Shown here in pieces: positions 1 to 64,000 of a stretch of DNA of 64,000 nucleotides. The notes beneath the pieces are model-generated. The model was not told the DNA's origin and searched no databases. It worked only from the letters and a program-made list of their open reading frames with translations. The DNA is taken from positions 496,001 to 560,000 of the forward strand of contig NZ_FZPD01000003.1 of NCBI RefSeq assembly GCF_900188325.1, given 5' to 3'. The stretch's first letter is position 1. The number at the start of each line of letters is the position of its first letter. The position numbers and the translations under genes are program-made. This DNA is from Ekhidna lutea. Its GTDB lineage: Bacteria; Bacteroidota; Bacteroidia; Cytophagales; Cyclobacteriaceae.

Positions 1-2
1 TT

Positions 3-3000
3 GATTTTAATAAACAAAACTCTCAATGGACTGGATTTTCTATAAACAGGAGCACAAACAAAGAATTGGTAGTTATTCAATATCCAAATGAATGTGGCAG
101 CACTAAAAATTCCTCCACACTCGATGACCCAATGGATGTTGCCTACGACTCATTAAGTTGGAATTTCTACACTGTTCATGGTTTTTCTGATGGTTACAGA
201 TATCATTATAAAGATTCAATCTTCATTAAAGGATTATCTTCAGTCTATTTTGATGTGGATTTAGCGTGCACAAACAGTGCGAGTGTCTTTTCTTCATCTT
301 TAGAAATACTTGAAACTACTGCCGTATCATTTAGTTGGAATTTTGATGATCCTTCAAGTGGAGCATCCAATACAAGTTCAGATGCAAACCCAACTCATGT
401 TTACAGCTCACCGGGAGATTATGATGTTATTCTATCAGTTTCTGATGATTGCGGTATCACTATGGACACAACGATAGTATTAACCGTTTTCGATGAAAAT
501 GACTTAAAGCCCGGGTTTGATCAGACTACCTCATTACTCTGCTCAAATAGTAATATTCAATTTAATGACACTTCGAATTTCATCTCGGATGAACCCCAAT
601 TATGGGAATGGTATATAGACGATAGCCTTGCCTCTACGGAGCAACATCCGATTTTTAATTTTTCTGGTTCTGGTTTCTACTCAGTTCGCCTAGACGTGGA
701 AGGTTTAAGTGGTTGCATTAAGTCAGCGGAAGAAATAATTGAAATTCAGGAGGGTCCCGGAGTAACAATTTCATATGATAATAATTGCTTTGGATCCGAA
801 GTAAATTTTTATAGTACTGTAGCTGGTGATGATAGTGGAGGATATAGCTGGGATTTGGATGGTGATTTGGTTGAAGATAGTACAATCCCAAATCCGTCAT
901 TTGAATATTTAGTAAGTGGAGATTATACAATTACGTTAATTGTTTCTAATGGTATTGGATGTCAGACTGAAGTAACTTTAGATTTAGAGGTTCCAGGTAT
1001 TGATTTTATTGACTTTAATCTGAATACGGGAACTGAAAATTTGCCTGTTGATTTAAATGCATTAGATGAAACGATAGTAAATGATTCTGTAACTAACTGG
1101 TCATGGGTGTTGAATGATACCATATTTTCTAATGATCAGAATACCGTATTAACTGTTAGTGAGCCCGGTGAATATTCTGTGTTATTAATAGGGCAGTCCG
1201 CTCAAGGATGTACCGATTCATTGACAAAAACTCTAACTATTGATGAGGCTATTTCACCATCACCCTCTTTTACATTTAAGAAAGATGTTTGTCTTGATCA
1301 ATCAATTGAATTACTTAACACATCAGTAAATGCCTCATCGTTTGAGTGGGATTTTTGTCTGGAGGACTTTACTGAAACGCCGACAGTTGACACTACGACC
1401 TTCAACGGATTGAGTGCTTTATATGGGTACAAACTATTTCAGGAAAATGGAAACTGGATTGGACTGTTGACGGAAAGGGACGCGAATGCAATTTATAGAC
1501 TTGAATTTGGAAACTCTCCCCTTAATCAGCCAGACATTACAAACCTTGGAAATCTATCGGGTTTACTAGATGGTCCAGTCGGATTTGATTGCGTTTATGA
1601 TAATGGGAATTGGCATTGCTTTTTAGGATATTTTGACAATAACCACGAAATAATCAGGCTTGATTTTGGAAGTAGCCTCACCAATGACCCTACAGCAATT
1701 GGAATAGGATCGTTCGGGATTTCTGGAAGGATTAGGGACTTGGCTATAGTTCAACATTCGGATAGCAGTTATTTAGTTCTTCCTTCATACTCTTTCAATT
1801 CACTTACGATCGTGAATTTGGGAATTTCTGTTACAGATGAAGTTGCCAGTGAGGATATAATCACAACAAATCCTATTTCTGGGTCACAAAATATTAATGG
1901 AGTCTCGGTGTTAAAGCATAATAGCAGTTGGTTGGTTTTTGTGAGCTCACTGTCCAATAGTGTTGTTCAGAAATTGGATTTTGGAGAGACTATCTTCAAT
2001 AGTACTCCTACAATAGCAGGTACCTACTCATTCAGCACAGTTAATAGGCCATTTAGGTTATCATTCATAAAAAGCGGGGCTAATTATTTTGGCGTTTTAG
2101 GAAATGACGGCTTACCATTTTCAATCATTGATTTTTCAGATTTTAGCAGTGTTCCAGTTGAACTAACTAACATGAGCTTTCCATCTTTGTATGGAATAGA
2201 TGTAATAAAGTATGATGGAGAATTTATCGTGCAAGGAGGATTTAATAATAGCATGATATCCACTACTTTTTCTAAATCGTGCACCGATTCACAAATGTCG
2301 AATGAGATAAACCCTATTGTTACTTACACTTCTTCTGGTGACCATGTGATCGAGCTAGTTGCGACTAACGACTTAGGAAACAGTGATTTCTATTTAGATA
2401 CGATTCAGGTAAGTATAAATAGTGCTCCGATAGCTAATTTTTCAATCAACGAGTCCAGATGCGTATCAACTGCAAACATTTTTACAAGCTCAACGGCTGG
2501 ACTGACGTATTCCTGGGACTTCAATAATGATGAAATAGAAGACAGCAATGAAGAGAATCCACAGGTACTTTTTGACACCCTTGGAGGGCCAGGCACATAT
2601 ACTGTTCGTATAGATGTAAATGATGGTGCTTGTGACAACTTCTATGAAGAAGACATCACAATTTATCCCGAACCACCTACACCTACTTTTGATACTTCTT
2701 TCCCTTCATTATGTGAAAATGTCGCATTTAGCTTTACTAACACTATTGATAGCAGTGCATATGATAGCTTACTAGCATATCGATGGTTTTTGAATGGGTC
2801 AGAAATTGCAACAGATTACCACCTGGAATACTCATTTGATTCACCTGGAGAAAAAATAATTGGCTTGCAAGCGCATATCCCCGGATGTGAATCTGAAGTT
2901 GTACAAGACACTTTTAATATTATTACAACACCAACAGCAGATTTCGTTGCAGATACTATCTGTATTTCAGAAACATTATTCTTTTCAAATAATAGCCTAG

Positions 3001-5213
3001 ATGCATCTTCTTATAGTTGGGATTTCGATGATGGAGAAACTTCTACAGCTTTTGAGCCGAGCAAAATTTATGCTGATACTGGAACTTATCAGGTTAGTTT
3101 GGAGGCATTCGATAGTTCAGGAAACTGCAGCGACGTGCTTATAAAAGAAGTGCGAGTAAATAGGAATCCACCAACACCGTCATATGATGTTGCATCGGTT
3201 CCACTATGTGTTGATTCCCAAATCACTCTTTCAAATAGTACTGATGATGATTCATTTAATTCTGAAGTATCCTATGTGTGGACGGTGACAGACTTGGGTA
3301 CTTTTACTGATAAGGATATAAACCTTAATTTTTCTACACCTGGAGAAAAGATTATTGAGCTACAAAGCATTTATAGATCATGTGAATCTGCTGTCATAAG
3401 TCAAACAATCACGATTAACGACCTACCAACGGCTGATTTCACATCAAATTCAATCTGTGAGGATGAATCAATGCAGTTCACAAATACAAGCGAAAGTGCA
3501 AACTCCTATCTATGGGATTTTGGAGATGGGTTTACATCTACAGCTGAAAATCCTGGTCATATTTTCCCTGGGGCAGGCAATTATTCTGTTACCTTAACCT
3601 CAACTGATAACAATGGATGTGACAATACGATCGTCAAAGAAGTATCTGTTTCCGCATCACCCCAACCATCTTTCGACTTTGAAGTGCCTTGTACTTCTGA
3701 AGAAGGAACCCAGTTTTTTGATATGTCTACTGTTGCCGGCGCAGATATTGTCTCGTGGGTATGGGAAGTGGATGGCGTAGACGAATCAACTGAACAAAAT
3801 CCGGTTATCAGCTTTGAAAGCTCGGGGACTAAAACGATTGGATTGACAGTTACCAGCTCTAATGGATGCGAGACGTACTATACAGAAGATATTGAGATAT
3901 TAGATTCTCCACAACCAGATTTTACCGTATCAGTTGGTTGCCAGGGTGCAGAAACGACTTTCTTTGACAATACCAATTCAGCCGGAAGCTCAACTGTTTC
4001 ATGGCTGTGGACGGTAAATGGAGTGAATTACACTACTGAGGATGTAACACATACTTTTGATGACTCTGGTGTATTTGAGGTGTCACTTGAGGTTACAAGC
4101 CAAAATTTCTGCAGTGAATCCATTACAAAAACAGTGGAGATACTGGAACTTCCTTCTGTAGACTTTTCAATTCAGGGGCAATGCGATAATCAATTGATTC
4201 AGGTTGATGACCAATCAATTGAAGGAAATGATCCAATAATATCCAGAACCTGGATGCTAAATGGTGAGCGTGTTGGCAATGGATCACAGTTGTTTTTAAA
4301 TGAACTAATTGATGGGGCATATGAATTAGCGCTAGAAGTCGAAACATCATCGGGCTGTGTGATACAATCCAGTGAAACACTGGAGGTAAATCCTTCACCT
4401 ACTGCAGCCTTCTCATCATCATCAACGTATGGATTGCCTTCAGATAATATCACATTCATCAACAGCTCATCAGGAGCTGTTTCATATGAGTGGTTATTAA
4501 ATAGTGAGGCAATAAGTACAAATCCTGATCGTGAGATCATTGCATTTTCTGAGGCGGGTACTCACCTCGTAAGTTTGGTTGCTGAAAACAGTGTTGGGTG
4601 TAGAGATACAATGAATCAGGAGATATTGATAGCTATTCCGGAAGTTGATCTTGTGATTGAAAACCTGGATTTGGTTAAGGAAGATGGTCTTGGTAAGATT
4701 TTCATGAATGTTCAGAACCAAAGCAACCTTCCAATAGAAGTAGTGGATGTAGCGATTGTTTTAGAGAATCAATTTAGGGTCACTGAGCAAATTGCTCAAT
4801 TTATAGGTGTTGGTGAGACTTCTTTGTTAGGGCTCAATATTGGTATTCCGGTTGAGGTTTCTGAGCCGGCTTATTTCTGTGTTGCTGTTTCGTCTCAATA
4901 CACAGAGTTTGAGGATATGAATCCAATAGACAATGAAAGATGCCTGACAATAAAGCCTGATATTAAAGTTGAAAATCCATTCCCAAATCCTGTCACGGAT
5001 CGGTTTCGATTGAAAGTAATAGTACCTGAAGCCGGAACTGCTAAACTATCGCTTGTTAATTCTGCAGGAAAGGTTGAGCAGGAGCAATCATTTGACTCTG
5101 CCCAGGGTCTAAACAACTTCTTCTTTGATATGAGTACACTAAACCCAGGAATCTATTTCGTTATGGTAGAAGTTGCAGGTGAGACTCATAAAAGAAAAGT
5201 CATAAAACTTTAA
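3..5213 (+). CDS. Giant PKD-repeat protein with inserted propeller and T9SS sorting domain (5' partial)
   Basis: The frame is open from the window edge, so the true start lies upstream. About fourteen PKD/Ig-like modules are visible (W-x-F/L-D-like core followed by G-x-Y-x-V/I-x-L and a closing Cys), for example near 335-450, 2500-2640, 3010-3130 and 3510-3620. Around 1365-2280 a stretch of about 300 residues with recurring R-L-D/E-F-G segments looks like beta-propeller blades and interrupts one PKD module. After the last PKD module comes a CARDB-like segment (about 4640-4960), then a C-terminal domain of about 80 residues with the FPNP motif and a GIYFV strand, typical of type A sorting domains of the type IX secretion system. 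It is therefore inferred to be exported and displayed or released at the cell surface, probably in adhesion or polymer binding. The substrate cannot be read from sequence. Confidence 0.85.
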   Translation, partial: DFNKQNSQWTGFSINRSTNKELVVIQYPNECGSTKNSSTLDDPMDVAYDSLSWNFYTVHGFSDGYRYHYKDSIFIKGLSSVYFDVDLACTNSASVFSSSLEILETTAVSFSWNFDDPSSGASNTSSDANPTHVYSSPGDYDVILSVSDDCGITMDTTIVLTVFDENDLKPGFDQTTSLLCSNSNIQFNDTSNFISDEPQLWEWYIDDSLASTEQHPIFNFSGSGFYSVRLDVEGLSGCIKSAEEIIEIQEGPGVTISYDNNCFGSEVNFYSTVAGDDSGGYSWDLDGDLVEDSTIPNPSFEYLVSGDYTITLIVSNGIGCQTEVTLDLEVPGIDFIDFNLNTGTENLPVDLNALDETIVNDSVTNWSWVLNDTIFSNDQNTVLTVSEPGEYSVLLIGQSAQGCTDSLTKTLTIDEAISPSPSFTFKKDVCLDQSIELLNTSVNASSFEWDFCLEDFTETPTVDTTTFNGLSALYGYKLFQENGNWIGLLTERDANAIYRLEFGNSPLNQPDITNLGNLSGLLDGPVGFDCVYDNGNWHCFLGYFDNNHEIIRLDFGSSLTNDPTAIGIGSFGISGRIRDLAIVQHSDSSYLVLPSYSFNSLTIVNLGISVTDEVASEDIITTNPISGSQNINGVSVLKHNSSWLVFVSSLSNSVVQKLDFGETIFNSTPTIAGTYSFSTVNRPFRLSFIKSGANYFGVLGNDGLPFSIIDFSDFSSVPVELTNMSFPSLYGIDVIKYDGEFIVQGGFNNSMISTTFSKSCTDSQMSNEINPIVTYTSSGDHVIELVATNDLGNSDFYLDTIQVSINSAPIANFSINESRCVSTANIFTSSTAGLTYSWDFNNDEIEDSNEENPQVLFDTLGGPGTYTVRIDVNDGACDNFYEEDITIYPEPPTPTFDTSFPSLCENVAFSFTNTIDSSAYDSLLAYRWFLNGSEIATDYHLEYSFDSPGEKIIGLQAHIPGCESEVVQDTFNIITTPTADFVADTICISETLFFSNNSLDASSYSWDFDDGETSTAFEPSKIYADTGTYQVSLEAFDSSGNCSDVLIKEVRVNRNPPTPSYDVASVPLCVDSQITLSNSTDDDSFNSEVSYVWTVTDLGTFTDKDINLNFSTPGEKIIELQSIYRSCESAVISQTITINDLPTADFTSNSICEDESMQFTNTSESANSYLWDFGDGFTSTAENPGHIFPGAGNYSVTLTSTDNNGCDNTIVKEVSVSASPQPSFDFEVPCTSEEGTQFFDMSTVAGADIVSWVWEVDGVDESTEQNPVISFESSGTKTIGLTVTSSNGCETYYTEDIEILDSPQPDFTVSVGCQGAETTFFDNTNSAGSSTVSWLWTVNGVNYTTEDVTHTFDDSGVFEVSLEVTSQNFCSESITKTVEILELPSVDFSIQGQCDNQLIQVDDQSIEGNDPIISRTWMLNGERVGNGSQLFLNELIDGAYELALEVETSSGCVIQSSETLEVNPSPTAAFSSSSTYGLPSDNITFINSSSGAVSYEWLLNSEAISTNPDREIIAFSEAGTHLVSLVAENSVGCRDTMNQEILIAIPEVDLVIENLDLVKEDGLGKIFMNVQNQSNLPIEVVDVAIVLENQFRVTEQIAQFIGVGETSLLGLNIGIPVEVSEPAYFCVAVSSQYTEFEDMNPIDNERCLTIKPDIKVENPFPNPVTDRFRLKVIVPEAGTAKLSLVNSAGKVEQEQSFDSAQGLNNFFFDMSTLNPGIYFVMVEVAGETHKRKVIKL

Positions 5214-5274
5214 TCCTCACTGATTAGGGTCATTTGTCAATTAATTGTTAAAGGTTTGTAGTTTATTTAAACGG

Positions 5275-5307
5275 TTGCCAAAATTTTTGTTAATCCTATT
5301 AACTTTG
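5275..5307 (+). promoter_or_regulatory. Candidate promoter of the Lrp-family gene
   Basis: TAACTTTG at 5300-5307 fits the Bacteroidota -7 element TAnnTTTG. A TTG lies at 5275-5277, spaced 22 rather than the usual ~19. The start codon follows 87 bases later. The rest of the 181-base gap from 5214 shows no convincing terminator. Confidence 0.4.
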
Positions 5308-5394
5308 TGACGAAGAAAATTTTGTTGCAAATCGGAACTATTTAACAAATAAAGTCATTCGCACTTGAGACCGATCAAAAACAGACTAAAACAA

Positions 5395-5886
5395 ATGAAA
5401 ATTCAATCATCACGAATTAAACTTGACAAAATTGATCGCAAAATTCTGGATATTTTGCAATCAAACGCCAAAATCACCAATGCCCAGCTTTCAAAAGACA
5501 TAGGGCTATCACCTGCTCCAACCCTAGAGCGTGTAAAGAAGCTAGAAACTTCAGGGATTATTAAAAGCTATCATGCCAAACTAGATACTGATAAGATTGG
5601 CCTGGGAGTGCACACCTTTGTTCAGGTTTCTTTGAAAGGGCATAATAAAAAAAATATTGATGCCTTTATTAATGAAATCAACTCTATTTCAGAAGTTATT
5701 GAATGTCATCATATCACAGGATCTGGTGATTTCATATTGAAAATCATTGCAAGCGATATCCAATCTTATCAAAAGCTGATGCTTGAAAAAGTCTCTGAGA
5801 TAGATGTGGTTGACGGCTTGCAATCCATGATAATACTCTCTACTTTCAAGGACAGCAAAGTAATGCCTGTGCCTGAAAATGAGTGA
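5395..5886 (+). CDS. Lrp/AsnC family transcriptional regulator
   Basis: An N-terminal winged helix-turn-helix (LDKIDRKILDILQSNAKI, then QLSKDIGLSPAPTLERVKKL) is followed by a RAM/ligand-binding domain with the GSGDFILKI segment. It probably acts as an octamer or dimer that senses an amino acid or metabolite and controls transcription. The frame extends to a TTG at 5365, but the ATG at 5395 gives the usual family N-terminus and length (163 aa). The stop overlaps the ATG of the next gene by 8 bases, so the two are co-translated. The effector and regulon are unknown. Family assignment is firm. Confidence 0.88.
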   Translation: MKIQSSRIKLDKIDRKILDILQSNAKITNAQLSKDIGLSPAPTLERVKKLETSGIIKSYHAKLDTDKIGLGVHTFVQVSLKGHNKKNIDAFINEINSISEVIECHHITGSGDFILKIIASDIQSYQKLMLEKVSEIDVVDGLQSMIILSTFKDSKVMPVPENE

Positions 5887-6367
5887 TAATCAAATCTTAA
5901 CGCAACCCAAGGTTGATCAGATCATCCGAAGGATCGCCTACCAGATTTATGAAAATAACATGAATGATGAGGTGGTTCTTGTGGGTGTAGATTCTGGTGG
6001 AAGAAAGCTAGCCGATCAGATCAATATCACCTTGGCGGAAATTGCCGGGGAAAAAGCCGTTGTTCATACAATTTCGCTAGATAAGGAGAATCCGCTAAAT
6101 AAGGATATCCTTTTAGATGGAGACGTTTCTGATCTAAAAAACAAAACAGTAATCCTTTGTGATGATGTACTCAATAGCGGTAGGACATTGGCATATAGTC
6201 TCACCAAACTTTTGACCCTTCGGGTGAAAAAAGTAGAAACGGCAGTGTTGGTACTTCGTACACACGGTAGGTTTCCTATTTACGCCAACTATAAAGGCTA
6301 TGAACTTTCGACGACCATCAAAGAGCACGTGGAGGTTCGTCCCGGTGATGGGGTGTTCTTGAATTAA
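5879..6367 (+). CDS. PyrR-like phosphoribosyltransferase
   Basis: This is a 162-residue type I phosphoribosyltransferase. The PRPP-binding motif VILCDDVLNSGRTL lies near residues 90-104, with the preceding strand VVLVGVDSGG near residue 35. Length and motif order resemble PyrR/uracil phosphoribosyltransferase-like proteins, but the nucleobase substrate cannot be decided. It overlaps the Lrp-type regulator by 8 bases, which suggests joint expression and perhaps a nucleotide-linked signal. Its stop overlaps the 3' end of the convergent gene by 4 bases, leaving no room for a terminator. Confidence 0.8.
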   Translation: MSDNQILTQPKVDQIIRRIAYQIYENNMNDEVVLVGVDSGGRKLADQINITLAEIAGEKAVVHTISLDKENPLNKDILLDGDVSDLKNKTVILCDDVLNSGRTLAYSLTKLLTLRVKKVETAVLVLRTHGRFPIYANYKGYELSTTIKEHVEVRPGDGVFLN

Positions 6368-7407
6368 TAGTCTTTATAAAGATTCGGCTTACGTGTCAGC
6401 ATTTCCAGACTCATTTCGACCAACTCACCCATATTTTCACACGAAATAAAGTCTTTCTCCTCGTAAAATAAAGAAAGTTCCTTTCGCAGCTTTCTGATAT
6501 TGTTTAGGTTAGAAATCGTGTCTTTTTTCATGGCAGACAGCAAATCATCCACACGTTTTCGCTCTACTTTCAACCGATTAGCAATGTTGGATCGTTCTTC
6601 ACGCTGATACTGACGGACGGTCTCTGGTGTCATATGCTTGAGGCCTATCTTAATGATCGGATTGTTTTGTGTGTAATACTGTGGAAGATAAATAGCTCTT
6701 CTTCCTTCATACGATTGCTGATCAAAATCGATAGCCCGCAATCTGTATTCTACATCTTCAAAATCCGGAGTAATGTCAATCACAAAATTGCTGCTGTGCA
6801 TATCTCCGAGTAACCGAACAAAACATCTCTCATTAAATTTCACAAACTCTTTGGCAAGCCTGATCTCATTTAAATTGGCACTTCCAAGATATTTTTTAAT
6901 AAATAGTTCGGCAGGAATCCCAATAATATGCTCCTCAATTAAGGTTTCTCTATTCACCACATAGCTGATCTTATTAGGCGATAGCAGGTGCTCCAACTCT
7001 AGTCCGTAAATACGTGAGGCGTCAGCATTCTTGATGTAGAAATAGTCGAAATTGTCATTGATTTGATTGACCACCCGAATTCGAAATGGTTGAGTATTTC
7101 CATATGCACATAGGTCTACCCGGTCAATGATCAAGTGATCCATTACAGAAAGATCTCCGTCCGACTTCATGATAGCATACACTTTCTTTAGCGAAGCATT
7201 GATATGCACCATGTCTCCCTGAGGGAAGAAGACTGTTTCCCACAAGGTGTCATTACCTGCCTTATCATAAAGTGGAATGGAGTTGTCATATCGAAGTAAA
7301 TCTCCATAATAGATGGGTAGATTGATTTCCCTGTCGTACTTCTTTATATAAGATCGAAGTGTTTTGCTGATGGGGAAGATCTCTTTTTTTTTACTAATTA
7401 TAGCCAT
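6364..7407 (-). CDS. Kinase-fold (APH-like) protein of unknown function
   Basis: I do not recognise a named family. The 347 residues carry GDMHSSN (201-207) and AIDFDQ (225-230), which match the catalytic H-G-D-x-H-x-x-N and metal-binding I-D-F-D motifs of aminoglycoside-phosphotransferase/choline-kinase folds. The candidate ATP-binding lysine is less clear; K126 in FYIKNADASR is a possibility. The C-terminal ~90 residues are charged and helical, probably coiled coil. There is no signal peptide or membrane segment, so a cytoplasmic location is likely. It is the last gene of a tight minus-strand run (6-base gap to the bestrophin-like gene). It may phosphorylate a small molecule or a protein; the substrate is unknown. 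Confidence 0.5.
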   Translation of the reverse strand: MAIISKKKEIFPISKTLRSYIKKYDREINLPIYYGDLLRYDNSIPLYDKAGNDTLWETVFFPQGDMVHINASLKKVYAIMKSDGDLSVMDHLIIDRVDLCAYGNTQPFRIRVVNQINDNFDYFYIKNADASRIYGLELEHLLSPNKISYVVNRETLIEEHIIGIPAELFIKKYLGSANLNEIRLAKEFVKFNERCFVRLLGDMHSSNFVIDITPDFEDVEYRLRAIDFDQQSYEGRRAIYLPQYYTQNNPIIKIGLKHMTPETVRQYQREERSNIANRLKVERKRVDDLLSAMKKDTISNLNNIRKLRKELSLFYEEKDFISCENMGELVEMSLEMLTRKPNLYKDY

Positions 7408-7413
7408 TGCGCA

Positions 7414-8373
7414 TTAGTCAAGATATTTAACACCAAACTTTCCAATTTTTGGCTCGATAGGTGCCGGAACTGTTTCGCTTTTTATCATTTCCAATAGATC
7501 TATTTCGATGTTTCTTGTAATAGTACTTATAGGAGTATCCGCAGCTCTACCTTCAAACGGATCTTCAGTTACCGCCCCTGACTTTTCGAGAATGGTAAAA
7601 ACAAAAGAAATAGCAATAGACATGGGGATCGAACCCCAGCCCATTTCCGGGGCAAGTGAGAATGGCAAACAGATAACAAAAAGCCAAAGGAATACACCAG
7701 TGAAATAATTATAATAATAGGGAAAAATTGTTCCTTTTATACGCTCAGCCATGCCTTGGAGACTATAGAACTCTTTGATTACGTTGGCTAGCTCCATGTG
7801 TCGAAAATCCTCAATTATGTTTGCTTCATATGCTTCCTGAAGTCGTTCGCTCTGTTTGTGTAACAGCTGAGTGGGTTTGTTGTGAACGCTCTTTATTTGT
7901 TCAATCTCCTCTTCAGAAAGATATTTTTCAAGATCATTCCAGTGATTATGCTTACGCAGATGCTTAATCAAAGAATACAACCATCCAATGTGCCGATTAA
8001 TTAACTCCTTTCTCCATGTAAGTACCCTTTCGTCGGACACTTTGCCTTTTGAAAAATAACTTGATGAAAATGTGCAAATCATTACTCCAAAGGTTCTGCT
8101 GGCATTAACAATCCCTCCCCATATCTTTCTCGCTTCCCACCATCTGTCATAAGCGCTGTTATTTCTGAACCCAAGAAAGATAGCAAGAGCTCCTCCCAAG
8201 ATGGTTACCGGAACAACTGGAAGGGTGATAGGGTTGAAAATAAATATCTCGGCAAATTGATACTGCAGAGTTGCAATTAAAGAGAAGGTCGTGAATAGAA
8301 AAATATTTCTTTTGTTGTAAAAAGCGATTCCCAGAACCTGCTTGAATGGGTTGTCAGAATATTTTATTAGCAT
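7414..8373 (-). CDS. Bestrophin-like (UPF0187) anion channel family protein
   Basis: The hallmark FRNNSAYDRWWEARKIWG is present near residues 68-85, following two hydrophobic segments (about 26-66). Another hydrophobic pair lies near residues 225-260, followed by EDPFEGRAADTP, the conserved cytoplasmic segment of bacterial bestrophins. At 319 residues the length is typical. Members are pentameric inner-membrane channels conducting anions or cations. The gene sits 2 bases from the glycosyltransferase stop and 6 bases from the kinase-fold gene, so all are probably one transcript. No signal peptide separate from the first membrane helix is seen. Confidence 0.85.
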   Translation of the reverse strand: MLIKYSDNPFKQVLGIAFYNKRNIFLFTTFSLIATLQYQFAEIFIFNPITLPVVPVTILGGALAIFLGFRNNSAYDRWWEARKIWGGIVNASRTFGVMICTFSSSYFSKGKVSDERVLTWRKELINRHIGWLYSLIKHLRKHNHWNDLEKYLSEEEIEQIKSVHNKPTQLLHKQSERLQEAYEANIIEDFRHMELANVIKEFYSLQGMAERIKGTIFPYYYNYFTGVFLWLFVICLPFSLAPEMGWGSIPMSIAISFVFTILEKSGAVTEDPFEGRAADTPISTITRNIEIDLLEMIKSETVPAPIEPKIGKFGVKYLD

Positions 8374-8375
8374 CT

Positions 8376-9449
8376 TTAAATAAGTATTTCTAAAAAACGA
8401 TCAGAAGAGGTGTCGCACCACTTTCGGAACTCGCTTCCCACCTCTTTGTGATTTGGAAGATAGTCTAACAAAATTTCTAAGTCAAAAAATTCACTTGATA
8501 CGCCAGCGCCTGCCTGTTTTGCATCCATCGCATTACACGCTTGCTCATAATGACCTTCTACTGGAACCATCAAAACAGGTTTCCCCATATACATGGCTTC
8601 ACAGACAGATTCAAACCCGGCGGTAGTCAAATATCCTTTGCAGGAGGACATTAGCTTGATAAATTTTATATCATCTAGCTGATGAAAAGTCAGGGTTTCA
8701 TCCACTTTTAACTCTGCTGGCTCATCTTTTTTATCCCAAAAACAATGAATGGGTATGTTGGGATGTCGCTCATGAAAATCAAGAACTTCCTTTGAATAGC
8801 CATGATTTACTATGTAAACAAGGAAATGATTTTTTGACTGAGGCTGCTGAACTTTGATTTTATCTCTCAATAATGGTGGAACAACGTGGAGCTTTTTATT
8901 GGGCTCATCTTTCATGGGTTGAAATGATAACGCTAAAATCTTATTAGCACCATATGCAGCCAATCTGTTTCCGGCCAGGAGTGAAGCTTTATCATAAAAC
9001 CTACCCTTGGGAAAAACAAAATCATTATGGTTGAGCAAAAATTGATGCGCCAAAGCAAAGTGTTTAACGTCAGGACGTTTAATAAAAAAATATAGTCCCC
9101 CCAGAAAGTCGTAAAAGTTGATGATTGCATCAGGTTGCTCATTCTTGACAATTTTGTCAATATGATTTACGCTATTTAGAAAAGTACGATACTTGCTGAC
9201 ATTAGATGTAAAAGTTCGTAAAACGTTGACAGATCGATTGTTTTTATCCGTGATGAAGTTAGGACTTTCAAGCTGTGTAACAGGGCTATTTATCTGTTCC
9301 AGAAAAAAAGATGGCAGAGCTCGTCGATTACTTTTCCCAACAATAATGTGAGACACATCATGCCCATTATTAGTCAAAATATTGAAAAGTGTAATAGCCT
9401 GGGTCATGTGCCCTCGACCTTCACCCTGAACGATAAAAATGTATTTCAA
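8376..9449 (-). CDS. MurG-like glycosyltransferase (GT28/GT1-type fold)
   Basis: The N-terminus KYIFIVQGEGRGHMTQA is the G-x-G-H-x-x-x acceptor-side loop of GT-B glycosyltransferases, and the C-terminal half has GFESVCEAMYMGKPVLMVP (about 280-300) for nucleotide-sugar binding, followed by EQACNA. At 357 residues it resembles the poorly characterised glycosyltransferase family found beside envelope genes in Bacteroidota rather than true MurG. Donor and acceptor are unknown. It is soluble or membrane-associated and probably cytoplasmic. The gene starts 13 bases after the histidine kinase stop, which ties it to that two-component system. Confidence 0.78.
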   Translation of the reverse strand: MKYIFIVQGEGRGHMTQAITLFNILTNNGHDVSHIIVGKSNRRALPSFFLEQINSPVTQLESPNFITDKNNRSVNVLRTFTSNVSKYRTFLNSVNHIDKIVKNEQPDAIINFYDFLGGLYFFIKRPDVKHFALAHQFLLNHNDFVFPKGRFYDKASLLAGNRLAAYGANKILALSFQPMKDEPNKKLHVVPPLLRDKIKVQQPQSKNHFLVYIVNHGYSKEVLDFHERHPNIPIHCFWDKKDEPAELKVDETLTFHQLDDIKFIKLMSSCKGYLTTAGFESVCEAMYMGKPVLMVPVEGHYEQACNAMDAKQAGAGVSSEFFDLEILLDYLPNHKEVGSEFRKWCDTSSDRFLEILI

Positions 9450-9462
9450 CGCGAGCTATTCT

Positions 9463-10827
9463 TTAGCTCGCAAACTTAAGTAGAAACTCAGTGCCTTCGC
9501 CGATTTGTGACTTTGCGGTTATGTTACCCCCATGCTTCCTCATTATTTGCTTAGAAAGACTAAGTCCTATCCCCGAGCCATTTTTCTTTGTGGTGAAGAA
9601 TGGGATAAAGATTTTTTTCAGTGCCTCTTCTTCGATTCCAGTTCCATTGTCAGCAACTGAAATGAATGCACCACCTCCTTCACTTGGCATGGCTGTTATC
9701 GTAAGCAGCTTATCTTCTTTATCTGTAGCTGCCAGTGCCTGAACAGCATTTTTGATCACATTGATTACGACCTGTTCAATTTGTTCACGATCAATATTCG
9801 CAGTGAGGCCCGGTTTGACGGAGCAATTCACCTTAATGGAAGCTTCTTCGATATCAGGCTTTAACAATATCAAAATTTGCTTGATCATGTCTTCTATTTC
9901 ATGATTCGCCAGTGTTGGGTGTTTGATACGTGTCATGTTTCTAAAGTCAGAAACGAACTTAATCAAGCTTTCACTACGGTTGTGGATGGTTTTTAAGGAC
10001 AAATGAAAATCTTGAATGGTATCATCATTTATTCGATTTACATCAGAACCAGTTTGTAAGAATTCATGTAACTCTGTTTCTACTGTGGCTGCAAGTGAAG
10101 AGATTGGTGTTACTGAATTCATGATTTCATGGGTCAGAACCCTTATCAGGTTTTGCCATGCCTCCATCTCTTTTTCTTCGAGCTCCGACTGAATGTTTTG
10201 GATGGAGATAAGTTTAAACTGTTTCTCTCTAAGAGATAGTTCGATTGCATAAACAGCCAGCTGCACTTCTTCTTCATTTTTCGAGATTTTTACCAGGTCG
10301 CGACCCCCTGTTTTCAACTCTGTGAATGATTCTTTAAGTGCGGGATGGTCACGAGCAACCTGGCTTATATTTTTGATAAGCTTGATTCCAAGTAGCTTCT
10401 TTGCCGCATTATTCATTATTTGAACTTCACCTTCACGATCGAAGGTGATAATACCAATACCAATATGCTGAACAATAGTTCTTAGGTACTGATGTTGTGC
10501 TTCCTTATCTGCTCTGATTTCACGAAATTTCTTTAGTATTTCATTGAACTCATGATAAAGTAAGTCTCTGCTGGAGCCGGTTTTTCGCTCGGGATAGGTA
10601 TTTGTAAAATCATCGTAATGAATGCTTTCAAGAAAGTGAACAATCTCCCTGTTAGACTTTTCAAGAAAATTATAAATAGACCAACCTTGAAAAAACACAA
10701 GTAGGAAAACCAGGAATTTGGTAAAGAAATATGACTCTGAATAATTCAGGTGTGTAAATAAAAACATGGTGAGCAGGAGCAAAACCAGCCTGCCGATTAA
10801 TTGAAATCTAAATGATTTATAAACCAT
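9463..10827 (-). CDS. Membrane sensor histidine kinase (NtrB/NtrY-like)
   Basis: Two N-terminal transmembrane helices (about 12-28 and 35-53) leave almost no periplasmic loop. A PAS-like domain (about 115-210, IGIGIITFDREGEV...) precedes the HisKA helix with the phosphoacceptor in LTHEIMN (H233). The ATPase lobe shows the N box NVIKNAVQAL, G1 VADNGTGI, F box FIPFFTTKKNGSGIGLSLS. The minimal periplasmic part suggests sensing inside the membrane or cytoplasm. The start ATG overlaps the stop of the sigma-54 regulator by 11 bases, so they form a cognate pair. In Bacteroidota such pairs commonly sit beside HlyD/ABC/TolC export genes, as here. Confidence 0.9.
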   Translation of the reverse strand: MVYKSFRFQLIGRLVLLLLTMFLFTHLNYSESYFFTKFLVFLLVFFQGWSIYNFLEKSNREIVHFLESIHYDDFTNTYPERKTGSSRDLLYHEFNEILKKFREIRADKEAQHQYLRTIVQHIGIGIITFDREGEVQIMNNAAKKLLGIKLIKNISQVARDHPALKESFTELKTGGRDLVKISKNEEEVQLAVYAIELSLREKQFKLISIQNIQSELEEKEMEAWQNLIRVLTHEIMNSVTPISSLAATVETELHEFLQTGSDVNRINDDTIQDFHLSLKTIHNRSESLIKFVSDFRNMTRIKHPTLANHEIEDMIKQILILLKPDIEEASIKVNCSVKPGLTANIDREQIEQVVINVIKNAVQALAATDKEDKLLTITAMPSEGGGAFISVADNGTGIEEEALKKIFIPFFTTKKNGSGIGLSLSKQIMRKHGGNITAKSQIGEGTEFLLKFAS

Positions 10828-12196
10828 GTTTTTCTAGTCTACGGTATAATGACGCACGAGTAAGTCCAAGCTCTTTTGCAGCCTTGGAAATATTCCCCTC
10901 ATATTTATTCACCACCTTTTGAATGGTTATTTTTTCCATATCATCCAGATTATAAGAGTCTGGTTCTAACGAAAGGTTGCTTTCCGGCTTTTGAGCCAGA
11001 AAGAAAAAATCTTCCGGCATGAGTTGGGAGTTGTCGCTCATGATAATAGCCCGCTCTATGGCATGCTGTAACTCTCGAATGTTTCCCGGCCAGGGGTACT
11101 TCTGTAGCTTACCAACAGTAGAAGGAGCTACTCCATCAATACTCTTCCTATATTTTCCAGCATACATTTTCACGAAATGATTTGCTAGTTGCTCGATATC
11201 CTCCATTCGTTCGCGAAGAGGAGGTAGGTGTATTTCAACCGTATTTATTCTATACAGTAAATCTTGCCTGAAGGTATTTTCATTCACCATTTCATATACC
11301 GGCATATTGGTAGCGCTTACTAAGCGTATGTCAATTGGTATTTCCTGGTTACTCCCGATTCGGGTGACCTTTCTATTTTGAATAGCTGTTAAAAGTTTCG
11401 ATTGTAGTGGCTGACTTAAGTTTCCAATTTCGTCTAGAAAAAGGGTGCCACCTGAAGCAACTTCAAATCTTCCTGCTCTATCTTCTTTTGCATCCGTAAA
11501 TGAACCCTTCTTGTGTCCAAAAAGCTCACTTTCAAATAAGGACTCGGTAATTGCTCCCATGTCCACACCAATAAAAGGCATGTCTTTTCTCAGCGACTTT
11601 TGATGAATAGCACGCGCAATCAGCTCTTTTCCAGTTCCATTTTCACCGAGAATCAAAACATTCGCATCTGTTGAGGCTACCTTATCTATTAGCTTAAATA
11701 CTTTCTTAATGGCATCACTCTCACCGATGATATCTTTAAAAGCTTTGCTACTATCGGCTTGAAGTGTCTTGCTCGTTTGCTTCAATTTGGAGACTTCCTT
11801 ACGGCTCTTTTTTAGTTTTGATGCACTCGAAAGTGTTGCGAGAAGTTTTTCATTTTGCCACGGCTTTAGCACAAAATCTGTGGCTCCAGCCTTTAAAGCT
11901 TTAACCGCCATTTCCACATCGCCAAATGCAGTTATTAAGATAACAACGGCTTCCGGTTCTTTTTCTAAGATTTGCTCCAGCCAATAGAAGCCTTCTTTGC
12001 CACTGGTGGTATCCTGACTGAAGTTCATGTCAAGAAGTATCACATCAAAACTGTCATTATTGACCAGGAATGGAATCTTTCTTGGATCTTTTTCAATTAC
12101 GACCTCTTTGATATGTTTTTTAAGCAACATTTTAGCTGCCAGTAGCACATCTTCATCATCATCTATTATGAGTATTTTATTTATTTCTTCTTCCAC
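10817..12196 (-). CDS. Sigma-54-dependent response regulator, NtrC family
   Basis: Domain order is receiver (1-120; acidic pocket D12/D13, phosphoacceptor D56, K111), AAA+ ATPase (about 155-390; Walker A GENGTGK 184-190, Walker B LFLDEIG 252-258) and a C-terminal Fis-type helix-turn-helix (ISKAAKELGLTRASLYRRL). The sigma-54 contact loop reads GSFTDA (231-236) instead of GAFTGA. Translation starts at GTG 12196, preceded by AAGGAG at a long spacing; no closer ATG fits the receiver N-terminus. A palindrome at 12292-12307 and a -24-like TTGGCAC at 12233-12239 lie upstream and suggest autoregulation. The phosphodonor is presumably the overlapping histidine kinase. Confidence 0.92.
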   Translation of the reverse strand: MEEEINKILIIDDDEDVLLAAKMLLKKHIKEVVIEKDPRKIPFLVNNDSFDVILLDMNFSQDTTSGKEGFYWLEQILEKEPEAVVILITAFGDVEMAVKALKAGATDFVLKPWQNEKLLATLSSASKLKKSRKEVSKLKQTSKTLQADSSKAFKDIIGESDAIKKVFKLIDKVASTDANVLILGENGTGKELIARAIHQKSLRKDMPFIGVDMGAITESLFESELFGHKKGSFTDAKEDRAGRFEVASGGTLFLDEIGNLSQPLQSKLLTAIQNRKVTRIGSNQEIPIDIRLVSATNMPVYEMVNENTFRQDLLYRINTVEIHLPPLRERMEDIEQLANHFVKMYAGKYRKSIDGVAPSTVGKLQKYPWPGNIRELQHAIERAIIMSDNSQLMPEDFFFLAQKPESNLSLEPDSYNLDDMEKITIQKVVNKYEGNISKAAKELGLTRASLYRRLEKHGL

Positions 12197-12223
12197 CTGA
12201 GTTATTATTTTCTCCTTATTAAC

Positions 12224-12239
12224 ACGACAACTGTGCCAA
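12224..12239 (-). promoter_or_regulatory. Possible -24/-12 (sigma-54) promoter of the NtrC-type gene
   Basis: Read on the minus strand, TTGGCAC matches the -24 element exactly. At the correct spacing the -12 position reads TCGT rather than TTGC, keeping the G but not the C. The start codon of the regulator lies 28 bases downstream. This is a weak call. Confidence 0.25.
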
Positions 12240-12291
12240 CCCCTAAAATAGGCTATTGGACATTATAAGAGGATAAAATTAATTATCACCT

Positions 12292-12307
12292 GTTCGATAA
12301 TGAACAA
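12292..12307 (-). promoter_or_regulatory. Candidate activator palindrome upstream of the NtrC-type gene
   Basis: TGTTCGATAATGAACA has perfect 5-base arms (TGTTC/GAACA) separated by six bases. It sits about 55 bases upstream of the -24-like element, the usual range for NtrC-family binding sites. A related 16-mer occurs at 18183-18198, upstream of the second export set (11 of 16 positions identical). Confidence 0.4.
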
Positions 12308-12309
12308 TG

Positions 12310-13770
12310 CTACTGACTATTTGTTGCAAAATCGAACATGTTTCCAAGTCCAAGCATTGGAGAGCCTACAACATGATAAAATTCGCTTTTGCTTTTTTCC
12401 AGCTTTATATAGGCTTCATAAAAATCAGTTTGTGCCTCTATGTACTTATCCTGCTGAATATTAAGCTTGAATAGGTCTGTTTCGCCATTTTGCAAATTGA
12501 TTATCTCTGCCTGCAAAAGTCTTTGATAGTTGTTAGAAACTCCTTGATATTGTATCAGCAAGTCTTGAAACGCAATACTTTGAGCGTAGGCGGCTAAAAT
12601 TTCGTTTCTTAATTCGACTTGGTTCTGTGCCAACTGATATTCGTTACTTTGTAGTTTCAGCCTGGTTTGTTCCAGCTTTCCACGCTCTTTTCTCAGCAGA
12701 ATGGGAATTGAAAAATCGATCCCCATTTTATAATTATCTCCAAACTCAGGAGATTGTGCATCCAGGTTGGGGTTGAATGGGGCGTCAATAAATGAATAGG
12801 AAAGATCAATCTGAGGTTTAATACTTTCTCGCGCCCACTTCATGTCGGCGTTGAGCTGGTCTCTTTTTCCTTCCAGCTTGCTAATCTCCGGGTGATTTGT
12901 CATCGCAAACTCTATGGCGCTCCTCACACTACTGTCTTGTGGTGTTTCAAAAAGGGAGAGTGAATCCGGAAATACATTGGGTAATATTTCAAGTGGTATA
13001 AGATTTTCTGACCATAGGTGTTTTCCAAGACTTAACCTGGCGAGCTCATATTCCAGAGTTGCCTTTCTGAAATCAACTGTTCGCTTCTGAAAGTTAATTT
13101 TGGCTTGCAAAGTATCTACCACAGCTGCCTCACCGAATTCATAATCAATCAACGTTCGATCAAAAAGGTTCTGCGCTAAGACGATGGCCTGCTGCATTAA
13201 AGCTTGCTTTTGGCTGGCGAAATACCAATTCCAGTAATCCTTGATAATAGTAAATAGTACCTTGTTTATCTCCTTGGTTTGCTCAGCCTCTGCTATTTGT
13301 GAAAAGGCCTCTGCTTTTCGGATAGCGTTTCTTCTTTCATCATAAAACAAACCCTTACCGATAGGTATGGAAAGCCCAACAGCAATTTGTTCATTGTCTG
13401 TTTCAGGCATAATAAAGTTTTCGGGATTTAAATACTCACCGCTGTTTTTGTAAAACTCTACTTTTGGGTCAATCCCTATCCAGGTTGGTATTTTGAAAGA
13501 GGTACTTAGTAGATTGTAATACTCCTTTTCTTTGAATTCTTTCAGATTGAAATCCGCTTCTAATTTTGGGTCGAGGTTCCCGCGAGCCTCTCGAATTACT
13601 GCATCAGCATTTTGATTCAATAATTTGGCTTGTTTAACAATTGGATGATACGATAATGTCATTTTTATCACATCTTCCAGAGAAAGGTAGGTGGAGTCCG
13701 ATACGGTAACCGAATCCTGACTATAAAGTGTATTTGTAGTGAAAAAAAGAAGTATCAAAAATTTTCTCAT
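12310..13770 (-). CDS. TolC-family outer membrane efflux protein
   Basis: A signal peptide (MRKFLILLFFTTNTLYSQ) is followed by about 465 residues of alternating coiled-coil helices and strands with two outer-membrane-efflux repeats, the usual TolC layout (486 aa). It should form the trimeric outer-membrane exit channel for the exporter encoded just upstream. The ATG overlaps the adaptor stop by 4 bases, and the ABC gene and tetR precede it without gaps. The 113-base gap after its stop holds the regulatory sites of the two-component genes. Confidence 0.88.
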   Translation of the reverse strand: MRKFLILLFFTTNTLYSQDSVTVSDSTYLSLEDVIKMTLSYHPIVKQAKLLNQNADAVIREARGNLDPKLEADFNLKEFKEKEYYNLLSTSFKIPTWIGIDPKVEFYKNSGEYLNPENFIMPETDNEQIAVGLSIPIGKGLFYDERRNAIRKAEAFSQIAEAEQTKEINKVLFTIIKDYWNWYFASQKQALMQQAIVLAQNLFDRTLIDYEFGEAAVVDTLQAKINFQKRTVDFRKATLEYELARLSLGKHLWSENLIPLEILPNVFPDSLSLFETPQDSSVRSAIEFAMTNHPEISKLEGKRDQLNADMKWARESIKPQIDLSYSFIDAPFNPNLDAQSPEFGDNYKMGIDFSIPILLRKERGKLEQTRLKLQSNEYQLAQNQVELRNEILAAYAQSIAFQDLLIQYQGVSNNYQRLLQAEIINLQNGETDLFKLNIQQDKYIEAQTDFYEAYIKLEKSKSEFYHVVGSPMLGLGNMFDFATNSQ

Positions 13771-15101
13771 TTCTTCTTCTCATTTTCAACAACTTCACCA
13801 TCTTCATAGATCATTGGAGGGAACCCATTCATCTGACGCCAGATTTCGTACCACACAGATACATTGTTTAACATTACCCATCCTTTAATTCCAGACCCCA
13901 ATCTTAATTGTTCGGGCCATTTCTCATCCTCAGGATCAGGCTTTACTAAAATTCTGAACATACCGTTATTACTTTGAACGCGATCCACATTGGCTACAAT
14001 TCCTCCGAAAGTCCCAACAGATACATTAGGCCATCCTGAAAACTGTAAAGCTGGCCAGCCATCAAATTGAACCCGCACTTTTTTGCCACTTTCAATAAGT
14101 GGAATGTCCATTGCCTTGACGTACATTTCCACTGCTTTGTCATCGGATTCAGGAAGGATAGTAGCGACGGCATCTCCCTCTTTAATGGTCTCACCAATCC
14201 CAACTTTTATTGCTTTCACCACATGTCCGCTTTGTGGTGCGATAATTTGATATTGCTCTCTTCTAATGCGCACATTAGATAGTTCGTTTTCCATTTTAGC
14301 TATCTGAGCCTTGGTTTCATTCAGGCTGGAAATTGTTTCATTTAAATTTGATTGAGCCTTGCTGATTTTATCTGCATAATCAGCATCTATTGAGGTAAGC
14401 TCCAATTCTGCGTTTGCAAGATCCGCTTTTCGTTGAAGCCATTCATTTTCAGCTTTTAGCACCTTGGCGGCACTCATCTGAAATTTCGATTCTATTTCCT
14501 GAAATTTTGTCAATGTAATGTTTCCGGCCTCATATCGATTTTTGTTTCGTTCAAAAATGCTCGTTGCGTTTTGATAATTTACCTGCTCGGCAACAAATTC
14601 CAGACTGTCAGCTTCAAGTTTTAAGGATGCTTGTTTTAGTTTATTTTTAGCCTGACTGTTTTTTGCAACCAATGCTTTTCTCAAAGCCACAATTTGGTTT
14701 CGAAGTGCAATAATTTTATTTGTTTTTGCTTCTTGCGAATTCTTTTTAGCCTCAAGTTGCTCCTCCATCCTGGAAATCAGATTAGGATCAAAGTACTTGT
14801 CCTTGATCTCAGTAATGCTGAGTAGCACGTCTCCCTTATTTACATAATCACCTTCGACAATATGCCATTGAGTTATTCTACCTGCTATGGCTGACTGAAT
14901 CATTTGTGGTCTGTTTTTTGGACTCAGAGCCGTAAGCTTTCCTTTGCCTCTAATGTTTTGTTGCCAGGGGAGAAACAGGAAGAGAATAAAAAGGAAAGTG
15001 ATAACCATGAGTACCTTGGCAACCATTCTTCCTATTCCCGGTGTTTTTAGGGTCCTAAGAGAATAGAGATGTGTTTCAGAAAGTTTATCTAAATGGTCCA
15101 T
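13767..15101 (-). CDS. HlyD-family membrane fusion protein
   Basis: There is one transmembrane helix (about 28-45), then a biotinyl-lipoyl-like half (GRITQWHIVEGDYVNKGDVLLSI cut by the hairpin), a long helical hairpin (about 105-275, rich in K/E/Q/A), and the second lipoyl half with a beta-barrel domain (APQSGHVVKAIKVGIGETI). At 444 residues this is the type I secretion/bacteriocin-exporter adaptor form rather than the RND form. It links the inner-membrane ABC protein to the TolC channel; both flank it with 1- and 4-base overlaps. Confidence 0.88.
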   Translation of the reverse strand: MDHLDKLSETHLYSLRTLKTPGIGRMVAKVLMVITFLFILFLFLPWQQNIRGKGKLTALSPKNRPQMIQSAIAGRITQWHIVEGDYVNKGDVLLSITEIKDKYFDPNLISRMEEQLEAKKNSQEAKTNKIIALRNQIVALRKALVAKNSQAKNKLKQASLKLEADSLEFVAEQVNYQNATSIFERNKNRYEAGNITLTKFQEIESKFQMSAAKVLKAENEWLQRKADLANAELELTSIDADYADKISKAQSNLNETISSLNETKAQIAKMENELSNVRIRREQYQIIAPQSGHVVKAIKVGIGETIKEGDAVATILPESDDKAVEMYVKAMDIPLIESGKKVRVQFDGWPALQFSGWPNVSVGTFGGIVANVDRVQSNNGMFRILVKPDPEDEKWPEQLRLGSGIKGWVMLNNVSVWYEIWRQMNGFPPMIYEDGEVVENEKKK

Positions 15102-17263
15102 TAGTAGATCTCTTTAATTATTTCGTCTCTTTTAATAAGCTCATCAAATGGTTCCAATGCTTTTGCTTCGCCATTTTCTAAATACAGCACTCGGTCACAG
15201 GCTGCCATCACCAGCGGGTCATTGGAAACAACTATTAAGGTCCATTTTTTATCTACTCTTGTTAACATTTCGATAAGCTTTAGTCGCTCGGCTTTAGTGA
15301 AATTGTTGAAAAAGTCATTGAGAATGAGCATAGCCGGTCTTTTCGCCAAACACCTTGCAAGAACAAGTTTGTTAACAAAAGAGGACGAAAATCCCTTTCC
15401 GGCACTGAGAATCTGTGTATTCAATCCATTTTCTAGTGCATTGATTTCCCTGGATAGGCCTACCTCTTTGATTGCAGCAATGGCATGGTCAATGTCAGAA
15501 GTTGGCTTACCTACCAGGATATTTTCCAAAACAGAGCCTTCAAAAATATCCTCCTGAGAAACGTTTTTACCTATCCTGTCCCTGATGTAGGTCGAATCCA
15601 GATCGCGGAGTGACAGGTCATTGTAAGTGAGGATACCCTCATAGTTTTGGTGAATTCCAGCAATGATGTTGGTAAGTGTAGTTTTTCCTGCACCACTACC
15701 ACCGCTGATGCATAATGTGCCACCTTTTGGGATTTCAATGTTTAGATGGCTAAGTGACGGTCGTTTCGATCCTGGATATGTGTATGAAACATTTTCAAGT
15801 TTTACATCCAGACCTTCAGCCATTTGCGAATGAGGTATATCAATACCTCCAGACTCTTCAAGCGGCAAATCTGTGACATGAGATATTTTATCAACCGCAG
15901 TAAGCATATCATAAACGATATCCATATACATGATAATCTTTTCTACGGAGTTTAAAACCAGAATAATGATCACTTCAGAAGCTACGAACTGCCCGAGGGT
16001 AATTTCTCGCTGAACAACCAAAATAGTACCCAGGATTAGGAGACCTCCGGTTACGATCGCTTTGAATAGCAGTATAAATGAGTACTGCGAAATCAAAACT
16101 TTGAAATGAGCACTTCTATGTTTTAGGTAATTATTGACAAAATAGTCCGTCTTCTTCAAGGGTAGGATAGTGTTACCGGCTAGCTTGAAAGAATATAGCG
16201 TGCGCGCCATTTCTTCCAGCCAGTAGACAACCTTGTACTTGTATTTCGATTCTTGAATAGAGCTCTTTAACCCCTTTGGGCCTGTTAGATAAAAAATGAG
16301 GAATAAAAGGCCAATAAGACCAAGACCGAAAATGATGAAAAACGGGTGATAAAAAGATAGTAATAGCAACCCGAATAAAATTTGGATCAGACCAGTAGAT
16401 AAATCAATTAGGAGCTTAGGTAATCCTTTCTGCAAGGTTAAAACATCAAAGAACCGATTCATGAGCTCCGGCATGTGCATATTGAGAACAGATTCCATCT
16501 TGATTCTGGGGACTCTAAATGCAAATTCAAAAGCAGCTTTCGTAAAGACCCTTCTTTGCAAATACTCCACAATGGTGATTTGCAAAACCTGAAGTACTCC
16601 TGTTCCTAATACCCCCAAGATGATCAGTGTTATCAATAAGTAGACAGAGCTAAAGACTACTCCCCCCGAGATAAGTTCTACAGCCGCTTGAATACCTAGT
16701 GGCAGGGTTAAGCTAACCAACCCTATCAAAGCTGCATATACATACACATAGAAAATGTCCTTCTTATCAGCCGACAGAAGATTGAACAGCCTTTTTACTG
16801 GAGTCATTAAAGAAGAATCACCGTCAGCATTGAAACTCTGATAGGCAAATGAAGTCAAAGTGAATACCTCACCTTCAGCATTAGTTGAGAATTTAAGCTT
16901 GTTGAAATCTGGTGTTCGGACTTCTCTCAATTGACCTGTTTGAGTGATGAACTCCAAAACGATCTCTTTTTTCTTCTTGCTAATAAAGGCAGGAAGAAAC
17001 CCATCTTGTTCTAAAAATACAATTGTAGGAGAGCTACTATCAGAGATGAACTTCATTAGAACATCATGTTCCATGTGTTTTTCAAGAAGCACAATACCAC
17101 TTTCATTTCCAGCTTCTATCAAATCCCTTTGAAATTCAGATAGCTCAGTATCTTCATAGAATCTTGAAATAATATCTACTCTTTCGAGTTTTGAAATATT
17201 TAAAGAGATATCCAGCTTAGTAGCGCATTCCTGAAGACACCTTATGATTTGTTGATTGTTCAT
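15101..17263 (-). CDS. ABC exporter half-transporter with degenerate nucleotide-binding domain
   Basis: The 720 residues comprise an N-terminal cytoplasmic region of about 150 residues without a C39 protease Cys/His pair, a six-helix exporter membrane domain (about 165-445) and a nucleotide-binding domain (about 485-720). Walker A is intact (GGSGAGKT, 521-528). The signature reads LSAGKG (619-624) instead of LSGGQ, Walker B ends LILND (646-650) instead of LLLDE, and the H-loop position is Asn (VSND, N681). Normal exporter ATPases need these residues, so hydrolysis may be slow or the protein may work in an unusual way. It is translationally coupled to tetR (4-base overlap) and hlyD (1-base overlap). 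Substrate unknown. Confidence 0.85.
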   Translation of the reverse strand: MNNQQIIRCLQECATKLDISLNISKLERVDIISRFYEDTELSEFQRDLIEAGNESGIVLLEKHMEHDVLMKFISDSSSPTIVFLEQDGFLPAFISKKKKEIVLEFITQTGQLREVRTPDFNKLKFSTNAEGEVFTLTSFAYQSFNADGDSSLMTPVKRLFNLLSADKKDIFYVYVYAALIGLVSLTLPLGIQAAVELISGGVVFSSVYLLITLIILGVLGTGVLQVLQITIVEYLQRRVFTKAAFEFAFRVPRIKMESVLNMHMPELMNRFFDVLTLQKGLPKLLIDLSTGLIQILFGLLLLSFYHPFFIIFGLGLIGLLFLIFYLTGPKGLKSSIQESKYKYKVVYWLEEMARTLYSFKLAGNTILPLKKTDYFVNNYLKHRSAHFKVLISQYSFILLFKAIVTGGLLILGTILVVQREITLGQFVASEVIIILVLNSVEKIIMYMDIVYDMLTAVDKISHVTDLPLEESGGIDIPHSQMAEGLDVKLENVSYTYPGSKRPSLSHLNIEIPKGGTLCISGGSGAGKTTLTNIIAGIHQNYEGILTYNDLSLRDLDSTYIRDRIGKNVSQEDIFEGSVLENILVGKPTSDIDHAIAAIKEVGLSREINALENGLNTQILSAGKGFSSSFVNKLVLARCLAKRPAMLILNDFFNNFTKAERLKLIEMLTRVDKKWTLIVVSNDPLVMAACDRVLYLENGEAKALEPFDELIKRDEIIKEIY

Positions 17264-17937
17264 TTTTTCAAAGAATTGAAAATGAGAGTTAATAGGTACT
17301 GGCGGCTTTGATCATAGATATTGCCATTTTTATCTAGATCAGATAGGCGCGGAAGATGTATAGCGAAAAATAATTGTTGATGGGCGGCTTCCAGACATGT
17401 ACTTGATAATGAAACCGGGAATTCAAATTCTGGATTGATTTCCTTCATATAGGAGGCAATTGTTTCACAAAGCGATTTATAACCTTTAAACACACCTTCC
17501 TTATTGATCTGATCAACATTTTTGGTCAGATAAGTCTTGTCCGATTCGTTGATGACAATTTGTTGCAGCACTGATTCACTTATTCCTGGGAAATGATCAT
17601 CATCATCCATCTTAGCTGTAATTATGCGAACAACAATTCGAAGCTTTTCTTCTGGAGTTAAAATGTTATTGGTTTCAAATGTGATTCGGTATTCCAGGTA
17701 GCTCCAGTACCAGGAGATAAGGTAAATCAATAAACGATGTTTGTTTTCAAAATAGCGGTAAATAGATGCTTCGGTGGAATTGATTACGGATGATAATTTT
17801 TTAAATGTAAAAGATTCAAACCCAATATCATTAATCAAAAAAATACTCTCACGTACTATTTTTTGACCTAAATCACTTGATTGCGGATCTCTTAAGTATA
17901 AAGCAGAATTTAATTGAATTTGAAGTCTTGCTATCAT
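17260..17937 (-). CDS. TetR/AcrR-family transcriptional repressor
   Basis: The N-terminal helix-turn-helix (INDIGFESFTFKKLSSVI, then EASIYRYFENKHRLLIYL) is typical; the remaining ~150 residues form the variable ligand-binding part (225 aa in total). It heads the minus-strand export operon, and its stop overlaps the ABC gene start by 4 bases. An imperfect palindrome sits between and over the -33 and -7 elements of its own promoter, so autorepression of the whole operon is likely. The inducer is unknown, probably a substrate of the exporter. Confidence 0.88.
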   Translation of the reverse strand: MIARLQIQLNSALYLRDPQSSDLGQKIVRESIFLINDIGFESFTFKKLSSVINSTEASIYRYFENKHRLLIYLISWYWSYLEYRITFETNNILTPEEKLRIVVRIITAKMDDDDHFPGISESVLQQIVINESDKTYLTKNVDQINKEGVFKGYKSLCETIASYMKEINPEFEFPVSLSSTCLEAAHQQLFFAIHLPRLSDLDKNGNIYDQSRQYLLTLIFNSLKK

Positions 17938-17955
17938 TGAATGCTATATGACTAT

Positions 17956-17985
17956 CAAAGATAATAGTATTACTATCACAACCAA
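17956..17985 (-). promoter_or_regulatory. Promoter of the tetR-ABC-hlyD-tolC operon
   Basis: On the minus strand TATCTTTG (17963-17956) matches TAnnTTTG, with TTG at 17985-17983 and a spacing of 19, the Bacteroidota optimum. The ATG follows at 17937, giving a short leader. Confidence 0.7.
17960..17977. promoter_or_regulatory. Putative TetR operator
   Basis: GATAATAGTATTACTATC is an imperfect 18-base palindrome (7 of 9 pairs). An additional ACTATC half-site at 17951-17956 precedes it. It covers the -7 element and the spacer of the tetR promoter, as expected for an autorepressor site. Confidence 0.55.
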
Positions 17986-18077
17986 TAATTTTCTTATAGG
18001 TTCACATTTTTTTTTCAGTGGAACTTTTACTAATATTGAAGTCATTAGTCCTTTTTATTTTGAGTTTTTGACCTTTG

Positions 18078-18110
18078 GGTTCAGGTGTTAGTCCTCCTGA
18101 ACCTTTTTTT
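18078..18110 (+). terminator. Orphan intrinsic terminator
   Basis: GGTTCAGG and CCTGAACC (8-base perfect arms, 18078-18085 and 18096-18103) are followed by seven T. No coding gene on the plus strand ends upstream; the nearest gene is divergent. Confidence 0.6.
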
Positions 18111-18182
18111 ATGCCCTGGAGTCTGGGCTACAAATTCAAACGCCTACCTTCATATTGTTTTGTTTAGCGGACACTTATCAAG

Positions 18183-18198
18183 TGGTCGTAAGCGAACA
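18183..18198 (+). promoter_or_regulatory. Candidate upstream activator site of the second export set
   Basis: TGGTCGTAAGCGAACA resembles the palindrome at 12292-12307. It lies about 90-100 bases upstream of the -24/-12-like element. A related half-site (GCGGACACTT) precedes it at 18167-18176, making a direct repeat of TWAGCGRACACTT spaced about 24 bases. Confidence 0.4.
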
Positions 18199-18284
18199 CT
18201 TTTCTGTACCATTCTGTACATGGATGAAACGCACATGAATTAAAATATCTTGTAAGTATCTGTTATATAGTGAGTTGCAATTAA

Positions 18285-18299
18285 TGGCATCCTTCTTGG
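18285..18299 (+). promoter_or_regulatory. Possible sigma-54 promoter of the second export set
   Basis: TGGCAT, five bases, then TTGG matches TGGCAC-N5-TTGC except for the final C; no TAnnTTTG element is visible in the 130 bases before the start codon. The rest of the 400-base gap (17938-18337) holds the tetR promoter/operator, the orphan terminator and the upstream repeats, and no gene. Confidence 0.35.
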
Positions 18300-18337
18300 C
18301 ATAGTGGACGATCGAAACCTAAACGACCAAATTGTCA

Positions 18338-19585
18338 ATGGACAGAAAGATTAAAAAGAAAAAGTGGACCGCTAAGAAAATAGCCATTTATGCAGGAGCT
18401 GCATTGCTCGTAATTTTCATTGGTTACAACTTTTTCCTCTCTGGTGGTGGAACCAGACTCAACGTAGAAAGGAATAAAATCAATATTTCTACTGTACATG
18501 AAGGAGATTTTCAAGAATTTATCCCCGTAGACGGGAATGTGCTTCCTATTAAAACCATTCGGCTGGATGCAATTGAAGGGGGGGTAGTTTCCAGAAAGCA
18601 TTATGATGGAGGTATTCTGGTAGAAAAAGGGGACACCATTTTGGAGCTGGCAAATAATGACCTTCTTCAAAGCTTTGTGCGGGAAGAGACGCAGGCTTTC
18701 ATTCTTGTAAACAATCTGGAAAACACCAAACTTGGTCTCCAAAGGAATCAATTCGATCTACGAAGAAACCTTCTCGAGTTAGATTATCAAATCGATGCGG
18801 CTAAGGATGCGTTCGAACGTGGAAAAAAACTATATGATGATAGTATTATTTCAGAGCAGGAATTTTTGAACCTTAAGCGAGAGTACAACCGATTAAAGGA
18901 TAATCGCAAGATTCAGATAGAGACGAATAAATTCGATTCTTTGAATGCGAAACTTCAAATCAGGCAAACAGAAGCAACACTCGAGAGAACAAGAGAGAAT
19001 CTTGAGATGATTAAACGTAATCTTGATAACCTCTATATCAAGGCCCCAATAGAAGGTAGACTATCAACAGTGGACGTGGAAGTAGGGGAGTCAATTGCTC
19101 CTGGACAGAACATTGGACAGATAGATGATTTAAATGGATTTAAGGTTCGTGCAACTATTGACGAACATTATATATCTAGAATATATGCGGGCTTGAACGG
19201 AACGTTCACTTTTGCCGGAAATGATTTCGGTTTAGCGATTACAAAAGTGTATCCTGAGGTGAATAATGGCTTATTTGAAGTAGATATGGCTTTTGACACT
19301 ATACCTAATGGAATCAGAAGAGGGCAGACACTTCAAATAAGATTGCAGCTGAGCGAGAATATCACAGCTGTTCAAATTCCAAGGGGTAGCTTTTATCAAA
19401 CGACTGGAGGAAACTGGATATTCGTTGTAAATGAAGATGAAACGGAAGCAGTGAGAAGGGATATCAGACTTGGCAGACAAAACCAGCGATATTACGAAGT
19501 TGTTGAAGGATTGCAACCTGGAGAGAAAGTAGTTGTCTCTTCATATAGAGGATATGAAGACAAAGATATTCTGGTAATAAAGTAA
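18338..19585 (+). CDS. HlyD/MacA-type periplasmic adaptor
   Basis: A lysine-rich N-terminus and one membrane anchor (about 15-32) are followed by a lipoyl half (GGVVSRKHYDGGILVEKGD), a coiled-coil hairpin (about 105-225), the second lipoyl half (APIEGRLSTVDVEVGESI) and a beta-barrel/membrane-proximal part ending GEKVVVSS. The layout is that of MacA-like adaptors of ABC tripartite systems. The start is the ATG at 18338; a TTG two codons upstream also is in frame. With the ATPase 57 bases later and a TolC gene after that, it forms one plus-strand export operon. Confidence 0.86.
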   Translation: MDRKIKKKKWTAKKIAIYAGAALLVIFIGYNFFLSGGGTRLNVERNKINISTVHEGDFQEFIPVDGNVLPIKTIRLDAIEGGVVSRKHYDGGILVEKGDTILELANNDLLQSFVREETQAFILVNNLENTKLGLQRNQFDLRRNLLELDYQIDAAKDAFERGKKLYDDSIISEQEFLNLKREYNRLKDNRKIQIETNKFDSLNAKLQIRQTEATLERTRENLEMIKRNLDNLYIKAPIEGRLSTVDVEVGESIAPGQNIGQIDDLNGFKVRATIDEHYISRIYAGLNGTFTFAGNDFGLAITKVYPEVNNGLFEVDMAFDTIPNGIRRGQTLQIRLQLSENITAVQIPRGSFYQTTGGNWIFVVNEDETEAVRRDIRLGRQNQRYYEVVEGLQPGEKVVVSSYRGYEDKDILVIK

Positions 19586-19642
19586 CCTAATTGAAAACAA
19601 AAAGTATTTAAAATAGACCCAAAGACTAAACTCAATAAAATC

Positions 19643-20353
19643 ATGGAAAACGCTAAAGCACTTATTCAAACTAAAGATTTAAAAAAGTTTTACTACACAG
19701 ACGAGATTGAAACAACAGCACTAGCTGGAGTGAACCTGACTATTAAAGAGGGTGAATTTGTTGCAATCATGGGCCCGTCTGGTTGTGGTAAGTCAACATT
19801 ACTCAACATAATTGGACTATTGGACAATCCTTCTGAAGGAGAATTTCATTTTACAGACCTGGAAATTTCTAACTACAAAGAACGTCAGAGAGCGGATCTT
19901 AGAAAAGCGAATATTGGGTTCGTATTCCAGAGCTTTAACCTGATCGATGAATTGACAGTATTCGAAAATATCGAATTGCCATTAATTTATTTGAAGTACT
20001 CAGCAGCTGAAAGAAAGAAAAGGGTTGAAGAAGTGATGGAGCATATGAAAATCATGCACAGAAGAAATCACTTCCCTCAGCAACTTTCCGGAGGTCAGCA
20101 GCAAAGAGTTGCAATCTCAAGAGCTGTAGTTGCTAAACCTAAACTTATCCTTGCAGATGAGCCTACTGGTAACCTTGACTCAGCAAACGGACAAGAAGTA
20201 ATGAACCTGCTTACGGAGCTTAATGAAGCTGGGACTACCGTAATCATGGTGACTCACTCGCCTGTTGATGCCGAGTATTCTCATAGAGTTGTGCACTTGT
20301 TTGATGGTCAGATTGTATCTGAAAACATCAATGCAAAAGAAGCTTTAGTGTAA
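19643..20353 (+). CDS. MacB/LolD-type ABC transporter ATPase
   Basis: All ATPase motifs are intact: Walker A GPSGCGKST (about 44-52), Q-loop VFQSFNL, signature LSGGQQQR (about 147-154), Walker B LILADEPTGNLD and H-loop VTH. At 236 residues it is the stand-alone ATPase that partners FtsX-like permeases in MacAB/LolCDE-type systems. The permease gene, which would be expected directly downstream, is missing; a TolC gene follows instead. The partner must be encoded elsewhere or has been lost. Confidence 0.9.
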   Translation: MENAKALIQTKDLKKFYYTDEIETTALAGVNLTIKEGEFVAIMGPSGCGKSTLLNIIGLLDNPSEGEFHFTDLEISNYKERQRADLRKANIGFVFQSFNLIDELTVFENIELPLIYLKYSAAERKKRVEEVMEHMKIMHRRNHFPQQLSGGQQQRVAISRAVVAKPKLILADEPTGNLDSANGQEVMNLLTELNEAGTTVIMVTHSPVDAEYSHRVVHLFDGQIVSENINAKEALV

Positions 20354-20373
20354 TCCTCTTCATACTTACACAT

Positions 20374-20415
20374 ACAGTTCTCATCCTGCCCGATTTAGGG
20401 TGGGTGAGAAACTGT
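20374..20415 (+). repeat. Long imperfect hairpin between ATPase and tolC genes
   Basis: ACAGTTCTCA at 20374 pairs with TGAGAAACTGT ending at 20415 (one bulged A); inner CC and CCC pairs with GGG/GGG extend the stem. There is no T tract, so it is not a typical terminator. It may tune expression between the two genes or mark where the permease was deleted. Confidence 0.45.
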
Positions 20416-20444
20416 ACCTAAGAAAACCTAGAAAGTATTTTATT

Positions 20445-21782
20445 ATGCGAAAATTTATTTTCGGAATCATATTATTTGCCAGTTTGACAATAGCCGCTCA
20501 GGAAGCCCAAGAGCTTTCATTGGATGATTGTATTTCCATTGCCATGGAAAAGAACATTGATCTTAAGCGAGCTAGAAACAATGAAATTAGCGCGCGGGCG
20601 AACCGTTTTCAGGCAATAATGAATTTCTTTCCCTCATTGACCGCAGGAATTAACTACGATTACTTTTTTGGAAACTTTTTTGATCAAAATGCAGCACGGC
20701 AAGTGTCCGCCACGACCAATAGCTCAAATCCAAACCTTTCATCTAGCGTCATAATTTTTAATGGGTTTTCAAATCAGTATAACCTTAAGCAAAGAGAAAG
20801 CGAACAAAGAGCGGCTGAAGCAGCGGTTGACAATGCACAATTGTCCGTGAAGTCAAACATCATGACTTTCTACTTAAATGCTGTACTAAGTCAGGAAAAT
20901 CTCAGGATCGCAGAAGATCGGGTACGCTTATTAGAATCACAATTAGAAAGAGAAGAGAAAAGAGTTTCTGTTGGTGTGGGCAACCTGGATGCTGTATACA
21001 ACCTAAGATCTCAGCTTTCCAATGAAAAGCAAAATTTGATTTCAGCAAAAAACACTTTAGCTACAAACGAGCTCACCCTGATTCAGGCAATGCAGCTGGA
21101 CCCTTCCGATAATTATATAATTAAGCCAACTTCCATTCAGGAAGAGGAACTTTTAACAGAAATTGATCCATTCGATTTGGTGTTGTCAGATGCATTAAAA
21201 ATAAACCCAGCTATAGATCAAGCGGGTGCAAATAAGGATGCCGCAAATTATTCATATAAAAGAACTTCAGCAGGACAGTTTCCAACCCTTTCGGCATTTG
21301 GAAGAATTGGATCTAATTATTCCTCAAATGGTGCAAGAAATCCAGAGACCGGCGATTTTGAGCCAAACGCAACATTTTCCGATCAATTAGACTTCAACAA
21401 ATTTGAGTACGTCAATTTCCAACTGAATATTCCTATCTTCAATAGGTTTCAGACAAGAAGAGATATTCAGGTAGCAAGAGTAGGGGTTCTAAACGCAGAG
21501 CTTGATTTTCAACAAGCACAGAATTCAGTAACTAACCTTGTTCAGAGGGTTTATCTGGACATGTTGAATGCACAGACAACTTATCAATCCGCCAAGGAAA
21601 ATCTTGAAGCTCAGCAATCCATCTTTGACTTTATTAAAAAGAGATTTGAAACGGGAAATACAGACTTCAATACGTATCAGGAAAGTCTAACGAATAAAAA
21701 CCGAGCTGAACTGCAATTGGTTAACGCTAAGTATTCAATTGTATTCAGAAAGCAAATACTGGAACTGTTTAGAGGAGAGTAA
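20445..21782 (+). CDS. TolC-family outer membrane efflux protein
   Basis: The ATG at 20445 opens a signal peptide (MRKFIFGIILFASLTIAAQ); the GTG-led extension from 20400 would put charged residues ahead of it and is rejected. The mature part (about 425 aa) has the two helical-hairpin/strand repeats of TolC proteins, including PTLSAFGRIGSNYSSNG and a late NTDFNTYQESLTN hairpin tip. It should be the outer-membrane duct for the adaptor/ATPase encoded upstream. It is distinct in sequence from the TolC protein at 12310-13770. Confidence 0.88.
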   Translation: MRKFIFGIILFASLTIAAQEAQELSLDDCISIAMEKNIDLKRARNNEISARANRFQAIMNFFPSLTAGINYDYFFGNFFDQNAARQVSATTNSSNPNLSSSVIIFNGFSNQYNLKQRESEQRAAEAAVDNAQLSVKSNIMTFYLNAVLSQENLRIAEDRVRLLESQLEREEKRVSVGVGNLDAVYNLRSQLSNEKQNLISAKNTLATNELTLIQAMQLDPSDNYIIKPTSIQEEELLTEIDPFDLVLSDALKINPAIDQAGANKDAANYSYKRTSAGQFPTLSAFGRIGSNYSSNGARNPETGDFEPNATFSDQLDFNKFEYVNFQLNIPIFNRFQTRRDIQVARVGVLNAELDFQQAQNSVTNLVQRVYLDMLNAQTTYQSAKENLEAQQSIFDFIKKRFETGNTDFNTYQESLTNKNRAELQLVNAKYSIVFRKQILELFRGE

Positions 21783-21809
21783 TAAGTGGCACGAACTTTC
21801 ATGAGCTAG

Positions 21810-22613
21810 TTAGTCGTCAAGTTGATAGAAGGTTAACTTCTTGTTTTCTATAGATATCAAGGTATCATTTATCATCAAAATACCCAATGCCTCAGCATTT
21901 GGTACCTTCTTTTGTTCACCCAATGTTAAACCACCTATATTAACGCTAAAAAGAGTATTCTGGGCATACACATTGAGATCCCCTTTTTCGACATAAAAAT
22001 TGCGAAGACCTATCAATGATATACTTTGAATATGTCCTCCGAACTGATCAAAAAAGTGCACACCCTTTTCATCACCGATGATCAGAAAATTTTGATATGC
22101 GAGCATTTGTCTGGTGGAGTCACCAATGCTAATCTGGACTTCCAGAACAGTGTTTTTCCTCCTGGGGTTAATTTTTTTTAAGCGTTGCGGGTTATTCTCT
22201 ATTATCCATATGTCTCCATCTGGCGCAGGACATGCCATCATGGCAAAAGACACTTCAAAATCAGATATGGAATAGATTTTAGGAATTGCCGAAAATCGGT
22301 CTAGAATGGCAACCTGCTGATTATCATAATAGAATAGAAATGGCTTTAATGAATTTTGAACATCAATTAGCGTAATCGCGGAGGAGTTCGGCATAGAGAA
22401 ATTCTCAAGTAATTTTCCTGTAGAATTGTGTCTACTTAAACTTCCGTCGGCAAACCCAAGAAAAATATTGGAACGTGAATCCATTGCAAAAGCAGTAGGT
22501 ATTTGCTTGATCGCAATAGCAGATGTTTTCTCCCACGCTTGTGTATGTGCGAGCTGTGGAACTAGGATAACAAGACTAATCCTCAAATACTTTAAGAGCA
22601 GCTTTTTTCCCAT
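21810..22613 (-). CDS. Secreted propeller-like protein of unknown function
   Basis: I do not recognise a named family. From the ATG at 22613 the product has a signal peptide (MGKKLLLKYLRISLVILV..AHTQ) and about 240 residues of repeated strands (FAMDSRSNIFLGFADGSL, ACPAPDGDIWIIENN, FLIIGDEKGVHFFD) like the blades of a small beta-propeller. A longer frame reaches 22649. The start lies inside the 3' end of the LpxH-type gene (38-base overlap), so translation is coupled. It is probably periplasmic, perhaps anchored in an envelope complex. No catalytic motif is visible. Confidence 0.65.
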   Translation of the reverse strand: MGKKLLLKYLRISLVILVPQLAHTQAWEKTSAIAIKQIPTAFAMDSRSNIFLGFADGSLSRHNSTGKLLENFSMPNSSAITLIDVQNSLKPFLFYYDNQQVAILDRFSAIPKIYSISDFEVSFAMMACPAPDGDIWIIENNPQRLKKINPRRKNTVLEVQISIGDSTRQMLAYQNFLIIGDEKGVHFFDQFGGHIQSISLIGLRNFYVEKGDLNVYAQNTLFSVNIGGLTLGEQKKVPNAEALGILMINDTLISIENKKLTFYQLDD

Positions 22614-23364
22614 CAAATTCCAAATACGTACAATGATTGATCCATTCACCTAAATTAAAGTAAGTGGAATTTTCCGAAACCTTTAGTTCGAGAGGGTGGT
22701 GCCGATGACCGAAAATGTATAAATCGTGGTGCGAATTATTTTCTATGTCTTCACAAAATTGAAATAGTCGCTCCTTTGATAAATCGATTGTATCACTTCT
22801 TTGATCACTAAAATCTCGCGAGCTATCAGCCCATGATTTTGCAACCCATACTCCAATGTTTGGATGAATCCATTGAAACAAGCCTTGTAGTAAGCGATTT
22901 GAAAAAAGTTTTTTTAAAAACTTATATGTTTTATCTCCCGGCCCCAGGCCGTCACCATGTCCTACAAAAATCTTAGTGTTATTTACCGTTAGCGTTGCTG
23001 GATTCTTATAAACAGGTATGTTTAGCTGATTCGGGAAATAATTCCGCATCCACATATCATGGTTACCAGCAAAAAAAATAATTGGAATGCCATTGTCTCT
23101 GAGCTCTGCGAGTTTTCCTTGAAAGCGTATGAAACCTTTAGGTATCGTTGATTTGTATTCAAACCAAAAGTCGAAAATGTCACCAACCAAAAAAATAGCT
23201 GCAGCATCTTTAGAAACATGCTGCAGCCATCTAATAATTTTCAACTCTCGATCCAGACTTTCTTTTTCATTAGGAGCTCCTAAATGAAAGTCACTGGCAA
23301 AATAGATTCTTTTGTCAGAAGGTAGCTCCTGAAAAGAGCTGATCTGCTCAGGATTCACCTTCAT
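22576..23364 (-). CDS. lpxH: UDP-2,3-diacylglucosamine diphosphatase-type metallophosphoesterase
   Basis: Five calcineurin-like metal motifs are in order: ASDFHLG, VGDIFDFWFEYK, AGNHDMW, GHGDG and GHRHHP. The DFWFEYK segment and 262-residue length match Bacteroidota LpxH-like enzymes, which cleave UDP-2,3-diacylglucosamine to lipid X and UMP in lipid A synthesis at the inner membrane. The gene begins 2 bases after ftsH; in E. coli FtsH degrades LpxC, another lipid A enzyme, so the grouping is functionally sensible. LpxH versus a related paralogue cannot be fully resolved by eye. Confidence 0.82.
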   Translation of the reverse strand: MKVNPEQISSFQELPSDKRIYFASDFHLGAPNEKESLDRELKIIRWLQHVSKDAAAIFLVGDIFDFWFEYKSTIPKGFIRFQGKLAELRDNGIPIIFFAGNHDMWMRNYFPNQLNIPVYKNPATLTVNNTKIFVGHGDGLGPGDKTYKFLKKLFSNRLLQGLFQWIHPNIGVWVAKSWADSSRDFSDQRSDTIDLSKERLFQFCEDIENNSHHDLYIFGHRHHPLELKVSENSTYFNLGEWINHCTYLEFDGKKAALKVFED

Positions 23365-23366
23365 AC

Positions 23367-25436
23367 CTATTCACCTTTGTCAGCCGTAGATTCTTCTTTT
23401 TCTACCGCTTCTTTCACGTCACTTTTAACCTTGTCTATATCTTTTGAATCGTCTTCTTTCTTCTTCTTTTTTTCTTTCTTCTCCTTCTCATCAACTCCAT
23501 TTGTGAAAGCGTCATAAGTTGTTGGAGTCTTGAAAGGACGCTTGCCTATTAGCCCTTCTAAATCAGCCTGGAAGATTATCTCACGCTCAAGTAGCTCCTG
23601 AGCAAGTATTTCAAGTTCTTTCTTCTTAGATAATAGAAGCTCCTTCGTTCTTACATATGCCTTATCAATCAAGGCTTTTACTTCTTTATCAATCAACTCA
23701 GCTGTTGCGTCTGAATATGGTTTAGTGAAATTGTAATCAGATTGTTTTGAGTCATAAAATGAAACGTTACCAATCTTATCATTCATGCCATAAATACTAA
23801 CGATGCTATAAGCCAGTTTAGTAATTCGTTCAAGATCGCTTAATGCACCCGTCGAAATCTTACCAAAGATGATATCCTCAGCAGCTCTACCTCCAAGCGC
23901 CATACACATCTCATCAAACAATTGCTCTGTTTGGTACAAAAACTGTTCTTTTGGAAGGTACTGGGCATATCCTAGAGCTGCGACTCCTCTTGGCACAATA
24001 CTTACCTTAACCAATGGATCAGCATGTTCCAGAAACCAACCCGCAACGGCATGGCCGGCTTCATGGTAGGCAACAATTTTCTTCTCTTCAGGGGATATTA
24101 GTTTGTTCTTTTTCTCCAGTCCACCAATAACTCTATCGATGGCGTCCTGGAAGTCAGTCATATCGACCTTATCTTTATTCTTTCTTGCCGCAATCAATGC
24201 TGCTTCATTACAAACGTTAGCAATTTCCGCTCCTGCAAATCCGGGAGTTTGAGCAGCTAATTTTTTGGTATCTACATCCTTTGATATCTGGATGGGTTTG
24301 ATGTGTACTTTGAAAATAGCTTCCCTTCCAATGATATCCGGCTTATCAATACTGATTTGTCTGTCAAAACGTCCTGGCCTCAATAGTGCAGAGTCCAAAA
24401 CATCCGGACGGTTAGTAGCGGCCAAAATGATTACACCCACATCTGTAGAGAATCCATCCATCTCAACAAGAAGCGAGTTTAGTGTATTCTCTCGTTCATC
24501 ATTAGATCCGGGCATTTGACCTCTTCCTCTGGATCGGCCAATTGCATCAATCTCATCAATGAAAACAATACATGGTGCTTTCTCCTTGGCTTGCTTAAAT
24601 AGGTCACGAACTCGAGCCGCACCCACTCCTACGAACATTTCCACGAAATCAGAGCCTGACAATGTGAAGAATGGCACTGCAGCCTCACCAGCTACAGCTT
24701 TCGCTAATAATGTCTTGCCTGTTCCTGGAGGGCCTACAAGTAAGGCGCCTTTTGGTATTTTGCCACCTAGCTTTGTAAATTTTTCGGGACTTTTAAGAAA
24801 CTCAACAATTTCCCGAATTTCCTCTTTAGCTTCTTCAAGACCAGCAGCATCTGAAAAAGTGATCTTTACTTTATTCTGCGCGTCAAATAAAGAAGCTCTG
24901 GATTTTCCAATGTTGAATATTTGTCCACCAGGACCACCACCTCCGGTCATACGACGCATAAGGAACCAAAAACCAAAAATCAATAGAATCAGGAATCCCC
25001 AGTTAAAGAAGATGTTTTGGTAGTCACTTCTTTCGGTGATTTGATAATCAAATCGCTGATCTTCAGGAATATTAGCCATTAACTCCTCATAGTCACGCAC
25101 AAATTTCTCTATGCTGACAATCTCAACTTTATAGTGAGGTCCACCACCAGCATCAAGAATGCTGCGGTTTTGCTCCAGCTCAATTTTGTATTTGGTATTA
25201 CTTAATGCCTCTGGCTTTAAGGTTACCTCAATAAAATCTTGATTTTTTATAAGTACAACTTTTTGCACATCGTTAGATTTCACCATTTTCTCAAACGACC
25301 TGAAAGTGGTAGTCACCGCTCCACTATCATTTGAAAATAAGGTGATACCAATTACTAATGCGAGTAGTCCACCAATTAGCCAACCTTGAAATCCTGGGCG
25401 TGGTTTTGGTGCGTCTTTTCTTTTCTTATCGGGCAT
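23367..25436 (-). CDS. ftsH: ATP-dependent zinc metalloprotease FtsH
   Basis: Two transmembrane helices (about 17-35 and 142-160) bracket a periplasmic domain. The AAA+ module has Walker [10 protein letters not shown] (about 234-242), Walker [13 protein letters not shown] and the SRH arginines ([18 protein letters not shown]). The protease domain carries HEAGH (near residue 460). The enzyme extracts and degrades membrane and short-lived cytosolic proteins. The C-terminal ~45 residues form a highly charged K/D/E tail longer than in E. coli. It lies 52 bases after rsfS and is followed at 2 bases by the LpxH-type gene. Confidence 0.97.
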
Positions 25437-25488
25437 GCTTTTGTTCCTTCTGTAAAATTTTTTGTTTAGCTAACGAGGTGACTGAGTA

Positions 25489-25866
25489 TTAGTTCTCTTC
25501 AATGCGAGTAATTTTCGCATCTCCCCACAGTTCCTCCAATCCGTAAAATCTTCTTTTTTCTTTATTAAAAATATGTGCCACCACGTCTACATAATCCAGC
25601 AATATCCACTCTTTGTTTTGCTGTCCTTCACGTTTCCATGGGTTTTGCTTCGATTGTTTATGTATCTGTTCTTCAATGGAGTCTGAGATTGCATCAATTT
25701 GTGTGTCAGAATTTCCGCTGCATATTACAAAATAGTCTGCAATTGCGTGCTTTACGTCTCGCAGATCCATCACAACAACGTCTATGCCTTTTTTGTCTAA
25801 CATCCCGTCTACAACCCATTCACTCAATATTTCAGAACTGACGTCTTTACTTACCTGCTGATTCAC
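25489..25866 (-). CDS. rsfS: Ribosome silencing factor RsfS
   Basis: The 125-residue protein has the conserved core KGIDVVVMDLRDV...DYFVICSGNSDTQIDAI and WILLDYVDVVAHIF near the end, typical of the RsfS/Iojap family. It binds L14 (uL14) on the 50S subunit and blocks joining with 30S under starvation. It heads the minus-strand rsfS-ftsH-lpxH unit and is divergent from birA with only 44 bases between the start codons. Confidence 0.94.
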   Translation of the reverse strand: MNQQVSKDVSSEILSEWVVDGMLDKKGIDVVVMDLRDVKHAIADYFVICSGNSDTQIDAISDSIEEQIHKQSKQNPWKREGQQNKEWILLDYVDVVAHIFNKEKRRFYGLEELWGDAKITRIEEN

Positions 25867-25880
25867 TAATAGATTCGAAT

Positions 25881-25888
25881 TAATTTTG
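25881..25888 (+). promoter_or_regulatory. birA -7 element
   Basis: TAATTTTG fits TAnnTTTG, 22 bases before the birA TTG start. It is separated by only three bases from the opposing rsfS element. Confidence 0.5.
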
Positions 25889-25891
25889 CCG

Positions 25892-25899
25892 CAAATTTA
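25892..25899 (-). promoter_or_regulatory. rsfS-ftsH -7 element
   Basis: On the minus strand TAAATTTG followed by CGG fits the consensus; the rsfS ATG is 26 bases downstream. Confidence 0.5.
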
Positions 25900-25910
25900 C
25901 ATTAATTCTA

Positions 25911-26669
25911 TTGCATAAAATCTTTGCCAAACCCTTATTCTTAGGTAAAAAAGTGGATTTCCTGCCACAATGTCACTCTACTAATGATGAACTACTCTTA
26001 TTGGTAAAAAATTCCGTGGTGCAGGAAGGTTCTGTGATTTATACGGATCATCAGCTAAAAGGTAGAGGCCAGCGTGGTAATGTTTGGTTTGATGAGCTTG
26101 GTAAAAATGTGTTGATGTCGATCCTGCTGCGCCCCAAATTTCTAAGCCCAACGAAACAATTTTATCTTAACCTGATAACAGGTTTAGCGATTGTGGATGT
26201 ACTAGGGGAAGTTCTAGAGGGAAAAGTAGAATTGAAATGGCCAAATGATGTTTACGTTAATGATAGAAAGATTGCAGGGATACTAATAGAAAGTAATTTG
26301 CGAGGGACTTCATTGGAATCGGCAGTAATAGGGATTGGATTAAATGTTAATCAGAGTGGGTTCAATATGCACGGTGCAACATCTCTTTCGCTAGAAAGTG
26401 GAAAACACCATGATCGGTTTAAGTTAATGGAGTTGGTAGTTGCGCAATTAGAAAAATGGTATTTAAAATTAAAGGGAAGTAATTATGAAGTTATTCTTGA
26501 AAGCTACCATGACCTGTTAATGTGGAGGGGAGAGCTTCATGCATTTAAAGGAGTTGCGGGTACATTTAAAGGAGAAATAGTGGGTATCAATCAGCATGGA
26601 AACCTCGCTATAAATGTTGATGGAAAATTGCAATACTTTGGTCTTAAGGAAGTCGAATTTATCAATTAA
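25911..26669 (+). CDS. birA: Biotin-protein ligase (monofunctional BirA)
   Basis: The catalytic core shows STNDELL (about 24), KGRGQRGNVWFDE (about 49-60) for biotinyl-AMP binding and LKWPNDVYVNDRKIAGILIE (about 106-125). At 252 residues it lacks the N-terminal DNA-binding domain, so it is an enzyme and not a repressor. It transfers biotin to carrier proteins such as the one encoded at 31823-32317. The start is TTG at 25911: an in-frame stop lies at 25881, and the next ATG would remove the catalytic core. Confidence 0.92.
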   Translation: MHKIFAKPLFLGKKVDFLPQCHSTNDELLLLVKNSVVQEGSVIYTDHQLKGRGQRGNVWFDELGKNVLMSILLRPKFLSPTKQFYLNLITGLAIVDVLGEVLEGKVELKWPNDVYVNDRKIAGILIESNLRGTSLESAVIGIGLNVNQSGFNMHGATSLSLESGKHHDRFKLMELVVAQLEKWYLKLKGSNYEVILESYHDLLMWRGELHAFKGVAGTFKGEIVGINQHGNLAINVDGKLQYFGLKEVEFIN

Positions 26670-26682
26670 TACACCCTTGTTC

Positions 26683-26696
26683 AGGTTCATGAACCT
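26683..26696. promoter_or_regulatory. Perfect 14-base palindrome in the ahcY promoter region
   Basis: AGGTTCATGAACCT is a perfect palindrome ending 19 bases before the -7 element, where the -33 box should be. It starts 14 bases after the birA stop. It could be an operator or the stem of a weak birA terminator (no T tract). Confidence 0.45.
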
Positions 26697-26715
26697 TTAT
26701 GATCAATGATGGTTA

Positions 26716-26723
26716 TATCTTTG
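26716..26723 (+). promoter_or_regulatory. ahcY -7 element
   Basis: TATCTTTG followed by CA; the ATG comes 40 bases later. The upstream -33 position is covered by the palindrome and has no clear TTTG. Confidence 0.6.
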
Positions 26724-26762
26724 CACTTCAAAAAAAGAATCAATTCTGAAACTAGATAAATA

Positions 26763-28070
26763 ATGAGCGTTACGACAGAAAAATTTAAAGTAAAAGACAT
26801 TGCCCTTGCAGACTGGGGGAGAAAGGAAATTGAACTTGCAGAAGCGGAGATGCCCGGATTGATGGCATTGCGAGAAGAATATGGAAAAGACAAGCCTTTG
26901 GCCGGTGCAAGAATTGCTGGATGTCTTCACATGACCATCCAGACTGCTGTTTTGATTGAAACACTTGTCGAGCTTGGAGCGGATGTGACATGGTCCTCAT
27001 GTAATATTTTCTCAACACAGGATCACGCTGCAGCAGCTATAGCTAAATCTGGTGTTCCGGTATATGCATGGAAAGGCATGAATGATGAGGAGTTTGATTG
27101 GTGCATCGAGCAAACGCTATTCGCTTTTGAAGATGGCAAACCATTAAACATGATTCTTGATGATGGGGGAGACCTGACAAATATGGTTTTGGATAGATAT
27201 CCAGAACTTGTAAAAGATATTAGAGGACTTTCGGAAGAGACTACTACAGGAGTTCATAGATTATACGAGCGAATGAAGAATGGCACACTTCCAATGCCTG
27301 CTATCAACGTGAATGACTCGGTAACCAAGTCAAAATTTGACAACAAATACGGCTGTAAAGAGTCGCTAGTAGATGCGATTAGGAGAGCAACTGACGTGAT
27401 GCTTGCTGGAAAAGTAGCTGTTGTTGCTGGATATGGCGATGTTGGAAAAGGTTCTGCTGCCTCACTCAGAGGTGCGGGTGTACGTGTGATCGTTACTGAA
27501 ATTGATCCAATCTGCGCACTTCAGGCTGCTATGGATGGATACGAAGTAAAGAAAATGTCTGATTCAGTTTCAAGAGCAGACATTGTAGTTACTGCTACCG
27601 GTAATAAAGACATTATCAGAGGTGAGCACTTCGAAAAAATGAAGGACAAAGCAATCGTTTGTAATATTGGTCACTTCGATAACGAAATTGACATGGCGTG
27701 GCTGAAGAAAAACCACGGAAACACGCATGTGGAAATCAAACCTCAGGTTGATCTATACAATGTGAACGGAAATGACATAATTGTCCTGGCCGAAGGTCGA
27801 TTGGTAAACCTTGGCTGTGCAACTGGTCACCCATCATTTGTAATGTCCAACTCTTTCACAAACCAGACTTTAGCTCAACTAGAGTTGTGGCAAAACCACG
27901 AGAAGTATGATAACGCAGTTTACATGCTTCCAAAACACTTGGATGAAAAAGTAGCGGCTTTGCATTTGGCCAAGATTGGCGTTGAATTGGATACGCTTTC
28001 AAAAGATCAGGCTGATTACATAGGTGTGGAGGCTGAAGGACCTTTCAAACCTGAGTATTACAGATACTAA
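26763..28070 (+). CDS. ahcY: Adenosylhomocysteinase
   Basis: The 435-residue enzyme hydrolyses S-adenosylhomocysteine to adenosine and homocysteine, clearing the by-product of methylation. Visible are the substrate region ([27 protein letters not shown]), the NAD-binding [10 protein letters not shown] and the C-terminal signature ending PFKPEYYRY that completes the neighbouring subunit's cofactor site. It is cytosolic and homotetrameric. It is monocistronic: its own promoter precedes it and a strong terminator follows. Confidence 0.97.
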
Positions 28071-28092
28071 TGATTTTTAAATCATATTATTG

Positions 28093-28127
28093 AAAGGATT
28101 CTTCCTAAAAGGAGAATCCTTTTTTTG
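28093..28127 (+). terminator. ahcY terminator
   Basis: AAAGGATTCT and AGAATCCTTT (10-base perfect arms) with an 11-base loop are followed by five more T. Confidence 0.9.
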
Positions 28128-28294
28128 TTTCCACCCCTAATACACGCCGTTATGGCAGGTTTCTTTGAATGGCAGGGTTTTGGTGGTTTTTAACCTAAAC
28201 AAGCTCGTTTTAAACCATAAGATTGTCAGATATATAACAATTCGTTGGTTTAAGAGTTGCTTAAATAGAGATTCAAAAAAGTTTGAACTTATTT

Positions 28295-28320
28295 AGAACT
28301 AATCTAAATCAGGCACGTAT
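28295..28320 (+). promoter_or_regulatory. Possible ECF-type promoter of the sigma factor gene
   Basis: GAAC (28296-28299), 16 bases, then CGT (28316-28318) follows the common ECF-sigma pattern. The -35-like box lies in an inverted repeat TTTAGA/TCTAAA (28292-28297, 28303-28308). The ATG is at 28354. The rest of the 283-base gap after ahcY holds the terminator and nothing else recognisable. Confidence 0.35.
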
Positions 28321-28353
28321 ATTGATGTACATACACATAAAATGTGAAGAGAA

Positions 28354-28944
28354 ATGACCAATCAAGTAGATACTCCAGTTAAAAGAACATATTCTGAAGC
28401 TAAAAAAGTGCGAGTCTTCGATGGGGAATTTATGCCTCACGTAGATTCAATGTACAATTTTGCTTACCGTCTCACCTTCGATGAGGATGATGCAAAAGAT
28501 CTAGTTCAGGACACATACATGAAAGCGTTTCGCTTTATCAATTCTTTTCAGGAAGGAACCAATGCTAAAGCATGGTTGTACAGAATCCTAAAGAATAGCT
28601 TCATCAATGATTACAGGAAAAAGAGTAAGCAACCTGCTAAGGTAGATTATCAGGAAGTAGAGCAATTCTACAACTCTGAAGATACACCTAGTACAGCAAC
28701 TGTTGATTTGCGCCTTGAAACAACCAAGGACATGATTGGAGATGAAATCAGCAATGCGCTGAACTCCTTGGCAGTCGATTTCAGAACGGTAGTAATCTTG
28801 TGTGATCTTGAAGGGTTCACCTATGAAGAAATGGCGAAAATCTTGGACATTCCCATTGGTACCGTTCGGTCAAGATTACACAGAGCAAGAAACTTGCTTA
28901 GAGAAAAGTTAGGTTCTTATGCAATGTCTATGGGGTACAATTGA
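28354..28944 (+). CDS. ECF-type RNA polymerase sigma factor
   Basis: Region 2 (YNFAYRLTFDEDDAKDLVQD, AKAWLYRILKNSFINDYRKK) and region 4 (VVILCDLEGFTYEEMAKIL, then PIGTVRSRLHRARNLLREKL) are clear; region 3 is absent, as in group 4 factors. At 196 residues the length is normal. A small zinc-type anti-sigma factor gene follows after 64 bases, so the pair is probably a stress- or redox-responsive module of the SigR/RsrA type. The promoter upstream looks autoregulatory. Confidence 0.92.
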   Translation: MTNQVDTPVKRTYSEAKKVRVFDGEFMPHVDSMYNFAYRLTFDEDDAKDLVQDTYMKAFRFINSFQEGTNAKAWLYRILKNSFINDYRKKSKQPAKVDYQEVEQFYNSEDTPSTATVDLRLETTKDMIGDEISNALNSLAVDFRTVVILCDLEGFTYEEMAKILDIPIGTVRSRLHRARNLLREKLGSYAMSMGYN

Positions 28945-29008
28945 TTTAGGAACTTTTTTCCTGATCTTTCCATTTCATACTCGAACACCAAAAACAACAT
29001 GCTAAGAA

Positions 29009-29257
29009 ATGTCAGATTGTCCCGATTGTGGTTGCAGTGATTTTGATAAGTGCCTGAGGATATTAAACCTGATGTTGGATAATGAAGCCACCCCCAATCA
29101 GGAAGAGTTTTTTTACGGACACATCGAGAAATGTATGGTTTGCTTTGCTCATTACAATGTAGAAAAGCAGATCAGGCAACTTTTAAAAAGTAAGCTTAAT
29201 AATAAGGAAGTGCCAAATGCTTTGGCAGAAGAAATCAGGCGGAAGATTGTTTCCTGA
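29009..29257 (+). CDS. Zinc-binding anti-sigma factor (ZAS type)
   Basis: The 82-residue protein has H-x3-C-x2-C (HIEKCMVC, about residues 34-41), the zinc motif of RsrA/ChrR-like anti-sigma factors, in a short helical domain. An extra N-terminal cluster CPDCGCSDFDKC could bind metal or form disulfides. There is no membrane segment, so it is a cytosolic partner that should hold the upstream sigma factor and release it on oxidation or metal loss. The function is inferred from the motif and gene order. Confidence 0.8.
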   Translation: MSDCPDCGCSDFDKCLRILNLMLDNEATPNQEEFFYGHIEKCMVCFAHYNVEKQIRQLLKSKLNNKEVPNALAEEIRRKIVS

Positions 29258-29302
29258 AAGAAAAAACCTTGATTTCAGAATGTTCCACAAAGAATAATTG
29301 CC

Positions 29303-29325
29303 CCCCGAATCTTTCGGGTTTAATT
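29303..29325 (+). terminator. Short terminator after the anti-sigma gene
   Basis: CCCGAA/TTCGGG with a 3-base loop is followed by a T-rich stretch. It abuts the gmk promoter-like sequence. Confidence 0.45.
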
Positions 29326-29328
29326 TCG
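29321..29328 (+). promoter_or_regulatory. Possible gmk -7 element
   Basis: TAATTTCG differs from TAnnTTTG by one base and lies only 4 bases before the ATG at 29333. If used, the mRNA would have essentially no leader. Confidence 0.3.
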
Positions 29329-29332
29329 CGTG

Positions 29333-29896
29333 ATGGAAGGAAAGGCCATCATATTTTCGGCACCATCAGGTGCCGGTAAGACCACCATCGTACACAGCCT
29401 GCTCGACAGAATTCCAAACCTGCGCTTTTCCATTTCAGCCACGACACGCGCAAAGCGCACAACAGAAATCGATGGTCGAGATTATTACTTCCTAGCAATC
29501 GAAGAGTTTAAGCAAAAACAATCCAATGGAGAATTATTGGAATGGGAGGAAGTGTATACCGATACATTTTATGGTACGCTTCGCTCTGAGGTAGAGCGAC
29601 TTTGGGAAGAGGGCAACCATGTGATTTTTGATGTGGATGTAAAAGGAGGTAAAAAGCTCAAGAAAATTTTGGGCAGCAAGGCTCTTTCAATATTCGTAAA
29701 AGTTAAAGGTGAAGAGGTATTACGTGATCGGTTGAAAATGCGAAATACAGAAAGTGAAGAAACGCTTTCAAAGCGCATTAACAAAGCGGCAGAAGAAATG
29801 AAGGAAGAGGTTTATTTTGATGAGGTAATCCTTAATGATAATTTAGATATCGCCATTGATTCTGCAGAAAGCATTGTGAAAGCATTTATAAAATAA
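29333..29896 (+). CDS. gmk: Guanylate kinase
   Basis: The P-loop FSAPSGAGKTT is near the N-terminus, followed by the GMP-binding segment SATTRAKRTTEIDGRDY and the lid region. It converts GMP and ATP to GDP and ADP. The length (187 aa) is standard. The ATG at 29333 is chosen over an overlapping GTG one codon earlier. nadD starts 5 bases after its stop, so the two nucleotide-metabolism genes are co-transcribed. Confidence 0.96.
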   Translation: MEGKAIIFSAPSGAGKTTIVHSLLDRIPNLRFSISATTRAKRTTEIDGRDYYFLAIEEFKQKQSNGELLEWEEVYTDTFYGTLRSEVERLWEEGNHVIFDVDVKGGKKLKKILGSKALSIFVKVKGEEVLRDRLKMRNTESEETLSKRINKAAEEMKEEVYFDEVILNDNLDIAIDSAESIVKAFIK

Positions 29897-29901
29897 GCGA
29901 C

Positions 29902-30477
29902 ATGGAGGTAGGTCTCTTTTTTGGATCTTTCAATCCCATACATACAGGTCATATGATCATTGCAAATCTGGTGAAAGAAACAACCAGCGTGGAAGAGGTG
30001 TGGTTTATTGTAAGTCCACAAAATCCATTTAAGAAGAATAAAAATTTACTCCACGAATTCGATCGATTAGATTTGGTTAACGCGGCTATTGCCGATGATT
30101 ATAAGTTTCGCTCCAGCGATGTAGAGTTTAATATGCCGCGCCCAAGCTATACGATAGACACACTGACGGTCCTTCAGGAAAAGCATCCTGATAAAACATT
30201 CCGTTTGATCATAGGAGGGGACAACCTGGCCTCATTTCCAAAGTGGAAAAATCACGATAAAATACTAGAGCACTTTGGTCTAATAGTTTATCCAAGACCA
30301 AATGCGAAACCTACTGATTTAATCAATCATAAAAGTATACAGATGATTGATGCACCTGAGGTAGACATCTCAGCCACACTCATCCGAAAGTTGATCAAGG
30401 AAGGAAAGTCAATAAATTATCTGGTGCCGGAACCAGTAGCAGGATTAATTAGGAGTAAAGGTTTTTTTCAGGACTAA
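29902..30477 (+). CDS. nadD: Nicotinate-nucleotide adenylyltransferase
   Basis: The nucleotidyltransferase motif GSFNPIHTGHM lies at the N-terminus and ISATLIRKLI near the C-terminus, with IIGGDNLASFPKWKN between them as in NadD. It adenylates nicotinate mononucleotide in NAD synthesis. At 191 residues it is of normal size. It lies 5 bases after gmk, and its stop overlaps the stop of the convergent frr gene by 4 bases. Confidence 0.95.
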   Translation: MEVGLFFGSFNPIHTGHMIIANLVKETTSVEEVWFIVSPQNPFKKNKNLLHEFDRLDLVNAAIADDYKFRSSDVEFNMPRPSYTIDTLTVLQEKHPDKTFRLIIGGDNLASFPKWKNHDKILEHFGLIVYPRPNAKPTDLINHKSIQMIDAPEVDISATLIRKLIKEGKSINYLVPEPVAGLIRSKGFFQD

Positions 30478-31028
30478 ACAGTCATAATATCTTTCTCCTT
30501 GCTCTCAACCAAGGTGTCAATCTTATTTGTGTAGGTGTCCGTTAGCTTTTGTACATCATCTTCGGCACCTTTAATCAAATCTTCAGAAACACCATCCAAC
30601 TTTTTCAGAGAGTCATTAGTATCCTTTCGTGCATTTCGAATACTGATTTTTCCTTTTTCAGCTTCAGCCTTCACTTGCTTCATAAGTTGAAGTCTTCTTT
30701 CTTCAGTAAGAGGAGGTATGTTTATGCGAATTTGTTCACCATCATTCTGCGGGTTGAATCCGAGATTACTGTTAATGATTGCACGCTCTATTTCCTGAAG
30801 CATCGTTTTCTCCCATGGTTTTACGCTCAGAGTTCTTGCGTCAGGGGTAGTTACTCCAGCCACCTGATTCAATGGAGTCATTGTGCCATAGTATTCTACC
30901 TCTACTCCGTCCAGCATGCTTGGCATTGCTTTCCCAGCTCGAATTTTAGAAAACTCAGTAATCGTATGAGAAACCGCCCCTTCCATCATCTCTTTCGCAG
31001 TGTCAAGATATATTTCTATTTCTTCCAT
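30474..31028 (-). CDS. frr: Ribosome recycling factor
   Basis: The 184-residue product has the RRF features: FSKIRAGKAMPSMLDGVEVEYYG near the start (residues 26-48) and IRINIPPLTEERR plus IRNARKDTNDSLKKL later. With EF-G it splits post-termination ribosomes. It follows pyrH at 20 bases, the widespread bacterial pyrH-frr pairing. Confidence 0.97.
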   Translation of the reverse strand: MEEIEIYLDTAKEMMEGAVSHTITEFSKIRAGKAMPSMLDGVEVEYYGTMTPLNQVAGVTTPDARTLSVKPWEKTMLQEIERAIINSNLGFNPQNDGEQIRINIPPLTEERRLQLMKQVKAEAEKGKISIRNARKDTNDSLKKLDGVSEDLIKGAEDDVQKLTDTYTNKIDTLVESKEKDIMTV

Positions 31029-31048
31029 GAGTGAAAATTATAATTTTT

Positions 31049-31753
31049 CTATTGAATAAGTGTTCCTACTTCTTCTCCGGCCACAATTTTCTGCAGGTTG
31101 CCTGGGGTATTCATGTCAAATACTATAATTGGGAGATTGTTTTCCTGGCAGAGGGTAAAAGCTGTCATGTCCATAATGTTCAGATTTTTCTCATAGGCTT
31201 CCTGAAAGGAAATGTTAGAAAATCGTTCGGCATCAGGGTTTTTCTCAGGGTCTTCCGAATACACACCATCCACACGAGTTCCTTTCAAGACTACATCAGC
31301 TTCTATTTCAATGGCTCTAAGACTGGCTGTCGAATCTGTTGTGAAATATGGATTGCCAATTCCAGCTCCAAAAATGACTACCCTCCCTTTTTCCAGGTGT
31401 CTGATCGCTCGTCTTCTTATAAATGGCTCGCATACCTGCTCCATTTTCAATCCGGACATCAGCCGTGTGTACATCCCCTGTTTTTCAAACATGCTTTGTA
31501 GGGCCATGGCATTGATGACCGTAGCAAGCATACCCATATAGTCACCCTGCACACGATCGATCCCGGAAGCTTCAGCTTCTACACCTCTAAATATATTTCC
31601 TCCCCCAATAACCACCGCTACTTCAATCCCTTCATTTACTACCTTCTTTATGTCTTCCGCATATTGGGTCAATCGCTTTGAATCAATCCCGTGTTGCTTC
31701 TCTCCCATCAGGGCTTCTCCGCTTAGCTTGAGTAGTATTCTTTTGTAGGTCAT
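31049..31753 (-). CDS. pyrH: UMP kinase
   Basis: This is an amino-acid-kinase-fold enzyme: [14 protein letters not shown] at the N-terminus, [10 protein letters not shown] for phosphate binding, and [13 protein letters not shown] with DMTAFTLC towards the end. It phosphorylates UMP to UDP as a hexamer. At 234 residues the length is normal. The promoter TATATTTG lies upstream at 31797-31804 on the minus strand. Confidence 0.97.
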
Positions 31754-31796
31754 GCCTTTACTATAATGAGGGTTTTAGATGTTTGATGAAATCGTG

Positions 31797-31804
31797 CAAA
31801 TATA
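31797..31804 (-). promoter_or_regulatory. pyrH-frr -7 element
   Basis: On the minus strand TATATTTG followed by CACG fits TAnnTTTG; the ATG is 43 bases downstream. Confidence 0.6.
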
Positions 31805-31822
31805 TATTTATTGTATTCGGAA

Positions 31823-32317
31823 TTACTCGAAAGAAATAAGGACTTGATTTTTTTCCACGTTTTCCTTTTCTGCGATATGAACTTTCGCGACTTTACCTTC
31901 CCCGGGTGACTTAATTACATTCTCCATTTTCATAGCCTCTAAGACTAAAAGTTGATCCCCCTCCTTTACTTCATCACCTTGGGCTACAATTATATTTAAG
32001 ATGGATCCGGGCATAGGTGCTTTCACGTCTTTTACTGCGGCACTTGCAGCTATATTCATTCCCAGTTTATCTAGTATTTGATCAATGTGGTCAGTGATTG
32101 AAACTTCGATTAAGTGGTCATTTACTTTAAGTTTCATTTCTTTTCCCACTCTTTCTACCACATCTACTCGAAAAATTTTATTGGATTTAAAAACTTTGAA
32201 AGAGCTATCATCAATTTTTATGACCTCCCCATCAAACAGCTTATCGTTGAGATAAACCCCGTCTTTTTTATTTTGAACCTTGATTTTGTCAGTATCTCCT
32301 GCCTTGATTTCAATCAT
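31823..32317 (-). CDS. Biotin carboxyl carrier protein of an acyl-CoA/pyruvate-type carboxylase
   Basis: The C-terminal ~75 residues are a biotinyl domain with the biotin-accepting lysine in LEAMKMEN and the flanking APMPGSI. The N-terminal ~90 residues are a beta-rich linker domain as in the small carrier subunits of propionyl/methylmalonyl-type carboxylases. The ATG at 32317 is preferred over one 15 codons earlier, because it follows the promoter TAATTTTG and fits the family N-terminus MIEIKAG. Carboxylase partners are not in the window. BirA is encoded 5 kb away. Confidence 0.85.
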   Translation of the reverse strand: MIEIKAGDTDKIKVQNKKDGVYLNDKLFDGEVIKIDDSSFKVFKSNKIFRVDVVERVGKEMKLKVNDHLIEVSITDHIDQILDKLGMNIAASAAVKDVKAPMPGSILNIIVAQGDEVKEGDQLLVLEAMKMENVIKSPGEGKVAKVHIAEKENVEKNQVLISFE

Positions 32318-32344
32318 AGAAATGGTATTTATTTTTTGGCTTGT

Positions 32345-32352
32345 CAAAATTA
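32345..32352 (-). promoter_or_regulatory. Biotin carrier gene -7 element
   Basis: On the minus strand TAATTTTG lies 28 bases before the ATG at 32317; it matches TAnnTTTG. Confidence 0.55.
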
Positions 32353-32386
32353 TGAATTGCAATAGACTTTTTATCTAAAAATGAAA

Positions 32387-32417
32387 TTTGATTAGTCCAA
32401 AAAACCATATACTTTTG
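32387..32417 (+). promoter_or_regulatory. Promoter of the tRNA-tuf operon
   Basis: TTTG at 32387-32390, 19 bases, then TACTTTTG at 32410-32417 and CA: a textbook Bacteroidota housekeeping promoter. Confidence 0.85.
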
Positions 32418-32422
32418 CAATC

Positions 32423-32449
32423 CTTTTTCTGGAAAGCATCTGGAAAAAG
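32423..32449 (+). repeat. 5'-proximal inverted repeat of the tRNA-tuf transcript
   Basis: CTTTTTC (32423-32429) and GAAAAAG (32443-32449) are perfect 7-base arms beginning about 5 bases after the -7 element, near the predicted RNA start. Confidence 0.5.
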
Positions 32450-32473
32450 TAGTTCTTAAAAGTGTTTTAAAAA

Positions 32474-32556
32474 GGGGAGATACTCAAGCGGCCAACGAGG
32501 ACAGACTGTAAATCTGTTGGTGTATTCCTTCGCAGGTTCGAATCCTGCTCTCCCCA
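32474..32556 (+). tRNA. trnY: tRNA-Tyr (GTA)
   Basis: GGGGAGA pairs with TCTCCCC; the anticodon GTA is at 32518-32520 in a standard loop, and the T loop is GGTTCGAATCC. It has the long variable arm of bacterial tRNA-Tyr. CCA is encoded at 32557-32559. Confidence 0.95.
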
Positions 32557-32567
32557 CCATTTTTTAA

Positions 32568-32640
32568 GCGGGTGTAGCTCAGTTGGTAGAGCGACAGCCT
32601 TCCAAGCTGTAGGTCGCGGGTTCGAGCCTCGTCACCCGCT
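32568..32640 (+). tRNA. trnG: tRNA-Gly (TCC)
   Basis: GCGGGTG pairs with CACCCGC; the anticodon TCC is at 32601-32603 in loop CTTCCAA, with stem ACAGC/GCTGT. The D arm is complete and the T loop is TTCGAGC. CCA is not encoded. Confidence 0.95.
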
Positions 32641-32642
32641 CA

Positions 32643-32664
32643 AATGTCGAAAAAGTTCGACATT
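32643..32664 (+). repeat. Perfect 9-base hairpin after trnG
   Basis: AATGTCGAA, loop AAAG, TTCGACATT. No T tract follows. It may guide processing of the tRNA precursor or be part of the inserted sequence that carries the tRNA-like copy. Confidence 0.6.
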
Positions 32665-32718
32665 GAGCAATCAGATGAGATCATTAGATTTCATTTGAAC
32701 GTTATTGTAAAATTGAAA

Positions 32719-32820
32719 GTGGGTGTAGCTCAATTAGTAGACATACAGTTCGTTCCATTACGGCTTCCAAGCTGTAGGTCGCGGCGGTTCGTCGCTACGA
32801 TTCGAGCCTCGTCACCCGCT
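32719..32820 (+). pseudogene. Interrupted tRNA-Gly(TCC)-like sequence
   Basis: This 102-base copy of trnG keeps the acceptor stem (GTGGGTG/CACCCGC, one G-T pair), CTTCCAAGCTGTAGGTCGCGG and TTCGAGCCTCGT. It has two insertions of about 15 bases: one in the 5' anticodon stem (about 32747-32761) and one in the T stem (about 32785-32799). Both inserts share GTTCGT...C...TACG and sit just before a loop TTC. The D stem is also broken (GCTC against GACA). It is probably non-functional as a glycine tRNA, though a folded RNA is possible. The flank CGCTCAAAT is the same as after the intact gene. Confidence 0.75.
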
Positions 32821-32893
32821 CAAATCTTCCGAGTAATCGGGAGTCTTTGAGCTCTTTGGTTCAAAAAGCTGGACTTAGAGAGTTTAGTGATTA

Positions 32894-32965
32894 GCCGATG
32901 TAGCTCAGGGGTAGAGCGTTTCCTTGGTAAGGAAGAGGTCAGGGGTTCAAATCCCCTCATTGGCT
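32894..32965 (+). tRNA. trnT: tRNA-Thr (GGT)
   Basis: GCCGATG pairs with CATTGGC (two wobble or weak pairs); the anticodon GGT is at 32926-32928 in loop TTGGTAA, and the T arm is AGGGGTTCAAATCCCCT. tuf follows 68 bases later with no new promoter visible. Confidence 0.94.
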
Positions 32966-33033
32966 CTTATTCAAGGATTAGAATTAGAAAATAGAGTAAT
33001 AACAATAAATTAAACAAACGAGGATTATCAAGC

Positions 33034-34221
33034 ATGGCTAAAGAAACCTTTGATCGTTCGAAACCACACGTAAATATTGGTACAATCGGACACGTTGACC
33101 ATGGTAAAACAACTTTAACGGCAGCAATTTCTGCAGTACTTGCAGGTAAAGGACTCGCTACAGCTAGCGATTTCTCAGCAATTGACAATGCCCCTGAGGA
33201 AAAAGAAAGAGGAATTACCATTAACAGTTCACACATTGAGTATCAGACTGAAAAACGTCACTATGCTCATGTTGACTGTCCTGGTCACGCGGATTATGTA
33301 AAGAACATGGTTACAGGAGCTGCTCAGATGGACGGAGCTATCATCGTGGTAGCTGCTACTGATGGACCTATGCCACAAACAAGAGAGCACATCCTTCTTT
33401 CAAGACAGGTAGGTGTACCCGCATTGGTTGTGTTCATGAACAAAGTTGACTTAGTAGATGATCCTGAACTACTTGAGCTAGTAGAAATGGAAATCAGAGA
33501 GCTACTTTCTGATTACGACTTCCCAGGTGATGACATTCCTGTAATCCAGGGCTCTGCACTTGGTGGACTTAACGGGGACGCTAAGTGGGTTGGAAAAATT
33601 GAAGAGTTGATGGATGCTGTAGATGAGCACATTCCTCTTCCAGAAAGAGCTGTAGACAAAGATTTCTTGATGCCAGTTGAGGACGTATTCTCAATTACAG
33701 GTCGAGGAACTGTTGCGACTGGTAGAATCGAAAGAGGAGTTATCAACTCGGGCGATGGTGTTGATATCATCGGAATGGGTGCTGAAGGACTAAAGTCTAC
33801 AATCACTGGTGTAGAGATGTTCCGTAAGATTCTAGACAGAGGTGAAGCCGGTGATAACGTTGGTCTTCTTTTAAGAGGTATTGAAAAAGACCAAATTAAG
33901 AGAGGAATGATTATCTGTAAGCCAGGATCAGTAACTCCTCACGCTCACTTCAAAGCAGAGGTTTACGTTCTGTCAAAAGAAGAAGGTGGACGTCACACTC
34001 CATTCTTCAACAAGTATAGACCTCAGTTCTACTTGAGAACTACAGATGTAACTGGAGAAATCATGCTTCCTGAAAACGTTGAAATGGTAATGCCAGGTGA
34101 TAACGTTACAATAGAAGTAAACTTGATTAGCCCTGTTGCGCTAGAGCAAGGATTGCGATTTGCAATTAGAGAAGGTGGACGAACTGTAGGTTCTGGTCAG
34201 GTAACTGAAATTCTTGATTAA
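33034..34221 (+). CDS. tuf: Elongation factor Tu
   Basis: The 395-residue GTPase carries GHVDHGKT (19-26), DCPGHADY for the G3 region and NKVD for guanine recognition, followed by the two beta-barrel domains. It delivers aminoacyl-tRNA to the ribosome. It follows trnT in the same transcript and is closed by a hairpin at 34231-34258. It is the only tuf copy in the window. Confidence 0.99.
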
Positions 34222-34230
34222 TAAATAGTT

Positions 34231-34258
34231 ATCCCGATATACACTAGTATGTCGGGAT
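34231..34258 (+). terminator. tuf terminator hairpin
   Basis: ATCCCGATATAC and GTATGTCGGGAT pair at 11 of 12 positions around a 4-base loop. The following bases (TTGTTTATAC) are moderately T-rich. Confidence 0.65.
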
Positions 34259-34289
34259 TTGTTTATACAAACTGATTACTCTAAATTTG
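34258..34289 (+). promoter_or_regulatory. Promoter of trnW-secE-nusG-rpl operon
   Basis: TTTG at 34258-34261, 20 bases, TAAATTTG at 34282-34289, then CAGTCC. Confidence 0.65.
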
Positions 34290-34316
34290 CAGTCCTTTTG
34301 GGACTGCTTGTTTTTT
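34289..34316 (+). terminator. Hairpin with T tract overlapping the trnW promoter
   Basis: GCAGTCC-TTTTG-GGACTGC is a perfect 7-base stem followed by TTGTTTTTT. It would stop read-through from tuf. As its left arm begins at the last base of the -7 element, it could also form a truncated stem at the 5' end of the new transcript. Confidence 0.7.
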
Positions 34317-34389
34317 ACGGGTGTAGCTCAATTGGTAGAGTAGTGGTCTCCAAAACCATTGGTTGGGGGTTCGAGTCCCTCCTCCCGTG
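34317..34389 (+). tRNA. trnW: tRNA-Trp (CCA)
   Basis: ACGGGTG pairs with CTCCCGT (one T-T mismatch), discriminator G; the anticodon CCA is at 34350-34352 in loop CTCCAAA, and the T loop is GGTTCGAGTCC. secE begins 18 bases later in the same transcript. Confidence 0.94.
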
Positions 34390-34407
34390 CTAAAATGAAG
34401 GAAAATT

Positions 34408-34599
34408 ATGTCTAAAGTTATCACTTTTTTCAAAGAGTCATATGATGAGCTGGCACATAAAGTGTCTTGGCCAAAATATGGCGATTTGCAAAACAGCGCC
34501 GTTTTGGTGCTAGTAGCGTCATTGATCTTTGCACTGATGATAGGAGCAATAGACTATGCCTTCGAAAATTTAATGGAATTTATTTACCAGGAACTATAA
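34408..34599 (+). CDS. secE: Preprotein translocase subunit SecE
   Basis: This is the short (63 aa) single-helix form: an amphipathic N-terminus with SYDELAHKVSWPKYGDL, then one membrane helix (about 30-52). It stabilises SecY in the translocon. nusG starts 15 bases after it. Confidence 0.95.
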   Translation: MSKVITFFKESYDELAHKVSWPKYGDLQNSAVLVLVASLIFALMIGAIDYAFENLMEFIYQEL

Positions 34600-34614
34600 T
34601 ACGTACGGGACAGG

Positions 34615-35178
34615 ATGGAGCATAAGTGGTACGTAGTAAGAGCCGTTAGTGGCAAGGAAAAGAAAGTCAAAGAAGCTATTGAGAACGAGGTAGTTCGTCA
34701 GGAGCTTTCAGACTATATCCCTCAGGTACTTATCCCTTCGGAGAAAGTATATGAGATGCGTAACGGCAAAAAAAGAGTAAGAGAAAGAAACTTCTTTCCA
34801 GGGTATGTATTGATCCAAGCAGACTTCTCCAATGGTGAGGTACAGCACCTGGTTACGAATAAAGAGCTAATTCCGAATGTGATCGGCTTTCTAGGATCCA
34901 CCGGAAGTAGCACAACAAAAGATCCAATTCCTTTGAGACAAGCTGAGGTCAATAGAATCCTTGGTAAAGTAGATGAGGTTGAGGAGTATGAAGAGAAGCT
35001 TGATACCCCATTCATAGTGGGTGAAAGTGTGAAAGTGATGGACGGTCCCTTTAGTGGCTTCACGGGTACAGTAGAGGAGGTATTTGAGGATCGTAAGAAG
35101 CTTAATGTTACGGTTAAGATTTTTGGCAGAAATACACCTGTCGAATTGAATTATATACAGGTAGAAAAAGAAGATTAA
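34615..35178 (+). CDS. nusG: Transcription antitermination factor NusG
   Basis: The NGN domain (KWYVVRAVSGKEKKVKEAIE, then FFPGYVLIQ) binds RNA polymerase, and the C-terminal KOW domain (VKVMDGPFSGFTGTVEEVF) contacts Rho or S10. At 187 residues it has no extra insert. It sits in the secE-nusG-rplKAJL order. Confidence 0.97.
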   Translation: MEHKWYVVRAVSGKEKKVKEAIENEVVRQELSDYIPQVLIPSEKVYEMRNGKKRVRERNFFPGYVLIQADFSNGEVQHLVTNKELIPNVIGFLGSTGSSTTKDPIPLRQAEVNRILGKVDEVEEYEEKLDTPFIVGESVKVMDGPFSGFTGTVEEVFEDRKKLNVTVKIFGRNTPVELNYIQVEKED

Positions 35179-35190
35179 TAAGGTAAAAAA

Positions 35191-35634
35191 ATGGCTAAAG
35201 AAATAACAGGCTATTTGAAATTACAGATTCGTGGAGGTGCGGCTAATCCGTCACCACCGGTAGGACCTGCGCTTGGTGCTAAGGGTCTGAATATCATGGA
35301 CTTCTGTAAGCAATTTAACGCAAGAACTCAGGATAAGCCAGGACAGCTTCTTCCGGTTGTTGTTACTATATATGCTGACAAGTCTTTTGACTTTGTAATT
35401 AAAACACCTCCGGCTGCAGCTCTATTAATGGAGGCAGCTAAGTTGAAGAAAGGATCTTCCGAGCCAAACCGTGTGAAAGTAGGTTCTGTATCATGGGATC
35501 AGGTAAAAACAATTGCCGAAACCAAGATGCCGGATTTGAATGCATTCAATATTGAGGCTGCTATGAGAGTGGTAGCTGGTACTGCAAGAAGCATGGGTGT
35601 GAAAATTTCAGGTAAAGCCCCTTGGGCAAATTAA
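35191..35634 (+). CDS. rplK: 50S ribosomal protein L11
   Basis: The N-terminal glycine/proline-rich loop ([20 protein letters not shown]) and the C-terminal rRNA-binding domain are typical; 147 aa. It forms the GTPase-associated centre with 23S rRNA. It is 12 bases from nusG, and rplA follows directly. Confidence 0.98.
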
Positions 35635-35643
35635 TATTTGGTA

Positions 35644-36342
35644 ATGGGAAAGCTTACAAAAAATCAAAAGAAAGCTCAGGAACTGTTAGAGGTTGGGAAA
35701 GAGTATTCTTTGGAGGAAGCGTCAAAGCTTGTAAAGGATATCACTTTTGCAAAATTTGATTCTTCTGTAGATATCGACATCCGTTTGGGTGTAGATCCAA
35801 AGAAAGCTGACCAGATGGTCCGTGGAGTAGTGTCACTTCCTCATGGCGTAGGAAAAGACGTGAAGGTTTTGGTGCTATGCACACCTGATAAAGAGCAAGA
35901 AGCAAAAGATGCTGGTGCTGATCATGTTGGATTGGATGATTACGTGAAGAAGATCGAAGGAGGATGGACAGATATTGATGTAATTATCACAATGCCTACT
36001 GTGATGGCACAAGTAGGTAAACTCGGACGGGTTCTAGGACCTAGAGGTTTGATGCCTAATCCAAAGTCTGGAACAGTGACAATGGATATCGGACAGGCAG
36101 TAAAAGAAGTGAAAGCTGGTAAGATTGACTTTAAAGTAGACAAGTTTGGAATTATCCATACGAGTGTAGGAAAAGTTTCCTTCGATGCAGATAAGATCAA
36201 GGACAATGTCTTAGAGATGGTTCAGACTGTTTCTAAACTGAAGCCTGCATCTGCGAAGGGAACATATTTCAGGTCGATCACGCTATCATCAACGATGAGT
36301 AGCGGCATAGCAATTGATAAAAGTAGCATAGCGAATATTTAA
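35644..36342 (+). CDS. rplA: 50S ribosomal protein L1
   Basis: This 232-residue protein has [20 protein letters not shown] near the N-terminus and the signature [18 protein letters not shown] (about 128-145). L1 forms the stalk at the E site and in many bacteria represses its own operon by binding the mRNA. The ATG at 35644 is preferred to a TTG two codons upstream. Confidence 0.97.
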
Positions 36343-36347
36343 TAGTT

Positions 36348-36878
36348 ATGACACGACAAGACAAAGCACAACTAATAAGTGACCTTACTGAAAAGTTAAA
36401 GGAAACAGATCATTTCTATATAGCTGACACTTCTGGACTCACAGTAGCTCAGATCAATAAGTTTAGAGAAATGTGCTTCAATAAAGGAGTTGAATATAAG
36501 CTTGTGAAAAACACGCTTATCAAGAAGGCCCTTGAGAATGTAGATGGAGATTATTCGTCTTTAGACGAAGTGTTGAAGGGTACATCTGGCATTATGTTCG
36601 TAAACGAAACTGCCAATGCTCCTGCGAAGATTATCAAAGAATTCAAAAAAGCGGATTCTAACGATAGACCGAAATTCAAGGCTGCTTCCATAGACTCGGA
36701 TTTATTTATTGGTGAAGATCAACTAGGCGCACTTGCTAGCTTGAAATCTAAGCAAGAGCTTATTGGCGATATCGTCACCCTATTGCAATCACCTGCTAAG
36801 AATGTACTTACTCTACTTCAGAGTGGAGAGCACAAGCTTGCTGGTATTGTTAAAACACTTTCAGAAAGAGAGAATTAA
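36348..36878 (+). CDS. rplJ: 50S ribosomal protein L10
   Basis: The N-terminal rRNA-binding domain (LTEKLKETDHFYIADTSGLT, FNKGVEYKLVKNTLIKKAL) is followed by a C-terminal helix that anchors L7/L12 dimers; 176 aa. It starts 5 bases after rplA. No separate promoter is seen. Confidence 0.96.
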   Translation: MTRQDKAQLISDLTEKLKETDHFYIADTSGLTVAQINKFREMCFNKGVEYKLVKNTLIKKALENVDGDYSSLDEVLKGTSGIMFVNETANAPAKIIKEFKKADSNDRPKFKAASIDSDLFIGEDQLGALASLKSKQELIGDIVTLLQSPAKNVLTLLQSGEHKLAGIVKTLSEREN

Positions 36879-36909
36879 AAATTTTTAAACAGAATTAACA
36901 CTTAATAAA

Positions 36910-37293
36910 ATGGCGGATTTAAAAGAATTTGCAGAGCAATTAGTTAACCTTTCAGTTAAAGAGGTAAACGAACTAGCTAATATCCTTAAAGACGAGTATG
37001 GCATTGAGCCTGCTGCAGCTGCTGGACCTGTTATGGTTGCTGGTGCTGCTGGTGGCGATGGTGAAGGTGGAGCTGAAGAGAAATCTTCATTCGACGTGAT
37101 CCTTAAAGCTCCAGGTGGTGCAAAACTTGCGATCGTTAAGTTAGTGAAAGAACTTACTGGACTAGGCCTTAAAGAAGCAAAAGAGCTTGTTGACGGTGCT
37201 CCTAAGCCAGTGAAAGAAGGAATCGCTAAGGACGAAGCTGAAGCATTGAAAAAGCAGCTTGAAGAAGCTGGTGCTGAAGTAGAATTAAAGTAA
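36910..37293 (+). CDS. rplL: 50S ribosomal protein L7/L12
   Basis: This acidic 127-residue protein has an N-terminal dimerisation helix, an Ala/Gly-rich hinge (about 37-56) and the C-terminal factor-binding domain ([20 protein letters not shown]). It recruits translational GTPases. A strong hairpin follows before rpoB. Confidence 0.98.
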
Positions 37294-37319
37294 TTAGCAC
37301 ATAATACCAAAGGTTTAGG

Positions 37320-37364
37320 CCTGGCTCCCTCCCGAAATTTTCGGGATCAGGGATCAGGTCTTTT
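37320..37364 (+). terminator. Terminator or attenuator between rplL and rpoB
   Basis: A long stem combines TCCCGAAA/TTTCGGGA (37330-37346) with outer CCTG.TCCCT and AGGGATCAGG arms, followed by TCTTTT. No promoter is evident between it and rpoB, so partial read-through is likely, setting the ratio of polymerase to ribosomal protein. Confidence 0.75.
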
Positions 37365-37426
37365 CCTGTTTGTATATGATGCTAAACGTTCTTTTTCAAT
37401 TTTTATAAACTAAAACTCCGTAAGCT

Positions 37427-40400
37427 TTGGCTAACAACAATAACGCGAGAATTAACTTCTCCTCAATAAAATCAGTTATTGATTATCCGGATTTCCTGGA
37501 TGTACAATTAAAGTCATTTGTTGATTTTTTCCAGCTTGACACACCCGCTGAGCATAAAGAAGGTGAAGGCCTTTACAAGGTGTTTATGGAAAACTTTCCA
37601 ATCACGGATTCCAGAGAGAACTTCGTATTGGAGTTTGTGGACTATACAGTAGATCCTCCAAAATACAGCATTCAAGAGTGTATTGAAAGAGGATTGACGT
37701 ACTCAGTTCCACTAAAAGCAAAACTTCGTCTGCTTTGTAACGACGAAGAAAATGAAGAATTTGAAACGATCGAGCAAGAGGTATTCCTTGGGAATATCCC
37801 GTATATGACGGAAAAAGGCTCATTCGTAATCAATGGTGCTGAGCGTGTAATTGTTTCACAGCTACACAGATCACCAGGTGTGTTCTTTGCTCAAAGCAAG
37901 CACACAAATGGTACGCTTTTATATAGTGCCAGAATTATTCCATTCAAGGGGTCTTGGATTGAATTTGCTACAGACGTTAACAACGTGATGTATGCATACA
38001 TTGATCGTAAGAAAAAGTTTCCTATTACGACACTTTTAAGATCTATTGGGTACGGATCTGATAAAGAAATTCTTGATCTTTTCGGTCTTTCAGAAGAAAT
38101 CGATGCGACTGAAAAGGAACTTAAGAAAGTAATTGATCGAAGACTAGCGGCCAGAGTACTTAGAACCTGGACGGAGGATTTCGTAGATGAAGATACCGGT
38201 GAGGTTGTTTCTATTGATAGAAACGAAGTAGTACTTGAGCGTGATAGCATGATCACTGAGGATGATATTGAGACGATTATTGAGTCTGGCTCAAAATCGA
38301 TCATCATCCACAGAAAAGATGTGAATATTGCTGAATATTCAATCGTTTATAACACACTACAAAAAGATAACTCAAACTCTGAAAAAGAAGCAGTTGAGCA
38401 GATTTATCGTCAGTTGAGAAATACGGAGGCTCCTGACGAACAAACTGCGCGTGATATTATCACCAGTTTATTCTTCTCAGATAAGCGATATGATCTTGGA
38501 GAAGTAGGACGATACAGAATCAATAAGAAATTAGGTATTGATACCGATTGGGATCGAAGAGTATTATCAACAGAAGACATTATTCTGATTGTAAAATACT
38601 TGATCGGTCTGATCAACAGTAAAGCAGTGGTTGATGATATTGACCACTTGAGTAACAGAAGGGTACGAACAGTAGGGGAGCAGCTTTACTCTCAGTTTGG
38701 TGTTGGACTTGCGAGAATGGCAAGAACAATCCGAGAGCGAATGAACGTTCGAGACAATGAAGACTTTAAACCGGTTGACTTGATCAACGCGAGAACATTG
38801 TCTTCAGTAATCAACTCATTCTTTGGTACAAACCAGCTATCTCAGTTCATGGATCAAACGAATCCACTTGCTGAGGTAACACACAAAAGAAGAATGTCTG
38901 CACTAGGGCCAGGTGGTCTCTCAAGAGAAAGAGCAGGTTTCGAGGTTCGAGATGTTCACTACACACACTACGGTAGACTTTGTACCATTGAAACGCCAGA
39001 GGGTCCAAACATTGGGCTGATTTCCTCTCTTTGTGTTCACGCAAAAGTGAACCAAATGGGATTCATCGAAACTCCATATAGAGAGGTAGGAAAAGGTACA
39101 GTAGATATGTCTGGTAATGTAAAATACCTGACAGCAGAAGAAGAAGATACCCACAACATTGCGCAGGCAAATGCGCCATTGTCTGATAAGGGTAAATTCC
39201 TGAATGATAAAATTAAGGCACGATTTGAAGGTGACTTCCCGCTTTGTAGCGAAGAAGAAGTAACCTACATGGATGTAGCTCCTAACCAGATTGTGTCAGT
39301 AGCAGCTTCCATGATTCCATTCCTTGAGCACGATGATGCGAACAGGGCATTGATGGGATCAAACATGCAGCGTCAAGCGGTTCCTTTGATGAGACCTCAG
39401 GCTCCTATTGTAGGAACAGGTCTTGAAGAGCGAGTAGCGCTTGACTCCAGGGCATTGATCAGAGCAGAAGGCGATGGTGTGATCGAATATGTTGATGCAA
39501 CGAAGATTACAGTAAAATATGATCTATCTGAAGATCAGCAGGTCATTTCGTTTAATGACGCAGTTGTAACTTATGATTTGGTGAAGTTCAGAAGAACAAA
39601 CCAGGACACATGTATCAACCTGAAGCCGATCGTTCAAAAAGGAGATAAAGTAAAGCAAGGTCAGGCTCTATGTGATGGATTCGCAACGGAGAAAGGTGAG
39701 CTTGCATTGGGTATCAATATGCAGGTGGCCTTCATGCCATGGCAGGGATACAACTTTGAGGATGCAATTGTAATCTCGGAACGAGTAGTACGTGAAGACA
39801 TCTTCACATCTATTCACATTGATGAATTTGAACTTGAAGTAAGAGATACGAAGCGAGGTGAAGAAGAGCTTACAAGTGAAATTCCAAACGTTTCCGAAGA
39901 GGCAGTTAAAAACCTTGACGAAAACGGAATCATTCGAACAGGAGCAGAGATTAAAGAGGGAGACATTCTTATCGGTAAGATCACGCCAAAAGGAGAGTCT
40001 GATCCAACGCCGGAAGAAAAACTGCTAAGAGCGATCTTCGGTGATAAAGCTGGTGATGTTAAAGATGCTTCATTGAAAGCTTCTCCTTCATTGAAAGGAG
40101 TAGTCATTGACACCAAGCTTTTCTCTCGACCTAAGAAAGATAAAGATGTAAGAGCACGCGCTAAGAAAGAAGTTGAACTACTTAAGAACAAGTACAGTCA
40201 GCAGCTTTCTGAGGCAAGAGCGACGATGATCGACAAAATCGCTAAACTTCTTGAAGGCAAAACTTGCCAGGGAATCAAGCACAAGTTTGGTGAAGAGGTA
40301 ATGAGCAAAGGGGTGAAGTTCTCTAAGAAGAATATCGAAGCGAACCTATTCCCTCCTAAGAATAAGTACAGAGACGAGAGTAATTACAATGTGCCGGAAG

Positions 40401-41296
40401 AGGCGAATTTGATCTCTGACTTGGTCATTGAGAAGTGGGTAGCTGATGATAAGACCAATGAGCTTGTATTCAAGTTGATTAAAAACTACATCGGTTATAG
40501 AAACGATATTTCAGGACACTTCAAGAGAGAAAGATTCACTCTTGAAGTTGGAGATGAACTTCCTGCAGGAATCGTTCAGCTTGCTAAAGTTTATGTAGCT
40601 AAGAAGCGTAAACTGCAAGTTGGAGATAAGATGGCAGGTCGTCACGGTAACAAAGGGGTAGTAGCTAAGATTGTTCGGGAAGAAGATATGCCATTCATGG
40701 AAGATGGTACACCTGTTGATATTGTACTTAACCCACTTGGTGTACCATCAAGGATGAATATCGGTCAGATTTATGAAACAGTCCTTGGATGGGCTGGATT
40801 GAAGATGGGAAGAAAATATGCAACGCCAATTTTTGATGGTGCTTCTGAAGAAGAGGTACAGAAAGAATTGAAAGATGCAGGTCTTCCTGATTTTGGTAGA
40901 ACCTATCTATATGATGGTTTAACTGGTGAGCGTTTTGATCAGCCGGTGACTGTAGGTGTGATTTACATGCTGAAACTTGGTCACTTGGTAGATGACAAGA
41001 TGCACGCAAGGAGCATTGGTCCATACTCACTTATTACTCAGCAGCCGCTTGGTGGTAAAGCGCAGTTTGGAGGTCAGCGTTTCGGAGAGATGGAGGTATG
41101 GGCACTGGAAGCATTCGGTGCAGCCAACGTGCTTCAGGAAATCCTTACTATCAAATCCGATGATGTAATTGGTAGAGCAAAAGCTTATGAAGCGATCGTG
41201 AAAGGCGAGAACATGAATAAGCCGAACATTCCGGAATCATTCAATGTATTGATACATGAATTGAGAGGATTGGCTCTTGAAATTACTTTGGACTAA
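37427..41296 (+). CDS. rpoB: RNA polymerase beta subunit
   Basis: The 1289-residue beta subunit shows the rifampicin-pocket region ([19 protein letters not shown], then [19 protein letters not shown]) and the C-terminal [20 protein letters not shown]. The reading frame begins with TTG at 37427: TAA at 37421 closes the frame just upstream, and the next ATG would remove about 50 conserved residues including the [11 protein letters not shown] segment. So TTG is the start. It is 133 bases from rplL and 58 bases from rpoC. Confidence 0.98.
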
Positions 41297-41315
41297 TTAA
41301 TTATTGACAATCATT

Positions 41316-41336
41316 CCCTGACCGTAAGCGTCAGGG
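41316..41336 (+). repeat. Intercistronic hairpin between rpoB and rpoC
   Basis: CCCTGAC-CGTAAGC-GTCAGGG, perfect 7-base arms, followed by GCTTTATT. The T tract is weak, so it may act as an attenuator or an RNA-stability element. Confidence 0.6.
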
Positions 41337-41354
41337 GCTTTATTGATATACAAC

Positions 41355-44300
41355 ATGGCGTTCAGAAAAAACAAAAAAATCCACAACGACTTCTCAAAGG
41401 TTACTATCAGCCTTGCTTCTCCGGAATCAATCCTGGAAAGCTCGCATGGTGAAGTAACTCAGCCGGAAACCATTAACTACAGGACTTATAAGCCTGAGAT
41501 GGGCGGCCTTTTCTGTGAGCGAATTTTCGGTCCGGTAAAAGACTGGGAGTGTCACTGTGGAAAATATAAAAGAATCCGTTACAAAGGCATCATCTGTGAT
41601 AGATGTGGTGTTGAAGTAACAGAGAAAAAAGTACGTAGAGAGCGAATGGGACACATCGAATTGGTGGTACCTGTTGCTCATATCTGGTATTTCAAGTCTT
41701 TACCAAATAAAATTGGTTACCTACTTGGCGTACCAACTAAGAAGTTGGATCAGATCATTTATTATGAACGATACATCGTGATCCAGCCGGGAGTTAAAGA
41801 AGAAGACGGAATCGCAAGACTCGATTTTCTGACTGAGGAAGAGTACCTTGACATTCTTGACAAGCTTCCTCGCGAAAACCAAATGTTGGATGATGATGAT
41901 CCAAACAAGTTCATCGCTATGATGGGTGCTGATGCACTCGAAATGCTTTTGGCAAGAACTAAATTGGACGAACTTTCTTACGAATTACGTCACCAGGCAG
42001 CAACCGATACTTCTCAGCAGAGAAAAGCGGAAGCATTGAAACGATTGAGGGTAGTTGAGGCATTCAGAGATGCGAAAACTCGAATCGATAACAGACCTGA
42101 GTGGATGATCGTGAAGATGGTTCCGGTAATCCCACCAGAATTGAGACCATTGGTGCCATTGGATGGTGGTCGATTTGCTACTTCTGACCTGAACGACTTA
42201 TACAGAAGAGTAATTATTCGAAACAATCGTCTGAAAAGACTGATAGATATTAAAGCTCCTGAAGTAATCCTTCGAAATGAGAAGAGAATGCTTCAGGAAG
42301 CAGTGGATTCACTTTTCGATAATTCAAGAAAAGTAAACGCTGTTCGATCTGATGGAAACAGAGCATTGAAGTCTTTAAGTGATATGCTTAAAGGTAAGCA
42401 AGGTCGTTTCCGTCAAAACTTATTAGGTAAAAGGGTTGACTATTCCGGTCGATCTGTAATCGTAGTAGGGCCTGAGTTGAAAATGCATGAGTGCGGTTTG
42501 CCAAAGAATATGGCGGCTGAGTTATTCAAGCCATTCATCATCAGGAAGTTGATCGAGCGTGGAATCGTTAAGACCGTAAAATCTGCGAAGAAAATTGTAG
42601 ATAGAAAAGATCCTGTCGTTTGGGATATCCTTGAAAATGTATTGAAAGGACATCCGGTATTACTTAACAGGGCACCTACACTTCACAGATTAGGTATTCA
42701 GGCTTTCCAGCCAAAATTGATTGAAGGAAAAGCAATTCAGCTTCACCCGTTAGCTTGTACAGCATTCAACGCTGACTTTGACGGTGACCAGATGGCGGTA
42801 CACGTTCCTCTTGGTCATGAGGCAATTCTTGAGGCTTCTTTATTGATGCTTTCTTCTCACAATATCCTGAATCCTGCAAACGGAGCTCCAATTGCGGTAC
42901 CTTCTCAGGATATGGTATTGGGTCTTTACTACATTACTAAAGGTCGAAGAAGCACGGATAAGGAGAAAGTGGCTGGAGAGGGTAGAATTTTCTATTCTCA
43001 TGAAGAAGTAATCATTGCTCTGAATGAAAAGCAGGTTTCTCAGCACGCTTACATAAAGGTGAGAACCAATGTGAGAAATGAGAAAGGCGAACTCGAGTCA
43101 AAAATTATCGAAACTGTTGCAGGGCGTGTACTTTTCAATGAGTCAGTACCAGAAGAAGTTGGTTTCGTAGATGAGCTTTTGACTAAGAAAAAGCTTCAAA
43201 AAATTATTTCCAATGTCTTCAAGATTGTAGGAATGGCCAGAACGGCTCATTTCCTTGATGATATCAAAGACCTTGGGTTTAAGATGGCTTATAAAGGTGG
43301 TCTTTCAATGGGACTTGATAACATCAACATCCCGGAAGAAAAAGAGAAGTTAGTAGCTCAGGCTAAAGAAGAAGTAGATGCTGTATGGCAAAACTATCTG
43401 ATGGGTCTGATCACAGATAATGAGCGTTACAACCAGGTAATTGACATCTGGACAAGAACGAACACTATGCTGACCAACTCGTTGATGACGCAGATGGAAG
43501 AAGATGATCAAGGCTTTAACTCGATTTACATGATGATGCACTCTGGTGCAAGGGGATCGAGAGAGCAGATTCGTCAGCTTGGAGGAATGAGAGGATTGAT
43601 GGCCAAGCCGCAGAAAAACCTTCAAGGTTCAGTTGGTGAGATCATTGAAAACCCAATTCTTTCAAACTTTAAAGAAGGACTTGATGTGATTGAGTACTTC
43701 ATTTCGACGCACGGTGCGAGAAAAGGACTAGCGGATACAGCTTTGAAGACTGCAGATGCGGGATACCTAACAAGACGTCTCGTAGATGTGGCACAGGATG
43801 TTGTAATTAATGAAGACGACTGTGGAACATTAAGAGGACTTTCCGTTTCTGCATTGAAGGATAATGAAGAAGTGGTAGAAGCATTATCTGAAAGAATTCT
43901 TGGGCGAGTTTCAGTACATGATATTTATGATCCAATTACAGAAGAGTTGGTGATTGAATCTGGTGCTGAGTTTACAGAGGAGATAGCTGATTATGTTGAT
44001 CAGTCCAGCATTGAAGAAGTTGAAATCAGATCGGTATTAACTTGTGAGACTCGTCAGGGAGTTTGTGCTAAATGTTATGGACGTAACCTTTCTACTGGTA
44101 AGATGTCACATGTAGGTGAGTCTGTTGGAGTTATAGCAGCCCAGTCTATTGGTGAGCCCGGTACTCAGCTTACACTGAGAACATTCCACGTAGGGGGTAC
44201 TGCATCCAATATTGCCGTTGATGCAAACATCAAAGCGAAGTTTGATGGTGTGATTGAATTTGATGAGTTGAGAACAGTGAAATCGACCGATGACGATGGC

Positions 44301-45665
44301 AATAAGATCGAGGTAGTGATGGGACGTTCAGGTGAAATTAAGATCTTGGACGCTAAGAAAGAAAAAGTATTGATCTCCAACCACGTTCCTTACGGCGCAA
44401 TCCTAAAGGTGAAAGATGGTGGTAAAGTGGCAAAGGGTGATGAACTCTGCTACTGGGATCCATATAATGCAGTGATCATGTCTGAGTTTGAAGGAACGAC
44501 CTCATTCGACTCAATCATAGAAGGTGTTACTTTCAAGGAAGAGTCTGATGAGCAGACTGGGCACAGAGAGAAAGTGATCATCGATACAAAAGATAAGACG
44601 AAGAACCCTGCAATTGAGGTTGTTGGAAAAGATGGTTCTACTGAGAAAGCATATAACATTCCAGTAGGAGCACACTTAGCAGTTGAGGCTGGTGACAAGA
44701 TCAAGCCAGGTCAGGTTTTAGCTAAGATTCCAAGAAAAACCGGTAAGTCGAGAGATATTACAGGGGGTCTTCCAAGAGTTACTGAGCTATTTGAGGCAAG
44801 AAATCCTTCGAACCCTGCTGTGGTGAGTGAAATTGATGGCGTGGTAGAGTACGGTGGAATCAAGCGAGGTAACCGAGAAATTTACATTGAGTCGAAAGAC
44901 GGTGTGAAAAAACGTTACATGGTGCCACTTTCTAAGCACATTTTGGTTCAGGATAATGATTATGTGCGAGCTGGTGATGCACTTTCTGATGGAGCAATTA
45001 CTCCGGCAGATATTCTAAAGATTAAAGGGCCAACAGCAGTTCAGGAATACTTGGTGAATGAAATTCAGGAAGTGTACCGACTACAAGGTGTGAAGATTAA
45101 TGATAAGCACATCGAGGCGATCGTTCGTCAGATGATGCAGAAGGTTGTTATTGAGAATCCGGGAGATACAAGCTTCCTGACAAATCAGTTGGCTGATCGT
45201 TTTGCTTTCATGGAGGAAAATGACAGCATCCTTGATAAGAAGGTGGTTGTTGATCCGGGAGATTCTGCAAACTACAAAGCAGGTCAGATTATTGACGCCA
45301 GAAGTTTGAGAGATGAAATTTCTAACTTGAAGCGACGTGATTTGAAACCAATAGTGGTAAGAGATGCAGAGCCTGCAACGGGTAAACCAACACTTCAAGG
45401 TATTACACAGGCGTCACTTGGTACTGAGAGCTTCATTTCTGCAGCATCGTTCCAGGAGACTACCAAGGTACTAAGCGAAGCATCCATTAAAGGAAAAGCA
45501 GATACGCTTATTGGATTGAAGGAAAATGTGATTGTTGGGCACTTGATCCCAGCAGGAACTGGAATTAGAGAACACCAGAAATACATCGTAAATTCTCAGG
45601 AAGAATACGAAAAACTGGTATCCTCTAAAGAGGAGTTTGAATCGAAGGAAGTAGAAGAAGCTTAA
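41355..45665 (+). CDS. rpoC: RNA polymerase beta' subunit
   Basis: This 1436-residue protein has the N-terminal zinc ribbon ([20 protein letters not shown]), the catalytic NADFDGDQM loop (nucleotides about 42769-42795) and the second zinc cluster ([13 protein letters not shown]). The ATG at 41355 ([13 protein letters not shown]) is chosen over a TTG four codons upstream. A DUF3467 gene follows 4 bases later. Confidence 0.98.
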
Positions 45666-45669
45666 GGTT

Positions 45670-46011
45670 ATGAGCGACGATCAGAAAAAGAAAGACGATT
45701 CAAAGATTCAAAAGGATAATCAGATCAACATAGAGCTCTCGGAGGAAACTGCCGAGGGCATCTATGCTAATCTGGCCATGATTGCTCATTCGAGTAGTGA
45801 ATTTGTTATCGACTTTATTCGACTGATGCCTGGTGTTCCTAAAGCCAAAGTAAAATCAAGAATTGTAGTAACTCCTGAGCATGCTAAAAGGCTTTTGAAT
45901 GCCCTTCAGGACAATATCCAGAAGTATGAAGCCAACTTTGGGGAGGTTAAGCAAACAGAAGAAACACCAAAATTCCCGATGAATTTTGGCGGAACAATGG
46001 GGGAGGCATGA
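45670..46011 (+). CDS. DUF3467 family protein
   Basis: The 113-residue protein has a charged N-terminus and the core ANLAMIAHSSSEFVIDFIRL...VKSRIVVTPEHAKRLLNAL of DUF3467, a small conserved family of unknown function. In Bacteroidota it is habitually encoded directly after rpoC, here with a 4-base gap, so a role close to transcription is plausible. It has no signal peptide or membrane segment. The C-terminus is proline/glycine-rich and probably flexible. Confidence 0.85.
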   Translation: MSDDQKKKDDSKIQKDNQINIELSEETAEGIYANLAMIAHSSSEFVIDFIRLMPGVPKAKVKSRIVVTPEHAKRLLNALQDNIQKYEANFGEVKQTEETPKFPMNFGGTMGEA

Positions 46012-46063
46012 GCCACTCATTTACAGATTCTAAAAATATCCCCGTTAAATCATCTTTTAACTT

Positions 46064-46093
46064 TTTGATATAATCACAATATATCTATCTTTG
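46064..46093 (+). promoter_or_regulatory. Promoter of rpsL-rpsG-fusA-rpsJ
   Basis: TTTG at 46064-46067, 18 bases, TATCTTTG at 46086-46093. The 119-base gap after the DUF3467 gene holds this promoter and the inverted repeat. Confidence 0.8.
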
Positions 46094-46113
46094 CGTTCCC
46101 AAATTTTGGGACG
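46094..46113 (+). repeat. 5'-proximal inverted repeat before rpsL
   Basis: CGTTCCC-AAATTTT-GGGACG begins immediately after the -7 element (one unpaired T). Confidence 0.5.
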
Positions 46114-46130
46114 ATTAGAAATTATAGCGT

Positions 46131-46505
46131 ATGCCAACTATACAACAATTAGTAAGGAAGGGTAGAAAGAAATTGACTTCAAAGTCTAAATCCCCAGCAC
46201 TGGACTCTTGTCCACAGCGAAGAGGAGTATGTACGCGTGTATATACTACCACTCCTAAGAAGCCTAACTCTGCAATGAGAAAAGTAGCAAGGGTACGACT
46301 TACCAATGGGAAAGAAGTGAATGCTTACATTCCGGGAGAAGGTCACAACTTGCAGGAACACTCAATTGTTCTTATCAGAGGTGGTAGAGTAAAGGATTTA
46401 CCGGGAGTAAGATACCACATCATTAGAGGTGCGTTAGATACTGCTGGAGTGAATGGACGTCTACAAAGAAGATCTAAATACGGCGCTAAGCGACCTAAAA
46501 AATAA
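46131..46505 (+). CDS. rpsL: 30S ribosomal protein S12
   Basis: The 124-residue protein has the decoding-site segments [18 protein letters not shown] and [11 protein letters not shown], the lysine-containing loops where streptomycin resistance changes arise in other bacteria. K is present at the usual PKKPNS position. rpsG follows 12 bases later. Confidence 0.98.
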
Positions 46506-46517
46506 TTTTCAGGAGAA

Positions 46518-46985
46518 ATGAGAAAAGCAAAACCAAAAAAGAGATACATCCTGCCTGATCCGATTTATCAGGACACACTTGTAACCAAGTTTGTTAACAA
46601 TCTGATGTTGGATGGCAAGAAGAGTATTTCTTACAGTATTTTCTACAATGCAATCAATCAAGTAGAAGAGAAGACAGGTGAAAGTGGCCTTGAAACATGG
46701 AAGACGGCACTTAGTAACATTATGCCATCTGTAGAAGTAAAGGCAAGAAGAGTTGGTGGTGCCAATTTCCAGGTACCTATCGAAGTTCGACCAGACAGAA
46801 AAATCGCTCTTGGTATAAAATGGATGATCAAATACGCGAGACTAAGAGGTGAAAAAACCATGCAGGATCGATTGGCACAAGAAATAATCGCCGCATCAAA
46901 AGGTGAAGGAGCCGCTGTGAAGAAAAAAGATGATATGCACAGAATGGCAGAAGCGAATAAAGCATTCTCACACTTCAGATTCTAA
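46518..46985 (+). CDS. rpsG: 30S ribosomal protein S7
   Basis: The 155-residue protein begins [18 protein letters not shown] and has the rRNA-binding [19 protein letters not shown]. It nucleates assembly of the 30S head. fusA starts 8 bases after its stop. Confidence 0.98.
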
Positions 46986-46993
46986 GAACCAAA

Positions 46994-49102
46994 ATGGCTA
47001 GAGACTTAAGACTTACAAGAAATATCGGTATCGCAGCACACATTGATGCCGGAAAAACTACAACCACTGAGCGTATCCTTTATTACGCAGGTATCAACCA
47101 CAAAATTGGTGAAGTTCACGATGGTGGTGCTACTATGGACTGGATGGAGCAGGAGCAGGAAAGAGGTATTACAATTACTTCTGCTGCTACTACTGTATTC
47201 TGGAAGTATAAGGATGAGGATTACCATATCAATATTATTGATACTCCGGGACACGTTGATTTTACTGTAGAAGTAAATAGATCACTTCGTGTATTGGATG
47301 GTCTTGTATTCCTTTTTAGTGCGGTTGATGGTGTTGAGCCTCAGTCTGAAACAAACTGGAGACTTGCTGATAACTATAAAGTAGCTAGAATTGGATTCGT
47401 TAATAAAATGGACCGTTCTGGTGCTGACTTCTTGAAAGTTTGTAAGCAAGTAAAAGAGATGCTTGGAACGAAAGCTGTTCCTCTTCAATTGCCAATCGGT
47501 GCTGAAGACAACTTCAAAGGTGTTGTAGATTTAGTTGAGAATAAAGCCTATATCTGGAATGAAGAGGATATGGGAATGACTTTTGAAGAAATTGAAATTC
47601 CTGCTGACATGCAGGGTGAAGTAGATGAGTATAGAGAACATCTTGTTGAATCAGTAGCAGAATACGATGAGAACTTGATGGAGAAATACTTCGAAGATCC
47701 TGCTAGTATTACAAGAGATGAAATCGTAGCTGCTCTAAGAGCTGCAACTATTGACTTGGCTTTTGTGCCGATGCTTTGTGGTTCTGCTTTTAAGAATAAA
47801 GGAGTTCAGACACTATTGAATTACGTGATGGAATTACTTCCTTCACCATTGGATAGAGATAGCATCACTGGTACAAACCCAGACACTGAAGAACCAACTA
47901 CAAGAAAGCCGTCAAGTGATGAGCCATTTTCAGCACTTGCATTTAAAATTGCGACAGACCCATTCGTAGGTCGTCTTTGCTTTGTGAGATCATACTCTGG
48001 CACACTAGAGTCCGGTTCTTACATATACAACACAAGAACAAGCAAGAAAGAGCGAATTTCTCGAATCTTTCAAATGCACGCCAACAAGCAAAACCAAATT
48101 GACAAACTTCACTGTGGAGATATTGGTGCGGTAGTTGGATTTAAAGACATCAAAACAGGAGATACACTTTGCAACGAGAAGGCCAAGATCGTTCTTGAAT
48201 CAATGGTATTCCCTGATCCGGTTATCGGTTACGCTATTGAGCCTAAAACTCAAGCTGACGTAGATAAGCTTGGTATCGCAATTGGTAAATTGATTGAAGA
48301 AGATCCTACACTTCAGGTAGAAACTAACCATGAAACAGGTCAGACTATCCTGAAAGGAATGGGTGAGCTTCACTTAGATATTATTATTGACCGTCTGAAA
48401 AGAGAGTTCAAGGTTGAAATCAATCAGGGAGCTCCTCAGGTAGCATACAAAGAAGCAATTACTACATCTGTTGAACACAAAGAAGTTTACAAGAAGCAGT
48501 CTGGTGGGCGAGGTAAATTCGCAGATATTGTATTCGAGATCGGTCCAAAAGACGAAGATTACGAGCAAGGAGGCCTTCAATTCGTAAATGAAATTGTTGG
48601 TGGTGTTATTCCAAAGGAATTCATCCCTGCAATCCAAAAAGGATTTGAATCCGCAATGGTAAATGGTCCACTTGCAGGATATCCAATCGACAACATGAAA
48701 GTAAGACTATATCATGGATCATTCCACGATGTAGATTCAGATTCACTATCATTCGAACTAGCTGCTAGAGCTGGTTTCAAAGCAGCAGCTGCAAAATGTA
48801 GCCCAGTGATTCTTGAGCCGATAATGGCTGTAGAGGTAGTAACACCTGATGAGTACACAGGAACAATTACTGGTGACTTGAATAAAAGACGTGGTATCAT
48901 GAAAGGAATGGATACAAGAGGAACTTCATCTGTGATTAAAGCAGATGTTCCATTGTCTGAACTTTTCGGATATGTAACAGACCTTAGAACCAATAGTTCA
49001 GGACGAGCTACAGCATCATTGACGTTCGCTCACTATGATCAGGTTCCTAAGAATATTGCTGAAGGTGTAATCGCTGAAGTTAAAGGCACAGCCAACGTAT
49101 AA
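46994..49102 (+). CDS. fusA: Elongation factor G
   Basis: The 702-residue GTPase has AHIDAGKT (15-22), DTPGHVDF and NKMD motifs and the later domain IV/V segments ([19 protein letters not shown]). It drives translocation and, with RRF, ribosome recycling. It lies in the classical rpsL-rpsG-fusA order, but tuf is elsewhere. Confidence 0.98.
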
Positions 49103-49113
49103 AGACATTTAAG

Positions 49114-49419
49114 ATGAATCAAAAAATTAGAATAAAACTTAAGTCTTACGACCATAATTTGGTTGACAAGTCTTCTGAGAAAATTGTTCGAGCAGTAAAG
49201 ACTACTGGAGCAGTCGTTAGCGGTCCAATCCCACTTCCTACTGTAAAGGAGAAGTTCACTGTTCTTAAGTCGCCTCACGTAAACAAAAAAGCAAGAGAGC
49301 AATTTCAGCTTTGTACCTATAAGAGGTTGGTAGACATCTACAGTAACAGTGCAAAAACAGTTGATGCATTGATGAAGTTGGAGTTACCTAGCGGGGTAGA
49401 CGTAGAGATCAAAGTATAA
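49114..49419 (+). CDS. rpsJ: 30S ribosomal protein S10
   Basis: The 101-residue protein has [20 protein letters not shown] and the end [27 protein letters not shown] split as expected. It sits in the 30S head and also binds NusG/NusB. It is attached to the fusA transcript by 11 bases, and a terminator separates it from rplC. Confidence 0.98.
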
Positions 49420-49440
49420 TACGATTTTAAATCGTCAGGG

Positions 49441-49476
49441 AGAACCAATTGGTCCATATCGATTGGTTCTTTTTTT
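49441..49476 (+). terminator. Terminator after rpsJ
   Basis: AGAACCAAT and ATTGGTTCT pair perfectly (9 bases, 12-base loop), followed by TTTTTT. Confidence 0.9.
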
Positions 49477-49502
49477 GTCTAAAAAAATAAGCGAACAAAG
49501 TT

Positions 49503-49532
49503 TTTGTTCGGCAAGCGGATTTGCTATCTTTG
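49503..49532 (+). promoter_or_regulatory. Promoter of the rplC-led ribosomal operon
   Basis: TTTG at 49503-49506, 18 bases, TATCTTTG at 49525-49532, then CAGTCC. Confidence 0.8.
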
Positions 49533-49537
49533 CAGTC

Positions 49538-49551
49538 CTTTTCACGAAAAG
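49538..49551 (+). repeat. 5'-proximal inverted repeat before rplC
   Basis: CTTTTC-AC-GAAAAG starts 5 bases after the -7 element. As RNA the 2-base centre would open to a small loop, leaving a short stem. Confidence 0.45.
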
Positions 49552-49592
49552 TTTGCCTGAGAGGGTAATTAAAAGATATAAACGACTAGAAA

Positions 49593-50225
49593 ATGCCTGG
49601 TTTAATAGGAAGGAAAGTAGGAATGACAAATGTCTTCGACGAAAATGGTAAGAGCATTGCTTGCACCCTCGTTGAAGCTGGTCCTTGCGTCGTAACTCAA
49701 GTTAAGAACGAAGAGACAGACGGTTATAAAGCTGTGCAGTTGGCATACGGTGAAAGAAAAGAAAAAAATACACCAAAAGCTCTACAGGGTCATTTTGCTA
49801 AAGCAAAGACTACTCCTAAGCTTAAGGTTGTGGAATTCAGAGATTTCAGATCTGAGTTTGATGATAAAGTGAAGTTAGGTAATGAAATCAAGATAGAAGA
49901 CATCTTCAATGAGCAGGACTATGTTGATGCCATTGGTACTTCTAAGGGAAAAGGTTTTCAGGGGGTTGTAAAGAGACACGGTTTTGGAGGAGTAGGTCAG
50001 GCAACTCACGGTCAGCACAACAGAATGAGAGCTCCGGGTTCAATTGGTGCTGCATCTTTCCCATCAAGAGTATTCAAAGGGATGAAAATGGCGGGAAGAA
50101 CTGGTGGAGATAGAGTAAAAACTCTAAACCTAAGAGTATTAAAAGTATATCCTGAGAAAAATTTGGTTCTGATTTCAGGTGCCATCCCGGGAGCAAAAAA
50201 TTCATTCGTAATACTTGAAAAGTAA
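49593..50225 (+). CDS. rplC: 50S ribosomal protein L3
   Basis: The protein begins [12 protein letters not shown] and has the peptidyl-transferase-reaching loop [17 protein letters not shown] with [11 protein letters not shown]; 210 aa. It is the first gene of the long S10-spc-alpha run and starts about 60 bases after its own promoter. Confidence 0.98.
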
Positions 50226-50227
50226 TC

Positions 50228-50854
50228 ATGAAGGTAGCTGTATTAAATATTAAAGGAGAGGAGACAGGACGAGAAATCAACCTGGACAAAAGCATCTTTG
50301 GCATTGAGCCTAACGAGCATGCTGTCTACCTTGATGTAAAAAACTACTTGGCCAACCAACGACAAGGTAATGCTAAGACCAAGGAGCGTGGAGAGATCGT
50401 AGGATCTACCAGAAAGATCAAGAAGCAGAAAGGAACAGGTACAGCAAGAGCGGGTAGTATCAAGTCTCCTATTTTCAGAGGCGGGGGTACCATCTTTGGT
50501 CCCAAGCAAAGAGACTATGGCTTTAAGCTGAATAAGAAAGTGAAAAAACTTGCTCGCAAGTCAGTTCTTTCTTCAAGAGCAAAAGAAAAAGCAATTCAAA
50601 TCTTAGAAGACTTCACATTTGAAGCACCTAAGACAAAAGAATTTATCAGCATTCTTAATAGTCTTTCGGTATCAGATAAGAAATCATTGTTGCTGGTAAG
50701 TGACAAAAACAAAAATGTATTCTTGTCTTCTCGAAATCTTAAGAAAGCACATGTATCAACTGTTGATGAAGTGAATACTTACGATTTGATCAACGCTGAG
50801 CGTGTGATCATTTGTGAGGGTACACTTGAGCAACTAAAAGAAAGATTTAACTAA
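50228..50854 (+). CDS. rplD: 50S ribosomal protein L4
   Basis: The extended tunnel loop (KQKGTGTARAGSIKSPIFRG) is followed by GPKQRDYGFKLNKKVKKLA; 208 aa. In E. coli L4 also represses the S10 operon, but the matching leader is not evident here. It is 2 bases from rplC and 1 base from rplW. Confidence 0.97.
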   Translation: MKVAVLNIKGEETGREINLDKSIFGIEPNEHAVYLDVKNYLANQRQGNAKTKERGEIVGSTRKIKKQKGTGTARAGSIKSPIFRGGGTIFGPKQRDYGFKLNKKVKKLARKSVLSSRAKEKAIQILEDFTFEAPKTKEFISILNSLSVSDKKSLLLVSDKNKNVFLSSRNLKKAHVSTVDEVNTYDLINAERVIICEGTLEQLKERFN

Positions 50855-50855
50855 G

Positions 50856-51143
50856 ATGGGAGTTTTAATTAAACCATTAGTTACTGAGAAAGTGTCTTCG
50901 CTCAATGAGCATGGTCAGTACGGATTTGTAGTTGCCAAAGATGCTAACAAGGTTCAGATAAAGACTGAAGTTGAAAAAACTTACGGTGTTACTGTTGAAT
51001 CTGTTAATACAATGATCCAACCGGGTAAATCGAAAAGAAGATATACCAAATCAAGGGTTATTGAAGGAAGAACCCCAGCTTATAAGAAGGCAATTGTGCA
51101 GGTAGCTGAGGGCGATATAATCGATTTTTATAGCGGAATATAA
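50856..51143 (+). CDS. rplW: 50S ribosomal protein L23
   Basis: The 95-residue protein has the opening VLIKPLVTEKVSSLNEHGQY and the core VKTEVEKTYGVTVESVNTM-like segment. It lies at the tunnel exit and is the docking site for trigger factor and SRP. Confidence 0.96.
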   Translation: MGVLIKPLVTEKVSSLNEHGQYGFVVAKDANKVQIKTEVEKTYGVTVESVNTMIQPGKSKRRYTKSRVIEGRTPAYKKAIVQVAEGDIIDFYSGI

Positions 51144-51152
51144 CAAACAGAA

Positions 51153-51974
51153 ATGGCTGTAAAAAAACTTAAACCGACTACCCCAGGACAGAGATACAGA
51201 ATGGCTCCTGTCTTTGATGATGTTACTAAGTCCACTCCAGAGAGGTCTTTGGTAACTACATCTAAAAGAAATGGTGGTAGAAATAATCAGGGTCGAATGA
51301 CCGTGCGAAATGTGGGAGGTGGTCACAAGCGTAAGCTAAGAATCATTGACTTCAAAAGAGACAAGCATGGCATCCCTGCTACAGTAAAAGCAATTGAATA
51401 CGATCCGAACAGATCTGCAAGAATTGCATTGCTGTACTATGCTGACGGTGAAAAACGATACATTCTGGCACCAGCTGGTTTGGAGGTTGGAACGGTGATT
51501 AATTCGGGCAAAGGAGTTGCTCCTGAAGTTGGAAATACACTTTTTCTGTCTGACATCCCTCTAGGTACAATTATCCATAATATCGAGCTGAAGCCTGGTA
51601 AAGGTGGTGTAATGGCAAGAAGTGCCGGTACATATGTACAACTAGTCGCAAGAGAAGGAAAGTACTCAACTGTTAAACTTCCTTCAGGTGAAATGAGATT
51701 GGTTCTCAATACTTGCCTTGCTACTATTGGTACGGTTTCTAATTCAGATCACATGAGTGTTCGTCTTGGAAAAGCTGGTCGAAATAGATGGTTAGGTAAG
51801 AGACCTAGGGTTAGAGGTGTGGCAATGAACCCAGTAGATCACCCAATGGGTGGTGGTGAAGGAAGGTCATCAGGAGGACACCCTAGATCTAGAAACGGTC
51901 TGTACACGAAAGGTATGAAGACCCGTAAGCCAAATAAATATTCTGATAAGCAGATAGTTAAACGTAGGAAATAA
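51153..51974 (+). CDS. rplB: 50S ribosomal protein L2
   Basis: The 273-residue protein has the conserved [20 protein letters not shown] and the C-terminal histidine-containing loop [19 protein letters not shown] near the peptidyl transferase centre. Its stop overlaps the rpsS start by one base (TAATG arrangement). Confidence 0.98.
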
Positions 51975-52252
51975 TGTCAAGATCATTAAAGAAAGGGCCT
52001 TATATAGACTTCCGTCTTGAGAAGAAAGTTGACGCGATGAGCGAATCAGGTAAGAAGTCAGTGATCAAAACCTGGTCACGACGTTCTATGATATCTCCTG
52101 ATTTTGTAGGTCACACTTTCGCTGTACACAATGGAAATAAATTCATCCCTGTTTTTGTAACAGAAAACATGGTAGGTCATAAACTTGGTGAGTTTGCTCC
52201 TACGAGAAACTTTAGAGGACATATTGCCAAGAAGGATAAAGGTAAAAGATAA
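51974..52252 (+). CDS. rpsS: 30S ribosomal protein S19
   Basis: The 92-residue protein has the [11 protein letters not shown] start, [20 protein letters not shown] and the end [12 protein letters not shown]. It binds the 30S head near S13. Confidence 0.98.
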
Positions 52253-52260
52253 GAGCACCT

Positions 52261-52731
52261 ATGGAAGCTGAAAAGAAACTTAAGAAATCAGTACGAATCA
52301 GGCTTCAAAAAGAAGCTGATAAGAAGTTCCGTGAAGAGAATAAAGGAAAGTTAGGTGCAGTTAAGTCTTCACTTAGGAATGTTCCAACTTCTCCACGTAA
52401 GATGAGACTCGTTGCTGACATGATTAGAGGTGAGCGAGCTAATATAGCTCTTAATATTCTTCGCTTTGATTCACATCAGGCCTCAATTACCTTGGAAAAG
52501 CTTTTACTAACAGCTATTGCTGATTGGCAAATGCAAAATGAGGACATCAGCATTGAAGAAGCGGATTTATATGTGAAAGAAATCTATGTGGATAGCGCTC
52601 GAATGTTAAAGAGACTAAGACCGGCTCCACAGGGTAGGGCTCACAGGATCAGAAAGAGATCAAATCATGTGACTATCGTCGTTGATAATCACAATCAGGA
52701 TACTAAAGAAACTAAAGAAAGCAACAAATAA
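52261..52731 (+). CDS. rplV: 50S ribosomal protein L22 with terminal extensions
   Basis: The core from about residue 38 ([20 protein letters not shown]) through [21 protein letters not shown] is normal. A lysine-rich N-terminal extension of about 37 residues and a C-terminal tail ([12 protein letters not shown]) make it 156 aa, against about 110 in E. coli. L22 lines the exit tunnel; the extension would lie on the ribosome surface. The stop overlaps rpsC by one base. Confidence 0.96.
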
Positions 52732-53459
52732 TGGGACAAAAAGTACACCCAGTTGGATTTAGATTAGGCGTTATCAAAGGGTGGGATTCTGCCTGGTTCG
52801 ATAGTAAGTCTTACGCTGACAAACTTGTTGAAGACAACAAAATTCGTAAGTACATCGCTGCTCGTATGCCAAAAGGAGGCATATCTAAAATAGTGATTGA
52901 ACGAACGCTTAAAAGAATAACTCTTACAGTTCATACTGCTCGTCCGGGTGTGGTGATTGGTAAGGGGGGATCTGAAGTCGATAAGATCAAAGAAGAGTTG
53001 AAAAACTTGACTGGTAAAGATCTTCAGATCAATATTTTTGAAATCAAAAGACCTGAGTTAGATGCGAAGCTGGTAGGGGAGTCTATCGCACAGCAGCTAC
53101 AAGCAAGAATCTCTTTCAGAAGAGCTATGAAGCAGTCAATTGCTTCTTCTATGCGAGTAGGAGCTCAGGGAATCAAAATCAAATGTTCTGGTAGATTGGG
53201 TGGTGCAGAGATGGCACGAAGTGAGCAGTATAAAGAAGGGAGAATTCCTTTGCATACGCTTAGAGCAGATATTGATTACGCTATTACTGAAGCTCACACC
53301 ATTTACGGAAAGATTGGTATTAAGGTGTGGATATTCAAAGGAGAGGTGTTTGGTAAGAGAGATCTTTCACCAAACGTAGGTCAAGCAGGTGGTGGAAACA
53401 ATGCACCTGGTGGTGGAGCGCCGAACAGAAGGCGAAGAGAAAATAGAAGAAGAAAGTAA
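52731..53459 (+). CDS. rpsC: 30S ribosomal protein S3
   Basis: The 242-residue protein has the KH domain ([20 protein letters not shown]) and the C-terminal [21 protein letters not shown] Gly/Asn- then Arg-rich tail ends the protein (about 215-242). It takes part in mRNA entry and helicase activity. Confidence 0.98.
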
Positions 53460-53477
53460 AAGTTTTGTAAAAGCATC

Positions 53478-53900
53478 ATGTTACAGCCAAAACGAACGAA
53501 ATTTAGAAAAATGCAAAAAGGCCGAGTGAAGGGTCTTGCCAATCGTGGGCATAGACTTGCATTCGGAACTTTTGGAATCAAGGCAATGGAGCCAGGATGG
53601 ATCACTAGCCGGCAGATAGAAGCTGCAAGGATTGCCATGACCAGAGCGATGAAAAGGGAGGGTCAGGTATGGATCCGGATTTTTCCTGACAAGCCTGTGA
53701 CTAAGAAGCCTGCAGAGGTAAGAATGGGTAAGGGTAAGGGAGCGCCAGAATATTGGGTAGCTACTGTTAAGCCTGGTACCGTACTATTCGAAGCAGCAGG
53801 TGTAGATATCGAATTGGCTAAAGAAGCTTTACGATTGGCTGCACAAAAACTGCCAATCTCTACAAAATTCACATTAGCAAAAGATTATAAGCCAGAGTAA
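53478..53900 (+). CDS. rplP: 50S ribosomal protein L16
   Basis: The 140-residue protein starts [19 protein letters not shown], with [19 protein letters not shown] and the loop [15 protein letters not shown] near the A site. It overlaps the rpmC start by one base. Confidence 0.98.
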
Positions 53901-54112
53901 TGAAAAATTCTGAATTAAGAGGATTGAGTCTGGACGAGCTGAAAAACAAGCTTGCAGTAGAAAAGGAAAACTATGGTAAACTTAAGTTTGCACATAGTAT
54001 TACACCTATCGAAAACCCAATGAAAATTCGAGAGAATAGAAAATTGGTGGCAAGAATTCAGACAGAAATAAAGGCCAAGGAATTAAATCAAGTTGCTGAA
54101 GCAAGCAAATAA
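53900..54112 (+). CDS. rpmC: 50S ribosomal protein L29
   Basis: A 70-residue helical-hairpin protein (ELRGLSLDELKNKLAVEKEN, MKIRENRKLVARIQTEIKAK). It lies near L23 at the tunnel exit. Confidence 0.95.
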   Translation: MKNSELRGLSLDELKNKLAVEKENYGKLKFAHSITPIENPMKIRENRKLVARIQTEIKAKELNQVAEASK

Positions 54113-54121
54113 TTTTCAGTA

Positions 54122-54376
54122 ATGGAAAGAAATCTAAGAAAAGAAAGAATCGGACAAGTGGTGAGCAATAAAATGCAGAAAAGCATCACTGTGGCTGTTG
54201 AGCGAAAAGTAAAGCACCCGATCTACGGAAAATTTGTGAGAAAAACCACTAAGCTCACAGCTCATGACGAGAAAAACGATTGCAATATTGGAGATACTGT
54301 AAAAGTGATGGAAACTCGACCTATGAGCAAAAGCAAAAGATGGAGATTGGTTGAAATTATTGAAAGAGCAAAATAA
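54122..54376 (+). CDS. rpsQ: 30S ribosomal protein S17
   Basis: An 84-residue OB-fold protein: [35 protein letters not shown] and a late [12 protein letters not shown]. An early 16S rRNA binder. Its stop overlaps the rplN start by one base. Confidence 0.97.
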
Positions 54377-54744
54377 TGGTACAGCAGGAGTCAAGATTAT
54401 CGGTTGCGGACAATAGCGGCGCTAAAGAAGTGCTTGTGATCCGTGTGCTTGGTGGCACTAAGAAGCGATATGCTTCTGTTGGTGACAAAGTGATTGTGAC
54501 TGTTAAGCATGCACTTTCATCAAGTAGTTTGAAAAAAGGAACTGTCTCACGAGCCGTTGTAGTAAGAACGAAAAAAGAAGTTCGAAGAAAAGATGGAAGC
54601 TATATCCGATTTGAGGATAATGCAGCTGTACTTCTTACTGCCAACGATGAGCCTAGAGGAACCAGGATTTTCGGTCCGGTTGCGAGAGAGCTTAGAGAAA
54701 AGCAGTTCATGAAAATTGTATCATTAGCACCAGAAGTACTTTAA
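54376..54744 (+). CDS. rplN: 50S ribosomal protein L14
   Basis: A 122-residue protein with [20 protein letters not shown] and [20 protein letters not shown]. It is the docking site of RsfS, which is encoded at 25489-25866. Confidence 0.98.
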
Positions 54745-54746
54745 TA

Positions 54747-55079
54747 ATGGACAAGGTAAAATTTCACATAAGAAAAGGTGACACGGTAAAGATTATTGCC
54801 GGTAACGATAAAGGAAAAACCGGTAAAGTACTGGAAGTGAACACTGCTAAGTATAGAGCAATCGTAGAGGGAGCTAACATGGTAACAAAACATGTGAAGC
54901 CATCTGCTGCTAACCCGGAAGGCGGAATTCAGGAAACTGAAGCTGCTATTCATCTTAGCAACCTTATGGTAGTAGATCCATCATCTGGTGATGCTACCAG
55001 AACTGGAAGAAAGAAAAATGCAGATGACAAGCTGCAGAGATATTCAAAAAAATCAGGAGAATTTATCACGAATGGCTAG
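54747..55079 (+). CDS. rplX: 50S ribosomal protein L24
   Basis: A 110-residue KOW-domain protein ([20 protein letters not shown], then [14 protein letters not shown]). An assembly initiator of the 50S subunit. The stop overlaps the rplE start by 8 bases. Confidence 0.97.
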
Positions 55080-55626
55080 TCCTAGATTAAAAGAAAAATA
55101 CAGGGAGGAAATCGTTCCTCAATTGAAGGATAAGTTTCAGTACAGCTCTGTTATGCAGGTGCCGAAACTGACTAAGATCGCCATCAATAAAGGAATTGGC
55201 GCTGCTGTATCTGACAAAAAATTGGTAGATGTAGGAGTAGAAGAACTTACGATGATCACTGGTCAGCAAGCTATTCCTACAATCGCTAAGAAGTCCGTTT
55301 CCAACTTTAAGTTGAGAGAAGGAATGCCAATTGGAGCAAAAGTGACGCTTCGTGGTGATAAAATGTATGAATTTCTTGATCGTTTGGTAACTGTAGCGCT
55401 ACCACGAGTAAGAGATTTCAAAGGAATTAGAGAAAAAGGATTTGACGGAAGGGGTAATTACACACTAGGTGTGGAAGAACAAATTATTTTCCCTGAAATC
55501 AGTATCGATAAAGTAAACAAAATCACAGGTATGGACATCACGTTTGTGACAACTGCACAAACTGATGAAGAGAGTCTTGAGTTATTGAGATCTCTTGGTA
55601 TGCCGTTTACTTCTAAGAAGAACTAA
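55072..55626 (+). CDS. rplE: 50S ribosomal protein L5
   Basis: From the ATG at 55072 ([19 protein letters not shown]) the protein is 184 aa, the family norm. The frame stays open to 54988 inside rplX, but that extension is unlike any L5. The core [20 protein letters not shown] and [10 protein letters not shown] are present. It binds 5S rRNA. Confidence 0.97.
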
Positions 55627-55632
55627 GAAATT

Positions 55633-55902
55633 ATGGCTAGAGAAGCAGTAAAAGCGAGAGAAAGAAAAAGAGAGAAGCTTGTTGCAAGATATGCTGAGAA
55701 AAGAGCCGCTTTAAAAGAAGCAGGTGATTACGAAGCATTAGACAAGCTACCAAGAAACTCTTCAAAAGTAAGATTACACAATAGATGTAAGCTTACGGGT
55801 AGACCAAAGGGCTACATGAGGAGATTTGGTATCTCAAGGGTGACATTCAGAGAGATGGCATCACAAGGAAAAATACCAGGAGTAACAAAAGCTAGCTGGT
55901 AG
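55633..55902 (+). CDS. rpsN: 30S ribosomal protein S14 (zinc-free type)
   Basis: An 89-residue protein with [20 protein letters not shown] and [17 protein letters not shown]. Only one cysteine remains in the region where the zinc form has CxxC pairs, so it is the zinc-independent form. An 81-base gap with a new promoter follows. Confidence 0.97.
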
Positions 55903-55937
55903 TTTAAATCTTCCTTTCGTTTCAAAATATAAATTAT

Positions 55938-55945
55938 TATTTTTG
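55938..55945 (+). promoter_or_regulatory. -7 element of an rpsH-led transcript
   Basis: TATTTTTG followed by CAC; the -33 region has only a weak TTTCG near 55915. It would start a separate spc/alpha transcript. Confidence 0.6.
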
Positions 55946-55947
55946 CA

Positions 55948-55966
55948 CCCCCTTTTTCAGAGGGGG
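55948..55966 (+). repeat. 5'-proximal inverted repeat before rpsH
   Basis: CCCCCT-TTTTCAG-AGGGGG, perfect 6-base GC-rich arms, begins 2 bases after the -7 element. Confidence 0.6.
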
Positions 55967-55983
55967 ATAAGTGTGTTTAAGAA

Positions 55984-56382
55984 ATGGTAACAGACCCGAT
56001 AGCAGATTATTTAACCAGGATTCGCAACGCAATAGGAGCGAACCATCGTGTAGTAGAGGTGCCTGCTTCTAATTTAAAGAAGGAGATCACTAAGGTATTA
56101 CACAGTAAGGGCTTCATCAGAAACTACAAGTTTGAGGATGATAACAAGCAAGGGATCATCAAGATCGCTTTAAAGTACAATCCACAAACAAAACAGTCAG
56201 CGATAACTAGCCTGGAGCGCGCAAGTACACCAGGTCTTAGAAAGTATGCTGGTGCTGAAGCTCTGCCAAGAGTATTAAACGGTCTTGGTATCGCAATTTT
56301 ATCTACATCGAAGGGTGTGATTTCTGATAAAGAAGCACGTCGTGAGAATGTAGGTGGAGAAGTTTTATGTTACGTGTATTAA
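55984..56382 (+). CDS. rpsH: 30S ribosomal protein S8
   Basis: A 132-residue protein with [20 protein letters not shown] at the start and [20 protein letters not shown] near the end. In E. coli S8 represses the spc operon by binding rplE mRNA; here rpsH is first behind its own promoter. Confidence 0.97.
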
Positions 56383-56392
56383 TAGAATTGAG

Positions 56393-56944
56393 ATGTCAAG
56401 GATAGGAAAAGCACCAATAAATTTACCAGAGGGAGTAGCAGTTACTGTAGATAAAAATACAGTGAATGTAAAAGGTCCTAAAGGTGAACTGACTCAGCAA
56501 ATTGATCCGGATATCACCTTTAAGGTGGAAGACGGAGTTGTGACCGTAGAGCGTCCAACTGAGCAGAAAAGACATAAAGCCCTACATGGCCTTTACCGTT
56601 CATTGGTAAACAACATGGTTGAAGGTGTGAACACGGGATTCAAGAAGGAGATGGAACTCGTAGGGGTAGGTTATAAGGCAGCCGTGCAGAATAATGTATT
56701 GGAGCTGAACCTTGGATATTCTCACAGTATTTATTTCGCTGTACCAGAAGAAATTAAAGTTTCTGCTGAAACAGCTAAAGGACAAAATCCAAAAGTGATT
56801 GTAGAAGGAATCGACAAGCAGTTAGTTGGTCAGATTTCAGCAAAAATCAAATCACTTAGAAAAGTGGAGCCATACAAAGGAAAAGGTATCCGCTTTATTG
56901 GAGAGCATGTTAGAAGAAAAGCTGGTAAAACTGCTGCTAAATAA
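56393..56944 (+). CDS. rplF: 50S ribosomal protein L6
   Basis: From ATG 56393 (MSRIGKAPINLPEGV) it is 183 aa. A longer frame from 56354 overlaps rpsH and is rejected. Two RNA-binding repeats are visible, ending GEHVRRKAGKTAAK. Confidence 0.97.
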   Translation: MSRIGKAPINLPEGVAVTVDKNTVNVKGPKGELTQQIDPDITFKVEDGVVTVERPTEQKRHKALHGLYRSLVNNMVEGVNTGFKKEMELVGVGYKAAVQNNVLELNLGYSHSIYFAVPEEIKVSAETAKGQNPKVIVEGIDKQLVGQISAKIKSLRKVEPYKGKGIRFIGEHVRRKAGKTAAK

Positions 56945-56950
56945 TAAGAC

Positions 56951-57298
56951 ATGGCAATTACTAAAACGGCAAGAAGAAAAAGACTTAGACTGGGTATCAG
57001 AAGAAAAATTTCTGGTACAGCAGAGAGACCTAGAGTTTCTGTATTCAAAAGTAACAAGGGTATATACGCTCAGTTGATTGATGATGTAAATGGTAAAACA
57101 TTAGCATCAGCATCTACTAAAGAGCTTGGAAAGCAAAACTTAAACGTAGAGGTTGCTAAGGAAGTGGGCAAGAAGCTAGCTGAGAATGCAAAAAGTGCGG
57201 GTATCGAATCAGTAGTTTTTGATAGAGGCGGATATCCATACCACGGTCGGGTTAAGTCCTTGGCTGATGGTGCTCGAGAGGGAGGTTTAAAATTCTAA
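56951..57298 (+). CDS. rplR: 50S ribosomal protein L18
   Basis: A 115-residue protein with [20 protein letters not shown] and the C-terminal [20 protein letters not shown] typical of L18. It binds 5S rRNA with L5. It begins 6 bases after rplF. Confidence 0.98.
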
Positions 57299-57311
57299 GG
57301 AAACAGAAATT

Positions 57312-57830
57312 ATGTCACAGAGCAATATAAGATCTATAAAAGCAAGTGAAATCGACCTTCAGGAGCGAGTAGTTGCGATCAAAAGAGTAGCGAAAGTAGT
57401 AAAAGGTGGTCGTCGATTCAGTTTCTCAGCTATCGTAGTTGTAGGGGATGGAAACGGTGTGGTAGGTTATGGTTTGGGTAAAGCAAACGAGGTAACTGAC
57501 GCAATCACAAAAGGAATCGATGACGCAAAGAAAAATCTCGTGAAAGTGCCTGTATTTAAAGGTACTGTTCCTCACGATGCATTAGGTAAGTTCGGGGGTG
57601 GATTGGTGCTTCTTAAGCCAGCTGCTCCTGGTACTGGAGTAATTGCCGGTGGTGCGATGCGTGCGGTATTGGAGAGTGCGGGCGTGCATGATGTACTTGC
57701 TAAATCAAAAGGATCATCTAACCCACATAATGTGGTGAAAGCAACTTTTGATGCGCTTAATAAAATGAGAGATCCATTTGCTGTAGCTCAGCAAAGAGGT
57801 GTGTCTTTAGATAAAGTTTTCAATGGCTAA
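57312..57830 (+). CDS. rpsE: 30S ribosomal protein S5
   Basis: A 172-residue protein: double-stranded RNA-binding-like core [19 protein letters not shown] and [20 protein letters not shown]. It contributes to accuracy and mRNA entry. Its stop overlaps rpmD by 8 bases. Confidence 0.98.
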
Positions 57831-58014
57831 GACAATGGGAAAAGTATTAATCACACAGAAGAGAAGTACGATCAAGCGTCCTAAAAACCAACAAAAAACA
57901 ATTGTTGCTTTAGGTCTTGGTAAAATCAATAAGTCCGTTGAAAAGGAATTAAATCCTTCGATTGAAGGAATGATCAAAACGGTGAATCACTTAGTAGAAG
58001 TTAAAGAGCTGTAA
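57823..58014 (+). CDS. rpmD: 50S ribosomal protein L30
   Basis: A 63-residue protein with [20 protein letters not shown] and [20 protein letters not shown]. It overlaps the 3' end of rpsE by 8 bases. Confidence 0.95.
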
Positions 58015-58016
58015 AC

Positions 58017-58466
58017 ATGAGACTTGAATCATTAAAGCCTGCAGAGGGCTCAACAAAGAATAGAAAGCGAATCGGTAGAGGTCAAGGCTCTGGAAGAGGT
58101 GGTACATCTACGCGAGGACACAAAGGCGCTCAGTCTAGATCAGGATACTCTCGAAAAACAGGATTTGAAGGAGGACAGATGCCTCTTCAAAGAAGGGTTC
58201 CTAAGTTTGGTTTCAAAAACAACAACAAAGTTGTTTCTAAACCAATCAACCTGGATGACCTGCAAAAGCTAAGTGAAGCGAAAAAACTAAAAGAAGTTAC
58301 GCTTGAGATCCTAATTGAAAACGGTCTTGCTCAAAAAAATGATATCATCAAAGTTTTGGGTAGAGGCGAATTGAAAGCAGGACTTAAAGTTACAGCACAC
58401 AAATTCTCAAAGACAGCTCAGGAAGCTATTGAGAAAGCTGGTGGATCAATTACTGTAGTTGAATAA
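58017..58466 (+). CDS. rplO: 50S ribosomal protein L15
   Basis: A 149-residue protein with the Gly/Arg-rich N-terminal extension (GRGQGSGRGGTSTRGHKGAQ) and RRVPKFGFKN. The stop overlaps the secY start by one base. Confidence 0.97.
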   Translation: MRLESLKPAEGSTKNRKRIGRGQGSGRGGTSTRGHKGAQSRSGYSRKTGFEGGQMPLQRRVPKFGFKNNNKVVSKPINLDDLQKLSEAKKLKEVTLEILIENGLAQKNDIIKVLGRGELKAGLKVTAHKFSKTAQEAIEKAGGSITVVE

Positions 58467-59773
58467 TGAAGAAATTCATAGATACCATACGAAACATATT
58501 TTCCATTGAGGAACTAAGAACCAGAATCCTAAATACGATAGGATTTTTGGTAATTTTCAGAATTGGTTCTTTCGTGGTACTTCCAGGAGTGGATCCATCC
58601 AAGCTTACCGGACAAGCGTCAGGTATTTTTGGATTGCTAGATACGTTCTTAGGTGGAGCATTTAGTAATGCATCAGTGTTTGCACTTGGTATCATGCCAT
58701 ATATCTCTGCATCAATTGTATTACAGCTGATGACAGTGGCTGTTCCTTACTTCCAAAAGCTTCAGAAAGAAGGAGATAGCGGAAGGAAGAAAATTAATCA
58801 GCTTACAAGAGTTTTAACAATCGCCATTTGTATGGCGCAGGGCTTTAGCTACGTTTCAGCTGCTATCGAGCCAACAGCCATTCTGGATAACTCATTCTTT
58901 TTCAAGTTTACTTCAGTGATCATCCTTACTTCAGGTACGATCTTTTGTATGTGGCTTGGTGAGAAAATCACTGATAAAGGTATCGGAAATGGTATCTCTA
59001 TGCTCATCATGATTGGGATCATTTCAAGGTTCCCTGGAAGTATTGCTGCTGAGGCTATCACCAGAGGGATGAGCGAAATGTTGCTTTTCATCCTTGAGTT
59101 AGTAGCATTATTCTTTGTTGTACTTGTGACAGTAGCATTAGTGCAGGCAGTACGAAGAGTACCTGTGCAGTATGCGAAACAGGTAGTCGGTAACAAAGTA
59201 TACGGTGGACAGAGACAGTACATTCCATTAAAGGTGAATGCTTCTGGTGTAATGCCGATCATCTTTGCACAATCCATTATGTTCCTTCCAGCTATGTTGG
59301 CAGGCCTATGGAGAGAAGAGAGCGATTTCGCAAACTACATTGGTACTACCTTTTCAGATTTTACTTCATGGCAGTACAATTTGACCTTTGCGATAATGAT
59401 TATCGTATTCACATTCTTCTACACTGCCATCACAATCAATCCTAACCAGATTGCAGATGATATGAAAAGAAATGGCGGTTTTGTGCCAGGCGTTAAGCCA
59501 GGTAAACAAACCGGTGATTTTCTAGATAATATTCTTTCAAGAATCACTTTACCAGGAGCGATTTTCCTTGCGATCATCGCTATCCTTCCTGCATTCGCAA
59601 TGATTGCAGGTGTAAATCAGGGCTTTGCTCAGTTTTACGGAGGAACGTCACTATTGATTATGGTGGGTGTAATTCTTGATACCCTTCAGCAGATTGAGAG
59701 CTACCTGCTCATGAGGCACTATGAAGGTATGATGAAATCAGGTAGAGTTAAAGGAAGAACTCAGGCAGCATAA
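58466..59773 (+). CDS. secY: Preprotein translocase subunit SecY
   Basis: The 435-residue protein has about ten transmembrane helices. The plug region follows helix 1 (LPGVDPSKL), with the pore motif [14 protein letters not shown] and the cytoplasmic loops [12 protein letters not shown] and [19 protein letters not shown]-like. It forms the export channel with SecE. infA overlaps by one base. Confidence 0.98.
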
Positions 59774-59991
59774 TGGCAAAACAAGCATCCATAGAACAAG
59801 ACGGAACGATCGTGGAAGCATTGTCAAACGCAATGTTTAGAGTAGAACTTGAAAATGGTCATGAGGTGATCGCGCATATCTCTGGAAAGATGAGAATGCA
59901 TTACATCAAGATTTTACCTGGAGATAAGGTAAAGTTGGAAATGTCGCCATATGATTTAACAAAAGGAAGAATAGTTTATCGCTATAAATAA
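59773..59991 (+). CDS. infA: Translation initiation factor IF-1
   Basis: A 72-residue OB-fold protein: [50 protein letters not shown]. It binds the A site of the 30S subunit. It is coupled to secY by a one-base overlap. Confidence 0.98.
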
Positions 59992-60019
59992 CAGTCTAAG
60001 ACTGAAAAAGTAAATAGAA

Positions 60020-60136
60020 ATGAAAGTAAGAGCATCCGTTAAAAAACGAAGCGTTGATTGCAAGGTGATTAGGAGGAAAGGGAAGCTTTATGTAATCAAT
60101 AAAAAGAATCCAAAGTTTAAACAAAGACAAGGATAA
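60020..60136 (+). CDS. rpmJ: 50S ribosomal protein L36 (zinc-free type)
   Basis: A 38-codon frame, ATG at 60020 to TAA at 60136: [20 protein letters not shown] and ending NPKFKQRQG. It has one Cys only, so it lacks the zinc ribbon of the C-plus form. Its place between infA and rpsM is the conserved one. rpsM begins 2 bases later. Confidence 0.95.
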
Positions 60137-60138
60137 TT

Positions 60139-60516
60139 ATGGCAAGAGTTGCAGGAGTAGATATTCCCGATAACAAACGAGGCGAGATTGCCTTGACGTA
60201 CATTTTTGGTATCGGTAAAGCATCAGCACAAAAGATTTTGTCTGAAGCCGGAGTAGACCCAAACAAGAAGGTACAAGACTGGACTGACGATGAGGGTGGT
60301 AGTGTAAGAACTATTATTCGTGAGAATCACAAAGTAGAAGGTGTTCTCAAAGGAGAGGTTCAGATGAGTATTAAGCGACTTTTGGATATTGGTTGTTACA
60401 GAGGCCTCCGTCATAGAAAAGGACTTCCTGTTAGAGGACAGCATACTAAAAACAATGCTCGAACTCGAAAAGGTAGAAGAAAGACGGTTGCGAATAAGAA
60501 GAAAGCTGTTAAGTAA
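60139..60516 (+). CDS. rpsM: 30S ribosomal protein S13
   Basis: A 125-residue protein with [20 protein letters not shown], the helix-hairpin-helix [11 protein letters not shown] and the end [19 protein letters not shown]-like. It contacts the P-site tRNA. Confidence 0.98.
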
Positions 60517-60523
60517 TAGATAG

Positions 60524-60916
60524 ATGGCACAAAAGAGAAAAGATAAAGCTAAAAAGAGAGTTGTTGCTGTTAGTGCTGTGGGTCAGGCTCACATCAAAGC
60601 ATCATTCAACAACATCATTATTTCCATGACCAATGAAACCGGTCAGGTTATCAGCTGGGCTTCAGCAGGTAAAATGGGTTTTCGTGGATCTAAAAAGAAC
60701 ACTCCATATGCTGCTCAAGTAGCCGCTCAGGAATGTGCTCAAAAAGCTCATGACCTAGGCCTTCGTAAAGTAGAAGTATTTGTAAAGGGTCCTGGATCAG
60801 GAAGAGAGTCTGCCATCAGAACCATCCAAAATACAGGTATAGAAGTTACGATGATTAAAGACGTGACCCCACTGCCTCACAATGGATGCAGACCACCGAA
60901 AAGAAGAAGAGTTTAA
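60524..60916 (+). CDS. rpsK: 30S ribosomal protein S11
   Basis: A 130-residue protein with [20 protein letters not shown] and [16 protein letters not shown], ending [12 protein letters not shown]. It lies in the 30S platform. Confidence 0.98.
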
Positions 60917-60938
60917 GATATTAAAATTGTTATAGATA

Positions 60939-61541
60939 ATGGCAAGATATACTGGGCCTAAGACTAAAATTTCCAGAAGATTTGGAGAGCCAATCTTCGG
61001 AGCGAGCAAAGCGCTTCAGAAGAAAGCATACCCTCCTGGTCAGCATGGAAGAGGAAGAAGAAAGAAGCAGTCTGAATACGCGATCCAGCTAGCTGAGAAG
61101 CAGAAAGCAAAGTACACGTATGGAGTACTGGAGCGTCAATTCGCGAACGCTTTTGATAAAGCTTCCAGAAAAAGCGGAATTACCGGTGAAGTCCTTCTTC
61201 AATTGTTGGAGGCAAGATTAGATAATACCGTGTTCCGACTGGGTATTGCGCCAACGAGAAGGGCTGCAAGACAATTGGTATCTCACAAACACATAACTGT
61301 GAATGGAGAGCTGGTAAATGTGCCTTCTTATACATTAAAAAATAACGACATCATTGGTGTGAGAGAGAAGTCAAAATCTCTGGAAGCTATTACCGATAGC
61401 CTTGCATCCAATGCTCGTAGCTACTCTTGGTTGGAGTGGGATTCTGCCAGCATGACTGGTAAGTTTCTAAACTCTCCTAGCAGGGAAGAAATTCCTGAAA
61501 ATATCAAGGAGCAGCTAATCGTCGAATTGTACTCTAAGTAA
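60939..61541 (+). CDS. rpsD: 30S ribosomal protein S4
   Basis: A 200-residue protein whose S4 RNA-binding domain ([36 protein letters not shown]) follows a lysine/arginine-rich N-terminus without the zinc Cys cluster. In E. coli it represses the alpha operon. It sits directly before rpoA. Confidence 0.98.
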
Positions 61542-61562
61542 ACACTCAAAAGAATAAGATAT

Positions 61563-62552
61563 ATGTCTATCCTAGCATTTCAAATGCCAGAAAAAGTGGT
61601 AATGGAAAAAGCAGATGATTTCCATGGCCTCTTTACATTCAAACCTCTGGAAAAGGGATACGGTGTTACAATAGGTAATGCGTTAAGAAGAATTCTTCTT
61701 TCTTCACTGGAAGGGTATGCAATCACAGGAGTGAAAATTCCGGGTGTTTTGCATGAATTCTCTACCATCGAAGGAGTAGTGGAAGATGTGAGTGAAATGA
61801 TCCTGAACCTGAAAATGGTTCGATTCAAGAAGATTGAGGATGTAGCAGATAACTCTATCACTGTGAGTGTTTCTAACATGAAGAAACTTACTGCTGGTGA
61901 TTTAGCAAAAGCAACTACTTCATTCGAAATCCTTAATCCTGATCATGTGATTTGTCATCTTGACGAATCAGCGAAGTTCGAAATCGAACTTACTGTTGAA
62001 AAAGGAAGAGGATATGTTGGTGCGGACGAAAATAAGCCTGCAGAACAAAATTTCGGATTCATCGCTATTGATTCGGTTTACACGCCAATCAAAAACGTAA
62101 AATACAGCGTTGAAAACACAAGGGTAGAGCAGAAAACTGACTATGAGCAGTTAACGCTTGATATCGAAACGGATGGTTCGATTCACCCTGAAAATGCACT
62201 AAAAGGTGCAGCTAACATTTTGATTCAGCACTTCATGTTGTTCTCAGATCAGAATATGATCCTTGAGACTCAGGAAGCTGGTGAGCCAGAGCAGGTAGAT
62301 GAAGAGTTGCTTCACATGAGAAAGCTACTTAAGACTAATCTGAATGATCTTGATCTTTCAGTTAGAGCTTACAACTGCCTGAAAGCAGCTGATGTTAGAA
62401 CCCTTGGTGATTTAGTTTCACTAGAGATTTCTGACATGATGAAATTTAGAAACTTCGGTAAGAAGTCACTTGCTGAGTTAGAGCAATTGGTTTCTGACAA
62501 AGGCCTTACCTTCGGTATGGACCTTGGCAAATACAAATTGGAGGAAGAATAA
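61563..62552 (+). CDS. rpoA: RNA polymerase alpha subunit
   Basis: The 329-residue protein has an N-terminal dimerisation domain ([40 protein letters not shown]) and a C-terminal domain ([20 protein letters not shown]) for UP-element and activator contact. The stop overlaps rplQ by one base. Confidence 0.98.
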
Positions 62553-63169
62553 TGAGACACGGAAAGAAATTTAATCACCTTGGTAGAAAGACCGCTCACA
62601 GAAGTGCGATGCTTTCTAATATGGCTTCTTCTCTTATCATGCATAAGAGAATCAATACGACTGTAGCGAAAGCGAAAGCGTTGAGAAAGTATATTGAGCC
62701 AATTCTTACCAAGTCTAAGACAGATGATACGCACTCAAGAAGAGTGGCATTCTCTTACCTTCAGGACAAAGAATCTGTAACTGAGCTTTTCTCTACTGTA
62801 GCTGAGAAGATAGCTAGCCGACCAGGCGGGTATACCAGAATCATCAAAACAGGTGCAAGACTGGGTGATAATGCAGAGATGTGCATGATGGAGTTAGTAG
62901 ACTTTAATGAGTTGATGCTAAGCGAAAGCGGTGAAGCGAAAGCGAAGACAAGAAGATCCAGAAGAGGTGGAAAAAGCAAAGCAAAGACTGAAGCTCCTAA
63001 AGCTGATGTAGCTGAAGTTAAAGAAGAAGCAACCGCGGAGGTAGTAGAAGAAGTGAAGGAAGAAAAGAAAGCTGAGGAAGTAGAAGTAAAGGCAGAGGAG
63101 ACTGAAGCAAAAGCGGAAGAAACAGAAAAGAAAGAGGAGTCTAAAGAGGAAAAGAAGAAAGAGGATTAA
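62552..63169 (+). CDS. rplQ: 50S ribosomal protein L17 with acidic tail
   Basis: The core (about 1-125: [56 protein letters not shown]) is followed by a basic patch and a 65-residue low-complexity tail of K, E, A and V. At 205 aa it is far longer than the E. coli protein (about 127). The tail is probably disordered on the ribosome surface. Confidence 0.96.
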
Positions 63170-63192
63170 GATTGAAGACTCTCAAAAAATAT

Positions 63193-63226
63193 AAAGCCAT
63201 CGGTCGATTTGACTGATGGCTTTTTT
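63193..63226 (+). terminator. Terminator of the ribosomal/alpha operon
   Basis: AAAGCCATC and GATGGCTTT arms with inner GGTC/GACT pairs around GATTT, followed by TTT. The ribosomal superlocus ends here. Confidence 0.9.
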
Positions 63227-63242
63227 ATTGTCTAATCCATAT

Positions 63243-63250
63243 TATTTTTG
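63243..63250 (+). promoter_or_regulatory. carA -7 element
   Basis: TATTTTTG followed by CATCCCAGT; the ATG begins 9 bases after it, implying a nearly leaderless mRNA. No good -33 box. Confidence 0.5.
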
Positions 63251-63259
63251 CATCCCAGT

Positions 63260-64000
63260 ATGAAATACCCCACACGTAAGAAAGCAACCCTATTATTACA
63301 GGACGGCACCATTTTCGAAGGATTTTCCATAGGTAAAGAAGGAACCTCTGGAGGAGAGATTTGCTTCAATACCGGGATGACTGGTTATCAGGAAATCTAC
63401 ACGGATCCATCTTATTTTGGTCAGATCATTGTAAACACCACTTCTCACATTGGAAATTACGGCGCGTTAGATACGGAAGTAGAAAGTGATGCACCTACTA
63501 TTAATGGTTTGGTCGTAAACGAATTTTCCGGAATTTATAGCCGTACAAGTGCCACTGAAGGACTTCAGGAATTCCTGGAAAAGCATAATACGGTAGGTAT
63601 CGCAGGTGTAGATACACGAAAAATCGTACGCCACATACGTACCAAGGGTGCCATGAATGCGATCATATCTTCTGAATTGGAGGATAAAGAGCTTCAGGCG
63701 GAACTCGATAAGATTCCGAGTATGGAGTCGCTGGAACTCTCAACTAAGGTCACAACGAAAGAAATTTATGACCTTGGTGAAGATAATGATGGCTACAAAG
63801 TGGCGGTATTGGATCTGGGAATTAAAAAATCGATTCTAAAAAACCTGATTGAAAGAAATTGTCAATGCAGAGTGTTTCCTGCTAAAACATCATTCGCAGA
63901 AATGGAAAAATGGAACCCGGATGGGTATTTCATTTCCAATGGCCCAGGCGACCCGGCTGTGATGGATTATGCAGCCAACACAGTTAAAGAAATTTTGGAT
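63260..64000 (+). CDS. carA: Carbamoyl-phosphate synthase small subunit (3' partial)
   Basis: The visible 247 codons begin MKYPTRKKATLLLQDGTIFE and include GGEICFNTGMTGYQEIYTDP and GIAGVDTRKIVRHIR, the N-terminal domain of CarA, then the start of the class I glutamine amidotransferase domain (VAVLDLGIKKSI, ISNGPGDP). The catalytic Cys motif lies beyond the window. It supplies ammonia from glutamine for carbamoyl phosphate used in pyrimidine and arginine synthesis. Confidence 0.97.
   Translation, partial: MKYPTRKKATLLLQDGTIFEGFSIGKEGTSGGEICFNTGMTGYQEIYTDPSYFGQIIVNTTSHIGNYGALDTEVESDAPTINGLVVNEFSGIYSRTSATEGLQEFLEKHNTVGIAGVDTRKIVRHIRTKGAMNAIISSELEDKELQAELDKIPSMESLELSTKVTTKEIYDLGEDNDGYKVAVLDLGIKKSILKNLIERNCQCRVFPAKTSFAEMEKWNPDGYFISNGPGDPAVMDYAANTVKEILD

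Follow-up and report, generated by a model that had tools for sequence, protein, structure and literature searches.

The window, a stretch of 64,000 nt from Ekhidna lutea (contig NZ_FZPD01000003.1, positions 496,001 to 560,000), carries a cluster in the order trnY - trnG(TCC) - degenerate trnG copy - trnT - tuf - trnW - nusG - ribosomal protein genes, in which the genes other than those for tRNAs were named by reading the ORFs. The intact tRNA-Gly(TCC) gene, the parent of the copy, lies at 32568..32641 of the forward strand and is called by both ARAGORN and Rfam at the gathering threshold (as 32568-32640/1). The second copy, at 32719..32820 of the same strand, receives no call from either program (Rfam again at the gathering threshold), and its downstream neighbour is a called tRNA-Thr(GGT) gene (32894..32966, forward strand). 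Alignment of the copy to the intact gene, together with these calls, confirmed the original prediction of an interrupted glycine-tRNA-like sequence beside trnG. At its two inserts the copy has gained a net 14 and 15 nt over the intact gene, and 8 of the aligned bases are substituted. Its acceptor ends, its anticodon loop CTTCCAA and its T loop TTCGAGC are retained, as had been claimed, and the D-stem pairing, as read from the alignment, is gone.

Two inserts are present, as predicted, but only one of them is 15 bases long. With the placement chosen, in which each block substitutes for one host base, the anticodon-arm insert TTCGTTCCATTACGG (32749..32763, forward strand), delimited by the alignment and by comparison with genome G005, has 15 nt, and the T-arm insert CGGTTCGTCGCTACGA (32785..32800, forward strand), a member of a family of 16-nt elements, has 16 nt. 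The latter consists of the foot CGGT, the stem TCGT/ACGA and the loop CGCT. The fold initially proposed for it, GCGG-TTCG-TCGC, makes use of letters of the host tRNA, and covariation in the family instead backs TCGT-CGCT-ACGA, which lies inside the insert. The pattern thought to be shared by both inserts, GTTCGTNNCN{0,2}TACG, does match at two places in the window, namely the two inserts, where 0.02 matches would be expected, but it is not a genome-wide repeat, since the genome contains 3 matches against 9 for the reversed control. The copy folds with z = -2.84 in a folding test, from which two G005 stretches were left out because they begin some 16 nt into their copies. It is probably a pseudogene carrying the insertions. 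An assembly error is very unlikely because the congener G005 (CP030886.1, MAG Cytophagaceae bacterium ECT2AJA-110-C), a one-contig genome, has both inserts at the same locus.

Among nine congeners searched, an inserted tRNA-Gly copy was found only in G005. It is absent from the 7 other congeners read, of which G004 is readable only to a contig end within trnT, and G001 (73% complete) gave no match. The genome of G005 encodes two tandem copies 188 bp apart, upstream of the intact tRNA-Gly gene, each with three inserts, namely CGGTTCGACGATTCGA in the D loop, CTCGTTCCACTACGG in the anticodon arm and CGGTTCGTCGTTACGA in the T arm, the last with one change in the first copy. Inspection of the E. 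lutea copy by eye, as well as the matches of the congener search, revealed a downstream flank similar to the one that follows the single tRNA-Gly gene in G004 and G006. This likeness fits a tandem duplication with decay of the downstream gene, and the copy thus appears to occupy the old gene position. The shared inserts of E. lutea and the second G005 copy differ in 3/31 letters, against differences at four-fold sites of 40% in tuf, 26% in nusG and 25% in rplK; no good alignment of the spacers of the two genomes was obtained. The neutral chance of so few differences is 0.0002 to 0.03 at 40% to 25% divergence, although for a tiny sample, so constraint or later exchange is possible. The gradual, unrelated decay that would have spoken against the original prediction was not seen in the relatives.

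Structure and distribution of the hairpin family

The element has the plan of an unpaired foot CGGT followed by a hairpin YCGx-CGNN-x'CGR, about 16 nt in all, with a 4-bp stem and a CGNN tetraloop. In the notation CGGT-y-CG-x-CG-nn-x'-CG-r, the positions x and x' were left unconstrained in every search pattern that covered both. They form 13 Watson-Crick pairs and one G-U pair in 14 hand-picked rows, and Watson-Crick pairs in 81 of 85 distinct instances, where the reversed pattern gives 1. The largest set, drawn from the DNA retrieved, probably contains some chance matches; of its 188 distinct instances, 173 have a Watson-Crick pair at x and x', comprising 58/60 in tRNA contexts and 115/128 elsewhere. 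All four combinations occur; among the 172 instances kept after removal of 9 loci taken as chance and of all unpaired instances, CG is found 128 times, AT 24, GC 16 and TA 4. Many of the instances counted are related by descent, through arrays and sister species, and are not independent. Different pairs are also found within one tRNA copy, A-T in the D loop and T-A in the T arm in G005, and G-C and C-G, each complementary, in G091. This covariation indicates that the hairpin itself is conserved, which would be expected if something recognises a hairpin.

The anticodon-arm insert can pair as TCGT-TCCATT-ACGG. Its examples, from E. lutea, G005 and one doubtful tRNA-Met case in G610, follow a plan with a six-base loop, TCGT-TCCAYT-ACGG, suggesting that it is probably a larger-loop relative of the 16-nt element. 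Relatives with a C-G outer stem pair (CGGTCCG...CGG) are situated near a standard copy at loci L137, L149 and L151, and head-to-tail doublets of the 16-mer are present at L188, L271 and L274.

BLAST with the G005 copy matched 8 of 390 genomes of the family. The T-arm insert is carried by five of them, E. lutea, G005, G059 and G130 (both in tRNA-Asp) and G089 (in tRNA-Gly(CCC)), and the other three matched by tRNA sequence alone. In G059, six near-identical tRNA-Asp units of 125 bp with the insert stand in tandem. The counts that follow in this paragraph come from pattern searches in which the reversed pattern served as the control. One-mismatch patterns found 12 places in 9/390 genomes of the order against 0 controls and 45 places in 18/375 genomes of the family against 1; these patterns contained TTCGA, which biases them to T loops. 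Patterns without TTCGA found 69 places in 22 of 25 genomes picked for matches, against 1 control, and 130 places in 194 unselected genomes of the order, against 6 controls, G516 alone accounting for 70 of these places against 1; the unselected prevalence in the order is 17/194 genomes for this pattern. A further pattern search gave 43 places against 2 controls. In the E. lutea genome there are the window copy, one at C9:267447 and four more, three of them in C- and G-rich palindromic-looking repeats and the fourth in a 5'-half tRNA-Thr copy, within its D loop.

Outside the order, 5/127 genomes matched, with x-x' being Watson-Crick in 1 case, G-T in 2 and unpaired in 2, and these matches look like chance. 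The anticodon-arm pattern had no matches in viral contigs, and the single viral match to the T-arm pattern, in which x and x' are unpaired, was likewise taken as chance. A covariance model of the T-arm insert found only the E. lutea genome among 395 genomes of the phylum (1/395); the rows showed 17 scored candidates per genome, and this search was treated as uninformative, with patterns used instead.

Hosts and insertion junctions

The insertion point matches a tRNA gene in 60/188 instances, 45 in the T arm and 15 in the D arm, with 18 anticodon labels assigned by best match. Most of the matches to TTCGA-containing patterns read as whole tRNA copies or parts of them, usually next to an intact tRNA. 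The 3' tRNA halves with a T-arm insert tend to be located downstream of it, often together with the terminator-like hairpin of the tRNA, and the 5' halves with a D-loop insert tend to be located upstream. The loci contain 42 distinct degenerate tRNA copies, 23 with the element and 19 without it by a strict pattern, proportions that give no rate because the loci were mostly fetched for the element; several of the 19 have a variant or reversed element, and some are cut by the locus ends. It is probable that spare tRNA copies are hosts since they are expendable. In the tRNA-His copies of one genus the element is reversed in the T arm, on the 3' side of the T loop (L246, L257 and L278; G552, G046 and G545). 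The possibility that the copies represent integrase att sites was rejected, since in the loci read their distance from the intact tRNA ranges from tens to hundreds of bases, and tRNA sequence flanks the insert on either side.

Hairpin-marked tRNA remnants form tandem arrays, with 2 to 7 units counted, beside intact tRNAs at L057 (G059), L095 (G016), L163/L165 (G046 and G545) and G552:C1:3625991-3626311. The number of units varies between species, and one array, of tRNA-Thr, is found in three congeneric species, G046, G545 and G552. A 5'-half tRNA-Thr(TGT) copy with a D-loop insert lies just upstream of the intact tRNA-Thr gene in E. lutea (L264:584, C11:361683), and a similar copy is found in the congener G007 (L254).

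The remaining 128/188 instances have no tRNA gene match at the insertion point, although a few are tRNA-like by eye; examples without tRNA likeness include L048, L071, L074, L085 and L089. Of about two dozen copies read in G516, most are, by eye, in A+T-rich DNA without tRNAs, and several of the matches in this genome (L173, L186-L202) lie in repeats such as ATATTGG|TAGCAAAT and TTCCAGA|TTCCAGA. The genes that host the element encode two Y1 (IS200-like) transposases, two reverse transcriptases and one IS4/5-type transposase. The reverse transcriptase at L138 has a group II maturase domain and is frame-shifted, and the one at L143 has a net gain of 15 nt. In the two Y1 genes, which belong to different genera, are open before and after the insert, and encode proteins about half identical by eye, the element occupies the same codon, which suggests two independent entries at one site. 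A search of 6 genomes for an empty copy of the interrupted IS4/5 gene found none, but only two places in G440, both filled. The idea that hairpin loops are targeted in general is unsupported outside tRNAs, since 94 non-tRNA sites were no more hairpin-prone than nearby controls (Wilcoxon p = 0.11).

Empty sites were sought by joining the flanks without the insert, and 82/130 instances were matched by the script rule, some of them being poor alignments or still element-bearing. The filled/empty pairs relied on are therefore restricted to the tRNA pairs, the two Y1 genes, one reverse transcriptase gene (fill L111/L143), L148, L169/L204 and the G516 repeats. Filled sites are longer than empty ones by 15 or 16 nt. 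Among the tRNA pairs, an empty GG|TTCGA has as its filled form G[element]TTCGA (net 15) or GA[element]TTCGA (net 16). Other tRNAs have GGG[element]TCGA where the empty site is GGT|TCGA, and in the G516 repeats ATATTGG|TAG corresponds to ATATTGA[element]TAG or ATATTGG[element]TAG. The junction on the right does not vary, and the left base is often changed or lost. No target duplication is visible in the filled/empty pairs, some of which are poorly aligned. The base at -1 is a purine in 155/172 kept instances and the base at +1 is T in 126/172, the latter being partly forced by the search patterns; in 20 genomes, +1 is T at 166 places and another base at 43. One genome per species was used, and movement is therefore deduced from different loci and species.

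Possible mode of spread and relation to known elements

The T-arm insert is probably a copy of a very small, non-autonomous, REP-like mobile hairpin of Cytophagales. The family, its covariation, the filled and empty sites and the copy numbers were observed directly, and they agree best with the tiny mobile palindrome with target preference suggested in the original prediction, as the hairpin, with a covarying stem, recurs across several families of the order, not only in tRNA copies but also in genes and other places. Such an element would enter DNA mostly between a purine and T, adding 15 or 16 nt net, leaving no visible target duplication and often changing or removing the left base. Spare tRNA copies produced by tandem duplication would accommodate it, at the G|T of their T and D loops, and a sole tRNA gene would not. 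By analogy with IS200/IS605 and REP enzymes, a trans-acting enzyme may recognise the hairpin in single-stranded DNA and join it to a new site. The foot-plus-hairpin layout, the covariation and the missing target duplication fit a trans-mobilised element, although copying into a nick might also account for the variation at the left junction.

Duplicated insertion during slippage, which had also been considered, cannot explain the same sequence in unrelated hosts. Spread by recombination, in which one ancestral T-arm insertion was carried around by short-tract gene conversion and tandem duplication and not by transposition, would draw on the GGTTCGA common to T loops of different tRNAs, and both the near-identical tandem units of G059 (6 units of 125 bp) and the tRNA-Thr array common to G046, G545 and G552 are consistent with it. 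However, it is unlikely in view of the 128/188 instances without a tRNA gene match and the 70 pattern matches in G516; moreover, insertions occur in D loops and not just in T loops, the tRNA-His copies carry the element reversed, and stem bases vary between copies yet remain paired.

The inserted tRNA-like sequence might alternatively be a functional RNA, for example a decoy or regulator, in which selection on the RNA keeps the hairpins. This reading, the tRNA-derived RNA with a new role of the original prediction, would be in keeping with the low divergence of the inserts (3/31 letters, against 25-40% at four-fold sites; chance 0.0002 to 0.03), the persistence of the tRNA-Thr array in three species and the position of the copy inside the tRNA-tuf cluster. 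Many copies, however, are tRNA halves only, the E. lutea copy is without D-stem pairing, and the same hairpin occurs in unrelated DNA; together with the 7 other congeners read that are without the copy (G004 to the contig end only) and the lack of a match in the 73% complete G001, this makes such a role quite improbable. Archaeal tRNA introns occur at non-canonical positions, in arms resembling those hit here. The D, anticodon and T arm positions of the inserts recall these introns, but the idea that the inserts are tiny introns spliced from tRNA and mRNA is scarcely credible, as the tRNA copies read as hosts are for the most part spare, incomplete or decayed, usually with an intact gene next to them, and several of the gene hosts are frame-shifted mobile-element genes.

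Returning to the probable mobile hairpin, its closest counterparts are REPs, REPINs and the small repeats of Nostoc. Among the REPs, the GTAG class has a stem of 5-13 bp and the CGTC class a stem of 8-9 bp, with 20-40 nt in all, according to PMC3733652. The sources on these elements (PMC3733652, PMC6006769, PMC3116915) link REPs and REPINs to RAYT (TnpA_REP) enzymes, place GTAG REPs next to a RAYT gene, report REP insertions inside tnpA_REP genes in a subclass abundant in Bacteroidetes and Cyanobacteria, and regard single REPs as defunct. Compared with REPs as these sources portray them, the element similarly has a hairpin whose 5' foot is a conserved tetranucleotide left unpaired, occurs in dispersed copies and has no transposase of its own, and it also lies inside transposase genes, here the two Y1 genes. 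In contrast to the REPs of those accounts, its foot is CGGT (168) or CGGG (4) in the 172 kept instances and not GTAG or CGTC, the search patterns having allowed these two feet only; its stem has 4 bp and its length is 16 nt; and it occurs as single units with filled and empty sites, many of them in tRNA arms. Y1_Tnp genes are present in 10/10 genomes tried, but unlike the GTAG REPs described beside RAYT genes, the element was not found within about 1.5 kb of them at any of the 30 loci fetched among 41 matches listed in 10 genomes, and the two Y1 genes that hold it inside are additional to these. As in IS200/IS605-type (HUH) insertion, no target-site duplication is seen in the filled/empty pairs, some poorly aligned; unlike in clean HUH insertion, the left junction varies.

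Rickettsia palindromic elements and yeast mitochondrial GC clusters are palindromic selfish DNAs that enter genes, including RNA genes. Both are longer than the element. In 2008, Elhai et al. reportedly found very small mobile repeated elements (SDRs) in Nostoc, some of 20 nt, dispersed and inserted in other repeats and in RNA genes. They differ in belonging to another phylum, the element here having 16 nt and residing in tRNA arms. The Rickettsia elements are also mentioned in the REP literature (PMC3733652). Six 14- and 16-mers of the element had no occurrence in the literature text searched.

The best reading is that the element is a REP-like miniature of unusual size and target, and its standing as a separate class hinges on the enzyme. 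There is a somewhat less than even chance that it represents a previously undescribed class of mobile DNA at the lower end of the size range. It would then be one 16-nt hairpin and not a REP doublet, moved by a putative enzyme, with a standing preference for tRNA arms, and it would have left tRNA remnants marked by the hairpin, in arrays, in Cytophagales. Mobility of a lone 16-nt hairpin, if real, would lower the size of the smallest mobile DNA unit known to us and contradict the view of single REPs as dead remnants. The copies in tRNA remnants provide naturally occurring filled/empty pairs that can reveal target choice and junction chemistry. A comparison of genomes with 70 copies and with none may lead to the enzyme, and G516 is the best organism for finding it.

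Other small hairpins adjoin the 16-mer at several places. The mini-hairpin GCGCGAAGCGC is directly next to it at L243 and L266 (G162) and may represent another family of small elements. At L104, L124, L130, L148 and L242 the 16-mer is directly followed by a hairpin of the type TACTTTTTT...AAAAAAGTA, which may be a separate repeat in those genomes.
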